Shown: one piece after another, positions 1 through 64,000 of the stretch
Position numbering within the stretch: position 1 is the stretch's first letter
Layout: every line of letters starts with the position of its first letter
NCBI GenBank assembly: GCA_014058405.1
Contig: CP047423.1
Coordinates: 1,798,001 to 1,862,000, forward strand
Origin: Candidatus Nitrospira kreftii
GTDB lineage: Bacteria; Nitrospirota; Nitrospiria; Nitrospirales; Nitrospiraceae
DNA: 64,000 nt
Direction of reading: 5' to 3'
Notes under the pieces: model-generated
What the model was told of the DNA's origin: nothing
Seen by the model: only the letters and a program-made list of their open reading frames with translations
Databases searched by the model: none
Translations under genes and position numbers: made by a program

Positions 1-57
1 CTTGTGAATGAAATTGCCGACGATCTTGCCAGGGTTGTACGAGAACATATCGGATGA
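1..57 (+). CDS. 3' end of an upstream gene (partial)
   Basis: An open frame runs from the window edge to a TGA at 55-57, giving the 18-residue tail LVNEIADDLARVVREHIG. The amphipathic helical character looks like a real C-terminus, and the stop falls just before the comEC leader. Nothing identifies the family; it could also be chance reading. Confidence 0.45.
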   Translation, partial: LVNEIADDLARVVREHIG

Positions 58-82
58 GCGTTCCCGTACATGAGGAACGCTC
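56..82 (+). promoter_or_regulatory. Hairpin covering the comEC ribosome binding site
   Basis: A perfect 9-bp inverted repeat, GAGCGTTCC at 56-64 and GGAACGCTC at 74-82, encloses a 9-nt loop. The Shine-Dalgarno-like GAGGA of comEC (72-76) lies mostly in the 3' arm and the start codon follows the stem directly. There is no T-run, so it is not an ordinary terminator. The inferred role is to limit ribosome access to comEC. Confidence 0.55.
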
Positions 83-2599
83 ATGCTCCCATCGCTCACG
101 GTCGCATTTCTTCTTGGTCTTCTTGGCGGATCCCAGCTTCCATTTTTCCCTCTCTTCATCTTCTCGCTGTTCATTGGTGCCGCCGTTGGTTTCAGCATCG
201 TCGAACGAGCTGGTTACCTTGACACACACCGTACGCTGTTTCTGTACATAAGCCTTCTATCCGGGGTTGTCTATTGGAGTATCACGACTCCGCCACCATA
301 CCTTCATCCACTTTCGTCGGATTTTCAGGACGGAATGAGTGCTAGCATTACCGGACGGGTTGTCATGCCTGTTCAGTACGGTGTAGGGCGTCAGACCATC
401 CTTCTCGAGTCCGACACCATGCTGATGACACCCAGGCGAATACGCGTCGTATGGCGCGGCGCTGACCTGACGCTTCATCAGGGCGATCGTATTATGTTCC
501 AGGGAACTCTTCACCGTCCAAGGGGGTTCCTAAACCCATCCGGCTTCGACTACGCATCTTATATAGAACGTCAAGGTATTGATCTTGTAACCACGGTGAG
601 CGGTCCTCACGCGATCACGCTTGTCGAAAAGCCGCTCACGGGACGATGGAGTTTCTGGGGTCAGATCGATCAGTGGAGGGCCACCATCCGGCAGGCAGCC
701 GTCCACACATTGGGTCAACCAGCGTTGGGGATATTTCTTGGCATGATCATCGGTGAACGCGGTTACCTTGAGCAGGATATGCAGGAATGGTTTATGAATA
801 CAGGAACCGTTCATCTGCTTTCGATCTCAGGCTCACATCTCGGGCTGGTCGCCGTGGTATGTTTTTGGACCGTGAAACGAGCCATTCTATGGCTCCCTCC
901 TTCATGTGTATTGGCTTTATCAAGAAGAATCACTCCTTCAAAAATTGCCATTCTCTTCACTTGGCCAGCTGTCGCACTGTACGCATTGCTTGCTGGGGCC
1001 GAATTGGCGACCATGCGCTCACTTATCATGATCACCTTAGGAATGGCGGCGGTCTGGCTCGGACACGAACGTCATCTTGGGCACGCAATGGCAGCGGCTC
1101 TTCTCATCATTGTTTTGCACAATCCTCAAGCGATCTTTGATATCTCCTTTCAGCTCTCCTTTCTGTCCGTACTAGCAATTATCGGTATGATTTCGAAAAT
1201 ACGATCAGGCGAAGAAGAGAACAGCGACCTCCATCGTAATTTTCAATACCGGGTCAGAGGTCATGTGCTCGAAGCTCTTTTAATGAGTGGGGCGGTGACA
1301 TTAGTCACCCTTCCTCTGGTCGCATTTTATTTCAATCAAGTTCCATGGATGGGGATTATGACGAACCTCATTGCTGTCCCGTTCACCGGTTTTGTACTAG
1401 TACCGCTAGGATTACTGATCTCACTCTGGACAATCGTGGCAGATCACGATGTGCTAATCATGGCGAAAGGTCTGGAGCGGTTATTTAACTGGATGGTATC
1501 GGGACTTCGTTGGTGCGCTGGTATCCCCGGTGGAGAGTGGCATGTGGCGGCTCCATCAATTCCCACGATGATACTATTTTATGCGGGAATACTGTTGGCC
1601 AGTCTCCATGCGGTTCCACGGCGCTTTCGAATTGTAGGTGCTGGCGTCATAGTTGTGTTGCTTGGTTGGTGGTTTATTGCTCCCGGCATGCAAGGAGACG
1701 GTGACCACTGGCGCGTCACGTTCCTTGATGTGGGGCAAGGAGATAGTGCTGTGATTGAGCTACCAGATGGCCGAACAGTACTTATCGACGGTGGAACACG
1801 CCATGAGAGGTTTGATATGGGGCAAAGGGTGGTTGCACCCTTTCTTTGGAATCGGAGGATCCACCATATTGATTTTGTTATTGGGACACATCAGCAATTG
1901 GACCATGTGGGTGGACTGGTCTGGATACTTCGTCATATGTCTATTGGACAATTTTGGGGCGGAGTCATCGCTCGGCCTGAGCAATTCGCTCAAGACCTTC
2001 AATCCGCTCTTCGCATTGGTGGGATCAGTGAACACGTAGCGGTACTCGGACAAGACTTGTTGAATTCGAGCGCCTGTCAATTGAAGATTCTCAACCCATC
2101 TGAAAACATCACGGGGTTTGATGTGGCCCGTCTCCAAAGCGGGACCTCATTGAACAATCAGTCCATCGTGTCAAGACTTCAGTGTGGTGCCCACTCTATC
2201 CTGTTCGCCGCTGACATCGAGACTGGCGGATTGAGCCGGTTAACATCAGACGGCCGCCGTCCCGTGACTTTACTGAAAGTGCCTCACCATGGAGCGCACA
2301 GTTCCCTTGATCGGGATTGGATCCGCCAGCTCCACCCACAGTATGCAGTCATCTCTGTTGGGGCCAGCAACTCCTATGGGCATCCAGTGAAATCTGTGGT
2401 TCAAGCTTATGAGGACCAAGAGGCTATGGTATACCGTACAGACCGTGACGGAGCAATCTGGGTAACTGGGCGACTATCGACATCGGAATTTACGGTGAGC
2501 CGCATGGGTGATCTTGTGATGGAACCCATTGATTTCCTCAACTGCCCATGGCGTTGTGAATACAACAACTGGCACCGCCTCTTACGCTCATCCAACTGA
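83..2599 (+). CDS. comEC: ComEC/Rec2-type DNA uptake channel
   Basis: A full-length 838-aa ComEC/Rec2 family inner-membrane protein that would carry single-stranded DNA into the cytoplasm during natural transformation. It has an N-terminal membrane region with an OB-like DUF4131 segment, a central multi-pass Competence domain (about 200-500), and a C-terminal metallo-beta-lactamase-like domain. In that domain DVGQGDS is at 549-555, a metal motif reads HQQLDH at 603-608, and VPHHG lies near 734-737. The second histidine of the usual HxHxDH is replaced by Gln. The ATG at 83 is preceded by GAGGA at 6-nt spacing, inside a hairpin. No other competence genes lie nearby apart from the distant pilA cluster. 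Confidence 0.93.
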   Translation: MLPSLTVAFLLGLLGGSQLPFFPLFIFSLFIGAAVGFSIVERAGYLDTHRTLFLYISLLSGVVYWSITTPPPYLHPLSSDFQDGMSASITGRVVMPVQYGVGRQTILLESDTMLMTPRRIRVVWRGADLTLHQGDRIMFQGTLHRPRGFLNPSGFDYASYIERQGIDLVTTVSGPHAITLVEKPLTGRWSFWGQIDQWRATIRQAAVHTLGQPALGIFLGMIIGERGYLEQDMQEWFMNTGTVHLLSISGSHLGLVAVVCFWTVKRAILWLPPSCVLALSRRITPSKIAILFTWPAVALYALLAGAELATMRSLIMITLGMAAVWLGHERHLGHAMAAALLIIVLHNPQAIFDISFQLSFLSVLAIIGMISKIRSGEEENSDLHRNFQYRVRGHVLEALLMSGAVTLVTLPLVAFYFNQVPWMGIMTNLIAVPFTGFVLVPLGLLISLWTIVADHDVLIMAKGLERLFNWMVSGLRWCAGIPGGEWHVAAPSIPTMILFYAGILLASLHAVPRRFRIVGAGVIVVLLGWWFIAPGMQGDGDHWRVTFLDVGQGDSAVIELPDGRTVLIDGGTRHERFDMGQRVVAPFLWNRRIHHIDFVIGTHQQLDHVGGLVWILRHMSIGQFWGGVIARPEQFAQDLQSALRIGGISEHVAVLGQDLLNSSACQLKILNPSENITGFDVARLQSGTSLNNQSIVSRLQCGAHSILFAADIETGGLSRLTSDGRRPVTLLKVPHHGAHSSLDRDWIRQLHPQYAVISVGASNSYGHPVKSVVQAYEDQEAMVYRTDRDGAIWVTGRLSTSEFTVSRMGDLVMEPIDFLNCPWRCEYNNWHRLLRSSN

Positions 2600-2826
2600 C
2601 CGAACTCTCATCCAAATTCGAGCATTTCTCGGGCTCTCTCGTAGGTACTCTCCCTGGCGTACAAGACTGGCTAGGAATGACAGTTTTTGGCTCTTTCTGG
2701 CAAGGATGATAGAAGAGCACACAGAAAGTGCCAATCTTTTCACAGTCTTAGCCTAATGCTAGCAAGGCACAGCATGTGCAGAAGAGTCGTACCATACTAG
2801 CGCTCTGCCCAAAGGGAGTCCTGATC

Positions 2827-3003
2827 ATGGCCAAGCTTGTTCGCATAGTCATTCAGCTTCCGGTCGAGCTCAAGGAAAAACTCGATGCCCTCAAACAGCA
2901 GGGTTACACGACAAGTGGCTTCATTAGAGCCACATTGGAACGGGAGCTTAACAAGCTTGACGTACGCCAAGATTCCACGACTCGGAAAGCGGTCACTAAA
3001 TGA
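2827..3003 (+). CDS. Ribbon-helix-helix DNA-binding protein
   Basis: A 58-aa protein with the pattern of a CopG/Arc-type ribbon-helix-helix domain: a short beta strand (VRIVIQLP), helix 1 (ELKEKLDALKQQG), a turn, and helix 2 (SGFIRATLERELNKL). Such proteins bind operators as dimers. The ATG at 2827 has AAGGGAG upstream; a longer in-frame start at 2776 would add residues unlike the family. It lies 30 nt before the HD-GYP gene and is probably cotranscribed with it. It may regulate this gene pair or the exopolysaccharide locus downstream, but no operator could be identified. Confidence 0.8.
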   Translation: MAKLVRIVIQLPVELKEKLDALKQQGYTTSGFIRATLERELNKLDVRQDSTTRKAVTK

Positions 3004-3033
3004 AGATGTACGCGTCGAGGAGCGCATAAGCCA

Positions 3034-3990
3034 GTGGCACGATTATCTGATTTGATCCGAGAGCAAGCCTCTCATCCCCCGGGGAGTGGAGCGCGACCTC
3101 ACCATGCGGCCACCTCTTCTTTCCAACAAGCCGTTCGTGCTTGGGTCACTTCCACAAGGCAAGACATCATCCGGATCAAGGAGGCTATCTCATCCAACAA
3201 AGTCCCAGATGTCAAAATCTGCGCCATCTGCGCTGAGCAAGTGGTTCAACTGTTGCAGTATAGCGATGACGTTGTCGGATGGGCATTGAACGGGCAGACT
3301 GATGACTATCTGATCGACAATGCGCTGCACGTCGCAGTTCTAGCAACGAAGATTGGAATCGGTCTGCACTATCGAGAACAAGATCTAGAGCGCCTGGCAT
3401 TGTTGGGTTTGCTCCATGACATCGGCATGTGGACAGTCCCTGAGGGACTCGTCTCAAAACGAGGAGTCTTATCCGAAGAAGAGCGAGACATCATTCGTAC
3501 TCATCCCGAGCGAGGTCGCCGAATTCTTGCCGGACAGGGTGCTGTGTTTGAATGGCTTGGCGGCATTAGTGCACAAGAGCACGAACGATGGGATGGCAGC
3601 GGTTATCCCTGTCGGCTCAAAGGCACACAGATTGAGGAGGCTGCACAGATCATCGGAATTGTTGATACGTTGGATGCCATGGTAACGACACGGCCGTATC
3701 GTCACAGCATCTCACCTCATCAGGCCATGCGCGAGCTCCTCCTTCACGGCAGGACAACGTTTTCACTTCCCGTGTTAAAAGCCATAGGAGACCAGATCAC
3801 GCTGTATCCAGTCGGAACAGTCGTACGACTTAATACCGGAGAAACCGTGACGGTCACAAAAACGAATTCACGTTATCCACTCCGGCCTATTGTGACACTC
3901 ACCAAGTTCGGTGAGGTGAATGAGTTGGATTTATCACAAGGCATGTCACGGCACATCGTGGAAGTCTTGCACGGTAGGGCGGCATCGTAG
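3034..3990 (+). CDS. HD-GYP domain protein, probable cyclic-di-GMP phosphodiesterase
   Basis: A 318-aa protein starting at GTG 3034, with GAGGAG at 3017-3022. The HD-GYP domain spans roughly residues 85-250. It shows the metal-binding HD pair at 128-129 (LLHDIG) and a GYP signature around 182-192 (EHERWDGSGYP); the first His of the usual HHExxDGxGYP is Glu here. A small C-terminal beta-rich segment (about 260-310) is common in this group. There is no receiver domain, so the input is unknown. The family hydrolyses cyclic-di-GMP. It ends 10 nt before the first exopolysaccharide gene, which suggests cyclic-di-GMP control of that locus. Confidence 0.9.
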   Translation: MARLSDLIREQASHPPGSGARPHHAATSSFQQAVRAWVTSTRQDIIRIKEAISSNKVPDVKICAICAEQVVQLLQYSDDVVGWALNGQTDDYLIDNALHVAVLATKIGIGLHYREQDLERLALLGLLHDIGMWTVPEGLVSKRGVLSEEERDIIRTHPERGRRILAGQGAVFEWLGGISAQEHERWDGSGYPCRLKGTQIEEAAQIIGIVDTLDAMVTTRPYRHSISPHQAMRELLLHGRTTFSLPVLKAIGDQITLYPVGTVVRLNTGETVTVTKTNSRYPLRPIVTLTKFGEVNELDLSQGMSRHIVEVLHGRAAS

Positions 3991-4000
3991 GAGAGACGCT

Positions 4001-4795
4001 ATGCTGCAACTTCATAGGAAACCCATGGCGGTTGTTGCAATAGCAGCAGGTGTTGGCGTTCTCTTATTGGCTGGCTGTCGAAACCCTGGACAATCGACGC
4101 TGCCGCCTTCAGCAGTGAGCACCAGTCCCCAAGTATTGCCTCCATTGCCTAAAGGGGATGTCTTTGCCGACGAAACTGTCCCAACGGCCGACGCTCCGAT
4201 TGAAACAGGCGACACTTTGGAGGTGGTCATTCGACGCGGAGCAGGGGAAGAGAAGTACAGCAGCTTGGTACGAGAGAACGGGTCCGTAGCGGTTGGATTT
4301 ATGGAGGTAGCCGTCGGAGGCGCCACAGTCGCTGAGGCTGAGCGGCGCGTACAAGATGCGGCCAGACCGTTTATGAGAGAACCACGAGCCCAGGTCATGC
4401 TGAAAAAGAAACTGCTTAAAATCAAACGGGTATTCGTATTTGGAGACGTCAAGAAACCAGGGATGGTTCCGATGGCACGGAATATGACAGTACTACAGGC
4501 GCTGGCAGCTGCGGACAATTTCTACGAGACGGCACTATTGGAGGAAATTCGAGTCGTCCGAGGTGGAGACTTTGCAAACCCGAAGATCTTGACGGCTGAT
4601 TTAGCTCGCCTCTTCACGTATGGAGACCTCTCACGAAACATCGCGCTCGAAGAAAACGACATAGTATTTGTTCCACGTGAACAACTCGGAGACGCGACGG
4701 AAGCAGCGAAGAAGCTTACGCCGATCCTTCAAGCTGCGATCATGCCGATTTATCCAGCATATTTGATCCCAGCGTTTACTTCGTTCAAGCCATAA
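4001..4795 (+). CDS. Polysaccharide export outer-membrane lipoprotein (Wza-like)
   Basis: A 264-aa lipoprotein precursor. The signal peptide ends in the lipobox LLAGC, with the lipidated Cys at 26. The mature part carries a Poly_export domain (about residues 65-145, from IETGDTLEVVIRR) and then an SLBB domain (about 150-235, VFVFGDVKKPGMVP). These features match Wza-family proteins that form the outer-membrane polysaccharide channel. It is shorter than E. coli Wza (about 380 aa), as in many single-SLBB members. The ATG at 4001 has TAGGAGAG upstream, giving the proper signal peptide; the longer in-frame start at 3920 overlaps the HD-GYP gene. It pairs with the co-polymerase/kinase that follows. 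Confidence 0.92.
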   Translation: MLQLHRKPMAVVAIAAGVGVLLLAGCRNPGQSTLPPSAVSTSPQVLPPLPKGDVFADETVPTADAPIETGDTLEVVIRRGAGEEKYSSLVRENGSVAVGFMEVAVGGATVAEAERRVQDAARPFMREPRAQVMLKKKLLKIKRVFVFGDVKKPGMVPMARNMTVLQALAAADNFYETALLEEIRVVRGGDFANPKILTADLARLFTYGDLSRNIALEENDIVFVPREQLGDATEAAKKLTPILQAAIMPIYPAYLIPAFTSFKP

Positions 4796-4822
4796 CACGA
4801 TGAGTTAAGGCGAGAGTTATTC

Positions 4823-6961
4823 ATGGCACAATACGAACTGAATGTCATCGATTACTGGCTGATCCTCAAAAAGCGCAAGTACCTGATCCTACTGTCCGCA
4901 GTCATGGTCGTGGTGTTTACATTCCTCTTTTCCGAGTTTCTCAAGCCCAATCCAATCTACGAAGCCTCTGCAAGGGTAAAGTTTGAACGAAGTGCGACCA
5001 TGGCCCAGCAGCTGTTGGAATCACTCTCTTACTCGAATCTTAATGACATTGGTACACAGATAGAATTCATCAGAAGCTTTCCGGTCATGGAACGGGTAGC
5101 AACAGATCTCAGCCGAGTCGCTCTGGACATATCGGAGGAGGAGAAACGGTCAGCCGCCTATCTCAATATCATTTATAACTTGGGCCAAGAAATCACGGCA
5201 CAACGTGAAGGCGATACAAACATCATACGAATTTCTGCCACGTCCGATCAGCCTGAACTGGCTGAGCGGATGGCTAATTCCACTGCATCCGCCTATCGAG
5301 TGGAAAATATTGCGACCCGGAACCGCCTCGTCACTGAATCAAGGCAGTTCGTGGAAGAACAGTTGGCGAATCTGGAAAAACATCTGAATGACTCTGAGGA
5401 GGCGTTGAGGACCTTTAAGGAAAGAGAAGGACAAGTATTTCTCTCCGATGAAGCGCGAGCCGCGCTGGATACCTTTACTCGACTTGAAGAACACTATAAT
5501 GAAGTCTTGCGAAAGCGTGCTGAAGGTGAGCGTCAGATCGAGGTGCTGAAACGATCCGATGCAATCATCGGCAATCAAACCGGTCGAATCTTCACCGAAG
5601 AACAAAATGCGCTTCTCACCATCCTGAACCAACGCCTATTGGATCTGATCCAGGAAAGAGACACGCTGCTTATTAATTATACGTCGGATCACCCACAAGT
5701 GACGGAGCAACAGAAAAAGATCGACAATGTTAAAGAGGAAATGATCAAAGAGCTGAAGTCTAAGGTCTCTACCCTGATGGATCGAGAGGACGCGCTCCAA
5801 GAACAACGGAATCACTACCGAAAGCGCTATCTCGGATACCCGCGGGCCGCAATCCAAATGACGCGATTAGAGCGTGAAGTCAAGGTCAATACGGACCTCC
5901 TGGCGACGCTGAAAGCCAAGCATCAGGAGTTGCTGATCAAAGGAGCGGAACGGATTGAGGAAGTCACGATCATTGCTCCAGCCATGACGCCCACAAGTCC
6001 CATTAACGCGTCGAATGTCACTTTGAACTTGATGATCGGGGGACTGATGGGATGCTTCCTCGGAATCGTACTGGCGTTCGGACGTGAGTCTTTTGATACC
6101 TCGATCGGGACCATCGAAGGAGTCGAGGAGTTTCTCAAAGTTCCTGTCCTAGGAATTATTCCTCAGTTCGACCATAAGGTCCTGAAGGACATGGCTCAGG
6201 AGTCGTTGCCTCCGGATACACCATCCTCTGTGGCAGACAGTTTGTCGAAATTGATCTGTCTGCTCGATCCAAAGTCTGTCTTATCTGAAAGTCTTCGCTC
6301 GCTGCGGACCAACATCCAATTCGCCAGTTTAGACCGCAGAGTCAAATCGATCATCTTCACCAGTGCCGGTCTTGGAGAAGGTAAAAGTACCTGTGTCATC
6401 AACTTAGCCATTACCATGGCGCAAGAAGGCATGAAGGTTCTGCTGGTGGATGCCGATCTTCGCAAGCCGATTGTGCATCAGCGGCTCGGGCTAGACCGCG
6501 AGCCGGGCTTGGTCGATGCATTGCTCGGAACGACCTCTTGGCGATCTTATGTTCGCTCGGCTACCGATCTTATGCTCGGGACGGTCGGTGTCGATCGATT
6601 CATGAACACACCAGGGTTGGATAACTTACATGTCCTGACCAGTGGTTCGGAATCGGGCAATCCGAACGAGTTTCTGAACATCAATAAGATCAAAGCCCTG
6701 ACAGCCGAAATGCAAGAAGAGTACGACATTGTCTTGATCGATACCCCGCCGATTCTTCCGGTGACGGATGCGGTCGCCTTTAGTTCTCGTGTCGATGGCA
6801 CCATCTTAGTGTACCAAGTCGGCCGAATCGGTCGGAACGCCCTTAAACGTGCCAAATTCCTGCTCGACCATGCCCAGGCCAATGTTCTTGGTGTGGTCCT
6901 GACGAACGTGAAATCGGAAGTAACGCCGGAGTACGGGCTCTATCGCTACGAGTATCGCTGA
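4823..6961 (+). CDS. Chain-length regulator fused to BY-type tyrosine kinase (Wzc-like)
   Basis: A 712-aa inner-membrane protein combining a polysaccharide co-polymerase and a bacterial tyrosine autokinase. The N-terminal Wzz domain has a membrane segment at about 18-37, a long periplasmic coiled coil (about 165-380) and a second membrane segment near 395-415. The cytoplasmic kinase has Walker A SAGLGEGKST (about 513-522), Walker A' VLLVDADLRKP (about 536-546) and Walker B VLIDTPP (about 637-643). A tyrosine cluster ends the protein (Tyr704, 707, 709, 711), the expected autophosphorylation site. The family controls chain length and export with the Wza partner encoded directly upstream. Confidence 0.95.
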   Translation: MAQYELNVIDYWLILKKRKYLILLSAVMVVVFTFLFSEFLKPNPIYEASARVKFERSATMAQQLLESLSYSNLNDIGTQIEFIRSFPVMERVATDLSRVALDISEEEKRSAAYLNIIYNLGQEITAQREGDTNIIRISATSDQPELAERMANSTASAYRVENIATRNRLVTESRQFVEEQLANLEKHLNDSEEALRTFKEREGQVFLSDEARAALDTFTRLEEHYNEVLRKRAEGERQIEVLKRSDAIIGNQTGRIFTEEQNALLTILNQRLLDLIQERDTLLINYTSDHPQVTEQQKKIDNVKEEMIKELKSKVSTLMDREDALQEQRNHYRKRYLGYPRAAIQMTRLEREVKVNTDLLATLKAKHQELLIKGAERIEEVTIIAPAMTPTSPINASNVTLNLMIGGLMGCFLGIVLAFGRESFDTSIGTIEGVEEFLKVPVLGIIPQFDHKVLKDMAQESLPPDTPSSVADSLSKLICLLDPKSVLSESLRSLRTNIQFASLDRRVKSIIFTSAGLGEGKSTCVINLAITMAQEGMKVLLVDADLRKPIVHQRLGLDREPGLVDALLGTTSWRSYVRSATDLMLGTVGVDRFMNTPGLDNLHVLTSGSESGNPNEFLNINKIKALTAEMQEEYDIVLIDTPPILPVTDAVAFSSRVDGTILVYQVGRIGRNALKRAKFLLDHAQANVLGVVLTNVKSEVTPEYGLYRYEYR

Positions 6962-6985
6962 CGTGACTTCAGGAGCTGCATTGCC

Positions 6986-8368
6986 ATGCAACCAGCGGCC
7001 ATTAGCGCACAAGACAGTCTCGTGGTTTCAGTACTCGCGATCGCAATCGCATTGGGTCTTACGCTCACGACACCTGCGATCGGCCTCCAAGCCGTCCTCG
7101 GGTTTTTAATCATCCTGATCGCCTTCACTTCCGTATCAGCCGCGCTCTATCTCCTTATTGCGTCGATGTTGTTGTCACCGGAGATTGCCATTGGACAAAT
7201 CCAAGGACGCGGTGTCGGAGGACGGGAGTTGTCGTTCCGAATGGACGACATTCTTTTGGTTATCATCGGAGCGAGCTGGCTTGTGAAGAATATTCTCTAC
7301 CGCGAACTGGCGTTGTTTCGAGAAACGCCCCTGAATCGACCGATCGCTGTATATATGGTGATCTGCGTCGTCTCAACGTTATTCGGCGTGCTCAATGGAC
7401 ATGTCAGACCGATGACCGGATTCTTCTTTGTGTTGAAGTACTTTGAGTATTTCTTTGTGTTTTTCATGGTCGTCAACCACGTGCGTTCTCAGCAGCAGGT
7501 CGTGGGGCTCGTGGTGGCGTTACTCGTCGTCGGCCTCCTCGTGAGTTTCTACGCCATCTCTCAAATACCCAGCGGTATACGCCCATCCGCACCATTTGAA
7601 GGAGAAAGTGGAGAACCCAATACGTTAGGTGGTTACTTAGTATTTCTGCTCGCCATCATGACGGGATTGTTACTGCATGTCCAAGTCGGGGCGATTCGTG
7701 TCGCATTGCTGGTACTAGGTGGATTTGCCATCTTGGCACTGATGGCCACCCTGTCGCGGTCTTCCTATCTGGCCGGCGCCGTCCTACTGGCGGCCGTAGG
7801 ATTAACCCAGTGGCGACGGCCACGTGTGGTCACAGTTCTGCTTCTCATCATCGCCTTGATCCCATTGTTCGCACCGGAGAACGTCAAACATCGTGTGAAC
7901 GAAACATTCTTCGGTCGCCAATATGGTGGCGAAATTAAAGTCGGCGCTGTCGGGCTTGACCTTTCCACGACTGAACGACTGAAGTCGTGGGCATATGTCT
8001 TGAAAGATTGGGTTCATGATCCGATCCTGGGTCGAGGAATCACTGGGTATGCATGGGCCGATGCACAGTACGTCAAGATCATCGGGGAAACGGGTCTTGC
8101 GGGTATCGTCGCTTTCGGGTTTATCGTCTATCGCCTCTGGCGATGTGCCAGAGAGTCGTTTGTGTCACAGACTGATCCTTTTGCAAAAGGGCTGGCCCAT
8201 GGATTTCTCTTAGGGTTAGTCGCCATGCTTGCTCACGGCGTCGGCGCCAATACCTTTATCATCATTCGCATTATGGAGCCGTTTTGGCTTTGTGCCGGCC
8301 TCGTCATGTTGTTACCGACTCTATCAGCTGAAGGAGACGTATCTCTCAAGTTGAAGGAGGCGACGTGA
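6986..8368 (+). CDS. O-antigen ligase/polymerase family membrane protein (Wzy-like)
   Basis: A 460-aa protein made almost entirely of hydrophobic segments, about ten to twelve, with a larger hydrophilic stretch near residues 290-350. The ATLSRSSYLAG motif near 255 and the overall layout match the Wzy_C/O-antigen ligase superfamily. In this setting it most likely polymerises undecaprenyl-linked repeat units at the periplasmic face of the inner membrane. A ligase role cannot be excluded from sequence, but no lipid A-core genes are nearby. Its TGA overlaps the GTG start of the next gene by 4 bp. Confidence 0.88.
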   Translation: MQPAAISAQDSLVVSVLAIAIALGLTLTTPAIGLQAVLGFLIILIAFTSVSAALYLLIASMLLSPEIAIGQIQGRGVGGRELSFRMDDILLVIIGASWLVKNILYRELALFRETPLNRPIAVYMVICVVSTLFGVLNGHVRPMTGFFFVLKYFEYFFVFFMVVNHVRSQQQVVGLVVALLVVGLLVSFYAISQIPSGIRPSAPFEGESGEPNTLGGYLVFLLAIMTGLLLHVQVGAIRVALLVLGGFAILALMATLSRSSYLAGAVLLAAVGLTQWRRPRVVTVLLLIIALIPLFAPENVKHRVNETFFGRQYGGEIKVGAVGLDLSTTERLKSWAYVLKDWVHDPILGRGITGYAWADAQYVKIIGETGLAGIVAFGFIVYRLWRCARESFVSQTDPFAKGLAHGFLLGLVAMLAHGVGANTFIIIRIMEPFWLCAGLVMLLPTLSAEGDVSLKLKEAT

Positions 8369-9552
8369 CCTGGTTTCTCTTTTGTTATTGGTATGAGCCG
8401 GATGCTCCCCGGGATCCGGTTGGATTGGTTCGTATGTGGAAATTAGCAGAGACACTCGGTCAAATCGGAGATCGGGTCACGCTGTTTCCCCCTCGGTATC
8501 GATCCGCGGCGAATCGCCGTGTCTGCACAGTCATTCCCATCAAGGTGATCCATCTCCCGTTGATTCGTCCGCTGTCCTATGCTTTGGGATCGTTTATCCA
8601 AGGACTGGTTCGTGCACTCCTGACCAAGCCGGACATTGTGTACTACCGATGGATGGATAGCCCGCATGCCTTGATTCTCGCCAAGTTGCTACGTGTACCG
8701 TGCGTCTGCGAAGTGAACGGTGAGCCGGTTCCTGACTGGCTCGGCGAGCGAACCTGGTGGGTTCGATGCCTAAAAATATTTTTGGCCGGACTCGCCTTTA
8801 GGCACTGCGATCGGATTGTTGTGCTGACGGATGGATTACGGAGATTGCTGCATGATCGCTATGGTGTTCCTCTTGAACGGATCGCAGTGCTCTCCAGCGG
8901 CACAGATGAACGACAGTTTGCTCCACGCGATCCTGTGGCTTCTCGTCTTGAACTTGGTCTGTTACCTGAGCGCCCATACATCGGGTTCGTTGGGAGCTTC
9001 TACCGATATCAAGGCCTCTCTTGTCTCCTGGATGCGATGGTGTTGATTAAGGAAGCCTGCCCGACCACGCAACTTGTACTCGTGGGCGATGGGGAGGTGG
9101 TTGAAGAGCTTCAACAACAGGCCAGACATCTGAGGATGGAGGACAACATTATCTGGACCGGTCGTGTCCCCTACGGGGAGGTGCCGGTGTGGATTGGTGC
9201 CATGAATCTCTGCGTAGCCCCATTTTGTGGAGACCGTGGAGAGACTTCTCCGGTGAAGATCTTTGATTACCTCGCGTGCCAACGCCCGGTGGTCGCGAGC
9301 GCGATTCCATCGGTTGCATCCACATTTACTCCTGATAGTGGTGTGCACCTGATCCCGTCGGATCAGGCTCGTCCACTGGCCGATGCCATCATTACGCTGT
9401 TGCACGACCCGGCTCGATGCACAGTCATGGGGCAACAGGGACGTCGATTTATTGAAGGCAGGTTTTCCTGGACGGCCATCGTCGAGCAGCTGCGTCATTG
9501 GCTCAGCGAAGACATCATGGGAAGCCATCATGCACATTCTCATGTACTGTGA
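8365..9552 (+). CDS. Glycosyltransferase family 4 (GT-B)
   Basis: A 395-aa glycosyltransferase. It starts at a GTG that overlaps the previous stop (GTGA), with AAGGAGG upstream. The C-terminal half has the Glycos_transf_1 pattern: a strand IGFVGSFYRYQGL near 208, VLVGDGE near 235 and a nucleotide-sugar site around KIFDYLACQRPVVAS near 300. It is a cytosolic or membrane-peripheral enzyme adding one sugar to the lipid-linked repeat unit. Donor and linkage cannot be read from sequence. The 3' end overlaps the next gene by 23 bp. Confidence 0.88.
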   Translation: MTWFLFCYWYEPDAPRDPVGLVRMWKLAETLGQIGDRVTLFPPRYRSAANRRVCTVIPIKVIHLPLIRPLSYALGSFIQGLVRALLTKPDIVYYRWMDSPHALILAKLLRVPCVCEVNGEPVPDWLGERTWWVRCLKIFLAGLAFRHCDRIVVLTDGLRRLLHDRYGVPLERIAVLSSGTDERQFAPRDPVASRLELGLLPERPYIGFVGSFYRYQGLSCLLDAMVLIKEACPTTQLVLVGDGEVVEELQQQARHLRMEDNIIWTGRVPYGEVPVWIGAMNLCVAPFCGDRGETSPVKIFDYLACQRPVVASAIPSVASTFTPDSGVHLIPSDQARPLADAIITLLHDPARCTVMGQQGRRFIEGRFSWTAIVEQLRHWLSEDIMGSHHAHSHVL

Positions 9553-10717
9553 TGAAGACCTCGGCATAGCGGCCGGTGGTTCACGACAAGTCTTGGAATT
9601 TGCCAAGGCATTGGCTGTCCGCGGGCATGGCGTCACCGTGGTAGCACCGGAGTCAGAGCAACCCAGACCTCGTATTTCTGTTCCACCACAGATACACATT
9701 CAGATGGTCCCAGTCCTCAGATGGGGAGGATTGCGCCCTATTTCTTTTCTACTGAGCTCAAAACGGATATTGACGAGACTGTTACGTGATACAACTCCGG
9801 ACGTGTTGCTGTGGTTCGATTCTCCAGGACAACTCGCCCCGCTATGGGCAATCCAAAAACATTCCTGCCCTGTCGTGTACTTTGTGAATGGCCTCCCGAG
9901 TGAGGAAGTCCAGGGGATGTGGCGTCTTGCACCATTCCGTAACCTCTTGAGCCATGGACTTCGCCTGGCCGCAAGACACGCGAACGCGATCGTCAGCGTG
10001 TGTCCAGAATTCTTCCGCAGCCTCAAGTCATTGGAGCCGGTCAATTCAGGCAAGTGTGCGGTAATCAGAAATGGGGTTGATCCTGTTCATTTCTCTCCTC
10101 AGCCTCAGCACGCGGCCAGAAAAGATTTGTTGCTTGTCGATCAGGGACCGTATATCGGGTTTGTCGGTGGGTTTTTCCCGTGGCACGGTCTCGACACACT
10201 CGTCGATGCGATTGCCATTGTTGCGAAGTCGCATCCCACTGTTCAATGCCTTCTGGTCGGAGAAGGACAGACCACACTAGCGCTCAAAGCACAAGTTGAT
10301 CATCTACACCTATCTCGCCATGTCCATTTCGTTGGGCGGATCGACTTCGACACTGTACCGAAATGGATTGCCGCCTGCGATGTCTGTGTGGTGTTACACA
10401 GGCAGACGAGGTCCTATCCTGGCGACTCGATGAAGTTGTGGGAATATCTCGCGTGTGGGCGTCCCGTGGTTGCGACAGCAGGGCCTGGATACGGAGATGT
10501 TGTCGTTGACTTCCGCTGTGGTTTGTCCGTTCAAGCCGACGATCACGATGATCTGGCTCATCACATTATTACCTTGCTGGATAACCCAGAGCTTCGAGAG
10601 AAGATGGGCCAACGGGGACGATCTGCTGTCGTGCAAACTCACACCTGGTCTGCACAAGCAGCACAGCTCGAACAGGTATGCCATCAAGCGATCGGTCGAA
10701 CAGCGTTAGCAGCGTGA
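9530..10717 (+). CDS. Glycosyltransferase family 4 (GT-B)
   Basis: A 395-aa glycosyltransferase similar in layout to its upstream neighbour, suggesting duplication. The start chosen is ATG 9530 (MHILMYCDEDLG), where the first GT-B strand and the glycine-rich AAGGSRQ loop begin; an in-frame ATG farther upstream would lie inside the previous gene. The C-terminal domain shows YIGFVGGFFPWHG near 206, LLVGEGQ near 240 and the donor-site region KLWEYLACGRPVVAT near 303. Its substrate is unknown. It ends 6 nt before the flippase gene. Confidence 0.88.
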   Translation: MHILMYCDEDLGIAAGGSRQVLEFAKALAVRGHGVTVVAPESEQPRPRISVPPQIHIQMVPVLRWGGLRPISFLLSSKRILTRLLRDTTPDVLLWFDSPGQLAPLWAIQKHSCPVVYFVNGLPSEEVQGMWRLAPFRNLLSHGLRLAARHANAIVSVCPEFFRSLKSLEPVNSGKCAVIRNGVDPVHFSPQPQHAARKDLLLVDQGPYIGFVGGFFPWHGLDTLVDAIAIVAKSHPTVQCLLVGEGQTTLALKAQVDHLHLSRHVHFVGRIDFDTVPKWIAACDVCVVLHRQTRSYPGDSMKLWEYLACGRPVVATAGPGYGDVVVDFRCGLSVQADDHDDLAHHIITLLDNPELREKMGQRGRSAVVQTHTWSAQAAQLEQVCHQAIGRTALAA

Positions 10718-10723
10718 ATAGGC

Positions 10724-12217
10724 ATGAAAGATCAAGGACAACATGACAGTCGGTTAGGTATGTGCTCTTGCGCTGGTACTGCAACAACGCCACGTCTTCG
10801 TGACCGAATCCTCCATGCTGGTGGGTGGGCCGGCGGAGGATTTCTCTTCGATAAGCTAATTGCGACAGGACAGTTAGTTATCGTGGCGAGACTCCTGACT
10901 CCGGCAGATTTTGGGGTAATGGCGGCATCGGCAGCGATCGTCTTGGCGTTCATGACAATCAGCGAGTTGGGTCTCGAATCAAGCTTGGTGTCTAAGCCAC
11001 AGGTCGAACAGAGGGATTTGGCAGTGGTGTGGACATTGGCCGTGGGCCGTGGGGTTGCCATGGCCCTGTGTCTCTGGGCATCAGCCGATGTGATCGGCCA
11101 GGCCATGCAGATGACTCAACTCCCTGAAGTCCTACGTGTTCACGCATGGGCGCTCGTCCTGCAGGGATTGCATAGCCCGGGGATGGCGATGCTCTTAAAG
11201 AATCTCGACTTTAAACGACGTGTCTCGATGGATCTCGCCCGCCGTTTGGTGGAGGCCAGTGTGACCATCACGCTTGCGTTTTGGTTTCGAAATGTATGGG
11301 CGCTGTTAGTAGGGCAACTGGTGGGACTGTCCGTCGGTAGTCTTCTGTCGTTCAGGGTGGCTCCGTTCAAGCTGCGTCTATCCCTTCACCGGACCACGCT
11401 GAACTACGTGATGCGGTACGGCGCGCACTTAAATATTACGGCGCTCTGCATCTTTGGCGTCATGAGCGGCGGAGAGCTCCTCATCGGCCGCCTGCTCGGA
11501 CAAGAATCACTTGGACTCTATCAGATTGCGCTGGCGATTCCTCTCTTGATCGGTGTACGGGCCACAGCGTTGATTCACCAGCTCAGCATGCCGACCTACG
11601 CACTTCTCCAGAATGATCGGCCAGGACTTGCGCGTGTTTTTGAACTACAAATGGGGTTGGCTTGCCTTCTCTTCGTGCCACCTGCCGTCGGAGTCGCAGT
11701 GCTCGCACCCGTTATCGTGCCGCTGGCCTTCGGGATGCAATGGTTGGCCATTATCGATCCTCTGAGAATACTTTGCCTGTATGCCGTGTGTGCCGGATTG
11801 TCGAGCGTGATGACGGCGTTGCATTACGGAGTGAATCGTGTAGATCTTCAGATGAGAAGTTGGGTCACACAATTTCTCGTTTATGCAGCGGTGATCGTTC
11901 CACTAATAGGGTTCGCCGGAATCACCGGGGCGGCTGCAGCTCTCGCTGCCTGCTATTTGGTCGGTCTTTCACTGCAATGGGTCGGAACAAGAGCACTGAT
12001 TGGACCATCAGCAGATGAGGCGTTGTGGTCTATCGGACGCGCTGGATGTGTCGCCGTGTTTCTCACCGGAAGTCTTGTATTCGTCGCAGACACCGGAATC
12101 GTTCCGATGGTGTCTTGGCTGGTCGTGGCCATCTGCACGGGAGTGTTGGGGTGGTATTCCTGGCATGTGTGGTCGGTCGAGGTTCCGCGATTAAAAGTGC
12201 TTTGGGAACATCACTGA
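10724..12217 (+). CDS. Polysaccharide flippase (Wzx/WzxC-like, MOP superfamily)
   Basis: A 497-aa polytopic protein with about 12-14 hydrophobic segments. The early motif GWAGGGFLFDKLIATGQLVIVARLL resembles the Polysacc_synt_3/WzxC family, in which an amphipathic first helix leads to ARLLTPADFG. The family moves undecaprenyl-diphosphate-linked repeat units across the inner membrane. With the Wzy-like polymerase and Wzc/Wza pair it makes this a Wzx/Wzy-dependent locus. The first 25-30 residues are polar and Cys-containing, so the true start could lie slightly downstream. Confidence 0.9.
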   Translation: MKDQGQHDSRLGMCSCAGTATTPRLRDRILHAGGWAGGGFLFDKLIATGQLVIVARLLTPADFGVMAASAAIVLAFMTISELGLESSLVSKPQVEQRDLAVVWTLAVGRGVAMALCLWASADVIGQAMQMTQLPEVLRVHAWALVLQGLHSPGMAMLLKNLDFKRRVSMDLARRLVEASVTITLAFWFRNVWALLVGQLVGLSVGSLLSFRVAPFKLRLSLHRTTLNYVMRYGAHLNITALCIFGVMSGGELLIGRLLGQESLGLYQIALAIPLLIGVRATALIHQLSMPTYALLQNDRPGLARVFELQMGLACLLFVPPAVGVAVLAPVIVPLAFGMQWLAIIDPLRILCLYAVCAGLSSVMTALHYGVNRVDLQMRSWVTQFLVYAAVIVPLIGFAGITGAAAALAACYLVGLSLQWVGTRALIGPSADEALWSIGRAGCVAVFLTGSLVFVADTGIVPMVSWLVVAICTGVLGWYSWHVWSVEVPRLKVLWEHH

Positions 12218-12229
12218 AGGACACTGGCC

Positions 12230-12973
12230 GTGATCACATCAGCCGCAAAAACCTGGTGGAACCGCCGTTACCCGAACTGGGTTGCGGAGTCTGCCCTGCG
12301 CTATCTACCGGTAGCGGAAGCGATCCATCAAAACCCACCACAGGGGTTAATTCTCGAAGTCGGCGTCAATTGCTCCGGCTTGACCACCTACTTGCCGTTA
12401 CCTGTGGTCGGAGTGGATTTGGTTATGGGAACAGCACGGCCACCACTCGTAACTCCCATTCTGGCATGGGGGCAGGCATTACCATTTCAAGGACAATCCT
12501 TCGATTATGCTGTGTGCATGGACACACTTGAGCATGTGGATAATTCCGAGAGAGGCCTTGTGCTGGCAGAACTGATGAGAGTGACAAAGCGACGCGTGTA
12601 TCTCGGATGCCCGATGGGAGCAGCAGCCGAGCAGCAAGACCGAGAGCTTCAGCGCTACTACAGAAAACACAACGGTGGATCATTTTCCTTTCTGGATGAG
12701 CACGTCGCCAATGGCCTTCCTCGATTGGAAACGGTTCTAGAAGAGATCCGAGAGCTGGCGCGTCAGAGTGGCCGCCTGATCAACGTGTATTGCGAGGGAA
12801 ATCTGAATCTTGTGATACATCGACTGCTACTTCGTCTATGGATGAGGCCAGGTCCTGTCAGCTACGCGCTACACCGCCTTGCCGTCGTATTCGTGCATCT
12901 TCGCCGTTGGCTCAATGTTGGTTCCTGTTATCGACAGATTGTCGTGGTGGATTTCGAGGCTCGTGGTCAATGA
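12230..12973 (+). CDS. Class I SAM-dependent methyltransferase
   Basis: A 247-aa protein starting at GTG 12230. The Methyltransf_11-like core shows motif I as LILEVGVNCSGLT (about 41-53), a motif II acidic strand VVGVDLV (about 61-67) and the post-motif DTLEHVDN (about 98-105). Motif I is unusual: GVNCSG replaces the common GxGxG. The presumed role is O- or N-methylation of a sugar in the exopolysaccharide; the acceptor is unknown. The TGA overlaps the next ATG (ATGA at 12970). Confidence 0.8.
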   Translation: MITSAAKTWWNRRYPNWVAESALRYLPVAEAIHQNPPQGLILEVGVNCSGLTTYLPLPVVGVDLVMGTARPPLVTPILAWGQALPFQGQSFDYAVCMDTLEHVDNSERGLVLAELMRVTKRRVYLGCPMGAAAEQQDRELQRYYRKHNGGSFSFLDEHVANGLPRLETVLEEIRELARQSGRLINVYCEGNLNLVIHRLLLRLWMRPGPVSYALHRLAVVFVHLRRWLNVGSCYRQIVVVDFEARGQ

Positions 12974-13965
12974 CGATGCCTGAGAGTACAACTCCCCAGT
13001 CCTCAATAATCGACCTCTCGATTGCGATCGTGAGTTACAACACCAGACGGTTGATGCTCGACTGCCTCAGATCGGTGTTTGAATCTACGCAAGTGATTCA
13101 ATTCGAGATAATTGTTGTCGACAACCACTCCACTGATGCAACAGTGGAGGCTGTTCGGACTTCCTATCCCATGGTGCAAATCATTGCGAATCCTCAGAAT
13201 CGAGGATTTTCCAAAGCAGTCAATCAAGCACTCGAGATCAGTTCTGGTCGTTATCTACTGATGTTGAATAGCGATACGCGCCTACACCCTCGTGCGTTAG
13301 ATCACATGGTCACCTGCCTCGATCGAGAGCCGGATATCGGGGCGGTAGGCTGCAAGCAATGGACGGAAGACGGCAGGATGTATCAATCGTGTTTTCCTTT
13401 TCCGTCGGTTCGCGACCATCTGACCTATGCAGCATTCTTTCGTCGATGCGCCCCCGGGCTCCAAGGTGCTCTCGCTTCAAAGCTGGCCATCGACTGTTCC
13501 CAGCCGCAGGATGTGGACTGGATCAATGGGGCATGCCTGATGGTACGCCGTGATCTCATGAAGGCGTGTGGTGGGTTAGACGAAGGGTACTTTATGTATT
13601 TTGAAGATATCGATCTCTGTCGAGCGATTCGGCAAAAGGGGTATCGGATTCGACACATGGCTGATGCGGATGTCACGCATCTGATCGGTCGTAGTGGAGA
13701 AGGGCATCGAGAACAGTTGAATCTTGTCTGGGAGTTCAGCCGAATTCGATATGTGGAAAAAAATTTTCCACTGTGCACCCGTTGGATCATGAAAACTTGG
13801 ATTGCTACGGGAGCGATCGCGAGACTGATCAGTACCGTAATCGATTCTAAATCGACCGCTCAGGGCACAGCATTCGCTACCACTCTGTCGATCATTTCTC
13901 GGATCTTGACCGGAAAACGCTGGATTGAGTCCGAATTGGCCTGGAATCGGCAGGGGAGAGGATAA
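12970..13965 (+). CDS. Glycosyltransferase family 2 (GT-A, rhamnosyltransferase-like)
   Basis: A 331-aa glycosyltransferase. It opens with the GT-A strand LSIAIVSYNTRRLMLDCL, followed by EIIVVDNHSTD and the metal-binding-type LMLNSDTRLHP near 98. The later WINGACLMVRRD and GGLDEGYFMYFEDIDLC segments are typical of the WcaA/rhamnosyltransferase subgroup. The start at 12970 overlaps the previous stop as ATGA; the longer in-frame extension would overlap the methyltransferase gene by 180 nt. It is the only GT2 enzyme in the locus. Confidence 0.9.
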   Translation: MTMPESTTPQSSIIDLSIAIVSYNTRRLMLDCLRSVFESTQVIQFEIIVVDNHSTDATVEAVRTSYPMVQIIANPQNRGFSKAVNQALEISSGRYLLMLNSDTRLHPRALDHMVTCLDREPDIGAVGCKQWTEDGRMYQSCFPFPSVRDHLTYAAFFRRCAPGLQGALASKLAIDCSQPQDVDWINGACLMVRRDLMKACGGLDEGYFMYFEDIDLCRAIRQKGYRIRHMADADVTHLIGRSGEGHREQLNLVWEFSRIRYVEKNFPLCTRWIMKTWIATGAIARLISTVIDSKSTAQGTAFATTLSIISRILTGKRWIESELAWNRQGRG

Positions 13966-13977
13966 GGGAACCCTTTC

Positions 13978-14718
13978 ATGGAACGTCGAGCTGCCTATCC
14001 TACGGACACACAACATGTCGTCAATCTATCGGGATATGTGTGGGCCGCTCGCCAACTTGATGCTGCACACCCTCATCGGATCTTAGATGTGTCGTGCGGG
14101 ACTGGGTACGGTGCGGATTATCTCGGACCCTGCGCGGACACGATCGTGGCCATCGATTGTGTTCAGGCGGTCGTGGCCAAGAGTCGGTCCGACTATCCTC
14201 GACCTAACGTACACTTTCTGGCGATGGATGGATGTGCGCTCGGATTTCGAGATGAATCATTTGACTGCATCGTCTCACAAGACACCATCGAGCATATCCC
14301 AGACGATGGCCGTTTCCTGACTGAGCTGACTCGCGTATTAAAGCTGCGTGGCACACTCATCATTTTTACCCCCCACGGAAAAGGGAAGGGGGTCACGCCG
14401 AGCGATCCTTACCATATTCGAGAATACACAGCACAAGAATTCATGGATTTGCTGGCGCCCCACTTTTCCACGATTCATTGGTACGGACGTCGTCAAGGCC
14501 ACCGGCTCAGGACGGCAGAACAGTCGATGGACACGATCCGCACATGGGACCCGCTCGGACTACGTACCTGTGTTCCACGCCCAGTTCGTCATTGGATCGG
14601 CAGCCTGATCAGTCGATTACATGGAGGTCCCGACCTGGGAGACCTTGTACCTGCCGACATTGAGTACACTGAAGGAATCGATCAGGACACCAATTTAATC
14701 GGGGTGTGCATGAAATGA
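13978..14718 (+). CDS. Class I SAM-dependent methyltransferase
   Basis: A 246-aa methyltransferase with a clear motif I (ILDVSCGTGYGADYL, about 37-51), an acidic motif II (IVAIDCVQAVVAK), and a post-I region SFDCIVSQDTIEHI near 95-107. It belongs to the Methyltransf_11/25 group. Being the second methyltransferase in the locus, it probably decorates a particular sugar hydroxyl or the non-reducing end of the chain. Its TGA overlaps the next ATG by 4 bp. Confidence 0.85.
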   Translation: MERRAAYPTDTQHVVNLSGYVWAARQLDAAHPHRILDVSCGTGYGADYLGPCADTIVAIDCVQAVVAKSRSDYPRPNVHFLAMDGCALGFRDESFDCIVSQDTIEHIPDDGRFLTELTRVLKLRGTLIIFTPHGKGKGVTPSDPYHIREYTAQEFMDLLAPHFSTIHWYGRRQGHRLRTAEQSMDTIRTWDPLGLRTCVPRPVRHWIGSLISRLHGGPDLGDLVPADIEYTEGIDQDTNLIGVCMK

Positions 14719-16049
14719 TCAGACGTTGGAATGCACAGGTCACCCCGTCCGGCATGATTCTGCTGCCGGCCATCGGCCTTGGACTGCTTGCACGGGTAGG
14801 AGTCATCTGGAAGGCTCCCAATCAGTCCTTTGCTGTTGATCAATTGTTCGATACGCTGGCATGGAATCTCGTATCTCTTGGACAGTTCACCCTCGATGGC
14901 GTCAATCCAGCTGCACATGTGGGTCCTCTCTATCCAGCCATTCTTGCAGGGTTCTATTTCTTCATTGGGCACCGACCAGAGTGGGTGCCGATGCTACACA
15001 TTCTGTTCGATGTTTGCGCAGCTTGGGGTATCTATCGAGTGGGAACTATCCTGTGGGATTCACGAGTGGGAGCCTGGGCGGCTTCCCTTCTTTTCCTTTA
15101 TCCCGCTTACTGGACCTATGACCCTCGAATACGGAGCGAAGCGCTCCTCACGCTCTTAATGAGTCTCTGGTTATGGGCGACGATCTTAGCCATGAAGTCA
15201 CCATCTGCACATCGCTTTGCCATCATGGGGCTCGTAGCTGGACTCACCGTCTTGTGCAAGCCAGTCGTTCTCGTATTGGCGGTGTTACTCACCACACTGA
15301 TCGGAATCGGTACAGATCGCATTTCACGAAAGCTGCGCTACGGAATCGTGTACGGAACAGCCTGTCTTATTCTCGTGCTGCCATGGTCCGTGCGGAATTT
15401 CACAGAATTTCATCACATTATTCCAGTGTCAGCCGGAATAGGAGTCGGATTCTGGATGGGGAGTGACCCAGCTTCTCGTGGAAGTTGGCCCATGCCGCTC
15501 GAGCGAGAATATGCCATCTGGGAGAGCGCTGGCCTCACACCGCTTCCCCATGCCTATGCGATGTATGAGGTCCAGACAGATCAACTATTGCGGCAAAAGG
15601 GGATTGAGCGGATCATGGCAGACCCTTTGAGCTATCTGAGCTTGACGCTCGGAAGAGTCTGGGACTTTTGGGTCGGCAATTCGTTCTACTTATTTGATGA
15701 GCAGCAGGGAGTCCTCCTAGGGCTTTCAAAGGATGCCCAGGAAAGGGGATGGGTAGTGGCGTTCTACAGTCTGTTCAAGCGCCTGGTGCTAGTCCCAATT
15801 CTCATTGTCTTCGCCTGCTACAGCGCCTGGGTTCATCGAGATCGCTGGAAGATCCTCCTTCCTCTCTATGTGTTTCCTATCGGCCTGACGGTGGCCTATG
15901 TCCCTTTCACTGTAGAGGCAGGTCGCTACGCATTACCCGTCTTACCCTGCCTGATGATGTTATCGGTGGCTGCCGTTCATCATGTGTCAATCATGCAGCC
16001 GCTTTTCTGGAAACGACGTATTGCACCAGGCATGACAGGCATACGATGA
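14715..16049 (+). CDS. Membrane glycosyltransferase, GT39/PMT-like (GT-C)
   Basis: A 444-aa polytopic protein with roughly ten membrane segments. An N-terminal luminal-type loop carries an acidic residue after the first helix (SFAVDQLFDTLAW), and YPAYWTYDPRIRSEALLTLL is of the PMT_2/ArnT sort. The family uses polyprenyl-phosphate sugars and acts at the periplasmic face. The ATG at 14715 overlaps the previous stop (ATGA); a GTG 9 nt upstream is an alternative. In this locus it may add a side-branch sugar after flipping, which is an inference. Confidence 0.8.
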   Translation: MIRRWNAQVTPSGMILLPAIGLGLLARVGVIWKAPNQSFAVDQLFDTLAWNLVSLGQFTLDGVNPAAHVGPLYPAILAGFYFFIGHRPEWVPMLHILFDVCAAWGIYRVGTILWDSRVGAWAASLLFLYPAYWTYDPRIRSEALLTLLMSLWLWATILAMKSPSAHRFAIMGLVAGLTVLCKPVVLVLAVLLTTLIGIGTDRISRKLRYGIVYGTACLILVLPWSVRNFTEFHHIIPVSAGIGVGFWMGSDPASRGSWPMPLEREYAIWESAGLTPLPHAYAMYEVQTDQLLRQKGIERIMADPLSYLSLTLGRVWDFWVGNSFYLFDEQQGVLLGLSKDAQERGWVVAFYSLFKRLVLVPILIVFACYSAWVHRDRWKILLPLYVFPIGLTVAYVPFTVEAGRYALPVLPCLMMLSVAAVHHVSIMQPLFWKRRIAPGMTGIR

Positions 16050-16888
16050 CCTACGACCTGACCAGACATCGCTTTCTGAACCTGCTCGCTTCCTACCAAC
16101 CCTCTACCTATGAGTCTTTCGGCCAACAAGACGAACGTTTCATCGTCTCCATGCACCATGCGATGAAATGTCGGGACCGCTTGCACGTTGCATTGCGGAG
16201 CGGGTTGCGCACCTTGCCATCGGACAGACAGACCATCGTTGATTTAGGGCCTTTCCCCGGTAGCCTCTTACGACTGCTTCGCCGAATCGACTATACCAAA
16301 TCGGCACAGTTGTATGGAGCCGGGCTTATGATTTCTGAGGATTTCGTCAACTTTATGCAACACGATATTCAGGCAAACATCCTGACCGTTGATCTTGATC
16401 CCGTAGGAGGTCACTTTCAGACCAAGGGGTATTCCAAGGAGGTCCCTCTTCCTGATCACTCGACGCAGCTGGTATTCGCACTGGAGATTATTGAGCATCT
16501 GACATCACCCTTCCATTTGCTTGCGGAGGCCTATCGCATCCTTCGATCAGGCGGTCACATCATCCTCACAACACCGAATGTGACTCGGATCGGGAATGTC
16601 TTCAAACTGCTGATCGGCCGGTCACCAAACGATCGGTTGGCTCCACCAGGCTACAAGAATCCAGATGATGAATGGCGGCCGCATGCACGAGAATACGCGA
16701 TGCATGAATTAGCCGACATGCTCCGCCAAACGGGCTTTGACATTGCAGAGTCTCGATACTTTCTTGGGGAAGACACGCAAGACTGCCGCCAGACGGCGAG
16801 TCAACATGGCATCAATTGGGCGAAATGGCCATTTTACGCCGTACCGCATCTACGAGGAAGTCTCTTGATCGTTGGGAAAAAACCATGA
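16046..16888 (+). CDS. SAM-dependent methyltransferase
   Basis: A 280-aa protein whose start at 16046 overlaps the previous stop as ATGA. The Rossmann core has an unusual motif I (IVDLGPFPGSLLRLL, about 66-80). The post-I region LVFALEIIEHLTSP and the AYRILRSGGHIILTTPN segment are typical of Methyltransf_11/23 proteins. The substrate is unknown and presumably a sugar of the repeat unit. An in-frame extension upstream would overlap the membrane glycosyltransferase by about 300 nt and is rejected. Confidence 0.82.
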   Translation: MTYDLTRHRFLNLLASYQPSTYESFGQQDERFIVSMHHAMKCRDRLHVALRSGLRTLPSDRQTIVDLGPFPGSLLRLLRRIDYTKSAQLYGAGLMISEDFVNFMQHDIQANILTVDLDPVGGHFQTKGYSKEVPLPDHSTQLVFALEIIEHLTSPFHLLAEAYRILRSGGHIILTTPNVTRIGNVFKLLIGRSPNDRLAPPGYKNPDDEWRPHAREYAMHELADMLRQTGFDIAESRYFLGEDTQDCRQTASQHGINWAKWPFYAVPHLRGSLLIVGKKP

Positions 16889-18060
16889 CACCCGTGGTGC
16901 TTGCAGAACTAGCCGGCTCGGCCGGGTATGGAGGAGGAGAACGCTACCTGGAACTTCTCTTTGAACATGTAGACCGCAACCGTTTTCGTCCGATACTGAT
17001 TTGCCCTGAACCAGGCCCATTTGTGGACAAGATGATAGCCCGGCACATCCCGACTCATATTGTTCACCTCAGACCGCTCTTCAACCCACTGGCAGTTGTG
17101 AACTTGGCAAACCTACTCAAACGAAATAAGGTGGCGATTCTTCAGACCCATGGAGCACGGGCCAATGTCTATGGTTGCCTTGCTGCACGTCTAGCCGGAG
17201 TTCCCTGTGTTGTCGCAACGATACATAATTCGATCAGAGATTATGAGGTGAGTCTGATCAAGCGCAATCTCTACCTCGCAATTCTGCGAGTGCTATTACC
17301 GCTGACAGACCGGCTTATTTGTGTGTCGGATGCAATCAAGCGGGATGTTCTCGCCGATTGCCCCGGTGTCGCGACTAGAACAACAACCATACGGAACGGC
17401 ATTGACCAAAGGCGATTCTCTCGGAGTGGAGATCCTCACAAGATCAGAAAGGAATGGTCTATCGGCAACGGTCCAGCACTGCTTATGGTAGCGAGACTAA
17501 CGGAACAAAAAGGCCATCGCTTCTTCATCGAAGCGTTGCCGGGACTGTTGGCAGAATGGCCGACTCTCGTCTGCTTATTCGTGGGAGAAGGCGAGTGCCG
17601 AGACGCACTTCGATCGTTGGCCGGAACCATGAACGTTGAGCATGCCTGTCGCTTTGTCGGAGCTCAGAATAACGTCGATGATTGGTATGCGGCGGCAGAT
17701 GTGGTGGTCTTGCCATCTCTTTCAGAAGGTCTTCCGTTCGTTGTCCTTGAAGCGATGGCCATGGCTCGTCCCGTAGTCGCTTCCAGCGTCAATGGGGTTC
17801 CGGAAATCATCCAGGATGGCCTGAATGGATTACTCATCCCACCGCGGAATCCTCAGGCATTGGAGGAAGCGATTCGGAGTCTGCTTCGCAACCCCGTCCA
17901 AGCCGCGCGCATGGGCAAGGCCGGGCAGCAACACGTGGCCTGTGCTTTTACGGTAGGCAACATGGTTGACGACACCGTCAGGGTGTTCGAAGAAGCGATG
18001 CCCGCGTTGCGCACGGTATCCGTCGGGACTGCTCCAACGATTCGACAGGAAGCGGCATGA
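16885..18060 (+). CDS. Glycosyltransferase family 4 (GT-B)
   Basis: A 391-aa GT4 enzyme. The start at 16885 overlaps the preceding TGA (ATGA) and puts the first GT-B strand at VVLAELAGSAGYGGGERYL. The C-terminal half has ALLMVARLTEQKGH near 198, LFVGEGE near 232 and the donor-site helix PSLSEGLPFVVLEAMAMARPVVAS near 280-305, a strong Glycos_transf_1 signature. HGARANVYGCLAARLAGVP is typical of the N-terminal acceptor domain. Sugar specificity is unknown. Confidence 0.9.
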   Translation: MTPVVLAELAGSAGYGGGERYLELLFEHVDRNRFRPILICPEPGPFVDKMIARHIPTHIVHLRPLFNPLAVVNLANLLKRNKVAILQTHGARANVYGCLAARLAGVPCVVATIHNSIRDYEVSLIKRNLYLAILRVLLPLTDRLICVSDAIKRDVLADCPGVATRTTTIRNGIDQRRFSRSGDPHKIRKEWSIGNGPALLMVARLTEQKGHRFFIEALPGLLAEWPTLVCLFVGEGECRDALRSLAGTMNVEHACRFVGAQNNVDDWYAAADVVVLPSLSEGLPFVVLEAMAMARPVVASSVNGVPEIIQDGLNGLLIPPRNPQALEEAIRSLLRNPVQAARMGKAGQQHVACAFTVGNMVDDTVRVFEEAMPALRTVSVGTAPTIRQEAA

Positions 18061-18947
18061 CTATCCTGAGCGATCATCACGCAGTCGGCGTCGGGTGTCC
18101 CTGTGGAGCCAATGAACCACTGGGTAAAGCCTTTCAGACCCCGACGAGGCGATACGTTCGCTGTCCTGCCTGCGATCTCGTCTTTCTTGACCCTCGGCCG
18201 ACTCGCGACACTTTAGAAGCGTATTTCCAGGAAGACTATGACGGAGATTATGGAGAGGTCGAGGCATTAGACGACCGACAGCCGGTGTTCCAGAGTGTAT
18301 TCCATCACCTGTCCCTCTACCGTTCTTCACCTGGTACCTTGCTGGACATCGGGTGCGGGGACGGGGAGTTCCTCGTACTCTGTCGCGATGCCGGGTGGAG
18401 CTGTTCAGGGATTGAGTTGTCAAAACAGGCCGCCATGCGCGCGGCTCAAAAAGGCGTCACGGTCTTGTCTCCGAACATGCTCGAGAGGGGCGAATGGGCA
18501 CAGCATTTTGATATCGTGACCATGATCAACGTGCTCGAAACCGTTGCAGATCCGGCAATCATGTTGCGGCAGGCCACCGCCCTCCTGGCGCCTGATGGGC
18601 TTGTCATCGTGCGCGCTACGAACAGCGCATTTCATCTGTCGATGAGGGCTCCTGCACGTTGGATCGGGTCACAATATGACCAAGCATTTCATTGGTATCT
18701 CTATAGCGCCAAGGCACTCACGGTCTTGATGGAAAGGGCCGGACTCACCGTCATCAGTCTCTGTAACTCAACACCGAGTCGAGGTCCTCTCTCGCCTGTA
18801 CACCCTTGGTTCAGTCAATTGAAATGGACCCTGAGCCGATTGGTCCTGTGGCCACTTTCTCAGCTCCTCTATTACGTGACACGGAGACGCCTTGTGTGGG
18901 CGCCTTCGTTCGAGATTATCGCTCAACGGTCGGGAAATGCGCGATGA
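18057..18947 (+). CDS. SAM-dependent methyltransferase with N-terminal zinc-binding motif
   Basis: A 296-aa methyltransferase with two parts. The N-terminus holds CPCG (14-17) and CPAC (about 35-38) followed by DLVFLDPRP, a zinc-knuckle arrangement seen in sugar C-methyltransferase-like families. The Rossmann core then begins with LLDIGCGDGEFLVLC (about 97-111) and later TMINVLETVADP. A C-terminal hydrophobic patch (RLVLWPLSQLLYYV) may contact the membrane. It overlaps both neighbours by 4 bp. The N-terminal Cys motif separates it from the other three methyltransferases in the locus. Confidence 0.87.
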   Translation: MTILSDHHAVGVGCPCGANEPLGKAFQTPTRRYVRCPACDLVFLDPRPTRDTLEAYFQEDYDGDYGEVEALDDRQPVFQSVFHHLSLYRSSPGTLLDIGCGDGEFLVLCRDAGWSCSGIELSKQAAMRAAQKGVTVLSPNMLERGEWAQHFDIVTMINVLETVADPAIMLRQATALLAPDGLVIVRATNSAFHLSMRAPARWIGSQYDQAFHWYLYSAKALTVLMERAGLTVISLCNSTPSRGPLSPVHPWFSQLKWTLSRLVLWPLSQLLYYVTRRRLVWAPSFEIIAQRSGNAR

Positions 18948-19195
18948 GTACTTCTCGCAGATACAAGCGGTCTTGGAAGCGGATCCTACGCGGGTGGGCT
19001 GCGCTCCTCATTCTGTGTCTTATTGGCGCAGTGGCTGCGCTCGGCGTGCGAACACTCCTGGATTCGGTCGGAACGGCCAAGCACACACGATACGAGCCGG
19101 TGGACGTTCCACCGCAATCGGTATCGCCTCAACATGAGCGCGAGCGGCAAGAACTGGAACGCCGTGACCGTGCCGTGCGTGAGAAAGGCAAATAG
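18944..19195 (+). CDS. Small single-pass membrane protein of unknown function
   Basis: An 83-aa protein starting with ATGA over the previous stop. A basic N-terminus (MSTSRRYKRSWKRILRG) precedes one membrane helix (about 18-38), then a polar charged tail rich in Arg and Glu (HERERQELERRDRAVREKGK). Positive charge before the helix predicts N-in, C-out topology. No family is recognised. The tight overlap with its neighbour and the 4-nt gap to asnB argue that it is translated. It could be a scaffold or small partner of the assembly machinery, but nothing in the sequence proves this. Confidence 0.65.
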   Translation: MSTSRRYKRSWKRILRGWAALLILCLIGAVAALGVRTLLDSVGTAKHTRYEPVDVPPQSVSPQHERERQELERRDRAVREKGK

Positions 19196-19199
19196 CACC

Positions 19200-21131
19200 A
19201 TGTGTGGCATTTGCGGAATCATAGGTGAAGATGATGGCGACGTCCTTCAGCGAATGCTGCAGAGGCTAGTGCATCGTGGACCCGATGAAGAGGGTATCTA
19301 TCGTCAGCCTGGAGCCGCGCTTGGTGCAAGAAGACTGCGGGTCATCGATCCGGAGGGTGGGCACCAACCGGTTCACAACGAGAACAGAACTGTTTGGGCT
19401 GTCATGAACGGAGAAATCTATAACTACAGAGAATTGCGACGCGATCTCATGAGCAAAGGGCACCAGCTATCGACTCGCTCCGATACGGAAGTCTTAGTCC
19501 ACCTCTATGAAGAAGAAGGCTTCGAAGCATTTTGCCGATTACGAGGCATGTTTGCAGTTGCGCTGTGGGATCAGGAGCGTCGTATCGCATGGCTGATTCG
19601 TGATCGCCTTGGCATCAAGCCGCTGTATTATGCCATTCGTCCGAGTGAAGCGGGTGTGGGCACCCGCGTTGTCTTTTCCTCTGAAATTCCTTCGTTGCTC
19701 GAAGCCGTGCCGAATTGGCGACTTCGTCCAGAGAGCATCGCCGAATACGTGATGCAGTTGTACGTGCCAGGACCAGACACCACCATTGCTGGAGTCCACC
19801 AGTTACGTCCAGGCCAAGCCATGAAAATATCCGGCGGACAAGTGGAGTTGTTGCGCTACTACAGCCCAGACGACGATCTCCGTAGTAGCCAATCATGGAC
19901 CATCAACGAGACGGCCAAAGACGTATTACAGACGTTCGAAGAGACGGTGAACGCTCATCTCGTCAGCGACGTTCCATTAGGACTATTTCTCTCGGGCGGG
20001 CTCGACTCTGCATCCTTGTTGGCCATCATGGCGAAGAGCCAGAATGGTCCCATCAAGACCTTCTCGATCGGCTATGAACATCCTTCCGATCAATCTTTCA
20101 ACGAATTGGAGTCAGCGCGGTTTCTTGCAACGCATTTTAAGACGACCCATGTTGAGACAATCCTGAGGCCGGATGCCGTCTCTCTGATCAGCAAGGTCGT
20201 TGCGGGCATGGGTGAACCGTTCGCTGATGCATCGGCTATTCCCACCTACCTGGTATCTGAAGTTGCACGCCAAACCGTCACAGTGGCGCTATCCGGGATT
20301 GGCGGAGACGAACTGTTCGGCGGATATCCTCGATATCTGGGTCTTCGCACGGCCGCACACTATCAGTATCTCCCACAGAGAATCCGTGAACGAGTGGCCA
20401 CATGGAGCCATCATCTCTATGGACACGAAACCAGCCGCGATCAAGCCGGCCGTCTAAAACGATTCCTTCAAGACGGTCACCTCTCGCTTCAGGAGCAATA
20501 CCGGCGTTGGACCACGTTCATTCCGGCCGAATGGAGCGGGACTCTGTGGGGCGAGCGCTTGGAGGCGATGTTTGCCGGAGATCGACCCCTTGGACCGACA
20601 GATATGCTGTTCGACCAGTGGCCATCCTCCGATCCTGCGAGCTGTGCCATGGGTGTCGATCTCCAGAGTTATCTCCCTGATGATCTTCTACGCATGGCAG
20701 ATCGCATGAGCATGGTGCACTCGCTCGAACTTCGCGTCCCATTCTGCGACCATCGACTGCTCGCCGCCGCCCTGCGAATTCCCTCTCGAGTACGGTTTAC
20801 CGGTTGGCAGTTGAAGGGGTTCATGCGCCGAATGTTGCGAGGCCTGTTGCCGGATCAAATCCTTCGTGCTCCCAAGCAAGGTTTTATGGTGCCGATGGCT
20901 CGATGGCTTCGAGAGGACCTTCATGAGATGGTTCACGACCTTTTAGCGGATGATGTCATCAGAAAACGGGGCTACGTCAAACCGGCCTATGTCCGGTGGT
21001 TATTGGACGAGCATGAGAGCCGCCGCCGCAATTTTTCCGATCAATTGTACGCACTCATTGTGCTGGAACTCTGGCATCAAGGTCTGTCGGTGAGCGCATC
21101 CGACAGAACGACCGTGACGGCTATATCATGA
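19200..21131 (+). CDS. asnB: Asparagine synthetase-like glutamine amidotransferase
   Basis: A 643-aa protein with a class II glutaminase domain starting at the catalytic Cys2 (MCGICGIIGEDDG) and covering about 1-220. The AANH-type synthetase domain follows from about 240, with the PP-loop FLSGGLDSAS near 265 and GIGGDELFGGYPR near 366. Starting at ATG 19200 is required for the exposed Cys2. The family transfers glutamine nitrogen to a carboxylate. In polysaccharide loci AsnB-like proteins often amidate uronic acids or amino-acid substituents, which is the likely role here. It could also supply cellular asparagine. Confidence 0.9.
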   Translation: MCGICGIIGEDDGDVLQRMLQRLVHRGPDEEGIYRQPGAALGARRLRVIDPEGGHQPVHNENRTVWAVMNGEIYNYRELRRDLMSKGHQLSTRSDTEVLVHLYEEEGFEAFCRLRGMFAVALWDQERRIAWLIRDRLGIKPLYYAIRPSEAGVGTRVVFSSEIPSLLEAVPNWRLRPESIAEYVMQLYVPGPDTTIAGVHQLRPGQAMKISGGQVELLRYYSPDDDLRSSQSWTINETAKDVLQTFEETVNAHLVSDVPLGLFLSGGLDSASLLAIMAKSQNGPIKTFSIGYEHPSDQSFNELESARFLATHFKTTHVETILRPDAVSLISKVVAGMGEPFADASAIPTYLVSEVARQTVTVALSGIGGDELFGGYPRYLGLRTAAHYQYLPQRIRERVATWSHHLYGHETSRDQAGRLKRFLQDGHLSLQEQYRRWTTFIPAEWSGTLWGERLEAMFAGDRPLGPTDMLFDQWPSSDPASCAMGVDLQSYLPDDLLRMADRMSMVHSLELRVPFCDHRLLAAALRIPSRVRFTGWQLKGFMRRMLRGLLPDQILRAPKQGFMVPMARWLREDLHEMVHDLLADDVIRKRGYVKPAYVRWLLDEHESRRRNFSDQLYALIVLELWHQGLSVSASDRTTVTAIS

Positions 21132-22351
21132 ATGTGGTGTTGTTAGCAGATGTTTCAGCAGAACGGGTGATCGGTGGAGCGGAACGAGTCCTTCGCAATC
21201 AGGCGATTGGATTAGCGGCGCTTGGACATCATGTAGAGTTGTTGACGCGGGCTCCTGAGGCGGGATCACCAAGTATGATCGAAATGAATGGAATTCGTGA
21301 ATGGCGCTACCCGGTCAATCGCACGCATGAAGCTGCGTTTGTGTGGTCGTCGGTACGGCGTTCGGTCGAGGGCTTCGATCGCCTCCGCGCGACCGAACCT
21401 CTGGATGCCGTCATTATCCATCAAGCGATGGCCGGACTTGGACCAATTCTCGCTCGTCGTCATGCCGCCTCTCGATGGATCTATCTTTGCCATTCCCTCG
21501 CGCACGAAGAGTATGACATGAGAAACACCCCGGCCCAGTCGGCGATCGTGAACTTGCGCCGAGAAGCAAATATTCGAGCAAGGCGATCTGTCGAAGGTGC
21601 AGTGATGTCCAGATGCCATCGCGTGGTGGTCCTGAGCCAATTCATGCGTCAACGGGTCATGGCCGCGCACGGCATCTCAGCCGCTCGAATCGGATTGATC
21701 CCCGGAGCGGTTGACCCAGATTGTTTCAAACCTTCACTGCAACGCCAGGCAGCACGGGCAACCCTCAACTTGCCGAGCGACCGGACCATCCTTTTCACTG
21801 TTCGCAACCTCGTCCCACGAATGGGACTGGAGAACTTACTAAGCGCCCTTGAAATACTGATTCCCTCGCAGCCACGACTCCTGCTCGTCATTGGAGGAGA
21901 GGGTCCCTTGAGGGGGAGGCTTCAAGGGGTGATACGTCAAAAGAATTTGAGCGAGTCCGTACGCCTCGTCGGATTTGTACCTGAATGTACACTCGGCAAC
22001 TACTATCAGGCTTCTGATCTCGTCGTGATGCCGAGCCTCCAGCTTGAAGGCTTCGGACTGGTGATGGTCGAAGCACTCGCCTGCGGCACGCCCGTACTTG
22101 GAACACCGGTCGGAGCGATTCCGGAAGTCTTGAACCAGGTTGATCCCATTCTCGTCGCTCAAGGAACCGATGGCCAGTCGATCGCTCGAGCTCTTGAACG
22201 GGTGTTAGCGCGATTACATGATTCTGGTGAAGCCGCCCGTCTCGCAAATAAAGGACGCTCGCTCATTGAGAGACGCTACAACTGGACACAACATTGCAGC
22301 GAGCTTGCCAGAATGCTGGATGGCGGAATGTCGTCTCGGCTTGCAGCATAG
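21128..22351 (+). CDS. Glycosyltransferase family 4 (GT-B)
   Basis: A 407-aa GT4 enzyme starting at the ATGA overlap with asnB. VIGGAERVLRNQAIGLAALGHHVELLTR is a textbook first GT4 segment. The second domain has TILFTVRNLVPRMGLENLL near 220, LVIGGEGPLRG near 255 and LEGFGLVMVEALACGTPVLGT near 310-330. An Arg-rich stretch (NLRREANIRARRSVEG) near 142-157 may aid membrane association. Donor and acceptor are unknown. Confidence 0.9.
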   Translation: MNVVLLADVSAERVIGGAERVLRNQAIGLAALGHHVELLTRAPEAGSPSMIEMNGIREWRYPVNRTHEAAFVWSSVRRSVEGFDRLRATEPLDAVIIHQAMAGLGPILARRHAASRWIYLCHSLAHEEYDMRNTPAQSAIVNLRREANIRARRSVEGAVMSRCHRVVVLSQFMRQRVMAAHGISAARIGLIPGAVDPDCFKPSLQRQAARATLNLPSDRTILFTVRNLVPRMGLENLLSALEILIPSQPRLLLVIGGEGPLRGRLQGVIRQKNLSESVRLVGFVPECTLGNYYQASDLVVMPSLQLEGFGLVMVEALACGTPVLGTPVGAIPEVLNQVDPILVAQGTDGQSIARALERVLARLHDSGEAARLANKGRSLIERRYNWTQHCSELARMLDGGMSSRLAA

Positions 22352-22353
22352 GA

Positions 22354-23544
22354 ATGATGGCAATTCAGAAAGTGGTCCATATTATTACTCGGCTTGATCG
22401 GGGAGGCTCCGCTCGGAACACTATGCTCACGGCACTCGGGCATGATCGTTCGCATTTTGAGCCGGTTGTGATCACCGGAGAAACCGGGAGTTGGGACGCA
22501 CAAGGAGGGCACATAGCAACCATTGAGAACCTTCGGCTCTTAGAGAAAGAGTCGATTCGGCATCACATGGTGGCGTCGCTGGTTCGTCATATTAGCCCAC
22601 TGTCAGACCTAAGAGCACTGTGGCATCTGGTTCGGCTGTTGCAAGAGGAACGCCCACATATCGTGCACACGCACACGTCCAAAGCCGGAGTACTCGGGAG
22701 AGTCGCTGCATGGATCGCCGGAATTCCGGTCATTATCCATACTCCGCACGGTCACGTGTTTTACGGACATTTCAGTACCGTACCTTCATGGATATTTCTC
22801 CAGCTTGAGCGGGCCTTGGCATGGAAGACTGATCGGCTCATCGGACTTACATCCGCTGAAAAACAAGAACATCTTGAGCGAGGAGTTGGACAGGTCAATC
22901 GTTTCGCAGTCGTCGCAAGTGGGATCGATCTTGATCGTTTTCGAAAGGCTCGCGCGAACGGGAAGGTCATCCCTGATTGGTTTGAATGCCCCCCTCATGC
23001 ACAAATAATTGGTTCAGTCGGGTGGCTCACCGATATCAAAGGCCATCGGTTTTTAGTCGATGCCGTCGCTCTCCTGAGACAGACGCACCATAATCTACAC
23101 CTGGTGATTATCGGAACAGGCAACCAGCACGATAAGCTTCTTCGCCAAGCAGAGAATGCTGGAATCGGGCAGGCCGTACATCTACTCGGGCATCGAGAAG
23201 ATATCGAAGTGTGCTTGGCAGGCTTGGACTATTTTGTTTTGCCTTCGCTCAATGAAGGGATGGGGCGGGCCCTGATTGAGGCCATGGCCGCCGGACTTCC
23301 GGTCGTTGCCAGCCGAGTCGGTGGCATTCCCTCGTTTATCGAGGATGGGAAGAACGGCCTACTTGTTCCGGCTGGAGACAATTCGACATTAGCAAACGCG
23401 TTACGACGTCTCCTCGATGATCCGACATGGTCCCATGAATTAGGGATACGTGCCATGCGCAGTATTGGAACAAACTATGGCATTCCAGCCATGGTGCAGG
23501 CCATCGAGTCAACCTATAGGGAAGCAGCCGCCGGTCATGCTTAG
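22354..23544 (+). CDS. Glycosyltransferase family 4 (GT-B)
   Basis: A 396-aa GT4 enzyme. The start is one of two adjacent ATG codons (22354, 22357), with TAGGA overlapping the preceding stop. It carries the first strand VVHIITRLDRGGSARNTM, the acceptor-domain motif VHTHTSKAGVLGRVAAWIAG, and a C-terminal SLNEGMGRALIEAMAAGLPVVAS donor-site region. The THTSKAG and HTPHGH motifs resemble enzymes using N-acetylated sugars early in repeat-unit synthesis. Its 3' end overlaps the next gene by 8 bp. Confidence 0.9.
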   Translation: MMAIQKVVHIITRLDRGGSARNTMLTALGHDRSHFEPVVITGETGSWDAQGGHIATIENLRLLEKESIRHHMVASLVRHISPLSDLRALWHLVRLLQEERPHIVHTHTSKAGVLGRVAAWIAGIPVIIHTPHGHVFYGHFSTVPSWIFLQLERALAWKTDRLIGLTSAEKQEHLERGVGQVNRFAVVASGIDLDRFRKARANGKVIPDWFECPPHAQIIGSVGWLTDIKGHRFLVDAVALLRQTHHNLHLVIIGTGNQHDKLLRQAENAGIGQAVHLLGHREDIEVCLAGLDYFVLPSLNEGMGRALIEAMAAGLPVVASRVGGIPSFIEDGKNGLLVPAGDNSTLANALRRLLDDPTWSHELGIRAMRSIGTNYGIPAMVQAIESTYREAAAGHA

Positions 23545-25105
23545 AGCAAGGTATGTCATGACATGTGTACTGTGGGCCGGAGCGATGTCCCTCACCTCCG
23601 TCGCAACCGGTTCCGCCACAATGCCGGCACGAGAGCCTTTATCTCTACGGGCTGCCATTCATGTACACAGTACGATGAGTACGGGCATGCTGAATTTAGA
23701 ATCCTTGGCCAGGCGAGCCGAACAGCAGCAGTTAGATGTCCTCATTCTCTCGGAGAACTTTACTCTGCGATATGACTATGGCGTTCACCCATTGGAAGGA
23801 TTTTTGAAGCACCAGGTTACATTCCCATCCATCATGGAATATGGCATCCAACGATTCCTTGACGAGATTCAGGCGGTTCAACAACGTCATCCGAATCTGA
23901 TGATCATCCCTGGGGTGGAGGTCGCTCCTCACTACTATTGGACAGGCTCGCTTCTGCAAGGCAATCTCACCATGCACAATGCGCAGCGCAATCTCTTGGT
24001 GATCGGACTGGAGAAGGCAGAGGATTATGCACGGCTTCCTGCACGTGGCAACTCCGGTTCTTTTGTGTGGAACTGGCAAAGTTTGGCCAATGGACTCCCG
24101 CTTCTCTTATTGGTCCCAATAGCCTGGCTACGGACGCATGACGGATCACGCCCATTAGAATCGGTAGGAGCTCGATCTCGTGTACGACAGGGTTGTGCGA
24201 TCATCCTTTTAGCCATATGTCTGGGACTCACGGTCAATGCCTGGCCCATCAAAATGCCTGTGTATGATTCCCATGACGCCAATATTGGGTACAGACCCTA
24301 TCAGGACCTCATTGATAAGGCGGTTGAACGTGGCGCGTTGGTGTTTTGGTCGATGACGGAAGCTCGAGATTTCAGTCAACACTCGTTTGGGCCCCTAGGG
24401 ACGGTCACGATTAAGACCGAGCCTCATCCTGAGGCACTAGTGTTGACGCGGAACTACACTGGATTCGGCGGATTATACCAAGACGTCAGGCGGGTCGTGG
24501 CTCCAGGGGGGGTGTGGGACCAACTGCTTCAATCAAAGATGACAACCGCTCAAGCAGCATGCCCGACAATAATCGGAGAAGTGGCTTTCCATGGAACTTC
24601 GGATGCGGGAAAAGATCTCGATCAAGTGTACACCGTCATCCAAGCTGTCGATCGCACGAGAGCGAGTGTCATGGATGGAATCCGGACCGGCCGAGCCTAT
24701 GCCGTAGCGAGAGGAGACCAGAATATCCTGCTCCAACTCGATGAGTTTCTGGTGTCGAACCAGGATACTTCAGCGATGATCGGTGAGACTCTTCAGGGAA
24801 GCGCGATCGGCGACATCCTCGTGCATGTTCGACTTTCAACCGTTGATGGCCAATCTCACCCGACAATGCTCCGTGTCATTCGATCGGGTCAGGTCATCAG
24901 GCAAATCGAAGGCCATACTCCCATGCAGCTTGATCTAGTCGATCGTGAAGCGAAGTCTGGAGAGTGGCTGAATTATCGGGTGGAGGCGCTCGGCACGAGC
25001 GGGGAATTGTTGACTAACCCGATTTATGTCGCCCCGCGAGCCGGCACACCTGCGAGCACGGCTCAAGGAGTGCGCCGTAATTCAGGAAACGCGATCAAAA
25101 CGTAA
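23537..25105 (+). CDS. Exported PHP-domain phosphoesterase-like protein with internal membrane hairpin
   Basis: A 522-aa protein with an N-terminal signal peptide or anchor (about 1-28). A PHP-type metal site follows: HVHS near 39, a downstream SENF, and PGVEV near 127. The domain is interrupted by two hydrophobic segments, LANGLPLLLLVPIAWL (about 182-197) and CAIILLAICLGLTVNAW (about 218-234), joined by a short basic loop. Catalytic-type residues resume after the insertion (MTEARDF). The predicted layout is periplasmic-membrane-hairpin-periplasmic. PHP enzymes include phosphotyrosine phosphatases acting on BY-kinases (CpsB/Wzb type), so a link to the Wzc-like kinase is possible but unproven. 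The start at 23537 overlaps the previous gene by 8 bp. Confidence 0.72.
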   Translation: MLRARYVMTCVLWAGAMSLTSVATGSATMPAREPLSLRAAIHVHSTMSTGMLNLESLARRAEQQQLDVLILSENFTLRYDYGVHPLEGFLKHQVTFPSIMEYGIQRFLDEIQAVQQRHPNLMIIPGVEVAPHYYWTGSLLQGNLTMHNAQRNLLVIGLEKAEDYARLPARGNSGSFVWNWQSLANGLPLLLLVPIAWLRTHDGSRPLESVGARSRVRQGCAIILLAICLGLTVNAWPIKMPVYDSHDANIGYRPYQDLIDKAVERGALVFWSMTEARDFSQHSFGPLGTVTIKTEPHPEALVLTRNYTGFGGLYQDVRRVVAPGGVWDQLLQSKMTTAQAACPTIIGEVAFHGTSDAGKDLDQVYTVIQAVDRTRASVMDGIRTGRAYAVARGDQNILLQLDEFLVSNQDTSAMIGETLQGSAIGDILVHVRLSTVDGQSHPTMLRVIRSGQVIRQIEGHTPMQLDLVDREAKSGEWLNYRVEALGTSGELLTNPIYVAPRAGTPASTAQGVRRNSGNAIKT

Positions 25106-25123
25106 CGCGAGCTCGGAGCCATC

Positions 25124-25831
25124 ATGCGCGTAACCATCCACCAACCGCAATTCATGCCCTGGCTAGGGTATCTCGACAAGATCGATCAATCCGATCTCTT
25201 TCTTCTATTGGATACCGTGCAATTCAAGAAGCACGAATGGCAAAATCGCAATCGTATTCGTAGCTCTCAAGGATGGCAATGGCTCACCGTTCCTGTCCTT
25301 CACCAGTTCGGTCAGCGCATCGATGATGTTCTGATTAATCCCACCACCGCATGGAGAGCTCAACATCTCCGTGCCCTAGAACTGCATTATGCTCGAGCTC
25401 CTTATCGTGACCACTATTTGCCTCAATTACGCGAGCTCTACTCCACAGCATGGATCAACCTTTGCGATCTCAACAAGGCCACGGTGCAATGGCTGCTTAA
25501 GGCATATGGGATCAACACACCCGTTCGTTGTGCATCCGAATATCTCGCTCGTGAGGAACCAACGGATCGTTTGATCGATCTTTGTCGAGCAGTCGGCGCC
25601 ACACAGTATCTCGCAGGACCTGGTGCAGAGCACTACATGGATCGAGTGCGTTTTCAGGCCGCCGGAATACGATTAGAGATACAAGCATTCCATCACCCAA
25701 TCTATCGACAAATCTATGAGCCGTTCGAGCCGAATCTCTCCGCTCTTGATCTCTTATTCATGCAAGGGCTCCAGGCGCGGGTGACACTGCGCTATGCGCG
25801 AACGATCAAGTCTTGCGTGACAACTGTCTAG
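25124..25831 (+). CDS. WbqC-like family protein
   Basis: A 235-aa protein beginning with the family hallmark IHQPQFMPWLGYLDKI, then DTVQFKKHEWQNRNRIRSSQGWQWLTVPV, a strong match to the WbqC family (PF08889). These proteins sit in O-antigen and exopolysaccharide loci and are thought to modify an amino group on a sugar, though the chemistry is poorly defined. It is cytosolic, with no signal peptide or membrane segment. Eleven nucleotides separate it from the PIG-L gene, whose AGGAGG overlaps the end of this frame. With the PIG-L and DegT proteins it forms an apparent amino-sugar module. Confidence 0.92.
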   Translation: MRVTIHQPQFMPWLGYLDKIDQSDLFLLLDTVQFKKHEWQNRNRIRSSQGWQWLTVPVLHQFGQRIDDVLINPTTAWRAQHLRALELHYARAPYRDHYLPQLRELYSTAWINLCDLNKATVQWLLKAYGINTPVRCASEYLAREEPTDRLIDLCRAVGATQYLAGPGAEHYMDRVRFQAAGIRLEIQAFHHPIYRQIYEPFEPNLSALDLLFMQGLQARVTLRYARTIKSCVTTV

Positions 25832-25842
25832 GAGGATTTTGC

Positions 25843-26490
25843 ATGATGGCCATCAACACCAAGGAACCGATGCGCATTCTCGCCCTGGGAGCCCATCCGG
25901 ACGATATTGAAGTCGGATGTGGAGGGACATTGATCAAATATGCAGAGAATGGCCATCGCATTTTCCTGATGGTGATGACTCAAGGCGGTGCGGGAGGGAA
26001 TACGGCGGTTCGAAAACAGGAGCAAGAGCGGTCAGCCAAATTGCTCCAAGCCGAGGAAGTGTTTTGGGGCGGGTATCAGGATACCGAGGTTCCACTCGGG
26101 CGCGATTTGATTCAGACAGTGGAAGAGATTGTTCGAAAAATTGAGCCTCATTTCATCTTTGTGCATTATCATGATGATACCCATCAAGATCACCGGCATC
26201 TGGCTATGAGCACGATTACCGCCACGCGATACACCAAAAACGTGCTGTTTTACGAAGGCCCGACGACCCAAAATTTTGCTCCGACGGTGTTCGTGGATAT
26301 CCAACAAGCGTTGGATCGAAAGATTCAATCGTTGGAAGCACACGCATCCCAAATCAGAAAGACCAATATCGAGGGGCTGAGCATTGCCGATCTGGTGAGA
26401 TCCTCGGCGCATTTTCGAGGGATTCAAGGCCGAGTGAGAACAGCCGAAGGCTTTCTCCCTCTGCGATTGTTTATCAACATCGGAATTTGA
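25843..26490 (+). CDS. PIG-L family sugar N-deacetylase
   Basis: A 215-aa metal-dependent deacetylase of the LmbE/PIG-L family. The zinc motif AHPDD is at about 17-21 (ALGAHPDDIEVGCGG) and the second metal site is in HYHDDTHQDHRHLA near 111-124. Members remove N-acetyl groups from GlcNAc-containing substrates. ATG 25843 follows a strong AGGAGG (25830-25835). Set between WbqC and a sugar aminotransferase, it probably frees an amino group on a nucleotide sugar or lipid-linked sugar before re-acylation; this is inferred from context. Confidence 0.92.
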   Translation: MMAINTKEPMRILALGAHPDDIEVGCGGTLIKYAENGHRIFLMVMTQGGAGGNTAVRKQEQERSAKLLQAEEVFWGGYQDTEVPLGRDLIQTVEEIVRKIEPHFIFVHYHDDTHQDHRHLAMSTITATRYTKNVLFYEGPTTQNFAPTVFVDIQQALDRKIQSLEAHASQIRKTNIEGLSIADLVRSSAHFRGIQGRVRTAEGFLPLRLFINIGI

Positions 26491-26504
26491 TCGCCAGGGC
26501 AACG

Positions 26505-27566
26505 ATGATTCCACATTCACGACCTTCTATCGAAGCAGCCGACGTTCGCGCGGTAACGGAGGTACTGCGATCGCGCCGGATTGCTCAGGGAGGGGTCGTA
26601 GAACGGTTTGAGCATGGTATGGCAGCCTATTTGGGGCTGTCCGGGGGCGTCGCAGTCACGTCCGGAACGGCTGCGCTGGAAGTCGCCCTCCGGGCGTTGG
26701 GCATAGGATCCGGCGATGAGGTGCTCTTGCCTAGCTATGTTTGCGCCGCACCTTTGTTGGCCATTCAGCGTGTGGGGGCTATACCGCGACTAGTCGACAT
26801 CGATCTCGGCACTTTCAATATCGATCCATCGGCAGCGCGCCAGGCCATCACATCAAAGACTAAGGCCATCATCGTGCCACATCTGTTTGGTCTTTCCGCC
26901 GACCTCACCGAACTTGAAGCATTGGGCGTGCCCATCATCGAAGACTGCGCGCAAACGTTAGGCGCAACGGAGCAGGGAAGACGCGCGGGATCCATCGGCA
27001 TACTGACGGTCTGCTCATTCTATGTTACCAAACTGCTCTGCGCTGGCGAGGGAGGCATGGTGCTGTCGAGAGATGAGAGCTTGCTGGAACGAGTGCGCCG
27101 GTTGAGAGAGTATGACGAAACCCCATCTCTCCATCCTGGGTCGACAAACTTGAAAATGACTGACCTCCACGCTGCAATTGGTTTGGCGCAACTGGAACGT
27201 CTTGAATCATTCCTTGAACGCCGGAAATGGCTTGCCGAAGAATACCGAGCAGCACTGAGCGGCGTCGGCCTGGTGGTACCAACCGTGCCAACAGGGTACA
27301 CGCACATCTACTATCGATTTGTCGTACGTCTCCCAGATCTTGCGTCCAAAGCGGACGGACTTCAGGACATCATCAGGCGCTTTGAGGCACGAGGGATCCA
27401 ATGCCGAAAGCCGGTATTTCGCTCGCTCCATCGCTATCTCGAGTTGGACGGGTTCCCTTTTGCCGAAGATGCAGAACGGACCGCACTCTCCATTCCACTG
27501 TTCCCGGCGCTTACAGATGAGGATGCGGCTCAAATTCTCCAGGCCTTGCGTTCGGAGTGGTCATGA
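26505..27566 (+). CDS. DegT/DnrJ/EryC1/StrS sugar aminotransferase
   Basis: A 353-aa PLP-dependent aminotransferase. It begins MIPHSRPSIEAAD, the usual family start, which favours ATG 26505 over a TTG at 26487. SGTAALEVALRALG near 53-66 binds the cofactor phosphate, IIEDCAQTLGA near 144-154 contains the family's Asp, and Lys176 in VTKLLCAGEGG is the expected Schiff-base lysine. The family aminates keto-sugar nucleotides to amino sugars. No dedicated dehydratase is in the locus, so the keto-sugar must come from elsewhere. Confidence 0.9.
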   Translation: MIPHSRPSIEAADVRAVTEVLRSRRIAQGGVVERFEHGMAAYLGLSGGVAVTSGTAALEVALRALGIGSGDEVLLPSYVCAAPLLAIQRVGAIPRLVDIDLGTFNIDPSAARQAITSKTKAIIVPHLFGLSADLTELEALGVPIIEDCAQTLGATEQGRRAGSIGILTVCSFYVTKLLCAGEGGMVLSRDESLLERVRRLREYDETPSLHPGSTNLKMTDLHAAIGLAQLERLESFLERRKWLAEEYRAALSGVGLVVPTVPTGYTHIYYRFVVRLPDLASKADGLQDIIRRFEARGIQCRKPVFRSLHRYLELDGFPFAEDAERTALSIPLFPALTDEDAAQILQALRSEWS

Positions 27567-28729
27567 AGGCCGTTGAACCAGAACTGACGATTCCTTTCTC
27601 AGTGACCACATGGCGCTGGATTACGCCGGTGGTGTTTGGTGCGGCGCTTGGAGCGATCGCGCTTGCGATCCCTCCGGTTCATGAAATCTTTCAGCTCGAA
27701 GGTCTGCGATGGCTGCATGTCTTCCTCTTCGCGTTTCTTGGCACAGGAGCAGTGACACCCTTAATGGTCAGGATCGGCCATCAGTGGAACCTTGTCGATA
27801 TTCCGGCTGATCGCAAGATCCACGTCCTCCCGACTCCACGGATCGGCGGTGTTGCGTTATATGCAGGCTTCGTCGGGTCGCTCTTGCTCAACTCCATCGT
27901 CCCCGACTGGATGATCGCTATTCTGGTAGCCGGTTCTCTTCTTCTCGTTATCGGAGTACTTGACGATATTCGAGAATTGCCAGCCTCTGGAAAACTGATC
28001 GGACAATTGCTGGCCGCTGGCATCGTGATCGCCTCGGGGAAAGTCCTCACGCTCTTTCCACCGGGACCGCTCGGGGAAGTCGCGAACATGCTGCTCACAC
28101 TGTTCTGGATCGTCGGAATCACGAATGCATTCAATTTCTTTGATGGGATGGACGGATTGGCCGCCGGCCTGGCCATTCTGCTCGCCGGATTTCTGGGTGT
28201 GGTCGCATTCGAAACCAATCAAGCAGAACTGGGATGGCTCGCAATTGGCATGATTGGCGCCGGTCTTGGCTTTCTGCCGTACAATTTTCGAGGGAGAAAA
28301 CCTGCCGTCATTTTTTTGGGTGATGGCGGCTCGACCTTCATTGGATTTACGTTGGCCTGTTTGGCTATTAAAGGCAATTGGGCGGATTCCAGCCCCATCG
28401 TGTCCTTCAGCAATCCCTTACTGATCTTCGGCGTGCTCATCTATGACATGATTCACATCACCGTGGAGCGCGTGGCCACCGGGAAAGTCCGATCCGTGAA
28501 GGAATGGCTGGATTATGTCGGCAAGGACCATCTGCACCACCGATTGGAACGAGCGCTTGGATCGCGTCAGGCCAGTGTCGCCATGATTTTTCTCTTCACG
28601 ATTTGCCTTGGGCTGTCCGCACTGGCACTCCGCCACGCCAGCACCATGGAAGCCGTACTTCTGCTCATTCAGGCTGGGTTAATTGCCGCAATGCTCACTG
28701 TCTTGGAAATCAGCGGTCGCCGCCGATAG
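27563..28729 (+). CDS. Undecaprenyl-phosphate sugar-1-phosphate transferase (WecA/TagO/MraY superfamily)
   Basis: A 388-aa polytopic transferase that starts repeat-unit synthesis by moving a HexNAc-1-phosphate from UDP to undecaprenyl phosphate. Family motifs are in order: DRKIHVLPTPRIGG (about 76-89), DDIRELP (about 133), NAFNFFDGMDGLAAG (about 189-203), GDGGSTFIGF (about 253) and the C-terminal HLHHRL loop (about 322-327). ATG 27563 overlaps the DegT stop (ATGA). No WbaP/PglC-type initiator is visible in the locus, so this is the probable first enzyme of the pathway although it is encoded last. Confidence 0.94.
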   Translation: MKAVEPELTIPFSVTTWRWITPVVFGAALGAIALAIPPVHEIFQLEGLRWLHVFLFAFLGTGAVTPLMVRIGHQWNLVDIPADRKIHVLPTPRIGGVALYAGFVGSLLLNSIVPDWMIAILVAGSLLLVIGVLDDIRELPASGKLIGQLLAAGIVIASGKVLTLFPPGPLGEVANMLLTLFWIVGITNAFNFFDGMDGLAAGLAILLAGFLGVVAFETNQAELGWLAIGMIGAGLGFLPYNFRGRKPAVIFLGDGGSTFIGFTLACLAIKGNWADSSPIVSFSNPLLIFGVLIYDMIHITVERVATGKVRSVKEWLDYVGKDHLHHRLERALGSRQASVAMIFLFTICLGLSALALRHASTMEAVLLLIQAGLIAAMLTVLEISGRRR

Positions 28730-28770
28730 AGGCTTGCACTCCTGCGTGATTCCCGCTAGAAGATCTCCCC

Positions 28771-29805
28771 ATGGTTCCCACGGTTGAATGGAAAAACGGC
28801 GCAGTTCGTCTGCTTGACCAAAGCCGACTTCCCGGATCAGTTGAATTTCTTGATTGCCATGACTACCTGACCGTTGCGGATGCGATACGTACCTTGAAAG
28901 TTCGAGGAGCTCCAGCGATTGGAGTCACGGCAGCCATGGGAGTCGCATTAGGGGCACAAGCGGTGAGTGCAACGGAGTATTCCTCGTTTGCTCAGGCCGT
29001 GCTCAAAATTTGCGATGAGCTGGCGGCGACAAGGCCGACCGCCGTCAATCTCTTCTGGGCCATTGAGCGAATGAAGCGAACGCTGCAATCTTTGGACACT
29101 CATTCAATATCATCCATACAACAGGCGCTCATAAGAGAATCTCAAGCGATACTTGAAGAAGATATCACTCTCTGCAAGACTATGGGGCGCCATGGAGCTG
29201 AGTTGATCAAGGATGGGCAGACAGTACTGACTCACTGCAACGCCGGGTCGCTTGCCACGGCCGGTTATGGAACCGCACTTGGAGTCATCCGTGCTGCATG
29301 TGAACAAGGTAAGAACATCAAGGTGATTGCTGATGAAACTCGTCCAGTACTTCAAGGTTCACGGCTTACCGCATGGGAGCTTATGCAAGATCAAATTCCA
29401 GTGACGTTGATCACAGACAACATGGCCGGGTCGCTCATGAGACAAGGGAAGATACATCTCTGTATCGTCGGAGCAGATCGCATTGCTGCGAACGGGGATG
29501 TGGCCAACAAAATCGGCACCTATTCCGTGGCAGTCTTGGCGAGAGTCCATAATATTCCCTTCTATGTCGCAGCTCCTTATTCCACTATTGATCTCAAAAC
29601 AACATCCGGAGACGACATTCCGATTGAACAGCGAAATCCTCTCGAAGTGACCACCATGCACGGCAGCCACCAAGTCGCACCAAAAGATGTCGCAGTCTAC
29701 AATCCTGCCTTTGATGTGACCCCAGCAGAGCTCATTACTGGCATTATCACCGAGCGCGGCGTCTTCAAGCCGAATGAGCTCGCGTCGAAGTTTGGATCGA
29801 AGTAG
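28771..29805 (+). CDS. mtnA: S-methyl-5-thioribose-1-phosphate isomerase
   Basis: A 344-aa enzyme of the methionine salvage pathway that isomerises methylthioribose-1-phosphate to methylthioribulose-1-phosphate in the cytosol. Family marks are [13 protein letters not shown] near 45-57, the catalytic-cysteine segment [18 protein letters not shown] near 152-169, [18 protein letters not shown] near 188-205 and the catalytic Asp in [17 protein letters not shown] near 233. Full length for MtnA. It lies 41 nt after the exopolysaccharide locus and is unrelated to it in function. The Shine-Dalgarno sequence is weak (AGAAG). Confidence 0.95.
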
Positions 29806-30060
29806 AACTTACCTCAAAATCATGTTAGGCAATATCCTCCTGGACTTCCGTGGAATCTCCAGTGATATCGTCTTCTAATCTTTGAGGAAGGTTCTGGTGA
29901 GAGGCAGGAGCACAGGGTGGTTTTCAGATGAGTTCTCAAAAAACAGCACCAGGGCGAACTGAGAGAAGTTCATCTTGCGGGCAAATGCATTCGGCGAGCA
30001 CTTGACTTAGGGCAAGGTTACGTTTGTGTGGCCAACTGCCAGCGGATCCTGAAAACACTG

Positions 30061-30483
30061 CTATCCCTTCCTGCAGGCCGTCTCCCATAAGCCTTGATTG
30101 AGCGTACCGGGCGCAATGGTCACCCAGTGGCCTTCACTAGCTGGAACTCCACCGCCGATCACCTCACCCGTCCCCATATGATGGTCGTAGTCCGTGGCCG
30201 CTAGAGTCCGAACTCTCTTTTCTACGCAATCAAATTGTTTGGTCATTTTAGTGGAGTAAAAACGGGTAGGGGTTCGTCCGCCCTGCATGGTTTTCCAGTC
30301 GATCACAGCTGAGAGCACGACCAGATTGCCTTCTCTACGGATGGTACCGGGATCGATGTATGCCGTTTGCAATGGGTGCGACTGAAATTGAGCGTCGATG
30401 GCCATCCATTCAGCCCATGCGACCCCATGTAACATGCCTAGCGATGCCACCAATAGGCAAAGACCTGGCTTGTTTCCCAACAT
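30061..30483 (-). CDS. Exported Adhesin_E-like protein
   Basis: A 140-aa precursor with a signal peptide ending at VAWA (about residue 24). The mature part has the layout of surface-adhesin protein E-type proteins: EWMAIDAQF, TAYIDPGTIRREGNLVVLSAVIDW, YSTKMTKQFDCVEKRVRTLAATDY, a single central Cys and a C-terminal WETACRKG. Function in this lineage is unknown; it is probably a periplasmic or surface small protein. The ATG is preceded by GGAGG at good spacing. It lies downstream of the radical SAM gene, separated by a terminator. Confidence 0.75.
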   Translation of the reverse strand: MLGNKPGLCLLVASLGMLHGVAWAEWMAIDAQFQSHPLQTAYIDPGTIRREGNLVVLSAVIDWKTMQGGRTPTRFYSTKMTKQFDCVEKRVRTLAATDYDHHMGTGEVIGGGVPASEGHWVTIAPGTLNQGLWETACRKG

Positions 30484-30536
30484 GGTAAGACCTCCGTGTA
30501 GAGGTCATCTTATCAACCGTCTTTGAATTTAGAAAC

Positions 30537-30565
30537 GGGTCCTCCTTGATGACTCAGGAGGACCC
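30537..30565 (-). terminator. Intrinsic-type terminator after the radical SAM gene
   Basis: A perfect 10-bp inverted repeat (GGGTCCTCCT at 30537-30546, AGGAGGACCC at 30556-30565) with a 9-nt loop lies 26 nt past the stop at 30592. On the minus strand the stem is followed by GTTTCTAAATT, a modest U-rich stretch. The stem is strong and the tail is weak. Confidence 0.7.
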
Positions 30566-30591
30566 ATGAGACACGCAGGTATTGGGGCGAG

Positions 30592-32067
30592 TTAGCACTT
30601 ATTGATGCGTGGGCGTGGCTGCACTTTAGCGCGGAGCTGGTCGAGCCGGTCCGTGACGAAACTGAACCGCTTCTTCGGTGGGTAGGGAAACCGATAGGCG
30701 ATCGGTTCCGCTTGGGGCGGCAAATGGTCCATATCGCGGTAGACATTCACCGGTGCGGCATCGGCCGCCAAGTGGAACATGGAGCGATAGCCCAGGCCAC
30801 AGCCGGTGATGTTGAGCAGTTCGCCGAATCCGTTCTGTGAGGCCCGTTGAAGCGCCCGCTGCCCGATCGACTTGAACGAGTAAAATTGCCCCTTGGCCCA
30901 CTTGTGGCCCCAATACAATTGCTCCACCGTCATCTTGGCCGGTTGATAGACCACATGTTCGCCGGTATAGGCCGTCCAGTTCTCGGTCAGAATCCGTCCG
31001 GCAGCCTTGAGGTCCGCAAACTGTTTGGTGCCAGGGTAGGGCGTCATAATCCGCCAGAGCGCCCCGGCCAACCCCATCTTCGTCGCCCATTCCGCGGTCC
31101 GCTCGAAATCATACACATCTTCATGGTCCAAGCCGCAGATAAAGCCCGCATGGATGTCGATGCCCTGGTCATGGATACGGGTAATCATCTCCTCATACAA
31201 CTTCGCCGAATTTTGCTTCTCGACGGACTTGAGCGACTCTTGATTGATCGACTCGATGCCCATAAACATGGCTGAGCAGCCAGACTCTTTCAATGTCTTC
31301 AGCAATTCTGGATGATGGGCCACATACGTCGCACTCATCTGGCTCATCCACTTCTTCCCAAGCGGCTTCAGGGCGTGGCACAGCTCCCGGGTATAGGCCG
31401 GATCAGAGAGCAGGTCGTCGTCCCAGAACATCACCATCGGCCCGTTCATCTGTTCCACGAGTTTGACCACATCGGCCGGGGGTTTTTTGCGGAATCCGTA
31501 CTGACCGCCTCCTAAGGCCAGATGAATCGAGCAAAACGTACAGCGGTAATTACAGCCGCGGGTCGCGGTGAGGGCGTCGCGGAACATGTAGCCTTGGGGT
31601 AACAGGTCCCACCGGGGCGGCTTCTCATCCCACTGCGGCACCATGTACGGCATGCGGTACTGGGGCTGCATCTGGCCCTTTTTGAAGTCTTCAATCAGCC
31701 GCGGGACGGTCAGCTCCCCTTCGCCGATGACGATGGCATCGGCATGGTGGCTCGCTTCGTCTGGGAGCGTCGAGGGATGGATCCCGCCCAGGACCACTTT
31801 GGCTCCACGCTCGCGGAAGAGCCGCGCCACTTCATAGGCGCGGATGGCCACGACGGTGGTGACGGTAATGAAGACCAGATCGTAGTCGCGTTCGAAGTTC
31901 AGCGGCCCGACAATTTCGTCTTGGATCTCGATATCCCATTCGTCCTCAGGGATGAGGGCGGCCAGGGTCGGCAGGTTCAGGTTCGGCGTCCGGAACAGCT
32001 TCCACACCGAGTCCCATTTCTGATCTTCGGGATGGGGAATGATGAGCCCTAGCTTATAGCGTCCCAT
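30592..32067 (-). CDS. B12-binding-domain radical SAM protein
   Basis: A 491-aa protein. Residues 1-125 form a cobalamin-binding-like Rossmann domain (KLGLIIPHPEDQKW, VVLGGIHPSTLPDEAS, IVIGEGE) without a visible DxHxxG motif. The radical SAM core starts at CNYRCTFC, with cluster cysteines 172, 176 and 179. Later motifs are FWDDDLLSDP near 215, MFMGIESINQESL near 270 and GFICGLDHED near 318. Members include hopanoid, bacteriochlorophyll and lipid-modifying methylases or ring enzymes; the substrate here is unknown. ATG 32067 has AGGAGG upstream, and longer starts lack this. The gene looks more GC-rich than its flanks. Confidence 0.9.
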   Translation of the reverse strand: MGRYKLGLIIPHPEDQKWDSVWKLFRTPNLNLPTLAALIPEDEWDIEIQDEIVGPLNFERDYDLVFITVTTVVAIRAYEVARLFRERGAKVVLGGIHPSTLPDEASHHADAIVIGEGELTVPRLIEDFKKGQMQPQYRMPYMVPQWDEKPPRWDLLPQGYMFRDALTATRGCNYRCTFCSIHLALGGGQYGFRKKPPADVVKLVEQMNGPMVMFWDDDLLSDPAYTRELCHALKPLGKKWMSQMSATYVAHHPELLKTLKESGCSAMFMGIESINQESLKSVEKQNSAKLYEEMITRIHDQGIDIHAGFICGLDHEDVYDFERTAEWATKMGLAGALWRIMTPYPGTKQFADLKAAGRILTENWTAYTGEHVVYQPAKMTVEQLYWGHKWAKGQFYSFKSIGQRALQRASQNGFGELLNITGCGLGYRSMFHLAADAAPVNVYRDMDHLPPQAEPIAYRFPYPPKKRFSFVTDRLDQLRAKVQPRPRINKC

Positions 32068-32113
32068 GGCGGATATCCCTCCTGAATGTGTGTGTAGGTA
32101 GATGCCTCTCTTT

Positions 32114-32428
32114 CTAAAAATGTTTATCGAAGTTGCGACCAATGTCGTGAGAAAAAGACCGTGAGGTATAGAGGACAATGCCCTCTTGCCCCTGGACATA
32201 GAGGTACGGCCCAATAAGCGGTTCAAAATTCGTCGGAGAGGCAGGACTGTATGGATTGCCTGAAAACCGCACTTCACCTTCAAGACTGGGTGAGACGACA
32301 GGAGATTCTGTGGTGGAACGATCGGTTGCCGTGGCTGAACCGGGTTCGACGATGTGTGGGCAGTCGGGTGACGCGGCGTGTATGGTGAGTGGAAGAAGCC
32401 CGAGGATGCCGGCGAGGAGGAATCTCAT
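32114..32428 (-). CDS. Small exported protein of unknown function
   Basis: A 104-aa precursor with a clear signal peptide (MRFLLAGILGLLPLTIHAAS, cleavage about residue 18-19). The mature part is polar, Ser/Thr/Pro-rich, and ends with GPYLYVQGQEGIVLYTSRSFSHD. No known family is recognised. It lies 46 nt upstream of the radical SAM gene on the same strand and may share its promoter. The Shine-Dalgarno sequence is weak (AAGGTG). Confidence 0.55.
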   Translation of the reverse strand: MRFLLAGILGLLPLTIHAASPDCPHIVEPGSATATDRSTTESPVVSPSLEGEVRFSGNPYSPASPTNFEPLIGPYLYVQGQEGIVLYTSRSFSHDIGRNFDKHF

Positions 32429-32779
32429 CGTGCACCTTTTGCGTGCCTGAGGAGACTAAACCGTTTGCGAGAAGGAGATCAAGAGGTTTGAAAATGACCA
32501 TAGGAGGACCCTTGGATGGGTTGACTCCGCTTCCTGTACCGTAAACAGTTCTTCGGTATCATTTCCTGCCGTCGTTGTACGCGCAGTTCGAGTTCGATCT
32601 CGATGGAAGGGCGGCGGCGCCTAGACACCCGTCAAACGGCTATTGGTGTATGCGCCTGAGGCTAATCGAATGAAGCAAAGAACCGAGTCATAGAAAACTC
32701 TAGGGAGGTGGTGATGGGCCCACGATTATGCGGTGAGCCCTCCCAAATATGACAGCTCAAGTTCCTACTCGTACGGACT
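32429..32779. other. Intergenic region, 351 nt
   Basis: Between the small exported protein (5' end) and the RsbRD-like gene (3' end), both on the minus strand. I find no convincing gene. A long-range 6-bp repeat, GGGAGG/CCTCCC, near 32703-32748 just beyond the RsbRD-like stop might serve as a weak terminator. The part near 32450-32520 should contain the promoter for the exported-protein/radical SAM pair, but no clear -35/-10 pair stands out. Confidence 0.4.
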
Positions 32780-33265
32780 TTACAGGTAGACCTTCTGATT
32801 GTCTTCCCTGCGTCTCTTGAGATTCGTCCCGATGCGAGCACGCTCACGTTCGTAGCCCACAGCGGTGTAGTAGAGGCTACGATCGAAGAATTGGTTCAGG
32901 AGGTGCATCAATTCCAGCTCCCCATGGAGCTCGATGGCACTGTCAGACAAACCCTCCCGTTGAACAAAGGCGCACATGTGTTCTTTCGTAGCGGTGATGG
33001 CCCAGAGAAAGTGACTGTAGGCCACGCCCTGTGCAGCCCGACGTGCACCCAGCTCCGTGTAGCGCTGTTCAATCTCGGCCTCGGTCATGTGCATGAGCCA
33101 ATTACTCAGGTTATCGTAGATCTCGCGGGTGCGGGCTCGAAGTTCATCCGGTGGGACTTTGTGGAGGTCATTGCAACGAGGAGAGTTCCACACTTTTTCG
33201 CTGAGCTCTCGGGCAAGTTGCTCGGAGTTTTTCTCGATCAGTTTCACCAATCGGCCAGCCAGCAT
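32780..33265 (-). CDS. RsbRD N-terminal-like sensor protein (orphan)
   Basis: A 161-aa, mostly helical protein resembling the RsbRD N-terminal domain (PF14361), a globin-like module that in RsbT co-antagonists senses stress signals. Visible landmarks are the N-terminal LVKLIEKNSEQLARELSEKVW, PPDELRARTREIYDNLSNWL near 38-57 and YSHFLWAITATKEHMCAFV near 83-101. The C-terminal STAS domain of full RsbR proteins is missing, and no rsbS/rsbT gene is in view. It has a good AGGAGG before ATG 33265. It may be a stand-alone sensor or a histidine-kinase partner; this is inferred. Confidence 0.7.
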   Translation of the reverse strand: MLAGRLVKLIEKNSEQLARELSEKVWNSPRCNDLHKVPPDELRARTREIYDNLSNWLMHMTEAEIEQRYTELGARRAAQGVAYSHFLWAITATKEHMCAFVQREGLSDSAIELHGELELMHLLNQFFDRSLYYTAVGYERERARIGTNLKRRREDNQKVYL

Positions 33266-33599
33266 GGCACACCTCCTTGGTTGATGTGGTTAGAATGGCG
33301 GAATGTATAGCCTGTTCATAGTGGTCCAGACGTTACCCGATTGGCGGTATCGACGTCAATGATACGTTCGCTCGGCCTGGCGGGTGCCGAGTAATCGATG
33401 CAATGGAACCAGAGCTGCGGGATCATGATTGCCATTGACTGTGACACCGAACCCATTCGGCTGTATTTCAGCGAGAGAAGATCATGGCGCATGTCGCCTT
33501 GAACTTACCTGACCCATTTGCTATCCTTCGGCCGCCTTTCGTATTCGTCGTCAACGTAACGATCTCATTATCTACACACATTTCGGAGGAATACCCACC
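33266..33599. other. Divergent intergenic region, 334 nt
   Basis: Separates the minus-strand RsbRD-like gene from purH. It holds the purH promoter (33499-33527) and a 6-bp hairpin, CTCGGC/GCCGAG, near 33371-33391 with no T-run. A 34-codon plus-strand frame (33398-33502) overlaps the promoter and is not credible as a gene. No purine riboswitch-like structure was recognised. Confidence 0.4.
33499..33527 (+). promoter_or_regulatory. Sigma-70-type promoter of purH
   Basis: TTGAAC (33499-33504), a 17-nt spacer and TATCCT (33522-33527), ending about 72 nt before the purH start. Five of six -35 bases and four of six -10 bases fit the consensus. Confidence 0.55.
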
Positions 33600-35153
33600 A
33601 TGGCCGGCATCAAGCGGGCATTGATCAGTGTTTCGGACAAGACCGGAGTCATCGAGATGGCCAAAGGGCTGGAAGCGCTTGGCGCGGAAATCCTGTCTAC
33701 CGGAGGAACAGCAAAAGCATTGCGCGATGCCGGCGTGAAAGTCATGGATGTTGCCGCCTATACCGGTTCGCCTGAGATTCTCGACGGACGAGTCAAAACG
33801 TTGCACCCAAAGATTCATGGAGGCTTACTCGGCCGGCGTTCGCTCACAACCCATATGGAGCAGATGAATCAACATGGGATTGGTCCTATCGATGTCGTCG
33901 TGGTGAATCTCTATCCATTCGAAGCCACGATCACGAAGCCTGATTGCCGCTTCGAGGATGCCATTGAAAATATCGACATCGGCGGACCGTCCATGTTGCG
34001 ATCGGCTGCCAAGAATCACGATGATGTGCTGGTAGTTGTGGATCCAGCCGACTATTCGAGGGTCCTTGATGCGGTGAAAGGCAACACCGCGACGGTGGCG
34101 CTACGCCGTGAGCTGGCGTTGAAGGTGTTCCAACATACCGCGCGCTATGACGGATTGATTGCTGCTTATTTAGAAAAACAGGTGCGAGGGGGCGAAGTGA
34201 AGTTTCCGAAAGTGTTGTCCCTGCAATTTGAATTGGCTGAAACGCTTCGTTATGGAGAAAACCCTCACCAGCAGGGCGCCTTCTACCGTGAACGACACAG
34301 CAACGAGCCTTCAGTCTCAGGAGGCAAGATTCTTCATGGGAAGGCCATGTCCTACAATAATTTCCTCGATGCGAATTCTGCGTTGGAGTTGGTCAAGGAA
34401 TACGACGAGACGACCGTTGCGATCATCAAACACAACAATCCCTGCGGTGTGGCGCTCGGCGACACGCCGGTGGAGGCATATGTCAAAGCACGAGAGACGG
34501 ATCCCGTGTCAGCCTTCGGTGGTGTGATCGCCTTTAACCGGATCGTCGATATCGCCGCAGCCAAAGAAATCACCTCGACCTTCGTTGAGGTCGTCATTGC
34601 TCCCGGGTTTGCTGAGGATGCATTGGCCGAACTCAAGCGAAAGAAGGACCTCCGTCTCCTGGACGTGGGACCATTGACGAAGGTGAAACAGGAAGGCGTC
34701 GATCTGAAGAAATTGGTCGGCGGGTTGATCGTGCAAGATCGCGACCTCGGTGTCTTGACGGATCTTCACGCCCTTGCCGTGCCGACCATTCGGAAGCCGA
34801 CCGATGAGGAATATGCCGCCTGTGCTTTTGCATGGAAAGTCTGCAAACACGTCAAGTCCAATGCCATCATCTATGCTAAATCAGGCCAGACGGTCGGGAT
34901 TGGAGCAGGACAGATGAGCCGGGTGGATTCCGTCAAGTTGGCAGCGATGAAGGCCCAAATGCCGCTGAAGGGCTGTGTTATGGCCTCGGACGCGTTCTTT
35001 CCGTTCCGTGATGGTCTCGATGCCGCTGCGGAAGTTGGTATTACGACCGTCATTCAACCGGGTGGGTCGATTAGGGATTCCGAAGTGGTGAAGGCAGCAG
35101 ATGAACATGGGATGGCGATGATTTTGACGGGTATGCGCCACTTCCGACATTAA
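33600..35153 (+). CDS. purH: Bifunctional AICAR transformylase / IMP cyclohydrolase
   Basis: A 517-aa enzyme catalysing the last two steps of IMP synthesis in the cytosol. The N-terminal MGS-like cyclohydrolase domain (about 1-145) opens with KRALISVSDKTGVIEMAKGL and has ILSTGGTAKALRDAGVKV. The C-terminal formyltransferase domain contains LRYGENPHQQGAFY near 213-226, the conserved KHNNPCGVAL near 276-285 and SDAFFPFRDGLD near 462. Length is normal. GGAGGAAT precedes the ATG. purD lies downstream on the same strand but is separated by a terminator-like hairpin. Confidence 0.96.
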   Translation: MAGIKRALISVSDKTGVIEMAKGLEALGAEILSTGGTAKALRDAGVKVMDVAAYTGSPEILDGRVKTLHPKIHGGLLGRRSLTTHMEQMNQHGIGPIDVVVVNLYPFEATITKPDCRFEDAIENIDIGGPSMLRSAAKNHDDVLVVVDPADYSRVLDAVKGNTATVALRRELALKVFQHTARYDGLIAAYLEKQVRGGEVKFPKVLSLQFELAETLRYGENPHQQGAFYRERHSNEPSVSGGKILHGKAMSYNNFLDANSALELVKEYDETTVAIIKHNNPCGVALGDTPVEAYVKARETDPVSAFGGVIAFNRIVDIAAAKEITSTFVEVVIAPGFAEDALAELKRKKDLRLLDVGPLTKVKQEGVDLKKLVGGLIVQDRDLGVLTDLHALAVPTIRKPTDEEYAACAFAWKVCKHVKSNAIIYAKSGQTVGIGAGQMSRVDSVKLAAMKAQMPLKGCVMASDAFFPFRDGLDAAAEVGITTVIQPGGSIRDSEVVKAADEHGMAMILTGMRHFRH

Positions 35154-35285
35154 TGAGTTACTGAATCAGGCCCCCAACTTCGTGTTCAGTTGTTCGAGAC
35201 CCTCAACGTACCTCTGCCCAGTACGCTTTGAGCATCTTACTTCTTGCGGCTTTGTGGGATGACCTGTTTGAGTTTCCTCATCCCA

Positions 35286-35320
35286 ATAAAAAGCTTGGCA
35301 GACTGCCTGCCAGGAGTTTT
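35286..35320. terminator. Bidirectional terminator-like hairpin between purH and purD
   Basis: An 8-bp stem (CTTGGCAG at 35294-35301 with CTGCCAGG at 35307-35314, one G-T pair) has a 5-nt loop. On the plus strand it is followed by AGTTTT; on the minus strand by CTTTTTATT, the better U-tract. It lies about 140 nt past purH and would separate it from purD at least in part. Confidence 0.55.
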
Positions 35321-35371
35321 ACGATAGGCCATGTTGAGTAGCCTGCCTTCTTTCAGAGTGAAAGTGAACTC

Positions 35372-36646
35372 ATGAAGATTCTTGTTGTCGGGAGTGGTGG
35401 GCGTGAGCACGCGATCATCTGGAAGCTCGCCCAGAGTCCACGCAAGCCGACTCTCTATTGTGCTCCGGGCAACGCGGGGATTGCTTCGTTGGCAACCTGT
35501 GTGCCGCTGGCGGTGGACAATATTTGCGGGCTGAAAGACTTCGCGCTCCAAGAGAAGATTGACCTGACCGTGATTGGGCCTGAGGTGCCGCTCGCATTAG
35601 GCATCGTTGACGAATTCCGCAAGTCCAAGCTCAGGATTTTTGGGCCGACCAAGAGCGCGGCGCGTGTAGAAGCGAGCAAAATCTTTTCAAAAGATGTCAT
35701 GGCGCATGCCAAGATCAGAACTGCTCAGGCTGAGAGGTTCGAGAAGGTCGCCGACGCTCTCGCCTATGTCGAGCGTCATGAGCTGCCGGTTGTGATCAAG
35801 GCAGACGGGTTAGCACAAGGAAAGGGGGTTATTATCGCGACTACTCATGCCCAAGCTCGGCAAGCAATCGTGGACGCGATGGAGAAGGCGGTTTTCGGCC
35901 AAGCTGGGAAGCAGATCTTGATCGAACAGTTTCTTGACGGTGAAGAACTGACGATCATGGCTTTCACGGATGGTCGGACGGTGGTGCCGATGCCGTCGGC
36001 TCAAGATCATAAGCGTGTTGGTGATGGTGATACGGGGTTGAATACAGGAGGTATGGGTGCCTATTGCCCTGCTCCACTGGGAACGGCCGAGCTTCGTGAT
36101 CGGGTCACGCATGAAGTCTTGCAGCCGATGGTCGCTGCAATGGCGCGTCTTGGCTCTCCATTTCAGGGTGTCCTCTATGCGGGATTGATGGTCGTCAAGG
36201 GAACGCCATACGTGTTGGAGTTTAATGCTCGCATGGGCGATCCTGAAACTCAGGTTGTGTTACCGTTGCTCAGAACCGATCTGCTGGATGTCCTTGACGC
36301 TGTGGTTGAACATCGGCTGGATCAACTCGTGGTTGAATGGCATCGCGATGCTGCAGTGTGTGTCGTCATGGCGTCCGGAGGTTATCCCGGTTCCTACCGG
36401 CAAGGGGTGACGATTCACGGCCTCCCCTCAACCATCCCCGCATCGAAGACCTCCATGGTGTTCCACGCAGGGACGACTCAGCGAGAAAACGAGATCGTCA
36501 CGGTGGGAGGCCGTGTGCTCGGCATTTTAGGTCGAGGACCAACTCTCTCGGACGCACAGCGCGAGGCCTATCTGGTCGTGAGAACGATCTCCTTTGAAGG
36601 CTGCCATTACCGGAAGGATATCGCGCACCGCGCGCTCAAGACATAA
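35372..36646 (+). CDS. purD: Phosphoribosylamine-glycine ligase (GAR synthetase)
   Basis: A 424-aa ATP-grasp enzyme making GAR from phosphoribosylamine, glycine and ATP. It begins with [20 protein letters not shown] and has the N-domain [17 protein letters not shown] near 69. The ATP-grasp core includes [16 protein letters not shown] near 141-156, and the metal and substrate residues lie in [29 protein letters not shown] near 268-296. Full length. There is no strong Shine-Dalgarno sequence before ATG 35372. Confidence 0.96.
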
Positions 36647-36784
36647 GATTGACCCGATTTATCCTCCCAAAGCATTCTCCATTGGGCAAGCCAATCGTAG
36701 CGTGCGATCATCGTCTCTTCCAGTACGCTATTCATGTGTGCACCAGTTCTAGATCCGAATAGCCGGAGCCAATCTTCTGCGATG

Positions 36785-36809
36785 TCGATCGCGATCGATC
36801 TGCTACAAT
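36785..36809 (+). promoter_or_regulatory. Extended -10 promoter with a 14-bp palindrome
   Basis: TGCTACAAT (36801-36809) fits an extended -10 element (TGn before TACAAT). Immediately upstream is the perfect 14-bp palindrome TCGATCGCGATCGA (36785-36798), covering the place where a -35 box would sit. It would drive the coiled-coil lipoprotein gene at 36905. The palindrome could be an operator. Confidence 0.5.
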
Positions 36810-36904
36810 AGCGTTATTCGATTGATGAGAGAACGGTTCTAAGACCCGCTTGTCGAAGTTGCAGCGTGTCTCAATCCAGACCCGCTGAAAGGGGAGCGAA
36901 GATC

Positions 36905-37324
36905 ATGATGATGAGCAGTCATTCGATACGGGGCGTCTACACAGTTTTCTGGTGTGGTCTCATATTGAGCCTCGTTGGGTGTGACTATTGGCCGCCGGCC
37001 TTACAGGCTCAGATCGAACAAATGCGCTCAGAAACGCAAACTCTAACGATGGAAAAAGCTCAATTGCAAGCGCAAGTTTCAGACTTATCGAAGGCTAAGC
37101 TTGAAGGCCAGAGTCAGATGGATGAACTGAGTCGGATGAATCGCGAGAAGACCGCGATGATTATGAGTCTCCAGAAGCAGTTGGATATGGTCCGTGCAAA
37201 AACTTTGAAGTCGATGTCATCCAAACCGGCTAGGCGGAAAACACCAGCAAAATCGAAGGTGAATCCTGCCTCTAAAGTAACGCTCGGGAAAAAAGCTACG
37301 TCGAAAGGGGCCAGTGTGCGGTAG
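36905..37324 (+). CDS. Coiled-coil lipoprotein with basic tail
   Basis: A 139-aa precursor with a type II signal peptide (lipobox LVGC, lipid Cys about 24). A heptad-like region (about 32-95: QIEQMRSETQTLTMEKAQLQ and following) predicts a coiled coil. The last 40 residues are rich in Lys, Ala, Ser and Thr (KPARRKTPAKSK). The shape recalls small murein lipoproteins whose basic tail contacts peptidoglycan or nucleic acid, but no family is recognised. Three ATG codons in a row (36905, 36908, 36911) follow AAGGGGAGCG. It converges with the FmdB gene, 14 nt away. Confidence 0.72.
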   Translation: MMMSSHSIRGVYTVFWCGLILSLVGCDYWPPALQAQIEQMRSETQTLTMEKAQLQAQVSDLSKAKLEGQSQMDELSRMNREKTAMIMSLQKQLDMVRAKTLKSMSSKPARRKTPAKSKVNPASKVTLGKKATSKGASVR

Positions 37325-37338
37325 CTCAGTTTAAACCA

Positions 37339-37689
37339 TTACGATGAGGAGGAGGTCGTTGTCGTGCTCGGTGCAGCGGTGGATGCTGTCGCAGGTGCCG
37401 CTGCCGGAGTCGATGGGGTTGTGCTTGTTGCAGCAGGAGCTGCTGTTTCTTTTTTCTCGCCTGTGCCGGTTCCAGCGGCCTCACTACCTGAGCTTGATGG
37501 AGGTTTCATCTTCTCGGAGTAGTCGGTCACATACCACCCACTTCCCTTGAACATAATTCCCGGCGAGGAAATCAGTCGCTGCAGAGCTTTCCCACATCGT
37601 TCACAGATGGAAAGGGGATCATCTTTCATGCTCTGTTTCACTTCAAAGCGGTACGCACACCCCTCACATTGATATTCGTAGATCGGCAC
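37339..37689 (-). CDS. FmdB-type zinc-ribbon protein with low-complexity tail
   Basis: A 116-aa protein. The first 55 residues match the FmdB/CxxC_CXXC_SSSS family: MPIYEYQCEGCAYRFEVKQS with CxxC (8-11), then CERCG near 29-33 and LQRLISSPGIMFKGSGWYVTDY. The four cysteines form a zinc ribbon. The rest is a Ser, Thr, Ala and Pro-rich tail of about 50 residues, ending in repeated Ser and Thr. The family is often labelled regulatory but its function is undetermined. Confidence 0.9.
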   Translation of the reverse strand: MPIYEYQCEGCAYRFEVKQSMKDDPLSICERCGKALQRLISSPGIMFKGSGWYVTDYSEKMKPPSSSGSEAAGTGTGEKKETAAPAATSTTPSTPAAAPATASTAAPSTTTTSSSS

Positions 37690-37736
37690 GGTTTCCCTCC
37701 CTTGTGCGCTGGTGTTTCATCAGATCTTAGTAGAGG

Positions 37737-38930
37737 TCACGTTAATTTCGCAAACGCTTGTTCGAGGCGTTCCAGACCTCTCGTTATGTTCGTCATACTG
37801 GTAGCATATGATAGCCGAAGGTGCTCTCGGCTGCCAAATGGCTCACCAGGTACCGTTGCAATTTGGGCCTCGTTCAGCAGGTACTGAGCCACATCGTTCG
37901 GAGTCTTCAGCATACCCGATGGCCCCTGTTTTCCCAATACTCCTTTGATATTGGGAAAAGCGTAGAATGCCCCCTGTGGCATCCGACACGAGACACCGGA
38001 GATCTTGTTCAATCCTTTTACGATTGTGGTCCGGCGACGGGAAAACTCTTCCACCATTTTTATGGTGAATGGGTCTCCTAGGCGTAATGCGGCAACTGCC
38101 GCTTTCTGGGCAATCGAGCAGGGATTGGAGGTGCTCTGGCTTTGAATGTTGGCCATCGCGGTTATCAGTTCTTTAGGCCCGGCCGCGTAACCGATTCTCC
38201 ACCCAGTCATCGCATAGGCTTTTGAGACTCCGTTGATAATGACCGTTCGAGCAGCAATCTCCGGTCCCAAGGAGGCAATGCTGACATGGATCGCACCATC
38301 GTAGAGGACCTTTTCGTAGATCTCGTCGGAAATCACGAGAAGATCGTGGCGTATCGCAACCGATGCAATTTCCTCCAACGTCGCACGATCATAGGCTGCT
38401 CCGGTCGGGTTGCACGGACTGTTGACGATAATGGCTTTGGTCCGAGGGGTGATGAGTCGTTCCAGGGCAGCGGCATGGACCGCGTACCCCTCTTCTTCAG
38501 CGGTAGCCAACAGGACCGGCGTGGCATCGTTCAAGAGCGCTTGGTCAGAATAGGATACCCAATAAGGGATTGGGATGATGATCTCGTCGCCCGCTTCGAG
38601 TAGAGCTTCGGCCAGGTTGTACAACGAGTGTTTGGCCCCGCAGGAAACCAGGACCTGAGATTTGTCATAGCGCACCCCAACCTCGGCTTGAAGCTTGTCT
38701 GCGATCGCCCCGCGCAACTCATCGATTCCGGACGAAGGCGTATATTTTGTAAATCCACTACGAATCGCATCTTCGGCTGCAGCCTTGACCGGCTCAGGTG
38801 TGTCAAAGTCTGGTTCACCAGCCGAAAAGTCAATGACATCCACCCCTTGTGCTGCCATGGCTTTTGCGTTGGCAGCCATCGCCAGAGTAGGGGAGGGTGC
38901 AATGCGGCTGACACGAGCTGCAAGCTTCAT
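37737..38930 (-). CDS. Class I aminotransferase (aspartate aminotransferase type)
   Basis: A 397-aa PLP enzyme of fold type I. Marks include VIDFSAGEPDFDTPEPVK near 32-49, the substrate-binding NSPCNPTGAAYDR near 170-182, SDEIYEKVLYDG near 201-212, and Lys237 in SKAYAMTGWRIGY as the Schiff-base residue. It most resembles the AspB/AAT Ib group, which interconverts aspartate and glutamate with their keto acids. Its ATG overlaps the coaD stop by 4 bp, so it is the last gene of the rsmD-coaD operon. Confidence 0.92.
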   Translation of the reverse strand: MKLAARVSRIAPSPTLAMAANAKAMAAQGVDVIDFSAGEPDFDTPEPVKAAAEDAIRSGFTKYTPSSGIDELRGAIADKLQAEVGVRYDKSQVLVSCGAKHSLYNLAEALLEAGDEIIIPIPYWVSYSDQALLNDATPVLLATAEEEGYAVHAAALERLITPRTKAIIVNSPCNPTGAAYDRATLEEIASVAIRHDLLVISDEIYEKVLYDGAIHVSIASLGPEIAARTVIINGVSKAYAMTGWRIGYAAGPKELITAMANIQSQSTSNPCSIAQKAAVAALRLGDPFTIKMVEEFSRRRTTIVKGLNKISGVSCRMPQGAFYAFPNIKGVLGKQGPSGMLKTPNDVAQYLLNEAQIATVPGEPFGSREHLRLSYATSMTNITRGLERLEQAFAKLT

Positions 38931-39415
38931 GGTTTGAGACTCCGGATTCGATCGTGTAGGCGTCGGGCGACTTCTGGGTGGAGAAACTCAGCCAAGTTCC
39001 CTCCGTGTCGCGCGACCTCCTTGATGATGGTCGAAGATAGGTACGAATATTCCTCGCTAGGCATTAGGAACACGGTCTCCACCGTCTTGGCAAGTTTGCG
39101 GTTGATCAATGCCATCTGAAATTCGTGTTCAAAATCAGAAATGGCTCGTAAGCCTCGGATGATTGCATGGGCACCTGACCGTTCGACATAATCCACTAAC
39201 AAGCCCTCAAACGGTGTCACATCGACTTGCTCGAGATCTTTCATAACCAGCTCCACCATAGCAAGGCGTTCCATCAAATTGAAGAGCGGATGCTTAGAAG
39301 GATTTGGAGCCACGGCCACGACCACCTTATCAAATACGCGGAGGCTGCGGGTGATGATGTCTGTGTGGCCATGGGTAACGGGATCGAATGTGCCGGGGTA
39401 GATGCCGATCTTCAT
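38927..39415 (-). CDS. coaD: Phosphopantetheine adenylyltransferase
   Basis: A 162-aa enzyme of coenzyme A synthesis, forming dephospho-CoA from 4'-phosphopantetheine and ATP. It shows the nucleotidyltransferase motif YPGTFDPVTHGHTDII near 6-21 and the C-terminal SSTIIKEVARHGGNL near 128-142. The length is standard. Start 39415 gives the usual MKIGIYPGTFDP; a longer in-frame start would overlap rsmD. It overlaps rsmD upstream and the aminotransferase downstream, each by 4 bp. Confidence 0.97.
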   Translation of the reverse strand: MKIGIYPGTFDPVTHGHTDIITRSLRVFDKVVVAVAPNPSKHPLFNLMERLAMVELVMKDLEQVDVTPFEGLLVDYVERSGAHAIIRGLRAISDFEHEFQMALINRKLAKTVETVFLMPSEEYSYLSSTIIKEVARHGGNLAEFLHPEVARRLHDRIRSLKP

Positions 39416-39981
39416 GGCTGCACAGCTTTGGGACTGGAGTAGACAGAGAGGGTGGTATCTCCGTATCGATACCGACGCATCAACTCCGTGAGTCCTAGGG
39501 ATGCGGGTAAAGTGGTTCTGGTGGCGTGCTCGATAACCAGCCATGAGTCGACATTAAATAGCTGCATGGTCTGTGGTTTGGAAAGCAATGCTGAAAATTC
39601 TTGAGCGTCAGAGTAGGGAGGGTCGGCAAAAATAATATCGTAGGAACCGTTCCATTGAGTAGGGTCACCTAGAAAATCTTCGACAGCTTGAGCCCGCACA
39701 GAGAGTGTATCACCGATCTGACAGATCTGAACATTCTGCTGAATGAGCTTCAAGGCGTCTCTGTCAGATTCGACGGAGGTGACGTGGGTCGCTCCCCGGC
39801 TTACGGCTTCTATTCCCACGGCGCCTGTTCCGGCATAGAGGTCTAAAAAGCGACCATTCGTCAGCCGATTTCTGAGAATTGAAAACAGAGCCTCCCGTAC
39901 TCGATCTGAGGTCGGACGTAGGCGATCCGTCCGTGGTGCGTTGAGTCGCCGACCTCTATGGGTACCCGCGATCACACGCAT
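39412..39981 (-). CDS. rsmD: 16S rRNA (guanine-966-N2)-methyltransferase
   Basis: A 189-aa rRNA methyltransferase. It begins MRVIAGTHRGRRLNAP, with the conserved RPTSDRVREALFSIL near 24-38, motif I LDLYAGTGAVGIEAVSRGA near 48-66 and the catalytic DPPY motif (ADPPYSDAQ) near 121. Start 39981 is the canonical family start; an ATG at 39993 would add four residues (MLAN) and lies nearer the transcription start. RsmD-CoaD adjacency is common in bacteria, which supports both calls. Confidence 0.95.
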   Translation of the reverse strand: MRVIAGTHRGRRLNAPRTDRLRPTSDRVREALFSILRNRLTNGRFLDLYAGTGAVGIEAVSRGATHVTSVESDRDALKLIQQNVQICQIGDTLSVRAQAVEDFLGDPTQWNGSYDIIFADPPYSDAQEFSALLSKPQTMQLFNVDSWLVIEHATRTTLPASLGLTELMRRYRYGDTTLSVYSSPKAVQP

Positions 39982-40008
39982 ATTCGCCAACATTACCTTG
40001 AGCGGTAG

Positions 40009-40038
40009 ACTGTAACATAGCGTTTTTGTAGGGGTCAA
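40009..40038 (-). promoter_or_regulatory. Sigma-70-type promoter of rsmD-coaD-aminotransferase
   Basis: On the minus strand, TTGACC (40038-40033), an 18-nt spacer and TACAGT (40014-40009). Transcription would begin near 40002, leaving a very short leader before rsmD. Confidence 0.55.
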
Positions 40039-40212
40039 GGAATGGAGTATGAATGAAGTGCGAAGGAAATCACAACATGGGGAGGGGTGCCAGGAAGATT
40101 CGCGAATGTATGGAACGTGTCTTGGGTGATCTTTTGACCGTGCGAATAGAAGGGGACTATAATGCAGTGACCATAATGAGGGAGGTAAGGATAGTGCTCG
40201 AACGATCGACTG

Positions 40213-40250
40213 CCCCCCCCCTTACGGGCTCGGTCACCGAGCCCGAAAAA
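40213..40250. repeat. C9 run and 21-bp perfect palindrome
   Basis: Nine C residues (40213-40221) are followed by CGGGCTCGGT (40225-40234), a single central C, and ACCGAGCCCG (40236-40245), then AAAAA. The palindrome lies 15 nt past the stop of the minus-strand zinc-ribbon gene. There is no U-tract in the minus direction, so it is not a classic terminator, though it may act as a 3'-end structure. Confidence 0.6.
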
Positions 40251-40259
40251 GAGAGAAAT

Positions 40260-40433
40260 CTAGCGAGTAGTTACCGTGTGAGACTCTCGAGCTGCTAGGC
40301 TCTTTCTGCGATTGTTGGAAATCGTGCGATCAATAATGGCTCCACAATTGATGCATTTCCATGCGTAGAAGACGAGAAAGAAGTCTGAAAACCGTTCTAA
40401 CATCATCATACCCTTACATTTCGGACATTCCAT
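40260..40433 (-). CDS. 57-aa zinc-ribbon protein
   Basis: A short gene read directly from the sequence. The 57-aa product starts MECPKCKGMMMLERF and contains a second knuckle, WKCINCGAIIDRTI, giving a two-CxxC zinc ribbon (Cys3, Cys6, Cys27, Cys30). A basic tail follows (NNRRKSLAAR). The ATG at 40433 is preceded by a strong AGGAGGGG at good spacing. The hydrophobic stretch FFLVFYAW between the knuckles is typical of small zinc ribbons of unknown role. It is transcribed away from radC. Binding of RNA, DNA or a protein partner are all possible. Confidence 0.85.
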   Translation of the reverse strand: MECPKCKGMMMLERFSDFFLVFYAWKCINCGAIIDRTISNNRRKSLAARESHTVTTR

Positions 40434-40617
40434 TGACCCCTCCTAGGGTGGCGATGTGCATTGCTGGGGGCGAACTTAAGCAAGAGCTGCACCAAATTGT
40501 CACTTGTATGTATTTCAAGAGGTTACAAGCTACGTATTTATCTTAGATCGGCAATATCGGCTTCTTTGACGGTACAAAAGCGTCCGGTCCGTCAATTATT
40601 TGTCCAACCGAGGATTT

Positions 40618-41346
40618 ATGGCGGATACGAAAGACCACAGGAGAGGGATTGCCCACTGGCCTAAAACCGAGCGTCCCCGTGAACGTCTGCTTGCAAAGGG
40701 TTCAGAGGCCCTGTCCGATGCGCATCTTCTCGCAATTCTCCTGAGGACGGGGAGACGTGATTCCTCCGCCGTACAGGTCGCCATCGAACTCCTTGATCGG
40801 ATGGGAGGGTTGGGAGGATTAGCGGTGTGTGGTATTGAAGAACTCTGTGCCATCTCGGGGATCGGCCCCGCAAAGGCGGCTCAGCTCAAGGCCGCGCTGG
40901 CATTGGGAAGGCGTTCCCTGACCGTTCCACTCTCAACCGGCACCCGTATTTCGTCGAGCGCTGATCTCTTCAAACATTTCTACCCTGTTCTTCGCGATGT
41001 GAAACACGAACTTTTCAAGGTGGTGCTGCTTGATGCAAAAAATACTGTTCTTAAAGAAACGACAGTATCGGAAGGGAGTCTGACCCTCAGCATTGTTCAT
41101 CCACGAGAAGTTTTTGCCTTTGCGGTTCGCGAATCGGCTGCTGCCGTCATCTTTCTGCATAATCATCCAAGCGGAGATCCTACCCCTAGTCATGAGGATC
41201 GACGATTGACTGATCGTTTGGTGGCGGTTGGTAAATTATTGGGGATACGCGTATTGGATCATCTTATCATCGGGGATGGTCGATATGTGAGTTTTGCCGA
41301 TGAAGGGTGGTTGAGTGGATCCCGAGTGGATGATGAAGACATCTGA
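40618..41346 (+). CDS. radC: RadC-family JAB-domain protein
   Basis: A 242-aa RadC/YsnA family protein. A helix-hairpin-helix-like N-terminal region (about 1-105; LCAISGIGPAKAAQLKAALAL) is followed by the JAB/MPN+ metalloprotease-like domain with HNHPSGDPTPSHEDRRLT near 181-198, which holds the zinc ligands. The family was once tied to recombinational repair, but its biochemical role is unsettled. ATG 40618 has GAGG at 5 nt; a longer start at 40600 lacks this. Confidence 0.93.
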   Translation: MADTKDHRRGIAHWPKTERPRERLLAKGSEALSDAHLLAILLRTGRRDSSAVQVAIELLDRMGGLGGLAVCGIEELCAISGIGPAKAAQLKAALALGRRSLTVPLSTGTRISSSADLFKHFYPVLRDVKHELFKVVLLDAKNTVLKETTVSEGSLTLSIVHPREVFAFAVRESAAAVIFLHNHPSGDPTPSHEDRRLTDRLVAVGKLLGIRVLDHLIIGDGRYVSFADEGWLSGSRVDDEDI

Positions 41347-41430
41347 ATGGATGATTAGTCAAATCCAACATTCTTATCCTGTGAGGAAGTCGATGGCCTA
41401 AACTACGATTTTCAAAATGGAGGGTATGCC

Positions 41431-43533
41431 ATGGAAACAGCCCGTGTGGAGTCTGTCAGAAACGTGGCGATCGTGTCCAGCGTCGGGGCTGGGAAAACTT
41501 CACTGTGTGAATCCTTGCTATATGTGAGTGGAGTTACTCCTTCCCTCGGTTCCGTGACCGAAGGGACCACCGTCTCGGATTTTGAACCTGAGGAACTTCG
41601 TCATCGCACCTCGACCAGCACCACCCTTCTGCAGTTCAACTGGAATCAGACCCATATCAATTTGATTGATACTCCCGGGGCCCTCGATCTTCTCGGCGAA
41701 CCGATGGCTGCTCTCCGTGCCGTCGACGCGGTCATCATTGTCGTGAGTGGAAACAGTGGGGTACGGACTGAGCTGGTTCGACTATGGATGAAGATCGACG
41801 AGCTGGGTCTGCCATGTCTTCTGTTCGTCAACGGGCTGGATAGGGAAGGCACATCCTTCGATAATGCGCTGGAAACTTGCCGCCAACACTTTGGTTTCGT
41901 TCCACTGCCTCTGACGGTGCCGGTTAATCGGGGGAGGGCGATCGACGGAGTCTATGATATTTGGCATGAGAAAGTGATTCGATCTGGGCCAATGTCTTCG
42001 AAAGTCGAACAGGTCTCTCCTGGGGACGAGCTACAGGGATTTTCTAGGGACGCGCGCAAGCAGCTGATGGAGGCAGTGGCTGAGACTGACGAATCTCTTC
42101 TAGATCGATACCTCTCTCAGGGTGATTTGACACAAGAAGAACTTTTGGACGGTCTGCGACGCGGTACTCAAATGAGGCGATTCCTTCCGGCCTACGCCGG
42201 ATCTGCCATTCAGAATGTGGGAGTCTGGTCGCTCTTGAATGCCATTGTGATGTTGCTGCCCTCGCCAAGAGAGCGTGGTGCGGAGCATCCATGGCACGGG
42301 ACGCACCCCGAGACCAACGGAACATGCGAACGGAAGGGGAGTGCAGAAGAGCCCCTTTCTGCGTATGTTTTTAAGACCCTCATTGATCCGTTCGTTGGAC
42401 GACTCTCCTATTGTCGTGTGTTGTCGGGAACTATTCAGGCCGATGCGACGGTGTGGAATGCGTCAAAACAGGTGCGGGAGAAGCTCGGTCATTTCTATGA
42501 GGTGGTGGGCAAACGTCACGTGTCTGTTGAGTCCGCTCAAGCAGGAGACATCGTGGCGATCGGGAAACTCAAGGATACGCAGACCGGTGACACCTTGTGT
42601 CAGGAAAGCGCCCCTATCTGTTATGCAGGGCTTGGGATGCCAAAGCCAATCTTATCGTTCGCTGTTGATGCGAAATCGAAGGCAGAGATCGACAAAGTCA
42701 GTCTCGGTTTGCACAAGCTCATTGAGGAAGATCCGACACTCGAGTTCACACGCAACCCTGAAACAAAGGAGATGGTACTCAGCGGGATGGGACAATTTCA
42801 CATTGATCTAACTTTGGAGAAGTTGCTACGCAAATTTGGAGCCGACGTCGCGCTGCACACCCCGAAGATCGCGTACCGGGAAACGATCAAAAGCCAGTCA
42901 CAGGCCCAGGGCAAGTACAAAAAACAAACCGGCGGTCATGGACAATACGGTGATTGTTGGCTTGAAGTGGTCCCGCAGCCTCGTGGTCAGGGATTTGCCT
43001 TCGGCAATCGGATTGTTGGAGGAGCCATTCCACGAAACTTCATCCCTGCCGTGGAAAAAGGTGTGCGTGAAGCCATGCATGAGGGGCCGCTAGGTGGATT
43101 TCCAGTCGTCGACGTTCAAGTCACGGTTTATGATGGTTCCTACCATACGGTCGATTCGTCGGAAATGTCGTTTAAGATTGCCGGAGCCATGGCATTGAAG
43201 AAAGCGATGGAGACAGCGCATCCGGTGTTGCTCGAACCTATCATGAGGGTCGACATCGAAAGTCCCACCGACACGGTTGGAGCCGTGATGGGAGATTTGA
43301 ACGCTCGTCGTGGACGTATTGTTTCCGTCACTGCGCTGGCCCATATGGAACGGATCACGGCCATGGTTCCACTTGCAGAATTGCTGAGGTATGCGACAGC
43401 TCTGAATGCCATGACCGGCGGACGAGCCAGTTATGTCATGGAGTTTGATCACTACGACGAAGTGCCTCGAGATCTGACGGTAAAGCTCATCGAACGGCAG
43501 AAGGCCGAGCGGCACATTACGGTCGCTCACTGA
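41431..43533 (+). CDS. Elongation factor G-like GTPase (divergent EF-G paralogue)
   Basis: A 700-aa translational GTPase with the complete EF-G domain order: G domain (1 to about 275), domain II, domain III, domain IV (GKYKKQTGGHGQYGD near 493) and domain V (EPIMRVDIESPTDTVGAVMGDLNARRG near 606). The G motifs depart from canonical EF-G: P-loop SSVGAGKTSL (16-25), DTPGALD instead of DTPGHVD, and NGLD in place of NKxD. These changes mark it as an EF-G2/FusA2-like paralogue rather than the main elongation factor. It lacks the str operon context. A stress or ribosome-recycling role is possible. Confidence 0.9.
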   Translation: METARVESVRNVAIVSSVGAGKTSLCESLLYVSGVTPSLGSVTEGTTVSDFEPEELRHRTSTSTTLLQFNWNQTHINLIDTPGALDLLGEPMAALRAVDAVIIVVSGNSGVRTELVRLWMKIDELGLPCLLFVNGLDREGTSFDNALETCRQHFGFVPLPLTVPVNRGRAIDGVYDIWHEKVIRSGPMSSKVEQVSPGDELQGFSRDARKQLMEAVAETDESLLDRYLSQGDLTQEELLDGLRRGTQMRRFLPAYAGSAIQNVGVWSLLNAIVMLLPSPRERGAEHPWHGTHPETNGTCERKGSAEEPLSAYVFKTLIDPFVGRLSYCRVLSGTIQADATVWNASKQVREKLGHFYEVVGKRHVSVESAQAGDIVAIGKLKDTQTGDTLCQESAPICYAGLGMPKPILSFAVDAKSKAEIDKVSLGLHKLIEEDPTLEFTRNPETKEMVLSGMGQFHIDLTLEKLLRKFGADVALHTPKIAYRETIKSQSQAQGKYKKQTGGHGQYGDCWLEVVPQPRGQGFAFGNRIVGGAIPRNFIPAVEKGVREAMHEGPLGGFPVVDVQVTVYDGSYHTVDSSEMSFKIAGAMALKKAMETAHPVLLEPIMRVDIESPTDTVGAVMGDLNARRGRIVSVTALAHMERITAMVPLAELLRYATALNAMTGGRASYVMEFDHYDEVPRDLTVKLIERQKAERHITVAH

Positions 43534-43537
43534 AAGG

Positions 43538-44935
43538 TCAGTCGATTGATTTAAGTACGACGTAGAACGCACGGTTTTCCCGGAGCACACGAAGCAAAAG
43601 AGCATCACCTCGTCGAGATTGAGAAATGCTTGACGTAAATTCCGCCAAGGACGAGACCTCTGTTCGGTTGACCTCGATGATCAGGTCGCCTTCCCGAAGC
43701 CCCTCGGCTTGTGCGAGACTGTTCGGATCGACCTTAGTGATGACTACGCCCGTCGGCTGACGGAGCTTGAATTTTTCCACGAGACTCGACGTCGATTCTT
43801 GAACCTCTAGACCGAGTTTACTTTCCAACTTCTCTACGCGAGGAATGGATGCCAGGACGGGAGTCTCCGGTCGTTCGGTAAGCGGCACATCGAGAAGGAG
43901 GGGCTTCAGATCTCGAACGACTTCGATCCGTGATGTGGCACCGGGAGCGAGTGTCCCGATCAGGCGGGAGAGCCTATTGGGTGAGTCGACCAACACGCCA
44001 TTGATCCGAACGATGACATCACCAGGCTGAATCCCGGCGAGCGCCGCGGGATCCTTTTCAAAGACTTCATTGACCAGCACACCTCCGCCTTCAATGACAC
44101 CGAATTTCTTGGCCAACTCGGCGGTCAACGGTTGGATGCCGACGCCGAGCCAACCCCGTACAACCTTTCCCTTGACGAGGAGTTGTTCAATGACTTGTTT
44201 GGCCATGTTCGATGGTATGGCAAAGCCGATACCTTGAGCAAAATTAATGATTGCCGTATTGATGCCAATGACCTCACCACGAAGGTTAAACAGCGGGCCG
44301 CCGGAATTACCTGGGTTGATTGACGCATCAGTCTGAATGAAGTTTTCATAGCGTGAGAGGTTGATATTTTCACGACCAATCCCACTGACCACGCCAAGTG
44401 TCACAGTCTGGTCAAGCCCAAAGGGATTTCCGACGGCCAATACCCATTGACCTACCTTGACGGACGTTGAGTCACCGAACCGTGCGCTGATCAGCGGCCG
44501 ACCTGCCGATACTTTGAGCAGAGCCAAGTCAGTATCTGGATCCTTACCAATCACGTGAGCGATGAGCTTTGTCTTGTCTGAAAGGCGTACCTCGATCTCG
44601 GTGGCGTCGCCGACGACATGATTGTTCGTCACGATATGACCTTCGCTATCTACGATCAGTCCGGAGCCAGAGCCTGACGCATTCGGCATGCGCTCGCCGG
44701 GGCCTTCCCGAGATCTACTGCCACCGGTGATTGGAAACAGATTGACGACCGAAGGCTTGGTTTCCTCTGCCAGCTCGGTAATGACGGTTTGAATCTCTTC
44801 GAGCATTCGAATTCCTGGTAAATCAGCCGAAAACGCCTCAGCGTGCGGAGTCTCTAAGCTAAGGGAAAGGAGAATCGAGGCAGCAGAGAGTAATAATCGC
44901 GGAATGGGCGACGAAGGGGATGTGATCATGACCAT
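43538..44935 (-). CDS. HtrA/DegP-family serine protease
   Basis: A 465-aa periplasmic protease/chaperone precursor. An N-terminal signal sequence (about 1-33) precedes a trypsin-like domain with the catalytic triad His106 (TNNHVV), Asp136 (DPDTDLALLKV) and Ser211 (NPGNSGGPL). Two PDZ domains follow, the first near 265-355 (GWLGVGIQPL) and the second near 375-465 (GVVITKVDPNSLAQAEGL). This is the usual DegP/DegQ layout. The promoter -10 box ends 8 nt before the ATG and no Shine-Dalgarno sequence is present, so translation may be leaderless. It ends 4 nt from the EF-G-like gene, convergent. Confidence 0.95.
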   Translation of the reverse strand: MVMITSPSSPIPRLLLSAASILLSLSLETPHAEAFSADLPGIRMLEEIQTVITELAEETKPSVVNLFPITGGSRSREGPGERMPNASGSGSGLIVDSEGHIVTNNHVVGDATEIEVRLSDKTKLIAHVIGKDPDTDLALLKVSAGRPLISARFGDSTSVKVGQWVLAVGNPFGLDQTVTLGVVSGIGRENINLSRYENFIQTDASINPGNSGGPLFNLRGEVIGINTAIINFAQGIGFAIPSNMAKQVIEQLLVKGKVVRGWLGVGIQPLTAELAKKFGVIEGGGVLVNEVFEKDPAALAGIQPGDVIVRINGVLVDSPNRLSRLIGTLAPGATSRIEVVRDLKPLLLDVPLTERPETPVLASIPRVEKLESKLGLEVQESTSSLVEKFKLRQPTGVVITKVDPNSLAQAEGLREGDLIIEVNRTEVSSLAEFTSSISQSRRGDALLLRVLRENRAFYVVLKSID

Positions 44936-44943
44936 CGACCGCT

Positions 44944-44972
44944 ATTGTATCCGATCATCACGGGTGTGCCTA
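44944..44972 (-). promoter_or_regulatory. Promoter of htrA with leaderless geometry
   Basis: Minus strand: TAGGCA (44972-44967), a 17-nt spacer and TACAAT (44949-44944). The ATG at 44935 begins 8 nt after the -10 box, where transcription should start. Confidence 0.55.
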
Positions 44973-44979
44973 CTGTTTG

Positions 44980-45627
44980 CTATGCAGATTGTGTCAAAGA
45001 GGATGTAAGGCTTCGTTGGCCGGTGAACCATCCCGTAAGTTTGTCGAGCTCGGCTTGCGTGCCGATCAGGATGACGATATCGCCGGGTCGTAGGAGGAGA
45101 TCGTCGGCGGGGGCCAATAGAAAAGGCCCTCGGAACACCGTGGCCACGTGCGCGGAGGCAGAGTAGGGAAGCGCACTCAATGGTTCATGTGCTGCAGCAG
45201 CACCTCGAGTGACAATAAGCCGTTCAATGCCTCCTGAACGAAGTGTCAGGTCTCGTTGAAAGACAAGCAAGTCTTGATGTATTGCTTCAAGTTTGAGCTC
45301 GTGGATTTGTGAATCGACTTGAATCAGCAAAGTTTTCAGCTGCTGGACTTGGGCAATAGCCTCGGTCAGCCTTTCGTCGATCATGCGGACGCTTGAATCA
45401 AGTGACGGCTTGTCGAGGAGTCGCTCGGAAACCTGAGCGACGATTTGCTGCCCAAGTGCGCCTGTGACCTCATCAAGTTTTTTGAGTAATGTTGACGCTT
45501 GCCAATGTAACCGAATAATCTGAACTTTCCGATTGACAAGCTCAGAGATGGCTAGAACGGTTTCGTAGCAGGCATGCCCAGTGATCGAGAGTTCTTTATG
45601 AATGCGGCCAAGCAGTTCGAGCGTCAT
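44980..45627 (-). CDS. TrkA C-terminal domain protein with coiled-coil N-terminus
   Basis: A 215-aa cytosolic protein. Residues 1-130 are helical and probably form a PhoU-like or coiled-coil bundle (LLKKLDEVTGALGQQIVAQ and following). Residues about 135-205 match the TrkA-C/RCK_C fold: AHVATVFRGPFLLAPADDLLLRPGDIVILIG. RCK_C domains bind ligands such as cyclic-di-AMP and gate ion channels, but the NAD-binding RCK_N half and any transporter are absent here. It sits just upstream of htrA on the same strand, with a 44-nt gap that contains the htrA promoter. Confidence 0.72.
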   Translation of the reverse strand: MTLELLGRIHKELSITGHACYETVLAISELVNRKVQIIRLHWQASTLLKKLDEVTGALGQQIVAQVSERLLDKPSLDSSVRMIDERLTEAIAQVQQLKTLLIQVDSQIHELKLEAIHQDLLVFQRDLTLRSGGIERLIVTRGAAAAHEPLSALPYSASAHVATVFRGPFLLAPADDLLLRPGDIVILIGTQAELDKLTGWFTGQRSLTSSLTQSA

Positions 45628-45775
45628 TGTCTGATAAGATGTATTATGTAAACTATTAAGAATGCCTGAATTAGACTGAGACCAATCTTCCCTTGTTCAT
45701 AACGGATTGTCATTCTACCGTCAATCGCATGAGAAATTTCATGAGGTCACGCCTGATCAACTTTTCCACGTCGAT

Positions 45776-45805
45776 TTGCATTCAACCTTCTCTCCCTCGT
45801 ATCAT
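45776..45805 (+). promoter_or_regulatory. Promoter of ttuA with leaderless geometry
   Basis: TTGCAT (45776-45781), an 18-nt spacer and TATCAT (45800-45805). The ATG at 45813 begins 7 nt after the -10 box. No Shine-Dalgarno sequence lies between. Confidence 0.5.
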
Positions 45806-45812
45806 CATCGAT

Positions 45813-46748
45813 ATGAACTGCACGAAATGTAAGATCAAAGCCGTAATCAAGTTGCCTCGCCACAATGCCGCATTCTGTAAAGATTGCTTTAATGGTTTTG
45901 TCATGGACCAGGTTCTGAAAGCGATTCGGTCTCAGGACATGTTTACGAAGGAAGACCGTCTCCTTGTTGCCGTGTCCGGTGGCAAGGATAGTTTGGCTTT
46001 GTGGGATATTCTACTGAAATTGGGCTATAGGACCGATGCTCTGTACGTGAATCTTGGGATTGAGAACTATTCTGAGTCCTCCCACAAGAAAGTCGCACAT
46101 TTTGCCGAAACTGTGGCCACGGCTTACGGTTCGGTGGTGCATGTTCATACCGTAGAGCGTGAGGAAGGGGCTGGAATTCGCGAGCTCGCGATGATCGTCC
46201 ACCGTCCAACGTGCTCGATCTGTGGAACGATCAAGCGGTATCAATTCAATCGGGCCGCGATCCAACAGGGATACGACGTCATGGCAACCGGACATAACTT
46301 GGATGACGAGGCAGCCCGACTTCTCGGTAACGTCCTTCATTGGCAGGATGAATATCTCGAGAAGCAAGGCCCCAGTCTCCCCGCCTCTCTGGATGGATTC
46401 GCAAAAAAAGTAAAACCGTTGTATCGCTTAACCGAGCGCGAACTGGCGGCCTATTGTGTGTTGAATCGGATCGAGTATGTTGTCGAGGAATGCCCCATGG
46501 CACAGGGGGCCCGTACCCTTCTCTATAAAGAAGTGTTGAATAAATTGGAGACCGAATCGCCTGGTACCAAGCACATGTTTTACTGGGGTTTTCTGGAAAA
46601 GCAGCGAAAGACTGAAACATCCGTCAGTATGATGGACAAAGACCGCTCCACCTTACACCCCTGTTCCCTCTGTGGCCAACCAACGACGGCTGAGACCTGC
46701 TCCTACTGTAAGCTCATGGCCCGAGCTAAGGTCTCTACGTCTCTTTGA
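45813..46748 (+). CDS. ttuA: TtuA/TtcA-family tRNA sulfurtransferase
   Basis: A 311-aa PP-loop ATPase that should thiolate tRNA. An N-terminal zinc knuckle (CTKC at 3-6, CKDC at 22-25) precedes the PP-loop SGGKDS (55-60). Cys134 and Cys137 (CSIC) and Cys227 (EECPM) fit the three-Cys set that holds a [4Fe-4S] cluster in TtuA. The C-terminus has a second zinc knuckle (CSLCG and CSYC). The N- and C-terminal zinc fingers favour TtuA/Ncs6-type over TtcA, so 2-thiolation of U54 or the wobble uridine are alternatives. MNCTK at 45813 is the natural start; a longer frame upstream lacks family features. Confidence 0.88.
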   Translation: MNCTKCKIKAVIKLPRHNAAFCKDCFNGFVMDQVLKAIRSQDMFTKEDRLLVAVSGGKDSLALWDILLKLGYRTDALYVNLGIENYSESSHKKVAHFAETVATAYGSVVHVHTVEREEGAGIRELAMIVHRPTCSICGTIKRYQFNRAAIQQGYDVMATGHNLDDEAARLLGNVLHWQDEYLEKQGPSLPASLDGFAKKVKPLYRLTERELAAYCVLNRIEYVVEECPMAQGARTLLYKEVLNKLETESPGTKHMFYWGFLEKQRKTETSVSMMDKDRSTLHPCSLCGQPTTAETCSYCKLMARAKVSTSL

Positions 46749-46831
46749 CCCACTCGGCTCTTGCAAACCGTTTCTATACTTCGTAAGCTCACTCGTATCA
46801 TTTAGGTCCGTTCCTTGCTGGGACATATTCT

Positions 46832-47884
46832 ATGGCAACTACTCCGCGCGATTACTATCAAATTCTCGGCGTGCCACGCACTGCCTCCGCCGACGATATC
46901 AAAAAGGCATTTCGTCGCCTAGCCCGGCAATATCATCCCGACCTTCATGCTGGCGCCAAGAAGGCCGAGATGGAGAAGAAATTTAAGGAATTGAACGAGG
47001 CGCAAGAAGTACTATCCGATCCCGACAAACGTAAAAAATACGATCAGTACGGTACGGATTGGGAACAAGCACAAGCCTTCAATAAGGCTCGTGAACAGGC
47101 TAGGAGCGGAGGGTTTGGCGGGCCTTGGAGTTTCGAACAAGGATCTGGCGGTCAGGGCGCTGGTGGGAACGAGCACTTTTCTGATTTTTTCGAGGGTCTC
47201 TTTGGTAGCCGCGGGCGCAGCGCGAATAGAGACAGCGACTCTGGTCCCCCGGGTGATGATCTCGAGACCGACGTTCAGCTCGCACTGCGCGAGGTTCTAA
47301 CCGGCGTCACCAGGCGTGTGAACCTTCGTGAACCGCAAACATGCGCAACCTGCCTTGGGAATGGTAACGTCCGAGGCCGATCGTGCATGACCTGCCATGG
47401 AACCGGGATGACGACCGAATCCAAGACCATTGAAGTGCGGATTCCGGCGGGAGTTCAAGACGGAACTCGTGTGAGAGTTGCTGGAAAGGGGCAACCTGGA
47501 GCGTACGGTGGGAGACGCGGTGACTTGTATCTCCACGTGACTATTGCGCCTGATCCAATTTTCCGTCAACAGGGTTCAGATTTGCATGCCACCCTCCCCG
47601 TCTATCCTTGGGAAGCCGCATTGGGGGCCGACGTGACCGCTCCAACTTTAGTTGAACCGGTTAAGGTCAAAGTGCCGGCAGGTAGCAAAGCCGATGGCAA
47701 ACTCCGACTGAAAGGGAAAGGACTACCGTCCGCAGCTGGTGGATACGGAGATCTTTTCCTAACCCTTCAGATTGTGATGCCAACGATGATGACGGATGAA
47801 GAACAAGTGCTGTATGAACGGTTGAGTAAGCAACGGCATCCAGATCCGCGAATGGACCTCCTCCATACCGCTCGACGACGCTAA
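46832..47884 (+). CDS. J-domain co-chaperone with reduced zinc region
   Basis: A 350-aa DnaJ-family protein. The J domain (about 5-72) has HPD at 35-37. A Gly-rich linker (about 91-128) leads to the beta-sandwich substrate domains. A short zinc region carries only two CxxCxGxG repeats (171-178 and 185-192) instead of four, so it would bind a single zinc ion. The CTD continues as [21 protein letters not shown] and [18 protein letters not shown]. It is intermediate between type I DnaJ and CbpA. No dnaK or grpE gene is nearby; it presumably assists a DnaK encoded elsewhere. Confidence 0.92.
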
Positions 47885-47973
47885 TCTCAGCATGTGAGTG
47901 AGCCTACTCGCTTGCGTTGCATAGCGCACTATGGCAAGCTTTTAACCAGGGTGTTTCAACCAAGGAGGATCTC

Positions 47974-48636
47974 ATGAAGTCTGTAGCCAAGACGACTGCT
48001 GTCGTTGCGATAGCTTCGATCAGTCTACTGATGTGCGGTGCCACCAGCTGGGCCAATGATCCGAGCTATGGCCATGCCGGGAGTGGGTACGGTGCTGGAG
48101 GGGGCCATGGCTATGGCAAGGGAGAGATGCATAGTGGAGCAGGCCACCTTATCCGACATCTCCTTAAGCACGAAAAAGATATCGGACTCACCGCCGAGCA
48201 GGTTGCCAAGCTCAAGGACGTGCAACTGAATCTGGACCGTATTCGTATCAAGACCGAAGCCGATATCAAAATTGCTGAACGTGAGTTGAAAGCGTTGACG
48301 GATGATGAGAAAAGCGATCTGAGCGCGATTGAGGCAAAACTGAGGCAGAGCAAAGACCTGCAAGTTGGGCTGCGAATGGCCTCGATTAAGATGCGGCGCG
48401 ATGTGATGGCGGTATTGACGCCCGAACAACGTGAGAAGGAAAAGTCCGAGCATGACAAAGTGATGCAGCAGCACAAAGGGGCAGGATCTCATCATGGTGG
48501 GGGAATGCCGTACGGTGCGCATCCCCATGGTGGAAGTTCGCCCGGAGGGAATCCTCATGGGATGAACCCACACGGCAAGACACCGCATGAATCGGCTGCA
48601 CCCCCGACCTCTCCAAGCACGATGTCCGTCGAGTAG
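47974..48636 (+). CDS. Spy/CpxP-like periplasmic protein with Gly/His-rich ends
   Basis: A 220-aa precursor with a signal peptide ending at TSWA (about 27). A Gly/His/Tyr-rich segment (GHGYGKGEMHSGAGH) leads into a helical core with LTAEQVAKLKDVQ and VLTPEQREKEKSEH, the LTxxQ repeats of the Spy/CpxP family. The C-terminal tail is rich in His, Gly and Pro (SHHGGGMPYGAHPHGG). The core suggests an ATP-independent periplasmic chaperone; the His-rich ends suggest metal binding. ATG 47974 follows a perfect AAGGAGG, whereas the longer frame upstream lacks one. Its stop abuts the ilvD start. Confidence 0.82.
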   Translation: MKSVAKTTAVVAIASISLLMCGATSWANDPSYGHAGSGYGAGGGHGYGKGEMHSGAGHLIRHLLKHEKDIGLTAEQVAKLKDVQLNLDRIRIKTEADIKIAERELKALTDDEKSDLSAIEAKLRQSKDLQVGLRMASIKMRRDVMAVLTPEQREKEKSEHDKVMQQHKGAGSHHGGGMPYGAHPHGGSSPGGNPHGMNPHGKTPHESAAPPTSPSTMSVE

Positions 48637-50334
48637 ATGAGCGTAAGAACGACCATGAAAAAAAAGGATGAGACGAAGCTCCAGAGTCACGATCTGTTAA
48701 TCGGGCCGGGACGGGCACCGGCGAGAGCGATGCTGAAGGCCGTTGGATTGACGGATGAAGACCTGACCAAACCGCTCGTTGGGGTCGCTAACACTTGGAT
48801 CGAGGTGATGCCGTGCAATTTTCATCTACGTCGCCTCTCTGAACGAGTTAAGGCTGGGATCCGAGCAGCCGGCGGCACGCCGATCGAGTACAACACTATT
48901 GCCGTGTCGGACGGCATTTCGATGGGGACCGAAGGAATGAAGGCGTCCCTGATCAGTCGAGAAGTGATTGCGGATTCCATTGAACTCGTTGCCCGTGGGC
49001 ACCTGTTCGATGCTGTCGTCGCACTGTCTGGTTGCGACAAGACGATCCCTGGGACCGTGATGGCGCTAGCACGATTGAACTTGCCGTCACTCATGCTGTA
49101 CGGCGGTTCGATCATGCCGGGGCAGTTTCAGGGGCACGATGTGACGATTCAAGACGTCTTTGAAGCAGTCGGCAAGCATGCGAAGGGGACCATGACGGAT
49201 GCTGAGCTGAAGGATTTGGAAGATCATGCCTGCCCTGGGCCTGGGGCCTGTGGAGGCCAGTTCACTGCCAATACGATGGCGATTGCATTTGAATTCCTCG
49301 GTATTTCCCCAATGGGCCGTAACGGAGTGCCGGCGATGGATGGGCGCAAGGACGATGTGGCGTTTGAATGCGGCAAGATGGTGATGGATCTGGTGAAGCA
49401 GAATCTCCGTCCGCGTCAGATCATCACGCGGAAGTCGTTGGAGAATGCCATTGCCGCAGTCGCTACGACCGGAGGCTCGACCAATGCGGTCCTGCACTTG
49501 CTCGCCATCGCTCGCGAGTCAGGCGTGAAACTGAGCATCGACGATTTTGACAAGATCAATCGAAAGGTTCCCCTCCTCGCCGACCTCAAACCAGGTGGAC
49601 GCTATGCAGCAGCCGATCTGTTTGCTGCAGGCGGGACCACGTTGGTCGCGAAGCGATTATTAGATGCCGGTCTTCTCCATGGGAATCAGCCGACGGTGAC
49701 AGGACGAACAATCGGCGAAGAGGCATCGACTGCCACTGAAACCCCCGGTCAACAAGTTCTGCGTCCCCTCGCCCATCCCATCAAGCCGACGGGCGGCCTT
49801 GTCATTCTGAAGGGAAATTTGGCGCCGGAAGGCTGTGTGGTGAAAGTGGCCGGGCACTCCATGACCCGGTTCCAAGGAGCCGCAAAAGTGTATGATCGGG
49901 AGGAAGATGCGTTTGTGGCTGTACAGGCAGGCCACATTAAAGCCGGCGACGTGGTCGTCATTCGATACGAAGGCCCGGCGGGTGGACCCGGTATGCGTGA
50001 AATGTTGGGGGTGACGGCGGCCATCGTGGGTGCCGGACTTGGTGACTCAGTTGCGTTGCTGACTGATGGTCGGTTTTCTGGAGCGACACATGGATTGATG
50101 GCCGGCCATGTCGCTCCTGAAGCAGTCAAGGGAGGCCCGATTGCGGCCGTGAAAAACGGCGACGTCATTACATTCGATATCGTCAAGCGCCGGCTGGATG
50201 TGGCGTTATCGCAGAGAGAAATTAGTGCTCGACTCAAGAAGGTGAAGTCCCCTCCGCCTCGATACACATCAGGCGTGATGGGGAAATATGCTAGGCATGT
50301 CTCCTCGGCCTCGGAAGGAGCCATCACGACATAG
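48637..50334 (+). CDS. ilvD: Dihydroxy-acid dehydratase
   Basis: A 565-aa iron-sulfur dehydratase of the branched-chain amino-acid and pantothenate pathway, forming 2-keto acids from dihydroxy acids in the cytosol. Landmarks are [16 protein letters not shown] near 48-63, [10 protein letters not shown] near 126-135, [18 protein letters not shown] near 194-211 and [19 protein letters not shown] near 485-503. The three Cys motifs fit the [2Fe-2S] type. The ATG at 48637 directly follows the stop of the previous gene; an ATG at 48655 (MKKKDE) is an alternative. Its stop codon lies in the loop of a terminator stem. Confidence 0.97.
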
Positions 50335-50345
50335 ATGGCTCCTTC
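50314..50345. terminator. Convergent terminator spanning the ilvD stop codon
   Basis: A 12-bp perfect stem (50314-50325 with 50334-50345) and an 8-nt loop lie between ilvD and the convergent ABC permease gene. The last codons and the stop of ilvD fall inside it. Short T pairs follow on both strands, so it could end transcription from both sides, though the U-tracts are weak. Confidence 0.55.
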
Positions 50346-50368
50346 ATGCAGGCGAAGATGCAACGTCT

Positions 50369-51130
50369 CTAACGAAAATCTCGTCGCTGAAAGATGATGG
50401 AAGCGAGGGTTAGTAGGAACGCCGTATAGGCCATTCCATAGGCACCGATCACCAGTAGATCGCTGATCGATATGTCGAGTTGATGTGTGACGTGGCCTTT
50501 GAGATTGAACCGATCCAGGTTCGGCAGGACATAATACATCCCCTCCAGTATTGTTTTCCCTACACCGCCCATCTTTTCACCGAAGGCTTTGAGGTCAGGC
50601 GTGAGGTGGCCGATTACATAGAGGGCCAAGGTAAAAATTGCGCTGAACGTGGCACTTGAGAAGGTCGAGAACAACAGCGCGACAGCGGTGATCACCATGA
50701 ACTCCACGACAATCATGATCAGCGCTTTGAAGAGGACGGCATGGATGGGAACATCTTGCACATAGAGGACCGCCAGTAACCCACACGCCATGATGGCCGT
50801 ATTGATCAACAGCGTGAGACTAAGACCCACATACTTTCCTAGGAGAAATTGAAATCGAGCAACCGGCTTAGAGATGATCGTATAAATGGTTTTCTTCTCG
50901 ATTTCCTTGCTGACGAGTCCGATGCCGACAAAAATGGCAATCAACACACCGAAGAAGTTGATGCTCCCAAGACCGATATCCAAAATCAGCCGATGGAACT
51001 CTCCAAGCGTCAACCGCATCAAGATCAGAGAGCTTCCGATCATCAGAAGAGCGAAGATCAAGAGATTGTACAGAAGTTTATCTCTCAGGTTTTCTCGGAA
51101 CGTATTGAAAGCGATCGATAAGACTTTCAT
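50369..51130 (-). CDS. pilI: ABC-2 type permease, PilI-like
   Basis: A 253-aa inner-membrane permease with about six hydrophobic segments (for example LLYNLLIFALLMIGSSLILM at 19-38, and FFGVLIAIFVGIGLV near 60). The early KEIEKKTIYTIISKPVARFQFLLGKY segment is typical of ABC-2 permeases. It overlaps the ATPase gene by 4 bp. Taken with pilA and the two genes between, the order pilA-pilG-pilH-pilI matches Myxococcus xanthus, where PilI is the membrane part of an ABC transporter required for pilus formation. The symbol rests on synteny. Confidence 0.8.
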   Translation of the reverse strand: MKVLSIAFNTFRENLRDKLLYNLLIFALLMIGSSLILMRLTLGEFHRLILDIGLGSINFFGVLIAIFVGIGLVSKEIEKKTIYTIISKPVARFQFLLGKYVGLSLTLLINTAIMACGLLAVLYVQDVPIHAVLFKALIMIVVEFMVITAVALLFSTFSSATFSAIFTLALYVIGHLTPDLKAFGEKMGGVGKTILEGMYYVLPNLDRFNLKGHVTHQLDISISDLLVIGAYGMAYTAFLLTLASIIFQRRDFR

Positions 51131-52092
51131 GCGTGAACCTCTACGGCCTGCTGCACTCCCTTTGCTTTGCGGATGAACAAGTCCTCGAGCGAGGCCTTAT
51201 GGGGGATGAGAGAGACGAGTTTCGCGTGGTTCGCCCGGAGTACATCTAAAGCCTCATCTACTTGTCGCTGACTCGCCAAGATCGCAATGACGCGTTCTCC
51301 GTGCAGCACCGTTTTGATGGCGAGTGGCCGGAGCTCTTCGATGCCCTCGGGGGAGAGACGATCCACGACCATTTCTACTTCTTGTGTCGTTCCGTGGTCG
51401 ATCAACTCGGAGACCTGGCCGCACGCCACGAGTTTTCCCTTCATGATCATAGCCACACGATCACACAGCAGCTCGGCATCGTGAAGGATGTGCGAGCTGA
51501 ACATGACGGTTTTCCCTGACTCCTTGAGACGAACGATCAGGTCGCGTACTTCTTTCCTTCCGATTGGATCCAGCCCCGACATCGGCTCATCCAGGATGAC
51601 CAGCTCTGGGTCATTGATCAAGGCCTGGGCGATCCCTACTCGCTGCAACATACCTTTTGAGAATTTGCGTAGTTGTAGGTCGCGCGCATGTGTCATGCTG
51701 ACGAGCTCCAACAATTCGTCGATACGTTTTTCGAGGGTAGCGCCAAGGAGTCCAAAGAGATGCCCATAAAATCGCAAGAACTCTCGACTGGTGAGATAGT
51801 CATAGAAGTAGGGTGATTCGGGAAGAAAGCCGACTTTCGCTTTGGCGGTTTGGTCACCGACTGGCCGTCCGAATAGCTGTGCGGTTCCCCTACTGGGGTA
51901 GATGAGCCCCATCAGCATCTTAATCGTGGTCGTCTTTCCCGCGCCGTTGGGCCCGAGGAATCCATAGATCTCTCCACGCTGGACATCAAGCGACAATTCA
52001 TCAACGGCCGTCACGCGACGACCCCAGAAGCCGACTGTGAAGATTTTAGACAGATGATCGACCGTGACGATCTGTTCAGAATCAACATTCAT
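51127..52092 (-). CDS. pilH: ABC transporter ATPase, PilH-like
   Basis: A 321-aa ATPase. Walker A GPNGAGKTTT (about 48-57), a signature region reading FSKGMLQRVGIAQAL (about 149-163) with FSKGM in place of LSGGQ, Walker B VILDEPMSGLDP (about 170-181) and the switch-type HILHD (about 201). The C-terminal 80 residues are the usual regulatory extension of ABC-2 systems (DRLSPEGIEELRPLAIK). It is coupled to the permease by a 4-bp overlap, and the pilA neighbourhood supports a PilH role. A general ABC-2 exporter is the alternative. Confidence 0.85.
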   Translation of the reverse strand: MNVDSEQIVTVDHLSKIFTVGFWGRRVTAVDELSLDVQRGEIYGFLGPNGAGKTTTIKMLMGLIYPSRGTAQLFGRPVGDQTAKAKVGFLPESPYFYDYLTSREFLRFYGHLFGLLGATLEKRIDELLELVSMTHARDLQLRKFSKGMLQRVGIAQALINDPELVILDEPMSGLDPIGRKEVRDLIVRLKESGKTVMFSSHILHDAELLCDRVAMIMKGKLVACGQVSELIDHGTTQEVEMVVDRLSPEGIEELRPLAIKTVLHGERVIAILASQRQVDEALDVLRANHAKLVSLIPHKASLEDLFIRKAKGVQQAVEVHA

Positions 52093-52107
52093 ATGGGCGT
52101 CCTGTCG

Positions 52108-53040
52108 TTACATGCCACTCTCTAGATCCCGACGAAACACCTTCAGTCGAGTGGGATGGGTACTGCTTGTGACCTGCCCGGTCCGGGTATTGAGTTCGTA
52201 CGAACCACCGAATGGTTCTTCTGGGATTCGCGGGAGATATCCTGCCGAGATGAGTTCCGTGAGCGTCTTGGGATAGGCTTGATACTTCTTCTGATAGTTC
52301 CTGATTGACTGTTCGAGCATTCTGAGGTCGCGCTCGATCATCACTTCCTTGGCCCGAGTCTCCAGTTTTTCCCGTACAACAAGGTCCGGATTTTCTCTCC
52401 ACAATGCTTCGAGAAACTGGAGAGCGACTTCCGGATTGCCGGCCTCGGCATGCATCCGCGTCGCTAAACCGGGAAGAAAATCTGGGGCGCCTGAGGTGCG
52501 CGCAGCTCGAGCGATGTAGTCCGCCCCTTTCGGTGCATCCCCGAGGACGAAATAATGGTTATGGCCAAGCAAGAAGGGAAGGTTCCATTCGCCTGGGTTT
52601 TCACGGTGCCCTTTTTCCAGTAGGCGGTTGCTCAGGTCGACTCGATTGGCGTAGTTGTTCAGCACCACACCGCCGACGTAGTAGGCGTAGGCGTACTGAG
52701 GATCCAATGTGGTGACGACGTCGAGCGCATGGTAAAGCCATTCGTATTCGTCGGCTGTATTTTCCTTTTTGCCGACGACTTGTAGGAGTCGTAGCCACAA
52801 GACATCAGCGCCGAGATGGTCATAGCCCAGTAGAGCGGGTTTGAGATACTCTCCTCGAGGCAGTTGCGCCAGCTCTTCGATCTTGGCTGCATGAGCATCG
52901 ATGCGCAGATCTAAGTTTCGTTGGAGCAATATGACCAGCGCCAAGAAGCTGAGTGCGATCATCGTGACAACGGTCCATGCCAGGACAGGTTCCTTTGAGG
53001 ATGTGTAGGGCTGGATAGCTAGGGGTGACAACCTCGACAT
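52108..53040 (-). CDS. TPR-containing membrane protein with pilin-like C-terminus, PilG-like position
   Basis: A 310-aa protein with one N-terminal membrane helix (about 19-39) and helical repeats (about 80-230) of TPR type, such as EYEWLYHALDVVTTLDPQYAYAYYVGG. The last 60 residues (QKKYQAYPKTLTELISAGYLPRIPEEPFGG) resemble the C-terminal part of type II/IV pseudopilins. It sits between pilA and the ATPase gene, exactly where pilG lies in Myxococcus; PilG is an accessory for the ABC system. The membrane anchor and periplasmic repeats suit a scaffold for pilus assembly. Homology to PilG itself is not proven. Confidence 0.65.
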   Translation of the reverse strand: MSRLSPLAIQPYTSSKEPVLAWTVVTMIALSFLALVILLQRNLDLRIDAHAAKIEELAQLPRGEYLKPALLGYDHLGADVLWLRLLQVVGKKENTADEYEWLYHALDVVTTLDPQYAYAYYVGGVVLNNYANRVDLSNRLLEKGHRENPGEWNLPFLLGHNHYFVLGDAPKGADYIARAARTSGAPDFLPGLATRMHAEAGNPEVALQFLEALWRENPDLVVREKLETRAKEVMIERDLRMLEQSIRNYQKKYQAYPKTLTELISAGYLPRIPEEPFGGSYELNTRTGQVTSSTHPTRLKVFRRDLESGM

Positions 53041-53066
53041 AACGATCCCATCCCTAAATGCACGAG

Positions 53067-53096
53067 GTCCCGCCGACTGTCACCAGTCGGCGGGAC
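53067..53096 (-). promoter_or_regulatory. 13-bp hairpin between pilA and the PilG-like gene
   Basis: A perfect 13-bp stem (53067-53079 with 53084-53096) and a 4-nt loop sit in the 84-nt gap after pilA. In the minus direction no U-tract follows, so partial termination or 3'-end protection of an abundant pilA message is more likely than a full stop. Such a structure could lower expression of the downstream genes relative to pilin. Confidence 0.7.
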
Positions 53097-53124
53097 ACTC
53101 ACTGTACGCAGAGTCTACCCGGTA

Positions 53125-53751
53125 CTAGAATACGCCGGGTTGACAGTCTGATGCACCCGTAGCATCAGACGACGCCCAGACCGAAAGGGCAGCGTCCCCG
53201 TCCAGGTTGCTCGACGCTGTCGCTCTGAACCCGGCTGCCGTTGGGCCGACATCCGTGGTGCCAGGCTCATGAATAATCAGAGCTGCAGGGGCAGCAGTGG
53301 GCCCCAGGCAAGAGGTATGCGAAACTGCATAGGTTCCAGTCGCATACTGATAGAGCACGTTCCCGGTCGCCTGGAATCCGAGATTCGCAAACGTCCCTGA
53401 AGATACACCGGCAGCCGCAGCACCGACACACCAACCGGTGGCAGCTGCATTGGTTGGAATGAGCCACAAGGATGCAGCTGCGTTCCAGTTCTGTGGCTGC
53501 ATCTTGGTACCAGCTTGCGGTGCCGTTGTCGGCGCCTGAGCAACCGTCAGGAAGCACCCACGTTCACCCTGCCACGACACCTCGGACGTTTTAATAGCCC
53601 CAAGGTTCGTCTTGGCCTCGGACTGCCGAGACTTCATCTGGTACTGCAAGAAGTTGGGAATGGCGATGGCCGCCAGGATTCCGATGATCGCCACAACGAT
53701 CATCAACTCGATGAGGGTAAAACCCTCTTGTTTGCGGAGCGACTTAAACAT
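53125..53751 (-). CDS. pilA: Type IV major pilin
   Basis: A 208-aa prepilin. A short leader ends in KQEG, with cleavage before Phe by the prepilin peptidase; then follows [20 protein letters not shown], the hydrophobic N-terminal helix with the conserved Glu5. The globular part has four cysteines (RGCF, GWCVG, TSCLG, SDCQPG), enough for two disulfides, and a Gly/Ala/Thr-rich body. ATG 53751 has GGAGG; the longer frame adds nine residues before a proper leader. It is followed by a 13-bp hairpin and preceded by an RpoN-type promoter. The pilus could serve attachment, motility or DNA uptake, fitting comEC in this window. Confidence 0.96.
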
Positions 53752-54077
53752 CGTACTGCCTCCTTGTTGATGGTTCACTGACGGCCCGGTTGATCATCTG
53801 CGGCGCCTGTCTTGCCGCCTGCCTGTGCCTATAGCAGGTTTAGTGCCGGTCAGTGACAAGGCCTAGCGTACCAGCAATCCTTGATGATGCAACAACTTAT
53901 AAAAAATCGGTCGAAGCTGAGCCGGCGAGGAGCTTCTTGGTCTTCCCATAAACTGCTCGGGATTGCCAAGAATTGGCACTGAGGAGCTGCCCGCACGAGG
54001 GCAGGCGCTTTTTTATCTCTATTGAGGGAGGGGTTCCGTTCTGGGAGAGGCAGAGTGCTTCCCGCTAGGATCAGTGA
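53752..54077. other. Structured intergenic region upstream of pilA, 326 nt
   Basis: Contains the sigma-54 promoter of pilA, plus two hairpins farther upstream. One (GAAGCT 53913-53918 with AGCTTC 53931-53936) is followed on the minus strand by TTTTTT (53906-53901) and may end the TPR lipoprotein transcript. The other (CTGCCC 53987-53992 with GGGCAG 53999-54004) is followed on the plus strand by TTTTTT (54009-54014), although no plus-strand gene lies before it. A GCCAA/TTGGC stem also lies at 53964-53976. A small plus-strand RNA is possible. Confidence 0.5.
53831..53850 (-). promoter_or_regulatory. Sigma-54 (RpoN) promoter of pilA
   Basis: Minus strand: CGGCAC, a spacer and CTGC, with GG at 53847-53846 and GC at 53835-53834 separated by exactly 10 nt, as in TGGCAC-N5-TTGC. 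Transcription would start near 53822, about 70 nt before the pilA ATG. RpoN control of pilA through PilS/PilR is well known in other bacteria. No pilR gene is in view. Confidence 0.65.
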
Positions 54078-55925
54078 TCAGTCAGGATGGGCTTGAGGAG
54101 TAATTTGCGGATTTTGTGCTTTTTCCGACACACGGCGCTTGGCCTGTTGAATTCGGTCTTCGTACGTGGGATTAGCCATGCCCTGCTCGCGAAAGCGTTG
54201 GAGCAGTTTTTCATTGGAGGGGTCAAGTTCCAGCGAATGGAGCCAAGCATCACGAGCATCCGTCATCTTACGCTGCTTCATGTAGACTTCGCCAAGATGC
54301 TCATAGATCACCGGGTCATCGCCGACAAGCGAGACGGCTCGCTTGATTTCGGCAAGGGCTTCTGAGAGCAACCCTGATTTATAGAACGCCCAGCCCAGAC
54401 TATCGACGTAATATCCATTTTCCGGTTTCAGCGCCACGGCTCGCTTTGTAAGGGACAGTGCCTGATCGATCTTCATGTCCCGCTCTGCGTAACTATATCC
54501 GAGATAGTTCAAGGCATCCGCATGATGGGGATCGAGCGAAAGCGCAGTTTCCATGGCGCGCTCTACGTCATCAAACCGATTCAGTTTGTCGTAGGCTGTG
54601 CCCAGATTGAAATGAAGATCCGCGTTCTTGGGGTTATGCCGAATCCCCTCTTGAAACGCTTCCGAAGCCTTTTCGAATTGCTCACTTTGTAGATGAGCTA
54701 AACCCAGTACGATGTGGGGCTCAGGTTGTTTTGGCATCAGACGAACAGCTTCGTCCAGGTGCGTGACCGCTTCAGGAAACTGTTTGAGTCGATAGAGGAG
54801 GACACCGAGATGAATGTGGCTGTCGGCGAATCTTGGATCCAAGTGGAGATTGTAGCGATAGGTCTCCATGGCTTTGGGAAAGTCTTTGGTCTCTTCGTAC
54901 AGATAGCCAAGGTAGTCGCGCACCTTCAATTCGGCCGGTTTCGCCTTCAAAATATCGGTCAATTGAGCGATCGCCTTTGAAAATTCCTTCTTCTCCCCAT
55001 AGATCAGCGCCATCCGTAATTGAGCATCCAGATCACCGGGGTTGTCTTCCAGCATCTGTTCCAACTCCGCAAGACCTCCGGCATAGTCTTTGGTCGCGAT
55101 ATAGAGTTGGATCAGGTGCTGACGAACGTCTCGGTTTCGTGGATTCACTTGATGGAGGTAGCGTTTCAGAATGGCAATGGCCTTGTCTTTCTCTTGGCGC
55201 GATTCGTGGATCGAAGCTTGAGCGAGATACGCCGGCTCGAATGACGGGTTCACGCTGATCGCACGATCGAAGCTGGATAAGGCTTGCTCCATATTTCCCG
55301 CTTCAATGGAGATTCGACCTAAATAGTAGTAACCGATCGGCGAGTCCGTCGCGTATTGCAAGCCTTTCTTGACCACTTGTTCTGATTCGGCGATTCGCTT
55401 TTGATTCAGTAAGATGAGACTCTTTGGAAAGTACGATTCTCCCCGCTTTGGGTCGATCGCGATTGCTTTATCCAATAACTCGATGGCACTCTCGGATTTT
55501 CCTGCGCTGGCAAGAATCCCGGCCATCTGCGTCAATAGCTGAGGCTCCTGTCCCGTTCCCTGTCCAACGTCTTCGGCGTACTGTACGGCTTGAGTCATAT
55601 CACCCAGCGCAAAGTGCAGGGCGGCCAGACGCGATTTGACTTCCTGTGATTTTGGATCGGCTACTAGTGCAGCCTGGTATTCCTTCAAGGCTGTCTCAAG
55701 ATCTTGGGCCAGCTCGGCTTGGTGTCCCATCATGAAATGATAGGTGGCATCAGATTCTGGGGTGGCTTGTGGTGGTTGCTGTGCCGTCGAGGGGGGCGGC
55801 GGCGCCGTCTTGTGCGGCTGAGTCGCCGTCGCGCAAGCCACAAGGACACAGGGAAGAAAGAGGATGGTCAGTTTTATCGCGAGGACCGTGAGGTCATGAC
55901 CAGAAGATCGTCTGTTCCAAACCAT
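54078..55925 (-). CDS. TPR lipoprotein
   Basis: A 615-aa protein with an N-terminal lipoprotein signal (lipobox LVAC, Cys about 31), a Pro/Thr linker, and then about 13 TPR units covering residues 60-590. Recognisable repeats include EYQAALVADPKSQEVKSRLA, DKAIAIDPKRGESYFPKSLI and ALSLDPHHADALNYLGYSYA. The protein is probably anchored in the outer membrane facing the periplasm as an assembly scaffold. Its place before pilA suggests a pilus role like PilF/PilW, but it is much longer. Start 55925 is chosen because AGGG lies 9 nt upstream and the promoter rules out the longest frame. Confidence 0.82.
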   Translation of the reverse strand: MVWNRRSSGHDLTVLAIKLTILFLPCVLVACATATQPHKTAPPPPSTAQQPPQATPESDATYHFMMGHQAELAQDLETALKEYQAALVADPKSQEVKSRLAALHFALGDMTQAVQYAEDVGQGTGQEPQLLTQMAGILASAGKSESAIELLDKAIAIDPKRGESYFPKSLILLNQKRIAESEQVVKKGLQYATDSPIGYYYLGRISIEAGNMEQALSSFDRAISVNPSFEPAYLAQASIHESRQEKDKAIAILKRYLHQVNPRNRDVRQHLIQLYIATKDYAGGLAELEQMLEDNPGDLDAQLRMALIYGEKKEFSKAIAQLTDILKAKPAELKVRDYLGYLYEETKDFPKAMETYRYNLHLDPRFADSHIHLGVLLYRLKQFPEAVTHLDEAVRLMPKQPEPHIVLGLAHLQSEQFEKASEAFQEGIRHNPKNADLHFNLGTAYDKLNRFDDVERAMETALSLDPHHADALNYLGYSYAERDMKIDQALSLTKRAVALKPENGYYVDSLGWAFYKSGLLSEALAEIKRAVSLVGDDPVIYEHLGEVYMKQRKMTDARDAWLHSLELDPSNEKLLQRFREQGMANPTYEDRIQQAKRRVSEKAQNPQITPQAHPD

Positions 55926-55981
55926 GTGGGGTGTCCCTACAGGCATATGTTCGGATGTGAATGAAAGGAGGAACACCAAGG

Positions 55982-56010
55982 ATTATACCGAGTGTTGGAA
56001 CGTTGCGCAA
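55982..56010 (-). promoter_or_regulatory. Sigma-70-type promoter of the TPR lipoprotein gene
   Basis: Minus strand: TTGCGC (56010-56005), a 17-nt spacer and a consensus TATAAT (55987-55982). Transcription would begin near 55975, which excludes the in-frame start at 55979. It lies directly after the dnaB stop, so the lipoprotein gene is independently expressed. Confidence 0.75.
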
Positions 56011-56017
56011 ACCAGGG

Positions 56018-57370
56018 TCAGGCCTCGCGCAGGTCAAGGCTTTCAAATTTTGCAAAACGGTCCTGGAAAAACAATTCTCGCTTTCCGATGGGACCATTGC
56101 GATGTTTACTCACGATGATATCGGCGATTCCCTTGCGTTCAGAATTCTGGTCGTAGACATCTTCCCGGTAGATAAACATGACGACATCGGCATCTTGTTC
56201 AATCGCTCCGCTCTCCCGGAGATCTGCCAGCATGGGGATCGGAGGCTTGCGTGCCTCCACGGCCCGGCTCAACTGCGATAGGGCGACCACCGGCACATTG
56301 AGTTCCTTGGCTAACGCTTTCAATGAGCGGGAGATATCGGAGATTTCCTGCTGACGAGATTCAGAATCGCTTCGGCCTTGCATGAGTTGCAAATAATCCA
56401 CGATGAGCAAATCGAGCCCTTTTTCAGCCTTGAGTCGGCGAGCTTTGCCTCGCATCTGTTGCACGGTAATCCCACCGGTATCGTCGATAAAGATCGGTGC
56501 TTGCTCCAACCGTCCCGCGGCTTCTGCCAAGCGCCACCAATCTTCTTTTTGAAGCTTTCCTGTTCGCAGTGCGTGTGAATCCACTCGCGCTTCGGAGCTG
56601 AGCATGCGCAGCACGATCTGCGGCTTAGACATTTCCAAACTGAAAATTCCGACGACGGTATTGGCATGGATGGCGGCATGGGTGGCAAACCCTAATGCCA
56701 GGCTTGTCTTCCCCATGCTGGGGCGCCCGGCCACCACCACCAAGTCGGAAGCTTGAAGCCCGGCAGTAATATCATCAAGGTCATAGTAGCCGGTCGGGAC
56801 ACCAGTGACGTGTTCTTTTCGCTTTGACAGCTTATCGATGACATCCAGACTCTCTTTGATGACCTGACTGATCGGGCTGAACGCACGATCGAGCTTGCCT
56901 TGCGCAATGCTGAAGACCGATCGTTCGGCAAAATCGAGAAGGTCGTCGATAGAGGCCGTCCCTTCATATCCCCTGGTCAACACCTCCGTTGAGGTGCTAA
57001 TCAGCTGACGCGCCACGGCCTTATCGCGAACGATTTTGCAGTGGTATCGAATGTTGGCTGAACTTGGAACAATCTGGACAAGTTCTGCGAGATAGGAGGC
57101 GCCGCCGACCGCCTCCAGCTCCCCGCGTGACTTGAGCCGTTCGGTCAAGGTGATTTGATCGATCACTTCGCCGGTATCAGACAATTCCAGCATGGCTTGG
57201 TAGATTCGTTTGTGAGCCGTCCGATAGAAATCTTCTTCGACGAGCAGTTCCATTGCCTTCGGCATCGCGGCGTTATCGAGGAGGATGGCGCCAAGCACAG
57301 ATTGTTCTGCCTCCAGATTTTGTGGCGGGAGCTTTGGTTGAGAGAGATCAACCATGCCGGCGGATTTCAT
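56018..57370 (-). CDS. dnaB: Replicative DNA helicase DnaB
   Basis: A 450-aa hexameric helicase. The N-terminal DnaB_N domain (about 15-115) begins LPPQNLEAEQSVLGAILLD. The RecA-type ATPase has Walker A AGRPSMGKTSLA near 209, the following SLEMSK, Walker B LLIVDYLQLM near 310, and DLRESGAIEQDADVVMFIYRE near 374-394. No intein is present and the length is normal. Its ATG overlaps the hisZ stop by 4 bp (ATGA), so the helicase is translationally coupled to a histidine-pathway gene, an unusual pairing. Confidence 0.97.
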   Translation of the reverse strand: MKSAGMVDLSQPKLPPQNLEAEQSVLGAILLDNAAMPKAMELLVEEDFYRTAHKRIYQAMLELSDTGEVIDQITLTERLKSRGELEAVGGASYLAELVQIVPSSANIRYHCKIVRDKAVARQLISTSTEVLTRGYEGTASIDDLLDFAERSVFSIAQGKLDRAFSPISQVIKESLDVIDKLSKRKEHVTGVPTGYYDLDDITAGLQASDLVVVAGRPSMGKTSLALGFATHAAIHANTVVGIFSLEMSKPQIVLRMLSSEARVDSHALRTGKLQKEDWWRLAEAAGRLEQAPIFIDDTGGITVQQMRGKARRLKAEKGLDLLIVDYLQLMQGRSDSESRQQEISDISRSLKALAKELNVPVVALSQLSRAVEARKPPIPMLADLRESGAIEQDADVVMFIYREDVYDQNSERKGIADIIVSKHRNGPIGKRELFFQDRFAKFESLDLREA

Positions 57371-58755
57371 GATGTCCCTTCTCGGTCAGTGCGTAGGCTC
57401 GCCATAAAATCACTTATCGACATCGTTTTCTTATGGAGAGGAGAACGGCCGGCTTTCCCATCACCCATCCGTTGGCGGGATAGTACGACCACGTGCTCAC
57501 GATTCGGTTGGTCCGCTCCCATCACGATGGTCGTAGGGATGTCCGCTTCGAGTCCAGCATCGGCGGCCGCGCCGACCAGATCTTGGCCTGATGCTGTCAC
57601 GGCTTGTTGAATCACGCGAACACCAACCTGGCGGAGTTGTCGGCTGACAGATACGAGTTCCTTCGTCATCGTAACAGGACCGACCACCAGGACCGCGGAC
57701 GTCACCGTCAGGGTGGTGTCGACGAGGTTCAGCCCACGGAAGAGCCGATCAACGTTGAGCGCAAATCCAGTCGATGGAATGTCACGACCAAAGCGTCCAA
57801 TCAAGTGGTCGTAGCGCCCGCCACCGCCTAGCTCTATCCCAATCCCGTCCGTGAAGACGTCAAAGACAATCCCATCGTAATAGTCGAATCCTCTGAACTC
57901 TCCTAAGTCCAGTAGCAGGAGATCCTGGAACCCCATCGAGCAAAGTAACTCATAGACCTGAGCCAATCTGTCCAATGCTTGGACGAGTGGTTGTTCGCCT
58001 CGGGCCAAGGCGCGCCCTTTTGAGAGGACTTCTGCTTTTCCACATAGTTCCAGCGCGTTTAAAATTGACTGCGCGGATCGCTTGCCGACTCGCTCTCGTT
58101 CGAGAATCTCTCTCAGCCAGGGAAAATCCTTTCTGGACGCCGCCTGCTCCGCCAGCTTTTGGCCTTCCGCAGATAGTCCAGCACGCACAAGAAGTCCTTT
58201 AAAAAATCCAACGTGTCCGAGTGAAATTTTGAACGACGGTAGTCCGACCTGCCGCAGGCTTTCGATCATTAGCATAATGATCTCACAATCGGCGGATAGG
58301 TCATCAGCACCGATCAGTTCCGCTCCGACTTGAAAAAGTTCACGATCACGTCCGACATGGTCTGGCTCGTAGCGAAAGACGGTTGCCCGGTAGGATAACC
58401 GCAACGGCAAGCGAGTGCCTAACATGCCCATGGCAACCGTTCGCGCGATTTGTGCTGTGACGTCGGGTCGCAGTAGCAGAATACGGCCGGTGGTCCGATC
58501 AACGATCTTGTAGGAATTCTCTAGCAGTGCAGGCTCAAGACCTGGTGCAAGGACGTCAAAATATTCGAATGTCGGGAGGATAATTTCGTCGTATCCATAG
58601 CGATAGAAGCATGTGAGCAGCTCGGACTCGAGCTGCCTGACGTGGCGGGCGGCCTCCGGGAGGATGGTGGCCATTCCCACAGGAACTAATGAGTGTTCAT
58701 CCGAGGGAGCGAGCTCCCCCGAAGAAAGACGACGCGTCGGAGGAGCAGAGGCCAT
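57367..58755 (-). CDS. hisZ: ATP phosphoribosyltransferase regulatory subunit
   Basis: A 462-aa paralogue of histidyl-tRNA synthetase that acts with short HisG at the first step of histidine synthesis. The class II motif 2 region (YRATVFRYEPDHVGRDRELFQVGAELIG near 121-148) and DLGEFRGFDYYDGIVFDVF near 287-305 fit HisZ; true HisRS typically has RGLDYYTGTVFE. A C-terminal anticodon-binding-like domain (about 355-430) is retained, making it longer than many HisZ proteins. A divergent HisRS is the alternative. It is coupled to dnaB by a 4-bp overlap. Confidence 0.85.
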   Translation of the reverse strand: MASAPPTRRLSSGELAPSDEHSLVPVGMATILPEAARHVRQLESELLTCFYRYGYDEIILPTFEYFDVLAPGLEPALLENSYKIVDRTTGRILLLRPDVTAQIARTVAMGMLGTRLPLRLSYRATVFRYEPDHVGRDRELFQVGAELIGADDLSADCEIIMLMIESLRQVGLPSFKISLGHVGFFKGLLVRAGLSAEGQKLAEQAASRKDFPWLREILERERVGKRSAQSILNALELCGKAEVLSKGRALARGEQPLVQALDRLAQVYELLCSMGFQDLLLLDLGEFRGFDYYDGIVFDVFTDGIGIELGGGGRYDHLIGRFGRDIPSTGFALNVDRLFRGLNLVDTTLTVTSAVLVVGPVTMTKELVSVSRQLRQVGVRVIQQAVTASGQDLVGAAADAGLEADIPTTIVMGADQPNREHVVVLSRQRMGDGKAGRSPLHKKTMSISDFMASLRTDREGTS

Positions 58756-58775
58756 AGCAACCCGATGTGTACTGA

Positions 58776-60374
58776 TTACGAGAGATTAGCAATCTTGACG
58801 GACAGAATGTTTGAGCTTGAGCGGATGTGGTCCAATGCTGACGATGGAAATTCCGTATCGGAACCGATGATCAGCAAGGCATCCCCTCCTCGCTTCTCTA
58901 ATGCGCACTGCATCCGAAGGATGTTAATGCCCTGATCCCCCAACACTTTTCCAACCATCCCAATTACGCCCGGGCGATCGACATTGTGTATGAACAACAT
59001 GTGCCCTTCCGGTACGACCTCCACCTTGAATTGGTCGATCTCTGTGATCCGGGCTTCTCTCTTGTGATAGAGTGTTCCGGCCACCTGGTGCGATAGTTTG
59101 CCGGCTTCAACCCGAACACGTATGAGACTCGTAAAATCACCGGCATCCGTGCTCTTAATTTCTTTGACTTCGATGCCTCGCTCCTTGGCGACGAGCGGCG
59201 CGTTCACATAATTTACCGGGTGCTGCATGATGGGATTGAGCAAGCCTTTCAAGACAGCGATGGTCAAGGGCGCGATCGAGAGTGTGGCGACTTCCCCGCT
59301 GTATTCCACCACGACTCGTTCGGTTCCTGCCTGAACGAGTTGCGTTTGGAGCGAGCCGAGTTTTTCGGCCAGTGTGAGAAAGGGTTGGAGCCGGGGCAAC
59401 AATTCCGGCGCAACCGAGGGAATATTGACGGCCCCTTTCGCGACACCTTTTGTGAAATAGTCGACAATCTGTTCGGCGATCCCAATCGCGACATTTTCTT
59501 GAGCTTCGGTCGTTTGTGCGCCGATGTGTGGGGTGCAGATGAAGTTATCCAACGCGAGCAGCGGATTATCCGGCTTGACAGGTTCTTCTTCAAAGACGTC
59601 AAAGGCGGCGGCGCCCACACGTTTGGTTTTCAAGGCTTCACACAAGTCGTTTTCATTGATGATGCCGCCCCGAGCGCAGTTCGCGATCAGTACCCCAGGT
59701 TTCATCTTAGCAATCGCCTGCGCATTGATGATCCCACGTGTTTCTGGGGTGAGCGGAGTGTGAACTGAAATGATGTCCGCACGGCGGAAGAGCTCGTCAA
59801 GGTCCACCATCGTGACGCCCATCCGCTCGGCTCGTTCAGGGGCCAGATAGGGGTCGAACGCGACGACACTCATGCCGATGCCCTGGGCCATCTTGGTCAG
59901 GTGGCTTCCGATCTGTCCGGCGCCGATGATGCCCAGCACCTTATTATAGAGCTCGACTCCCATGAACTTGTCTTTTTCCCATTTGCCTGCTTTGACGGAA
60001 GCGGTCGCCTGTGGGATACGTCGGCTCATGGCACAGATCATCGACATCGTATGCTCAGCAGTGGTGACCGTATTGCCGCCTGGGGTATTCATCACGACGA
60101 TGCCTCGGCGTGTAGCCGCCGGTGTATCAACGTTGTCCAGGCCTGATCCGGCCCGTCCGACGACCTTGAGTTTGTCGGCGGCAGCAATGAGTTCCGCTGT
60201 GACCTTTGTGCCGGATCGCACGATCAAACCGTCTGCGTCCTTGATTTCTTTGAAGAGCTCCTCCTTCGGCATTTTGGATTTCACCACCACCGTGAATCCT
60301 GCCTTTTCGAGCGCCTCCACTCCTTGCTTCGACAAGCTATCGCTGATCAAAATCTTCATGCCTGCTGCGGCCAT
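58776..60374 (-). CDS. serA: D-3-phosphoglycerate dehydrogenase
   Basis: A 532-aa enzyme opening the phosphorylated serine pathway. The catalytic domain begins MKILISDSLSKQGVEALEKAG. The NAD domain has the Rossmann motif GIIGAGQIGSHLTKMAQ near 149-165, NCARGGIINENDL near 237-249 (active-site Arg) and CTPHIGAQTTEAQENVA near 285-301 (active-site His). An intervening ASB domain and a C-terminal ACT domain (about 458-530; MLFIHNVDRPGVIGMVGKVLG) give the long, probably serine-regulated form. An ATG at 60359 is an alternative start; AGGA precedes 60374. The aminotransferase gene is 16 nt upstream. Confidence 0.96.
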   Translation of the reverse strand: MAAAGMKILISDSLSKQGVEALEKAGFTVVVKSKMPKEELFKEIKDADGLIVRSGTKVTAELIAAADKLKVVGRAGSGLDNVDTPAATRRGIVVMNTPGGNTVTTAEHTMSMICAMSRRIPQATASVKAGKWEKDKFMGVELYNKVLGIIGAGQIGSHLTKMAQGIGMSVVAFDPYLAPERAERMGVTMVDLDELFRRADIISVHTPLTPETRGIINAQAIAKMKPGVLIANCARGGIINENDLCEALKTKRVGAAAFDVFEEEPVKPDNPLLALDNFICTPHIGAQTTEAQENVAIGIAEQIVDYFTKGVAKGAVNIPSVAPELLPRLQPFLTLAEKLGSLQTQLVQAGTERVVVEYSGEVATLSIAPLTIAVLKGLLNPIMQHPVNYVNAPLVAKERGIEVKEIKSTDAGDFTSLIRVRVEAGKLSHQVAGTLYHKREARITEIDQFKVEVVPEGHMLFIHNVDRPGVIGMVGKVLGDQGINILRMQCALEKRGGDALLIIGSDTEFPSSALDHIRSSSNILSVKIANLS

Positions 60375-60390
60375 GTCATCCTCGCCGTGG

Positions 60391-61533
60391 TTATTTTGCC
60401 AATAACAGCTCTTGAGCTTTTCCGACGCCGCTTCCCAGTTTGACCGGATGCCCGAGCCCTTTTAAGACCATCTCGGTTGCGGCTAAGGCTGTGATGACAT
60501 CAAAGGAGTCAGCATAGCCCATGTGCGAGAGCCGGAAGATCTTTCCCTTAAGGTGGTCCTGGCCGCCGGCTGCCGTCATGCCGTACTGCACACGAAGATT
60601 CTTATAGATCGCCTGCCCGTCGACTCCCTCCGGTGCGCACACGGCCGTCAGGGCATCGCTGGGAGATTCTTTTGGAAATAGAGTCATTCCAGCGGCCTTC
60701 ACACCTTCGCGCATGGCGTGAGCCAACCGACCTTGCCGGGCGAACATCTTGTCGAGTCCTTCCGCCTTCATTATTCGAAACACTTCCTGAAGGCCGATGA
60801 TGAGCGATACGGTTGGGGTATAGGCGGTTTGGTTCTTTATTTGGCTTTCACGTTCTTTCTTGAAGTTGAAGTAGAACGCCCCGTTCTTGGCTTTATCGGC
60901 GAGCGCCCAGGCCTTGTCGCTGACACTGACGAACGCCATGCCGGGAGGCAGCATCAAGGCTTTCTGGGAGCCGGTGATCACGACGTCTAGACCCCACGCA
61001 TCCGTCTTAATATCGAATACGCCCAGGGCGGTAATGGCATCGACGACCAAAATGGTATTCTCATAGCCCTTGAGAATCTCTCCCAGGGCCTTCACGTCAT
61101 GAGACACTCCGGTCGACGTCTCACTGGCCTGTACATATACGGCTTTGATCGACGGATCTTTCTTGAGGGCATCAACGATCTGTTGTGGATTGACCGCATG
61201 TCCCCATTCGACCTTGATCTCGGTTGCCTGCACTCCAAATGTCTTACAAAGCTTGCCCCAGCGCTCCCCAAATTTTCCTCCATTGACATAGAGCGCTTTG
61301 TCTCCGGGTGATAAGAAGTTTGAAACTGAGCCTTCCATTCCCCCCGTTCCTGAAGCCGCCAACATCAGGACATCGTTCCGTGTTTGAAACAGCCATTTGA
61401 GCCCCTCGCGGACCTCAGCAAAAATCGGATCAAACTCAGGTGCTCGATGATGGATCATCGGCCGAGCCATCGCCAGTAAGACCTCGGGGGGTACAGGCGT
61501 GGGGCCAGGGGCCAAGAGATAGCGCTTCAGCAT
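60391..61533 (-). CDS. Class V aminotransferase (serine-glyoxylate/alanine-glyoxylate type)
   Basis: A 380-aa PLP enzyme of the SgaA/AGXT family. It starts MLKRYLLAPGPTPVPPEVL, has AASGTGGMEGSVSNFLSPGDK near 59-79, VVDAITALGVFDIKTDAWGLD near 163-183 and the Schiff-base Lys191 in TGSQKALMLPPG. Members use glyoxylate, serine or alanine, and some have been annotated as the 42-kDa hydrogenase subunit. Being directly upstream of serA, it may act in serine synthesis, perhaps as the route from phosphohydroxypyruvate or as the serine-glyoxylate enzyme. Context cannot decide which. AGGAGG precedes the ATG. Confidence 0.9.
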   Translation of the reverse strand: MLKRYLLAPGPTPVPPEVLLAMARPMIHHRAPEFDPIFAEVREGLKWLFQTRNDVLMLAASGTGGMEGSVSNFLSPGDKALYVNGGKFGERWGKLCKTFGVQATEIKVEWGHAVNPQQIVDALKKDPSIKAVYVQASETSTGVSHDVKALGEILKGYENTILVVDAITALGVFDIKTDAWGLDVVITGSQKALMLPPGMAFVSVSDKAWALADKAKNGAFYFNFKKERESQIKNQTAYTPTVSLIIGLQEVFRIMKAEGLDKMFARQGRLAHAMREGVKAAGMTLFPKESPSDALTAVCAPEGVDGQAIYKNLRVQYGMTAAGGQDHLKGKIFRLSHMGYADSFDVITALAATEMVLKGLGHPVKLGSGVGKAQELLLAK

Positions 61534-61597
61534 CGATCAATCCTCCTCACAAAGTAACCATGTCAATCTGGTGGGATAAGCCGTTTGGAGAGGGAGC

Positions 61598-61627
61598 ACG
61601 CTACCATTTGCGCTGGGAAGCTGTCAA
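61598..61627 (-). promoter_or_regulatory. Promoter of the aminotransferase-serA operon
   Basis: Minus strand: perfect TTGACA (61627-61622), an 18-nt spacer and TAGCGT (61603-61598). The -10 is weak (three of six). A leader of about 58 nt ends in AGGAGG before ATG 61533. Confidence 0.45.
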
Positions 61628-61777
61628 GAAATCGAACAGAACTACTGACGTCATCAGGGCTTTCACTGTTTCCATCACAGGCTGCCATCTCAGGATATCG
61701 TTGGTTGATGCAATTCAGTTCTCTGCAACCTCGGCTATGAGAAAGGCGCGTGGTAACATTTTGCCTATTGCAGTTCC

Positions 61778-61806
61778 TTGACAAGTGAGCACTGGATCGA
61801 TAGGCT
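61778..61806 (+). promoter_or_regulatory. Promoter of mltD with leaderless geometry
   Basis: Perfect TTGACA (61778-61783), a 17-nt spacer and TAGGCT (61801-61806). The ATG at 61815 starts 8 nt after the -10 box and lacks a Shine-Dalgarno sequence. Confidence 0.6.
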
Positions 61807-61814
61807 CATCTCTG

Positions 61815-63170
61815 ATGCTACCCATGATGTTGAACCGACGACAACTTATCTGGAGTGTGAGCGCGAGGGTTGTGGTGATTCTGGCGATGTGTGCTGCTCT
61901 CGTTATCACTCCATCCAAAAGCTGGGCTGAGGAGCCGGCTTCGGTTGTACAGGAAGTTCCTGCTCTGGAGCCTCCTGCAGACTCAACTTCGGCAGAGGCG
62001 ATTTCTCCTGACGAAACAGAAGCTTCACAAGAGAGCGAAGATGTTGACCCAAACCTGGTCCCCTTGGAGCCCGAGCTGGAACCAGAGCTGACGGCCTCAC
62101 CAACTGATGCGCCCAAAGAGGAATCGGTTGAGCCAGTTGAGAGTGCTGAGAGTAAGGGAAGTCAAGGCACCGCGTATAACATTCCGGTCGTTATCGATCA
62201 GACCGTCCAAAGCCACATTCGTTTCTTTAACACGTCAATTCGAGACCGATTTGAACAGTGGCTTCTGCGTCTCAATCGTTATCGCCCGTTAGTCGAAGAT
62301 ATCTTCGCCGAGTTCGACCTTCCTAGCGATCTTGTGCATCTGTCTCTTGTCGAAAGTGGCTTCAACCCCTATGCCTATTCTCGAGCAAAAGCGACTGGGC
62401 CATGGCAGTTTATGAAAGGAACTGGAAAGATCTACGGGTTGCGCATTGATCATTACGTGGACGAACGGCGAGACCCCATTAAGTCCACGATTGCAGCAGC
62501 CCGCTACCTAAGGGACTTGTACGACCTGTTTGGGACGTGGCCCTTGGCGATGGCAGCGTATAACGCAGGGGAAGGCAAGGTACAGCGCGCGCTCACTAAG
62601 GCCCAGGCGGAATCATTTTCAGAGATTTCGAGAACGAAACTGATTCGAGGGGAGACCAAGCAATATGTCCCGCGCATCATGGCTGCCACGATTATTGCGC
62701 GGAACCTCGAGCAGTACGGATTCAACCAAGTACCGGTCGCTCCTCATGAGTTTGAAGAAGTTGTCGTGACACGCCCGTTACATTTCCGGGCCATCTCCAA
62801 CGTAACGGGTATTCCATACAGCGAACTTCGATTACTGAATCCTGAACTTCGTCGGGACGCGACGCCTCCCGACGATACAGCCTATCATTTGAAAGTTCCG
62901 GTCGGGACAAGCGCCAAAGTGTTAAAGTTGCTCGATCGAGTTCCAACCTACAAGTTTCCTCCCCAGCGGACTCAGGTCCGGCAAACTCGGCAAGTTCGGA
63001 CTACTCGACCGGGCAAGGCTGGCTCTTCCGGCTGGTATCGAGTTCAGGGGGGAGATACGCTTGAGAAGATTTCCCGCCGGTTCGGTATTCCTATTCGGAC
63101 TCTGAAAGCCCGCAACAACCTTTCCAGTAGCCTCATTCGAGCTGGTGATCTTCTTAATATCGCCCGATAG
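61815..63170 (+). CDS. mltD: MltD-like lytic transglycosylase with LysM domains
   Basis: A 451-aa murein hydrolase precursor with an N-terminal signal region (about 6-38), a long acidic Pro/Glu/Ser-rich linker (about 40-115), and an SLT domain (about 155-290). The SLT domain has the catalytic Glu in SLVESGFNPYAYS, then ATGPWQFMKGTGKIYGL and AMAAYNAGEGKVQRAL. LysM-type peptidoglycan-binding repeats follow: a divergent copy near 325-365 and a clear C-terminal one (YRVQGGDTLEKISRRFGIP). This matches MltD architecture. Starts at 61815, 61824 and 61827 are possible; the promoter position favours 61815 or the next two. It is divergent from the serine operon. Confidence 0.9.
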   Translation: MLPMMLNRRQLIWSVSARVVVILAMCAALVITPSKSWAEEPASVVQEVPALEPPADSTSAEAISPDETEASQESEDVDPNLVPLEPELEPELTASPTDAPKEESVEPVESAESKGSQGTAYNIPVVIDQTVQSHIRFFNTSIRDRFEQWLLRLNRYRPLVEDIFAEFDLPSDLVHLSLVESGFNPYAYSRAKATGPWQFMKGTGKIYGLRIDHYVDERRDPIKSTIAAARYLRDLYDLFGTWPLAMAAYNAGEGKVQRALTKAQAESFSEISRTKLIRGETKQYVPRIMAATIIARNLEQYGFNQVPVAPHEFEEVVVTRPLHFRAISNVTGIPYSELRLLNPELRRDATPPDDTAYHLKVPVGTSAKVLKLLDRVPTYKFPPQRTQVRQTRQVRTTRPGKAGSSGWYRVQGGDTLEKISRRFGIPIRTLKARNNLSSSLIRAGDLLNIAR

Positions 63171-63240
63171 TCGATGATAAATCATGAAGAAGGTACGAGG
63201 GCGGCTGTCGTCCGTCCTCCGTCTGCTTCAAGAGAGCGCT

Positions 63241-64000
63241 CTATGGCTTGGAGGGTGCTGACAGATTAGGAGCTGAAGTGGTTGTAGAGGGCTCTGAAGC
63301 TTTTTTTGCCTCTAGGACTTTCACGCGCACCGCAGCTTCGCTCGTCAAGGGAGAATCAGGGTACGTTTTGATCAGATCTTGGTAATGCTTGAGTGCCTCG
63401 TCGGGCTTTGAACGGTTTTCTTCCAGCCTCGCCAATTCAAAAATCGCATAGTCACGGTTCAGTGCCCCTGGGATCTCAAGTATTGCCGAGTAGGTCTTGG
63501 CTGCTTGGTCAACGTCCCCTTTTAACAGGTATGTGTACCCTAGTTTTTGATGGACGAGGCCGAGGAGCGAAACATTTGATCCGTATGTCGAAATAAACCG
63601 TTTGTACGATTCAATAGCAGCGTCGAGATTGTTAGACTGGAGGAAGGCATTTCCCAGACTAAATTGTGCCAGTGGGGCCGTCGGCGTTCTCGGATACTCT
63701 TCCAATACCCTTTTGTAGAGCGCAATCGCTTCATTCAGGTTGGCTTCCGCTTTCTTCGGATCATTACCTGGTCGGGTAAAGAGATGCAGCGTGGCCTCCC
63801 GTTCGAGTTCTTGGGCCTTACTGGCATTTTGCGACTCATACCAAAAGATTCCCCATATTCCCCCAACCGTGAGCAACAGGAGAATGAATCCTACGATGAT
63901 GGACCATCGATAGTGTTTTAGTCCGAGCACCCAGTGCTCAAGTCCACTCACAAGATGGGCTTCATCGACCGGCAACGTTCGTGGGGGTACTTTAATTCGG
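63241..64000 (-). CDS. TPR membrane protein (5' end beyond the window)
   Basis: The frame is open to the window edge (RIKVPPRTLPVDEAHL runs upstream of any start), so the gene is cut at its 5' end. One membrane helix (WSIIVGFILLLLTVGGIWGIFWY) precedes TPR-like helices resembling YfgM/BamD-type repeats: NEAIALYKRVLEEYPRTPTAPLAQFSLGNAF, AAIESYKRFISTYG and EALKHYQDLIKTYPDSPL. The C-terminus is Ser/Thr/Pro-rich. It is likely an inner-membrane protein with the TPR part in the periplasm. A TTG at 63975 is a poor start. Function is unknown. Confidence 0.8.
   Translation of the reverse strand, partial: RIKVPPRTLPVDEAHLVSGLEHWVLGLKHYRWSIIVGFILLLLTVGGIWGIFWYESQNASKAQELEREATLHLFTRPGNDPKKAEANLNEAIALYKRVLEEYPRTPTAPLAQFSLGNAFLQSNNLDAAIESYKRFISTYGSNVSLLGLVHQKLGYTYLLKGDVDQAAKTYSAILEIPGALNRDYAIFELARLEENRSKPDEALKHYQDLIKTYPDSPLTSEAAVRVKVLEAKKASEPSTTTSAPNLSAPSKP

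Follow-up and report, generated by a model that had tools for sequence, protein, structure and literature searches.

The metal site of PHP proteins is built from nine ligands with the consensus H H D/H H E H C/H D/N H, and Arg, the commonest ligand replacement, may stand in for metal charge (Barros et al., PMC3666897). According to the same account, the PHP domain of E. coli Pol III alpha has kept its fold after losing five metal ligands and is described there as binding no metal, and in the PHP domain of Geobacillus PolC the ligand numbering leaps from E405 to H620. In capsule loci, the PHP tyrosine phosphatases CpsB, Cap8C, Wzb, and YwqE are metal-dependent and carry intact motifs (PMC10816263). 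In proteins of the CehA/McbA kind (NF038032), the PHP barrel is followed by an Ig-like domain. One of them, the carbaryl hydrolase of Pseudomonas sp. C5pp, is reported to be periplasmic and acts on carbamate esters, so a periplasmic PHP protein is in itself not new (PMC8292978).

Herein, we analyzed a window of 64,000 nucleotides (the whole stretch of DNA under study) from a Nitrospira bacterium and a membrane-hairpin PHP protein encoded in it, mPHP. The protein consists of a CehA/McbA-kind PHP barrel and an Ig-like domain, with the barrel split by two hydrophobic helices. CehA/McbA is its closest functional family and has the same domain order; mPHP differs in its inserted hairpin and in the replacement of five of the nine ligands. 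The PHP fold and the polysaccharide context are common to mPHP and CpsB, Cap8C, Wzb, and YwqE, whereas a hairpin with an Ig-like domain is undescribed for those phosphatases in the available text of PMC10816263. The BY-kinase phosphatases (CpsB/YwqE) combine full metal motifs with a cytosolic single domain, a combination that mPHP does not show. Compared with the PHP domain of E. coli Pol III alpha, mPHP has lost the same number of ligands but a different set. The Pol III alpha domain is a cytoplasmic polymerase domain not known to contain a hairpin. The PHP domain of PolC, like that of mPHP, is interrupted by an insertion; the PolC insert is an exonuclease and, to our knowledge, not a membrane hairpin. 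A paper on lipocone domains mentions, in its available part, a PHP domain in another operon, not the mPHP cassette (PMC12419801). Literature searches on CehA/McbA with PHP, on WbqC, and on periplasmic PHP proteins and exopolysaccharide, with subscription papers outside their coverage, returned no description of the mPHP family.

RESULTS

An exopolysaccharide region encodes a single mPHP

The window contains a full Wzx/Wzy-like exopolysaccharide region, with genes for SLBB export, chain-length/kinase, O-antigen-ligase-like, and flippase-like proteins and for glycosyltransferases. The gene order around mPHP is AsnB-GT4-GT4-mPHP-WbqC-PIG-L-DegT-Glycos_transf_4 (Table 1), and the upstream GT4 gene shares its last 8 bases with the start of mPHP. 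Only one full copy of mPHP was found in the 4.13-Mb single-contig genome.

Table 1. Features of the mPHP locus, with positions counted from the first nucleotide of the window
Feature	Position	Strand	Basis or remark
Asparagine-synthase-like amidotransferase (AsnB)	19023..21131	+	Listed ORF; actual start more internal
GT4 glycosyltransferase	21128..22351	+	
GT4 glycosyltransferase, directly upstream of mPHP	22294..23544	+	ORF as listed
mPHP, 522 aa	23537..25105	+	ATG start, common to orthologues
N-terminal signal peptide or signal anchor (predicted), residues 1-30	23537..23626	+	Hydrophobic N-terminus, n-region charge
PHP barrel, first part, residues 34-171	23636..24049	+	Structure model, structural alignment
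HVHS, residues 42-45, ligand positions 1 and 2 (H42, H44)	23660..23671	+	
PGVEV, residues 125-129, ligand position 5 (E128)	23909..23923	+	
Hydrophobic segment 1, residues ~185-200	24089..24136	+	Sequence, model, alignment
Basic loop, residues 201-215, predicted cytoplasmic	24137..24181	+	Charge count
Hydrophobic segment 2, residues ~216-236	24182..24244	+	Sequence, model, alignment
PHP barrel, second part, residues 241-396	24257..24724	+	Structural alignment
WSMTEARD, residues 271-278, at place of canonical W-x-H-P motif	24347..24370	+	M273 for metal His
GEVAFH, residues 347-352, at place of G-S-D-x-H	24575..24592	+	A350 for Asp, H352 kept, E348 new
Ig-like beta sandwich, C-terminal, residues about 397-500	24725..25036	+	Structure model, structural alignment
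WbqC family protein	25124..25831	+	
PIG-L deacetylase, BshB1-like	25813..26490	+	ORF as listed
DegT aminotransferase	26487..27566	+	
Glycos_transf_4 (WecA/MraY-type) transferase	27557..28729	+	

Both halves of the barrel join in one PHP fold in the structure model

An AlphaFold2 model of mPHP was built on 31 orthologues, with a mean pLDDT of 79.1 and a pTM of 0.79, i.e., moderate values, the pLDDT being only 53 around residues 351-360. In this model, the halves on either side of the insertion join in one PHP domain with the (alpha/beta)7 barrel fold. The best structural matches were TM0559 (2anu), aligned with residues 34-396 at Z 21.8 and an rmsd of 2.8 over 211 of 221 residues, and BVU_3505 (3e38; Z 19.7); residues 396-502 aligned to Ig-like folds in the structural search. 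The alignment covers nearly all of 2anu and leaves the mPHP hairpin, modeled as helices 187-200 and 210-235, without a counterpart. Where mPHP has WSMT and EVAFH, 2anu has AAHP, and 3e38 has NHP and SDIH.

Sequence comparisons led to the same fold. A profile of 15 members reached 2anu at E 7.8e-6, and Pfam PF02811 was matched by all 31 orthologues at E 0.01 or better, the score of mPHP being 21.3 bits (E 3.6e-4), below the gathering threshold of 26.4. NF038032 was matched by 31/31 members of the orthologue alignment A1 (best E 5e-21). For mPHP itself, the best stretch was residues 349-498, which cover the model end, at 53.5 bits, below the curated cut-off of 80; five other hairpin members scored 28.8-64.1 bits, and the hairpin-less L151 passed with 82.7.

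The hairpin is conserved across homologues

Both hydrophobic segments were found in all 71 aligned homologues, comprising 49 Nitrospira-type, 2 intermediate, and 20 distant rows; the intermediate rows are from Nitrospirota and the distant ones from the phylum of the genome that carries locus L060. The net charge of the loop exceeds that of both flanks in 70 of the 71 (48/49, 2/2, and 20/20, respectively), and in distant members the turn between the segments is only five or six residues long, e.g., RRRKR. No comparable hydrophobic pair was seen in three canonical PHP relatives, L104, L151, and L152, in which the best score of the weaker segment was -0.33, 0.85, and 0.76, versus 1.81 in mPHP. 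When residues 153-270 of mPHP were shuffled, 83 of 2000 shuffles matched the score of the pair. The single sequence alone is therefore weak evidence, and it is the conservation across homologues that sets the hairpin apart from chance.

The hairpin lies between the strand carrying N152 (ligand position 6) and the strand carrying M273 (position 7). The preliminary description had placed two hydrophobic segments between the HVHS and PGVEV motifs and later catalytic-type residues. The segments were borne out, but the canonical identity of the later residues mostly was not: the His of AHP is M273, the Asp of SDxH is A350, and only H352 is kept. It had also held that both halves face the same side of the membrane, with the domain folded across the hairpin. 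Since both halves form one PHP fold in the model, they would indeed share one membrane face. The N-terminus is hydrophobic, with a net positive n-region in 41 of 51 rows, and the charges fit an out-in-out arrangement, by which the PHP domain is probably periplasmic.

Each lineage has lost a different part of the metal site

The nine ligands were mapped by motif to positions 42, 44, 49, 74, 128, 152, 273, 350, and 352 of mPHP. In the 49 Nitrospira-type rows, ligands 1-6 are H, H, T (47) or S (2), N, E, and N, and ligands 7-9 are M (47) or L (2); A (47), V (1) or G (1); and H. The same four canonical ligands (H42, H44, E128, and H352) are kept in every one of these rows, and the five at positions 3, 4, 6, 7, and 8 are replaced. 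Two further Nitrospirota proteins, L150 and L153, have the same pattern. The two intermediate rows read H, Q or D, T or G, H, E, H, H, D, and a gap, keeping six of nine. All 20 rows of the distant type (type C) read D, R, D, H, E, H, H, D, and H and keep seven, the losses being exactly the HxH of positions 1 and 2, where Asp and Arg now stand. The Arg at position 2 recalls the remark of Barros et al. on this residue. In the canonical relatives L104, L151, and L152, the AHP motif was misplaced by the automatic alignment and the HP motifs were assigned by visual inspection; Tyr occupies ligand position 6 in L151 and L152.

Metal-binding PHP members carry nine ligands, and in no examined member of the hairpin family were all nine seen together. 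Because a single branch separates each lineage from the remaining rows when the tree is built without the ligand and hairpin columns, the replacements are fixed differences and not noise. Conservation of the metal residues in orthologues, on which the preliminary description had staked its reading, is thus divided: within the Nitrospira clade H42, H44, E128, and H352 are conserved while the other five canonical positions are replaced, and family-wide E128 is the sole canonical ligand invariant in all 71 rows, the other eight positions varying. Every one of the 51 rows with H42 has Glu at residue 348, where the 20 rows lacking H42 have Ala, Ile, Ser or Cys. Lying two residues from A350, E348 could supply a carboxylate to the remaining metal site 1; as few lineage-level events underlie its association with H42, we treat this only as a lead.

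Both PHP halves are under strong purifying selection

In comparisons with two close relatives, dN/dS was 0.078 and 0.104 for the first PHP half (computed on residues 36-171) and 0.054 and 0.105 for the second. The corresponding values were 1.09 and 0.30 for the hairpin region, 0.38 and 0.25 for the Ig-like part, and 0.246 and 0.172 for the whole gene. The low values of the PHP halves indicate that the barrel is kept for a function. Invariant in 71/71 rows are G50, G103, E128, W135, G157, W271, T294, W327, D328, G385, G451, R481, N494, and P495, which include three Trp, an Asp, and an Arg. Tryptophans are common as sugar-stacking residues, in keeping with the gene context of mPHP, and W135, W271, W327, and D328 are candidate glycan contacts.

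The gene cassette around mPHP is kept in other exopolysaccharide loci

The mPHP gene was present in 30 of 98 relatives, and the orthologues were nearly all from Nitrospira. Among 33 orthologue loci in genome contigs, 32 were from Nitrospirota and one, L060, was titled Gammaproteobacteria. Beyond Nitrospirota, the search covered only the phylum of the L060 genome, a metagenome-assembled genome: 43 of 398 genomes matched, and all 20 loci fetched were of hairpin types, several of the remaining matches being short matches to generic PHP proteins. In a further set, 135 of 395 genomes matched, mostly over ~40-60 residues to other PHP proteins, and about 47 belonged to the mPHP family. A plasmid search with the mPHP protein gave no match. 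Duplicates and the partial or stop-bearing L027, L028, L029, L030, and L063 were left out of the orthologue alignment; L062 is also partial. The 49 Nitrospira-type sequences are rows and not independent species, as some genomes were seen via two collections (e.g., L025 equals L102 in the tree, and L010 and L038 are nearly identical).

Cassette genes were counted by a distance rule over four sets of loci, namely 31 from contigs, 7 from Nitrospirota (L097-L103), 20 distant, and 3 further ones. WbqC lies directly downstream of mPHP in 31/31, 7/7, 19/20, and 2/3 loci, respectively; the loci with mPHP but without WbqC behind it are L129 and L150. In the same order, PIG-L was found in 30/31, 7/7, 19/20, and 2/3, DegT in 29/31, 6/7, 19/20, and 2/3, Glycos_transf_4 in 27/31, 7/7, 19/20, and 2/3 (several absences being contig ends), and the upstream GT4 in 29/31, 6/7, 12/20, and 3/3. 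Pfam searches at the distant locus L131 confirmed WbqC, PIG-L, DegT, Glycos_transf_4, and Asn_synthase. The orthologues sought in other exopolysaccharide loci, as had been proposed earlier, therefore exist with their cassette kept, down to about 20-30% identity of mPHP. Among the 98 relatives, the 30 genomes with mPHP are exactly the 30 with a WbqC at least 55% identical; in three others, the WbqC matches were all weaker or incomplete, namely at 35% and 36% and as a 52% fragment. The cassette very probably builds an aminosugar-containing exopolysaccharide.

Two known kinds of system were considered and rejected. For the exosortase link, the only exosortase match of the genome lies ~0.67 Mb from the locus, and the scores stay below the curated XrtA/PEP-CTERM cut-offs (516.8 vs 816.9 bits for the amidotransferase, 202.6 vs 409 bits for GT4). 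The zetaproteobacterial twisted-stalk cluster (sfz) is, as far as described in the available text, a synthase-type cluster without the cassette genes (PMC8250860).

WbqC and PIG-L may resemble enzymes of bacillithiol synthesis

BshC is the last enzyme of bacillithiol synthesis. When the WbqC model (pLDDT 74.2) was compared with known structures, BshC was the best match (Z 12.0, rmsd 3.4, 214 residues; next best 8.3). This likeness comes from the second-look aligner only: Foldseek on the same model gave nothing at E 0.001, and a sequence comparison of WbqC with BshC gave no match up to E 10. The adjacent PIG-L scored 108 bits against the BshB1 model, below the cut-off of 182.5. A true bacillithiol pathway was rejected, the genome being without a PF10079 BshC. 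It is a reasonable idea, judged from these models, that PIG-L and WbqC might act as a BshB/BshC-like pair that deacetylates and loads a polymer sugar. Our literature search, with subscription papers outside its coverage, found no known function for WbqC.

DISCUSSION

Considering the above results, we lean, at a little short of an even chance, toward mPHP being a membrane-tethered PHP-fold factor on the periplasmic face, where it would handle the aminosugar polymer as it grows; in Nitrospira it probably does so without canonical multi-metal hydrolysis. The signal sequence would export the CehA/McbA-like barrel with its Ig-like domain; the two-helix hairpin would enter the membrane, with the basic turn reaching the cytoplasm, and anchor the barrel at the outer leaflet of the inner membrane; and the barrel may hold or present a lipid-linked or nascent glycan. 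In Nitrospira, canonical multi-metal hydrolysis would have been lost, with at most one metal at H42/H44/E128, perhaps together with E348. The periplasmic side, the glycan as ligand, and the absence of canonical catalysis are what we infer from the results, and each should be read as such.

The main rival to this glycan-handling factor is a one-metal periplasmic deacylase, in which H42, H44, E128, and E348, with H352, would strip the polymer or its lipid-linked precursor of an ester, N-acyl or carbamoyl group. We consider it somewhat unlikely. These five residues are each present in 49/49 Nitrospira-type rows, E348 is never found in the 20 rows with Asp42, both barrel halves are strongly constrained, and CehA/McbA proteins are esterases of which at least one is periplasmic (PMC8292978). 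However, very few lineage-level events underlie the pairing of E348 with H42, and the residues at the places that normally complete sites 2 and 3 are N152, M273, N74, and T49. A canonical PHP phosphatase outside the membrane, with undecaprenyl (di)phosphate or a polymer phosphate as its substrate, as the preliminary description proposed, would suit the PHP fold, the probable periplasmic side, and the adjoining WecA/MraY-type transferase, which we take to use a polyprenyl phosphate. An intact metal phosphoesterase is at odds with five of nine ligands replaced in all Nitrospira-type rows, and the Pol III alpha domain with as many replacements is reported without metal binding (PMC3666897), which makes this reading improbable. 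Nor does location alone point to an undecaprenyl-linked or polymer phosphate, as had been suggested, since a periplasmic enzyme of the CehA/McbA kind cleaves carbamate esters (PMC8292978).

Other readings would do without a periplasmic barrel or without a function. Segment 1 is short and weak in mPHP, and the share of shuffles scoring as high would suit a soluble structural insertion or a cytoplasmic domain; the pair with its basic loop recurs in homologues, down to RRRKR-like turns in distant members, and the hydrophobic N-terminus with its mostly positive n-region also argues against this explanation, which we regard as improbable. That mPHP is a decaying or unimportant passenger is barely credible: its presence in fewer than a third of the relatives and its lost ligands could be taken that way, but dN/dS is 0.17-0.25 for the gene and 0.05-0.11 for the PHP halves, and the gene co-occurs with the cassette.

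The glycan-handling reading may extend beyond Nitrospira, a broader proposal that we hold to be doubtful. The cross-phylum cassette would include a periplasmic PHP part with a non-catalytic core task, the holding or handing on of glycan, and a bacillithiol-like pair of PIG-L and WbqC, by which an aminosugar of the polymer would have its amine freed and loaded with an amino acid or acyl group. With such a core task of the PHP part, sister lineages could each shed a different portion of the three-metal site. The distant type C members, with seven ligands, could be real hydrolases, which limits the support for a non-catalytic core function in the whole family.

On the favored reading, mPHP would be a clear case of a hydrolase fold that encloses a membrane hairpin and has come to serve in polysaccharide assembly, and of a metal site dismantled lineage by lineage while the fold, the hairpin, and the gene order persist. 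These results point to an undescribed exopolysaccharide cassette of WbqC, PIG-L, and mPHP that is common to Nitrospira and members of at least one other phylum, and the cassette gives WbqC testable candidate functions.

Gene neighbourhood and distant homologs of the hairpin PHP protein

In all 20 distant loci, the H-x-H of the membrane-hairpin PHP protein (mPHP) was replaced by D-x-R, with arginine occupying an expected metal ligand position. In a further Nitrospirota locus, L150, the cassette was rearranged, and the hairpin PHP gene was followed by AsnB and GT4 genes rather than WbqC.

Within the window, the mPHP start codon lies in the final bases of the GT4 gene that precedes it, which suggests that the two genes are translationally coupled. 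Among six genes compared with two close relatives, the PIG-L deacetylase gene was under the strongest constraint (dN/dS 0.007 and 0.027).

An IF-2B/MtnA-like gene followed the cassette, as in many Nitrospira loci, although its family is metabolic. An HD_5 domain protein, encoded immediately upstream of the genes for export and chain length, is a possible regulatory link.

Structure alignment of the predicted WbqC model gave BshC as the nearest fold (Z 12.0), and the N-terminal IHQP motif was kept across the loci listed. The WbqC protein is a possible ligase for an amino acid or acyl group.

Coordinates of the features described
Feature	Locus	Position
HD_5 domain protein	window	3034-3990
GT4/mPHP overlap	window	23537-23544
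WbqC protein	window	25124-25831
PIG-L deacetylase	window	25813-26490
IF-2B/MtnA-like gene	window	28771-29805
D-x-R member	L131 (of L129-L148)	7175-8956
Rearranged cassette	L150	7624-12528
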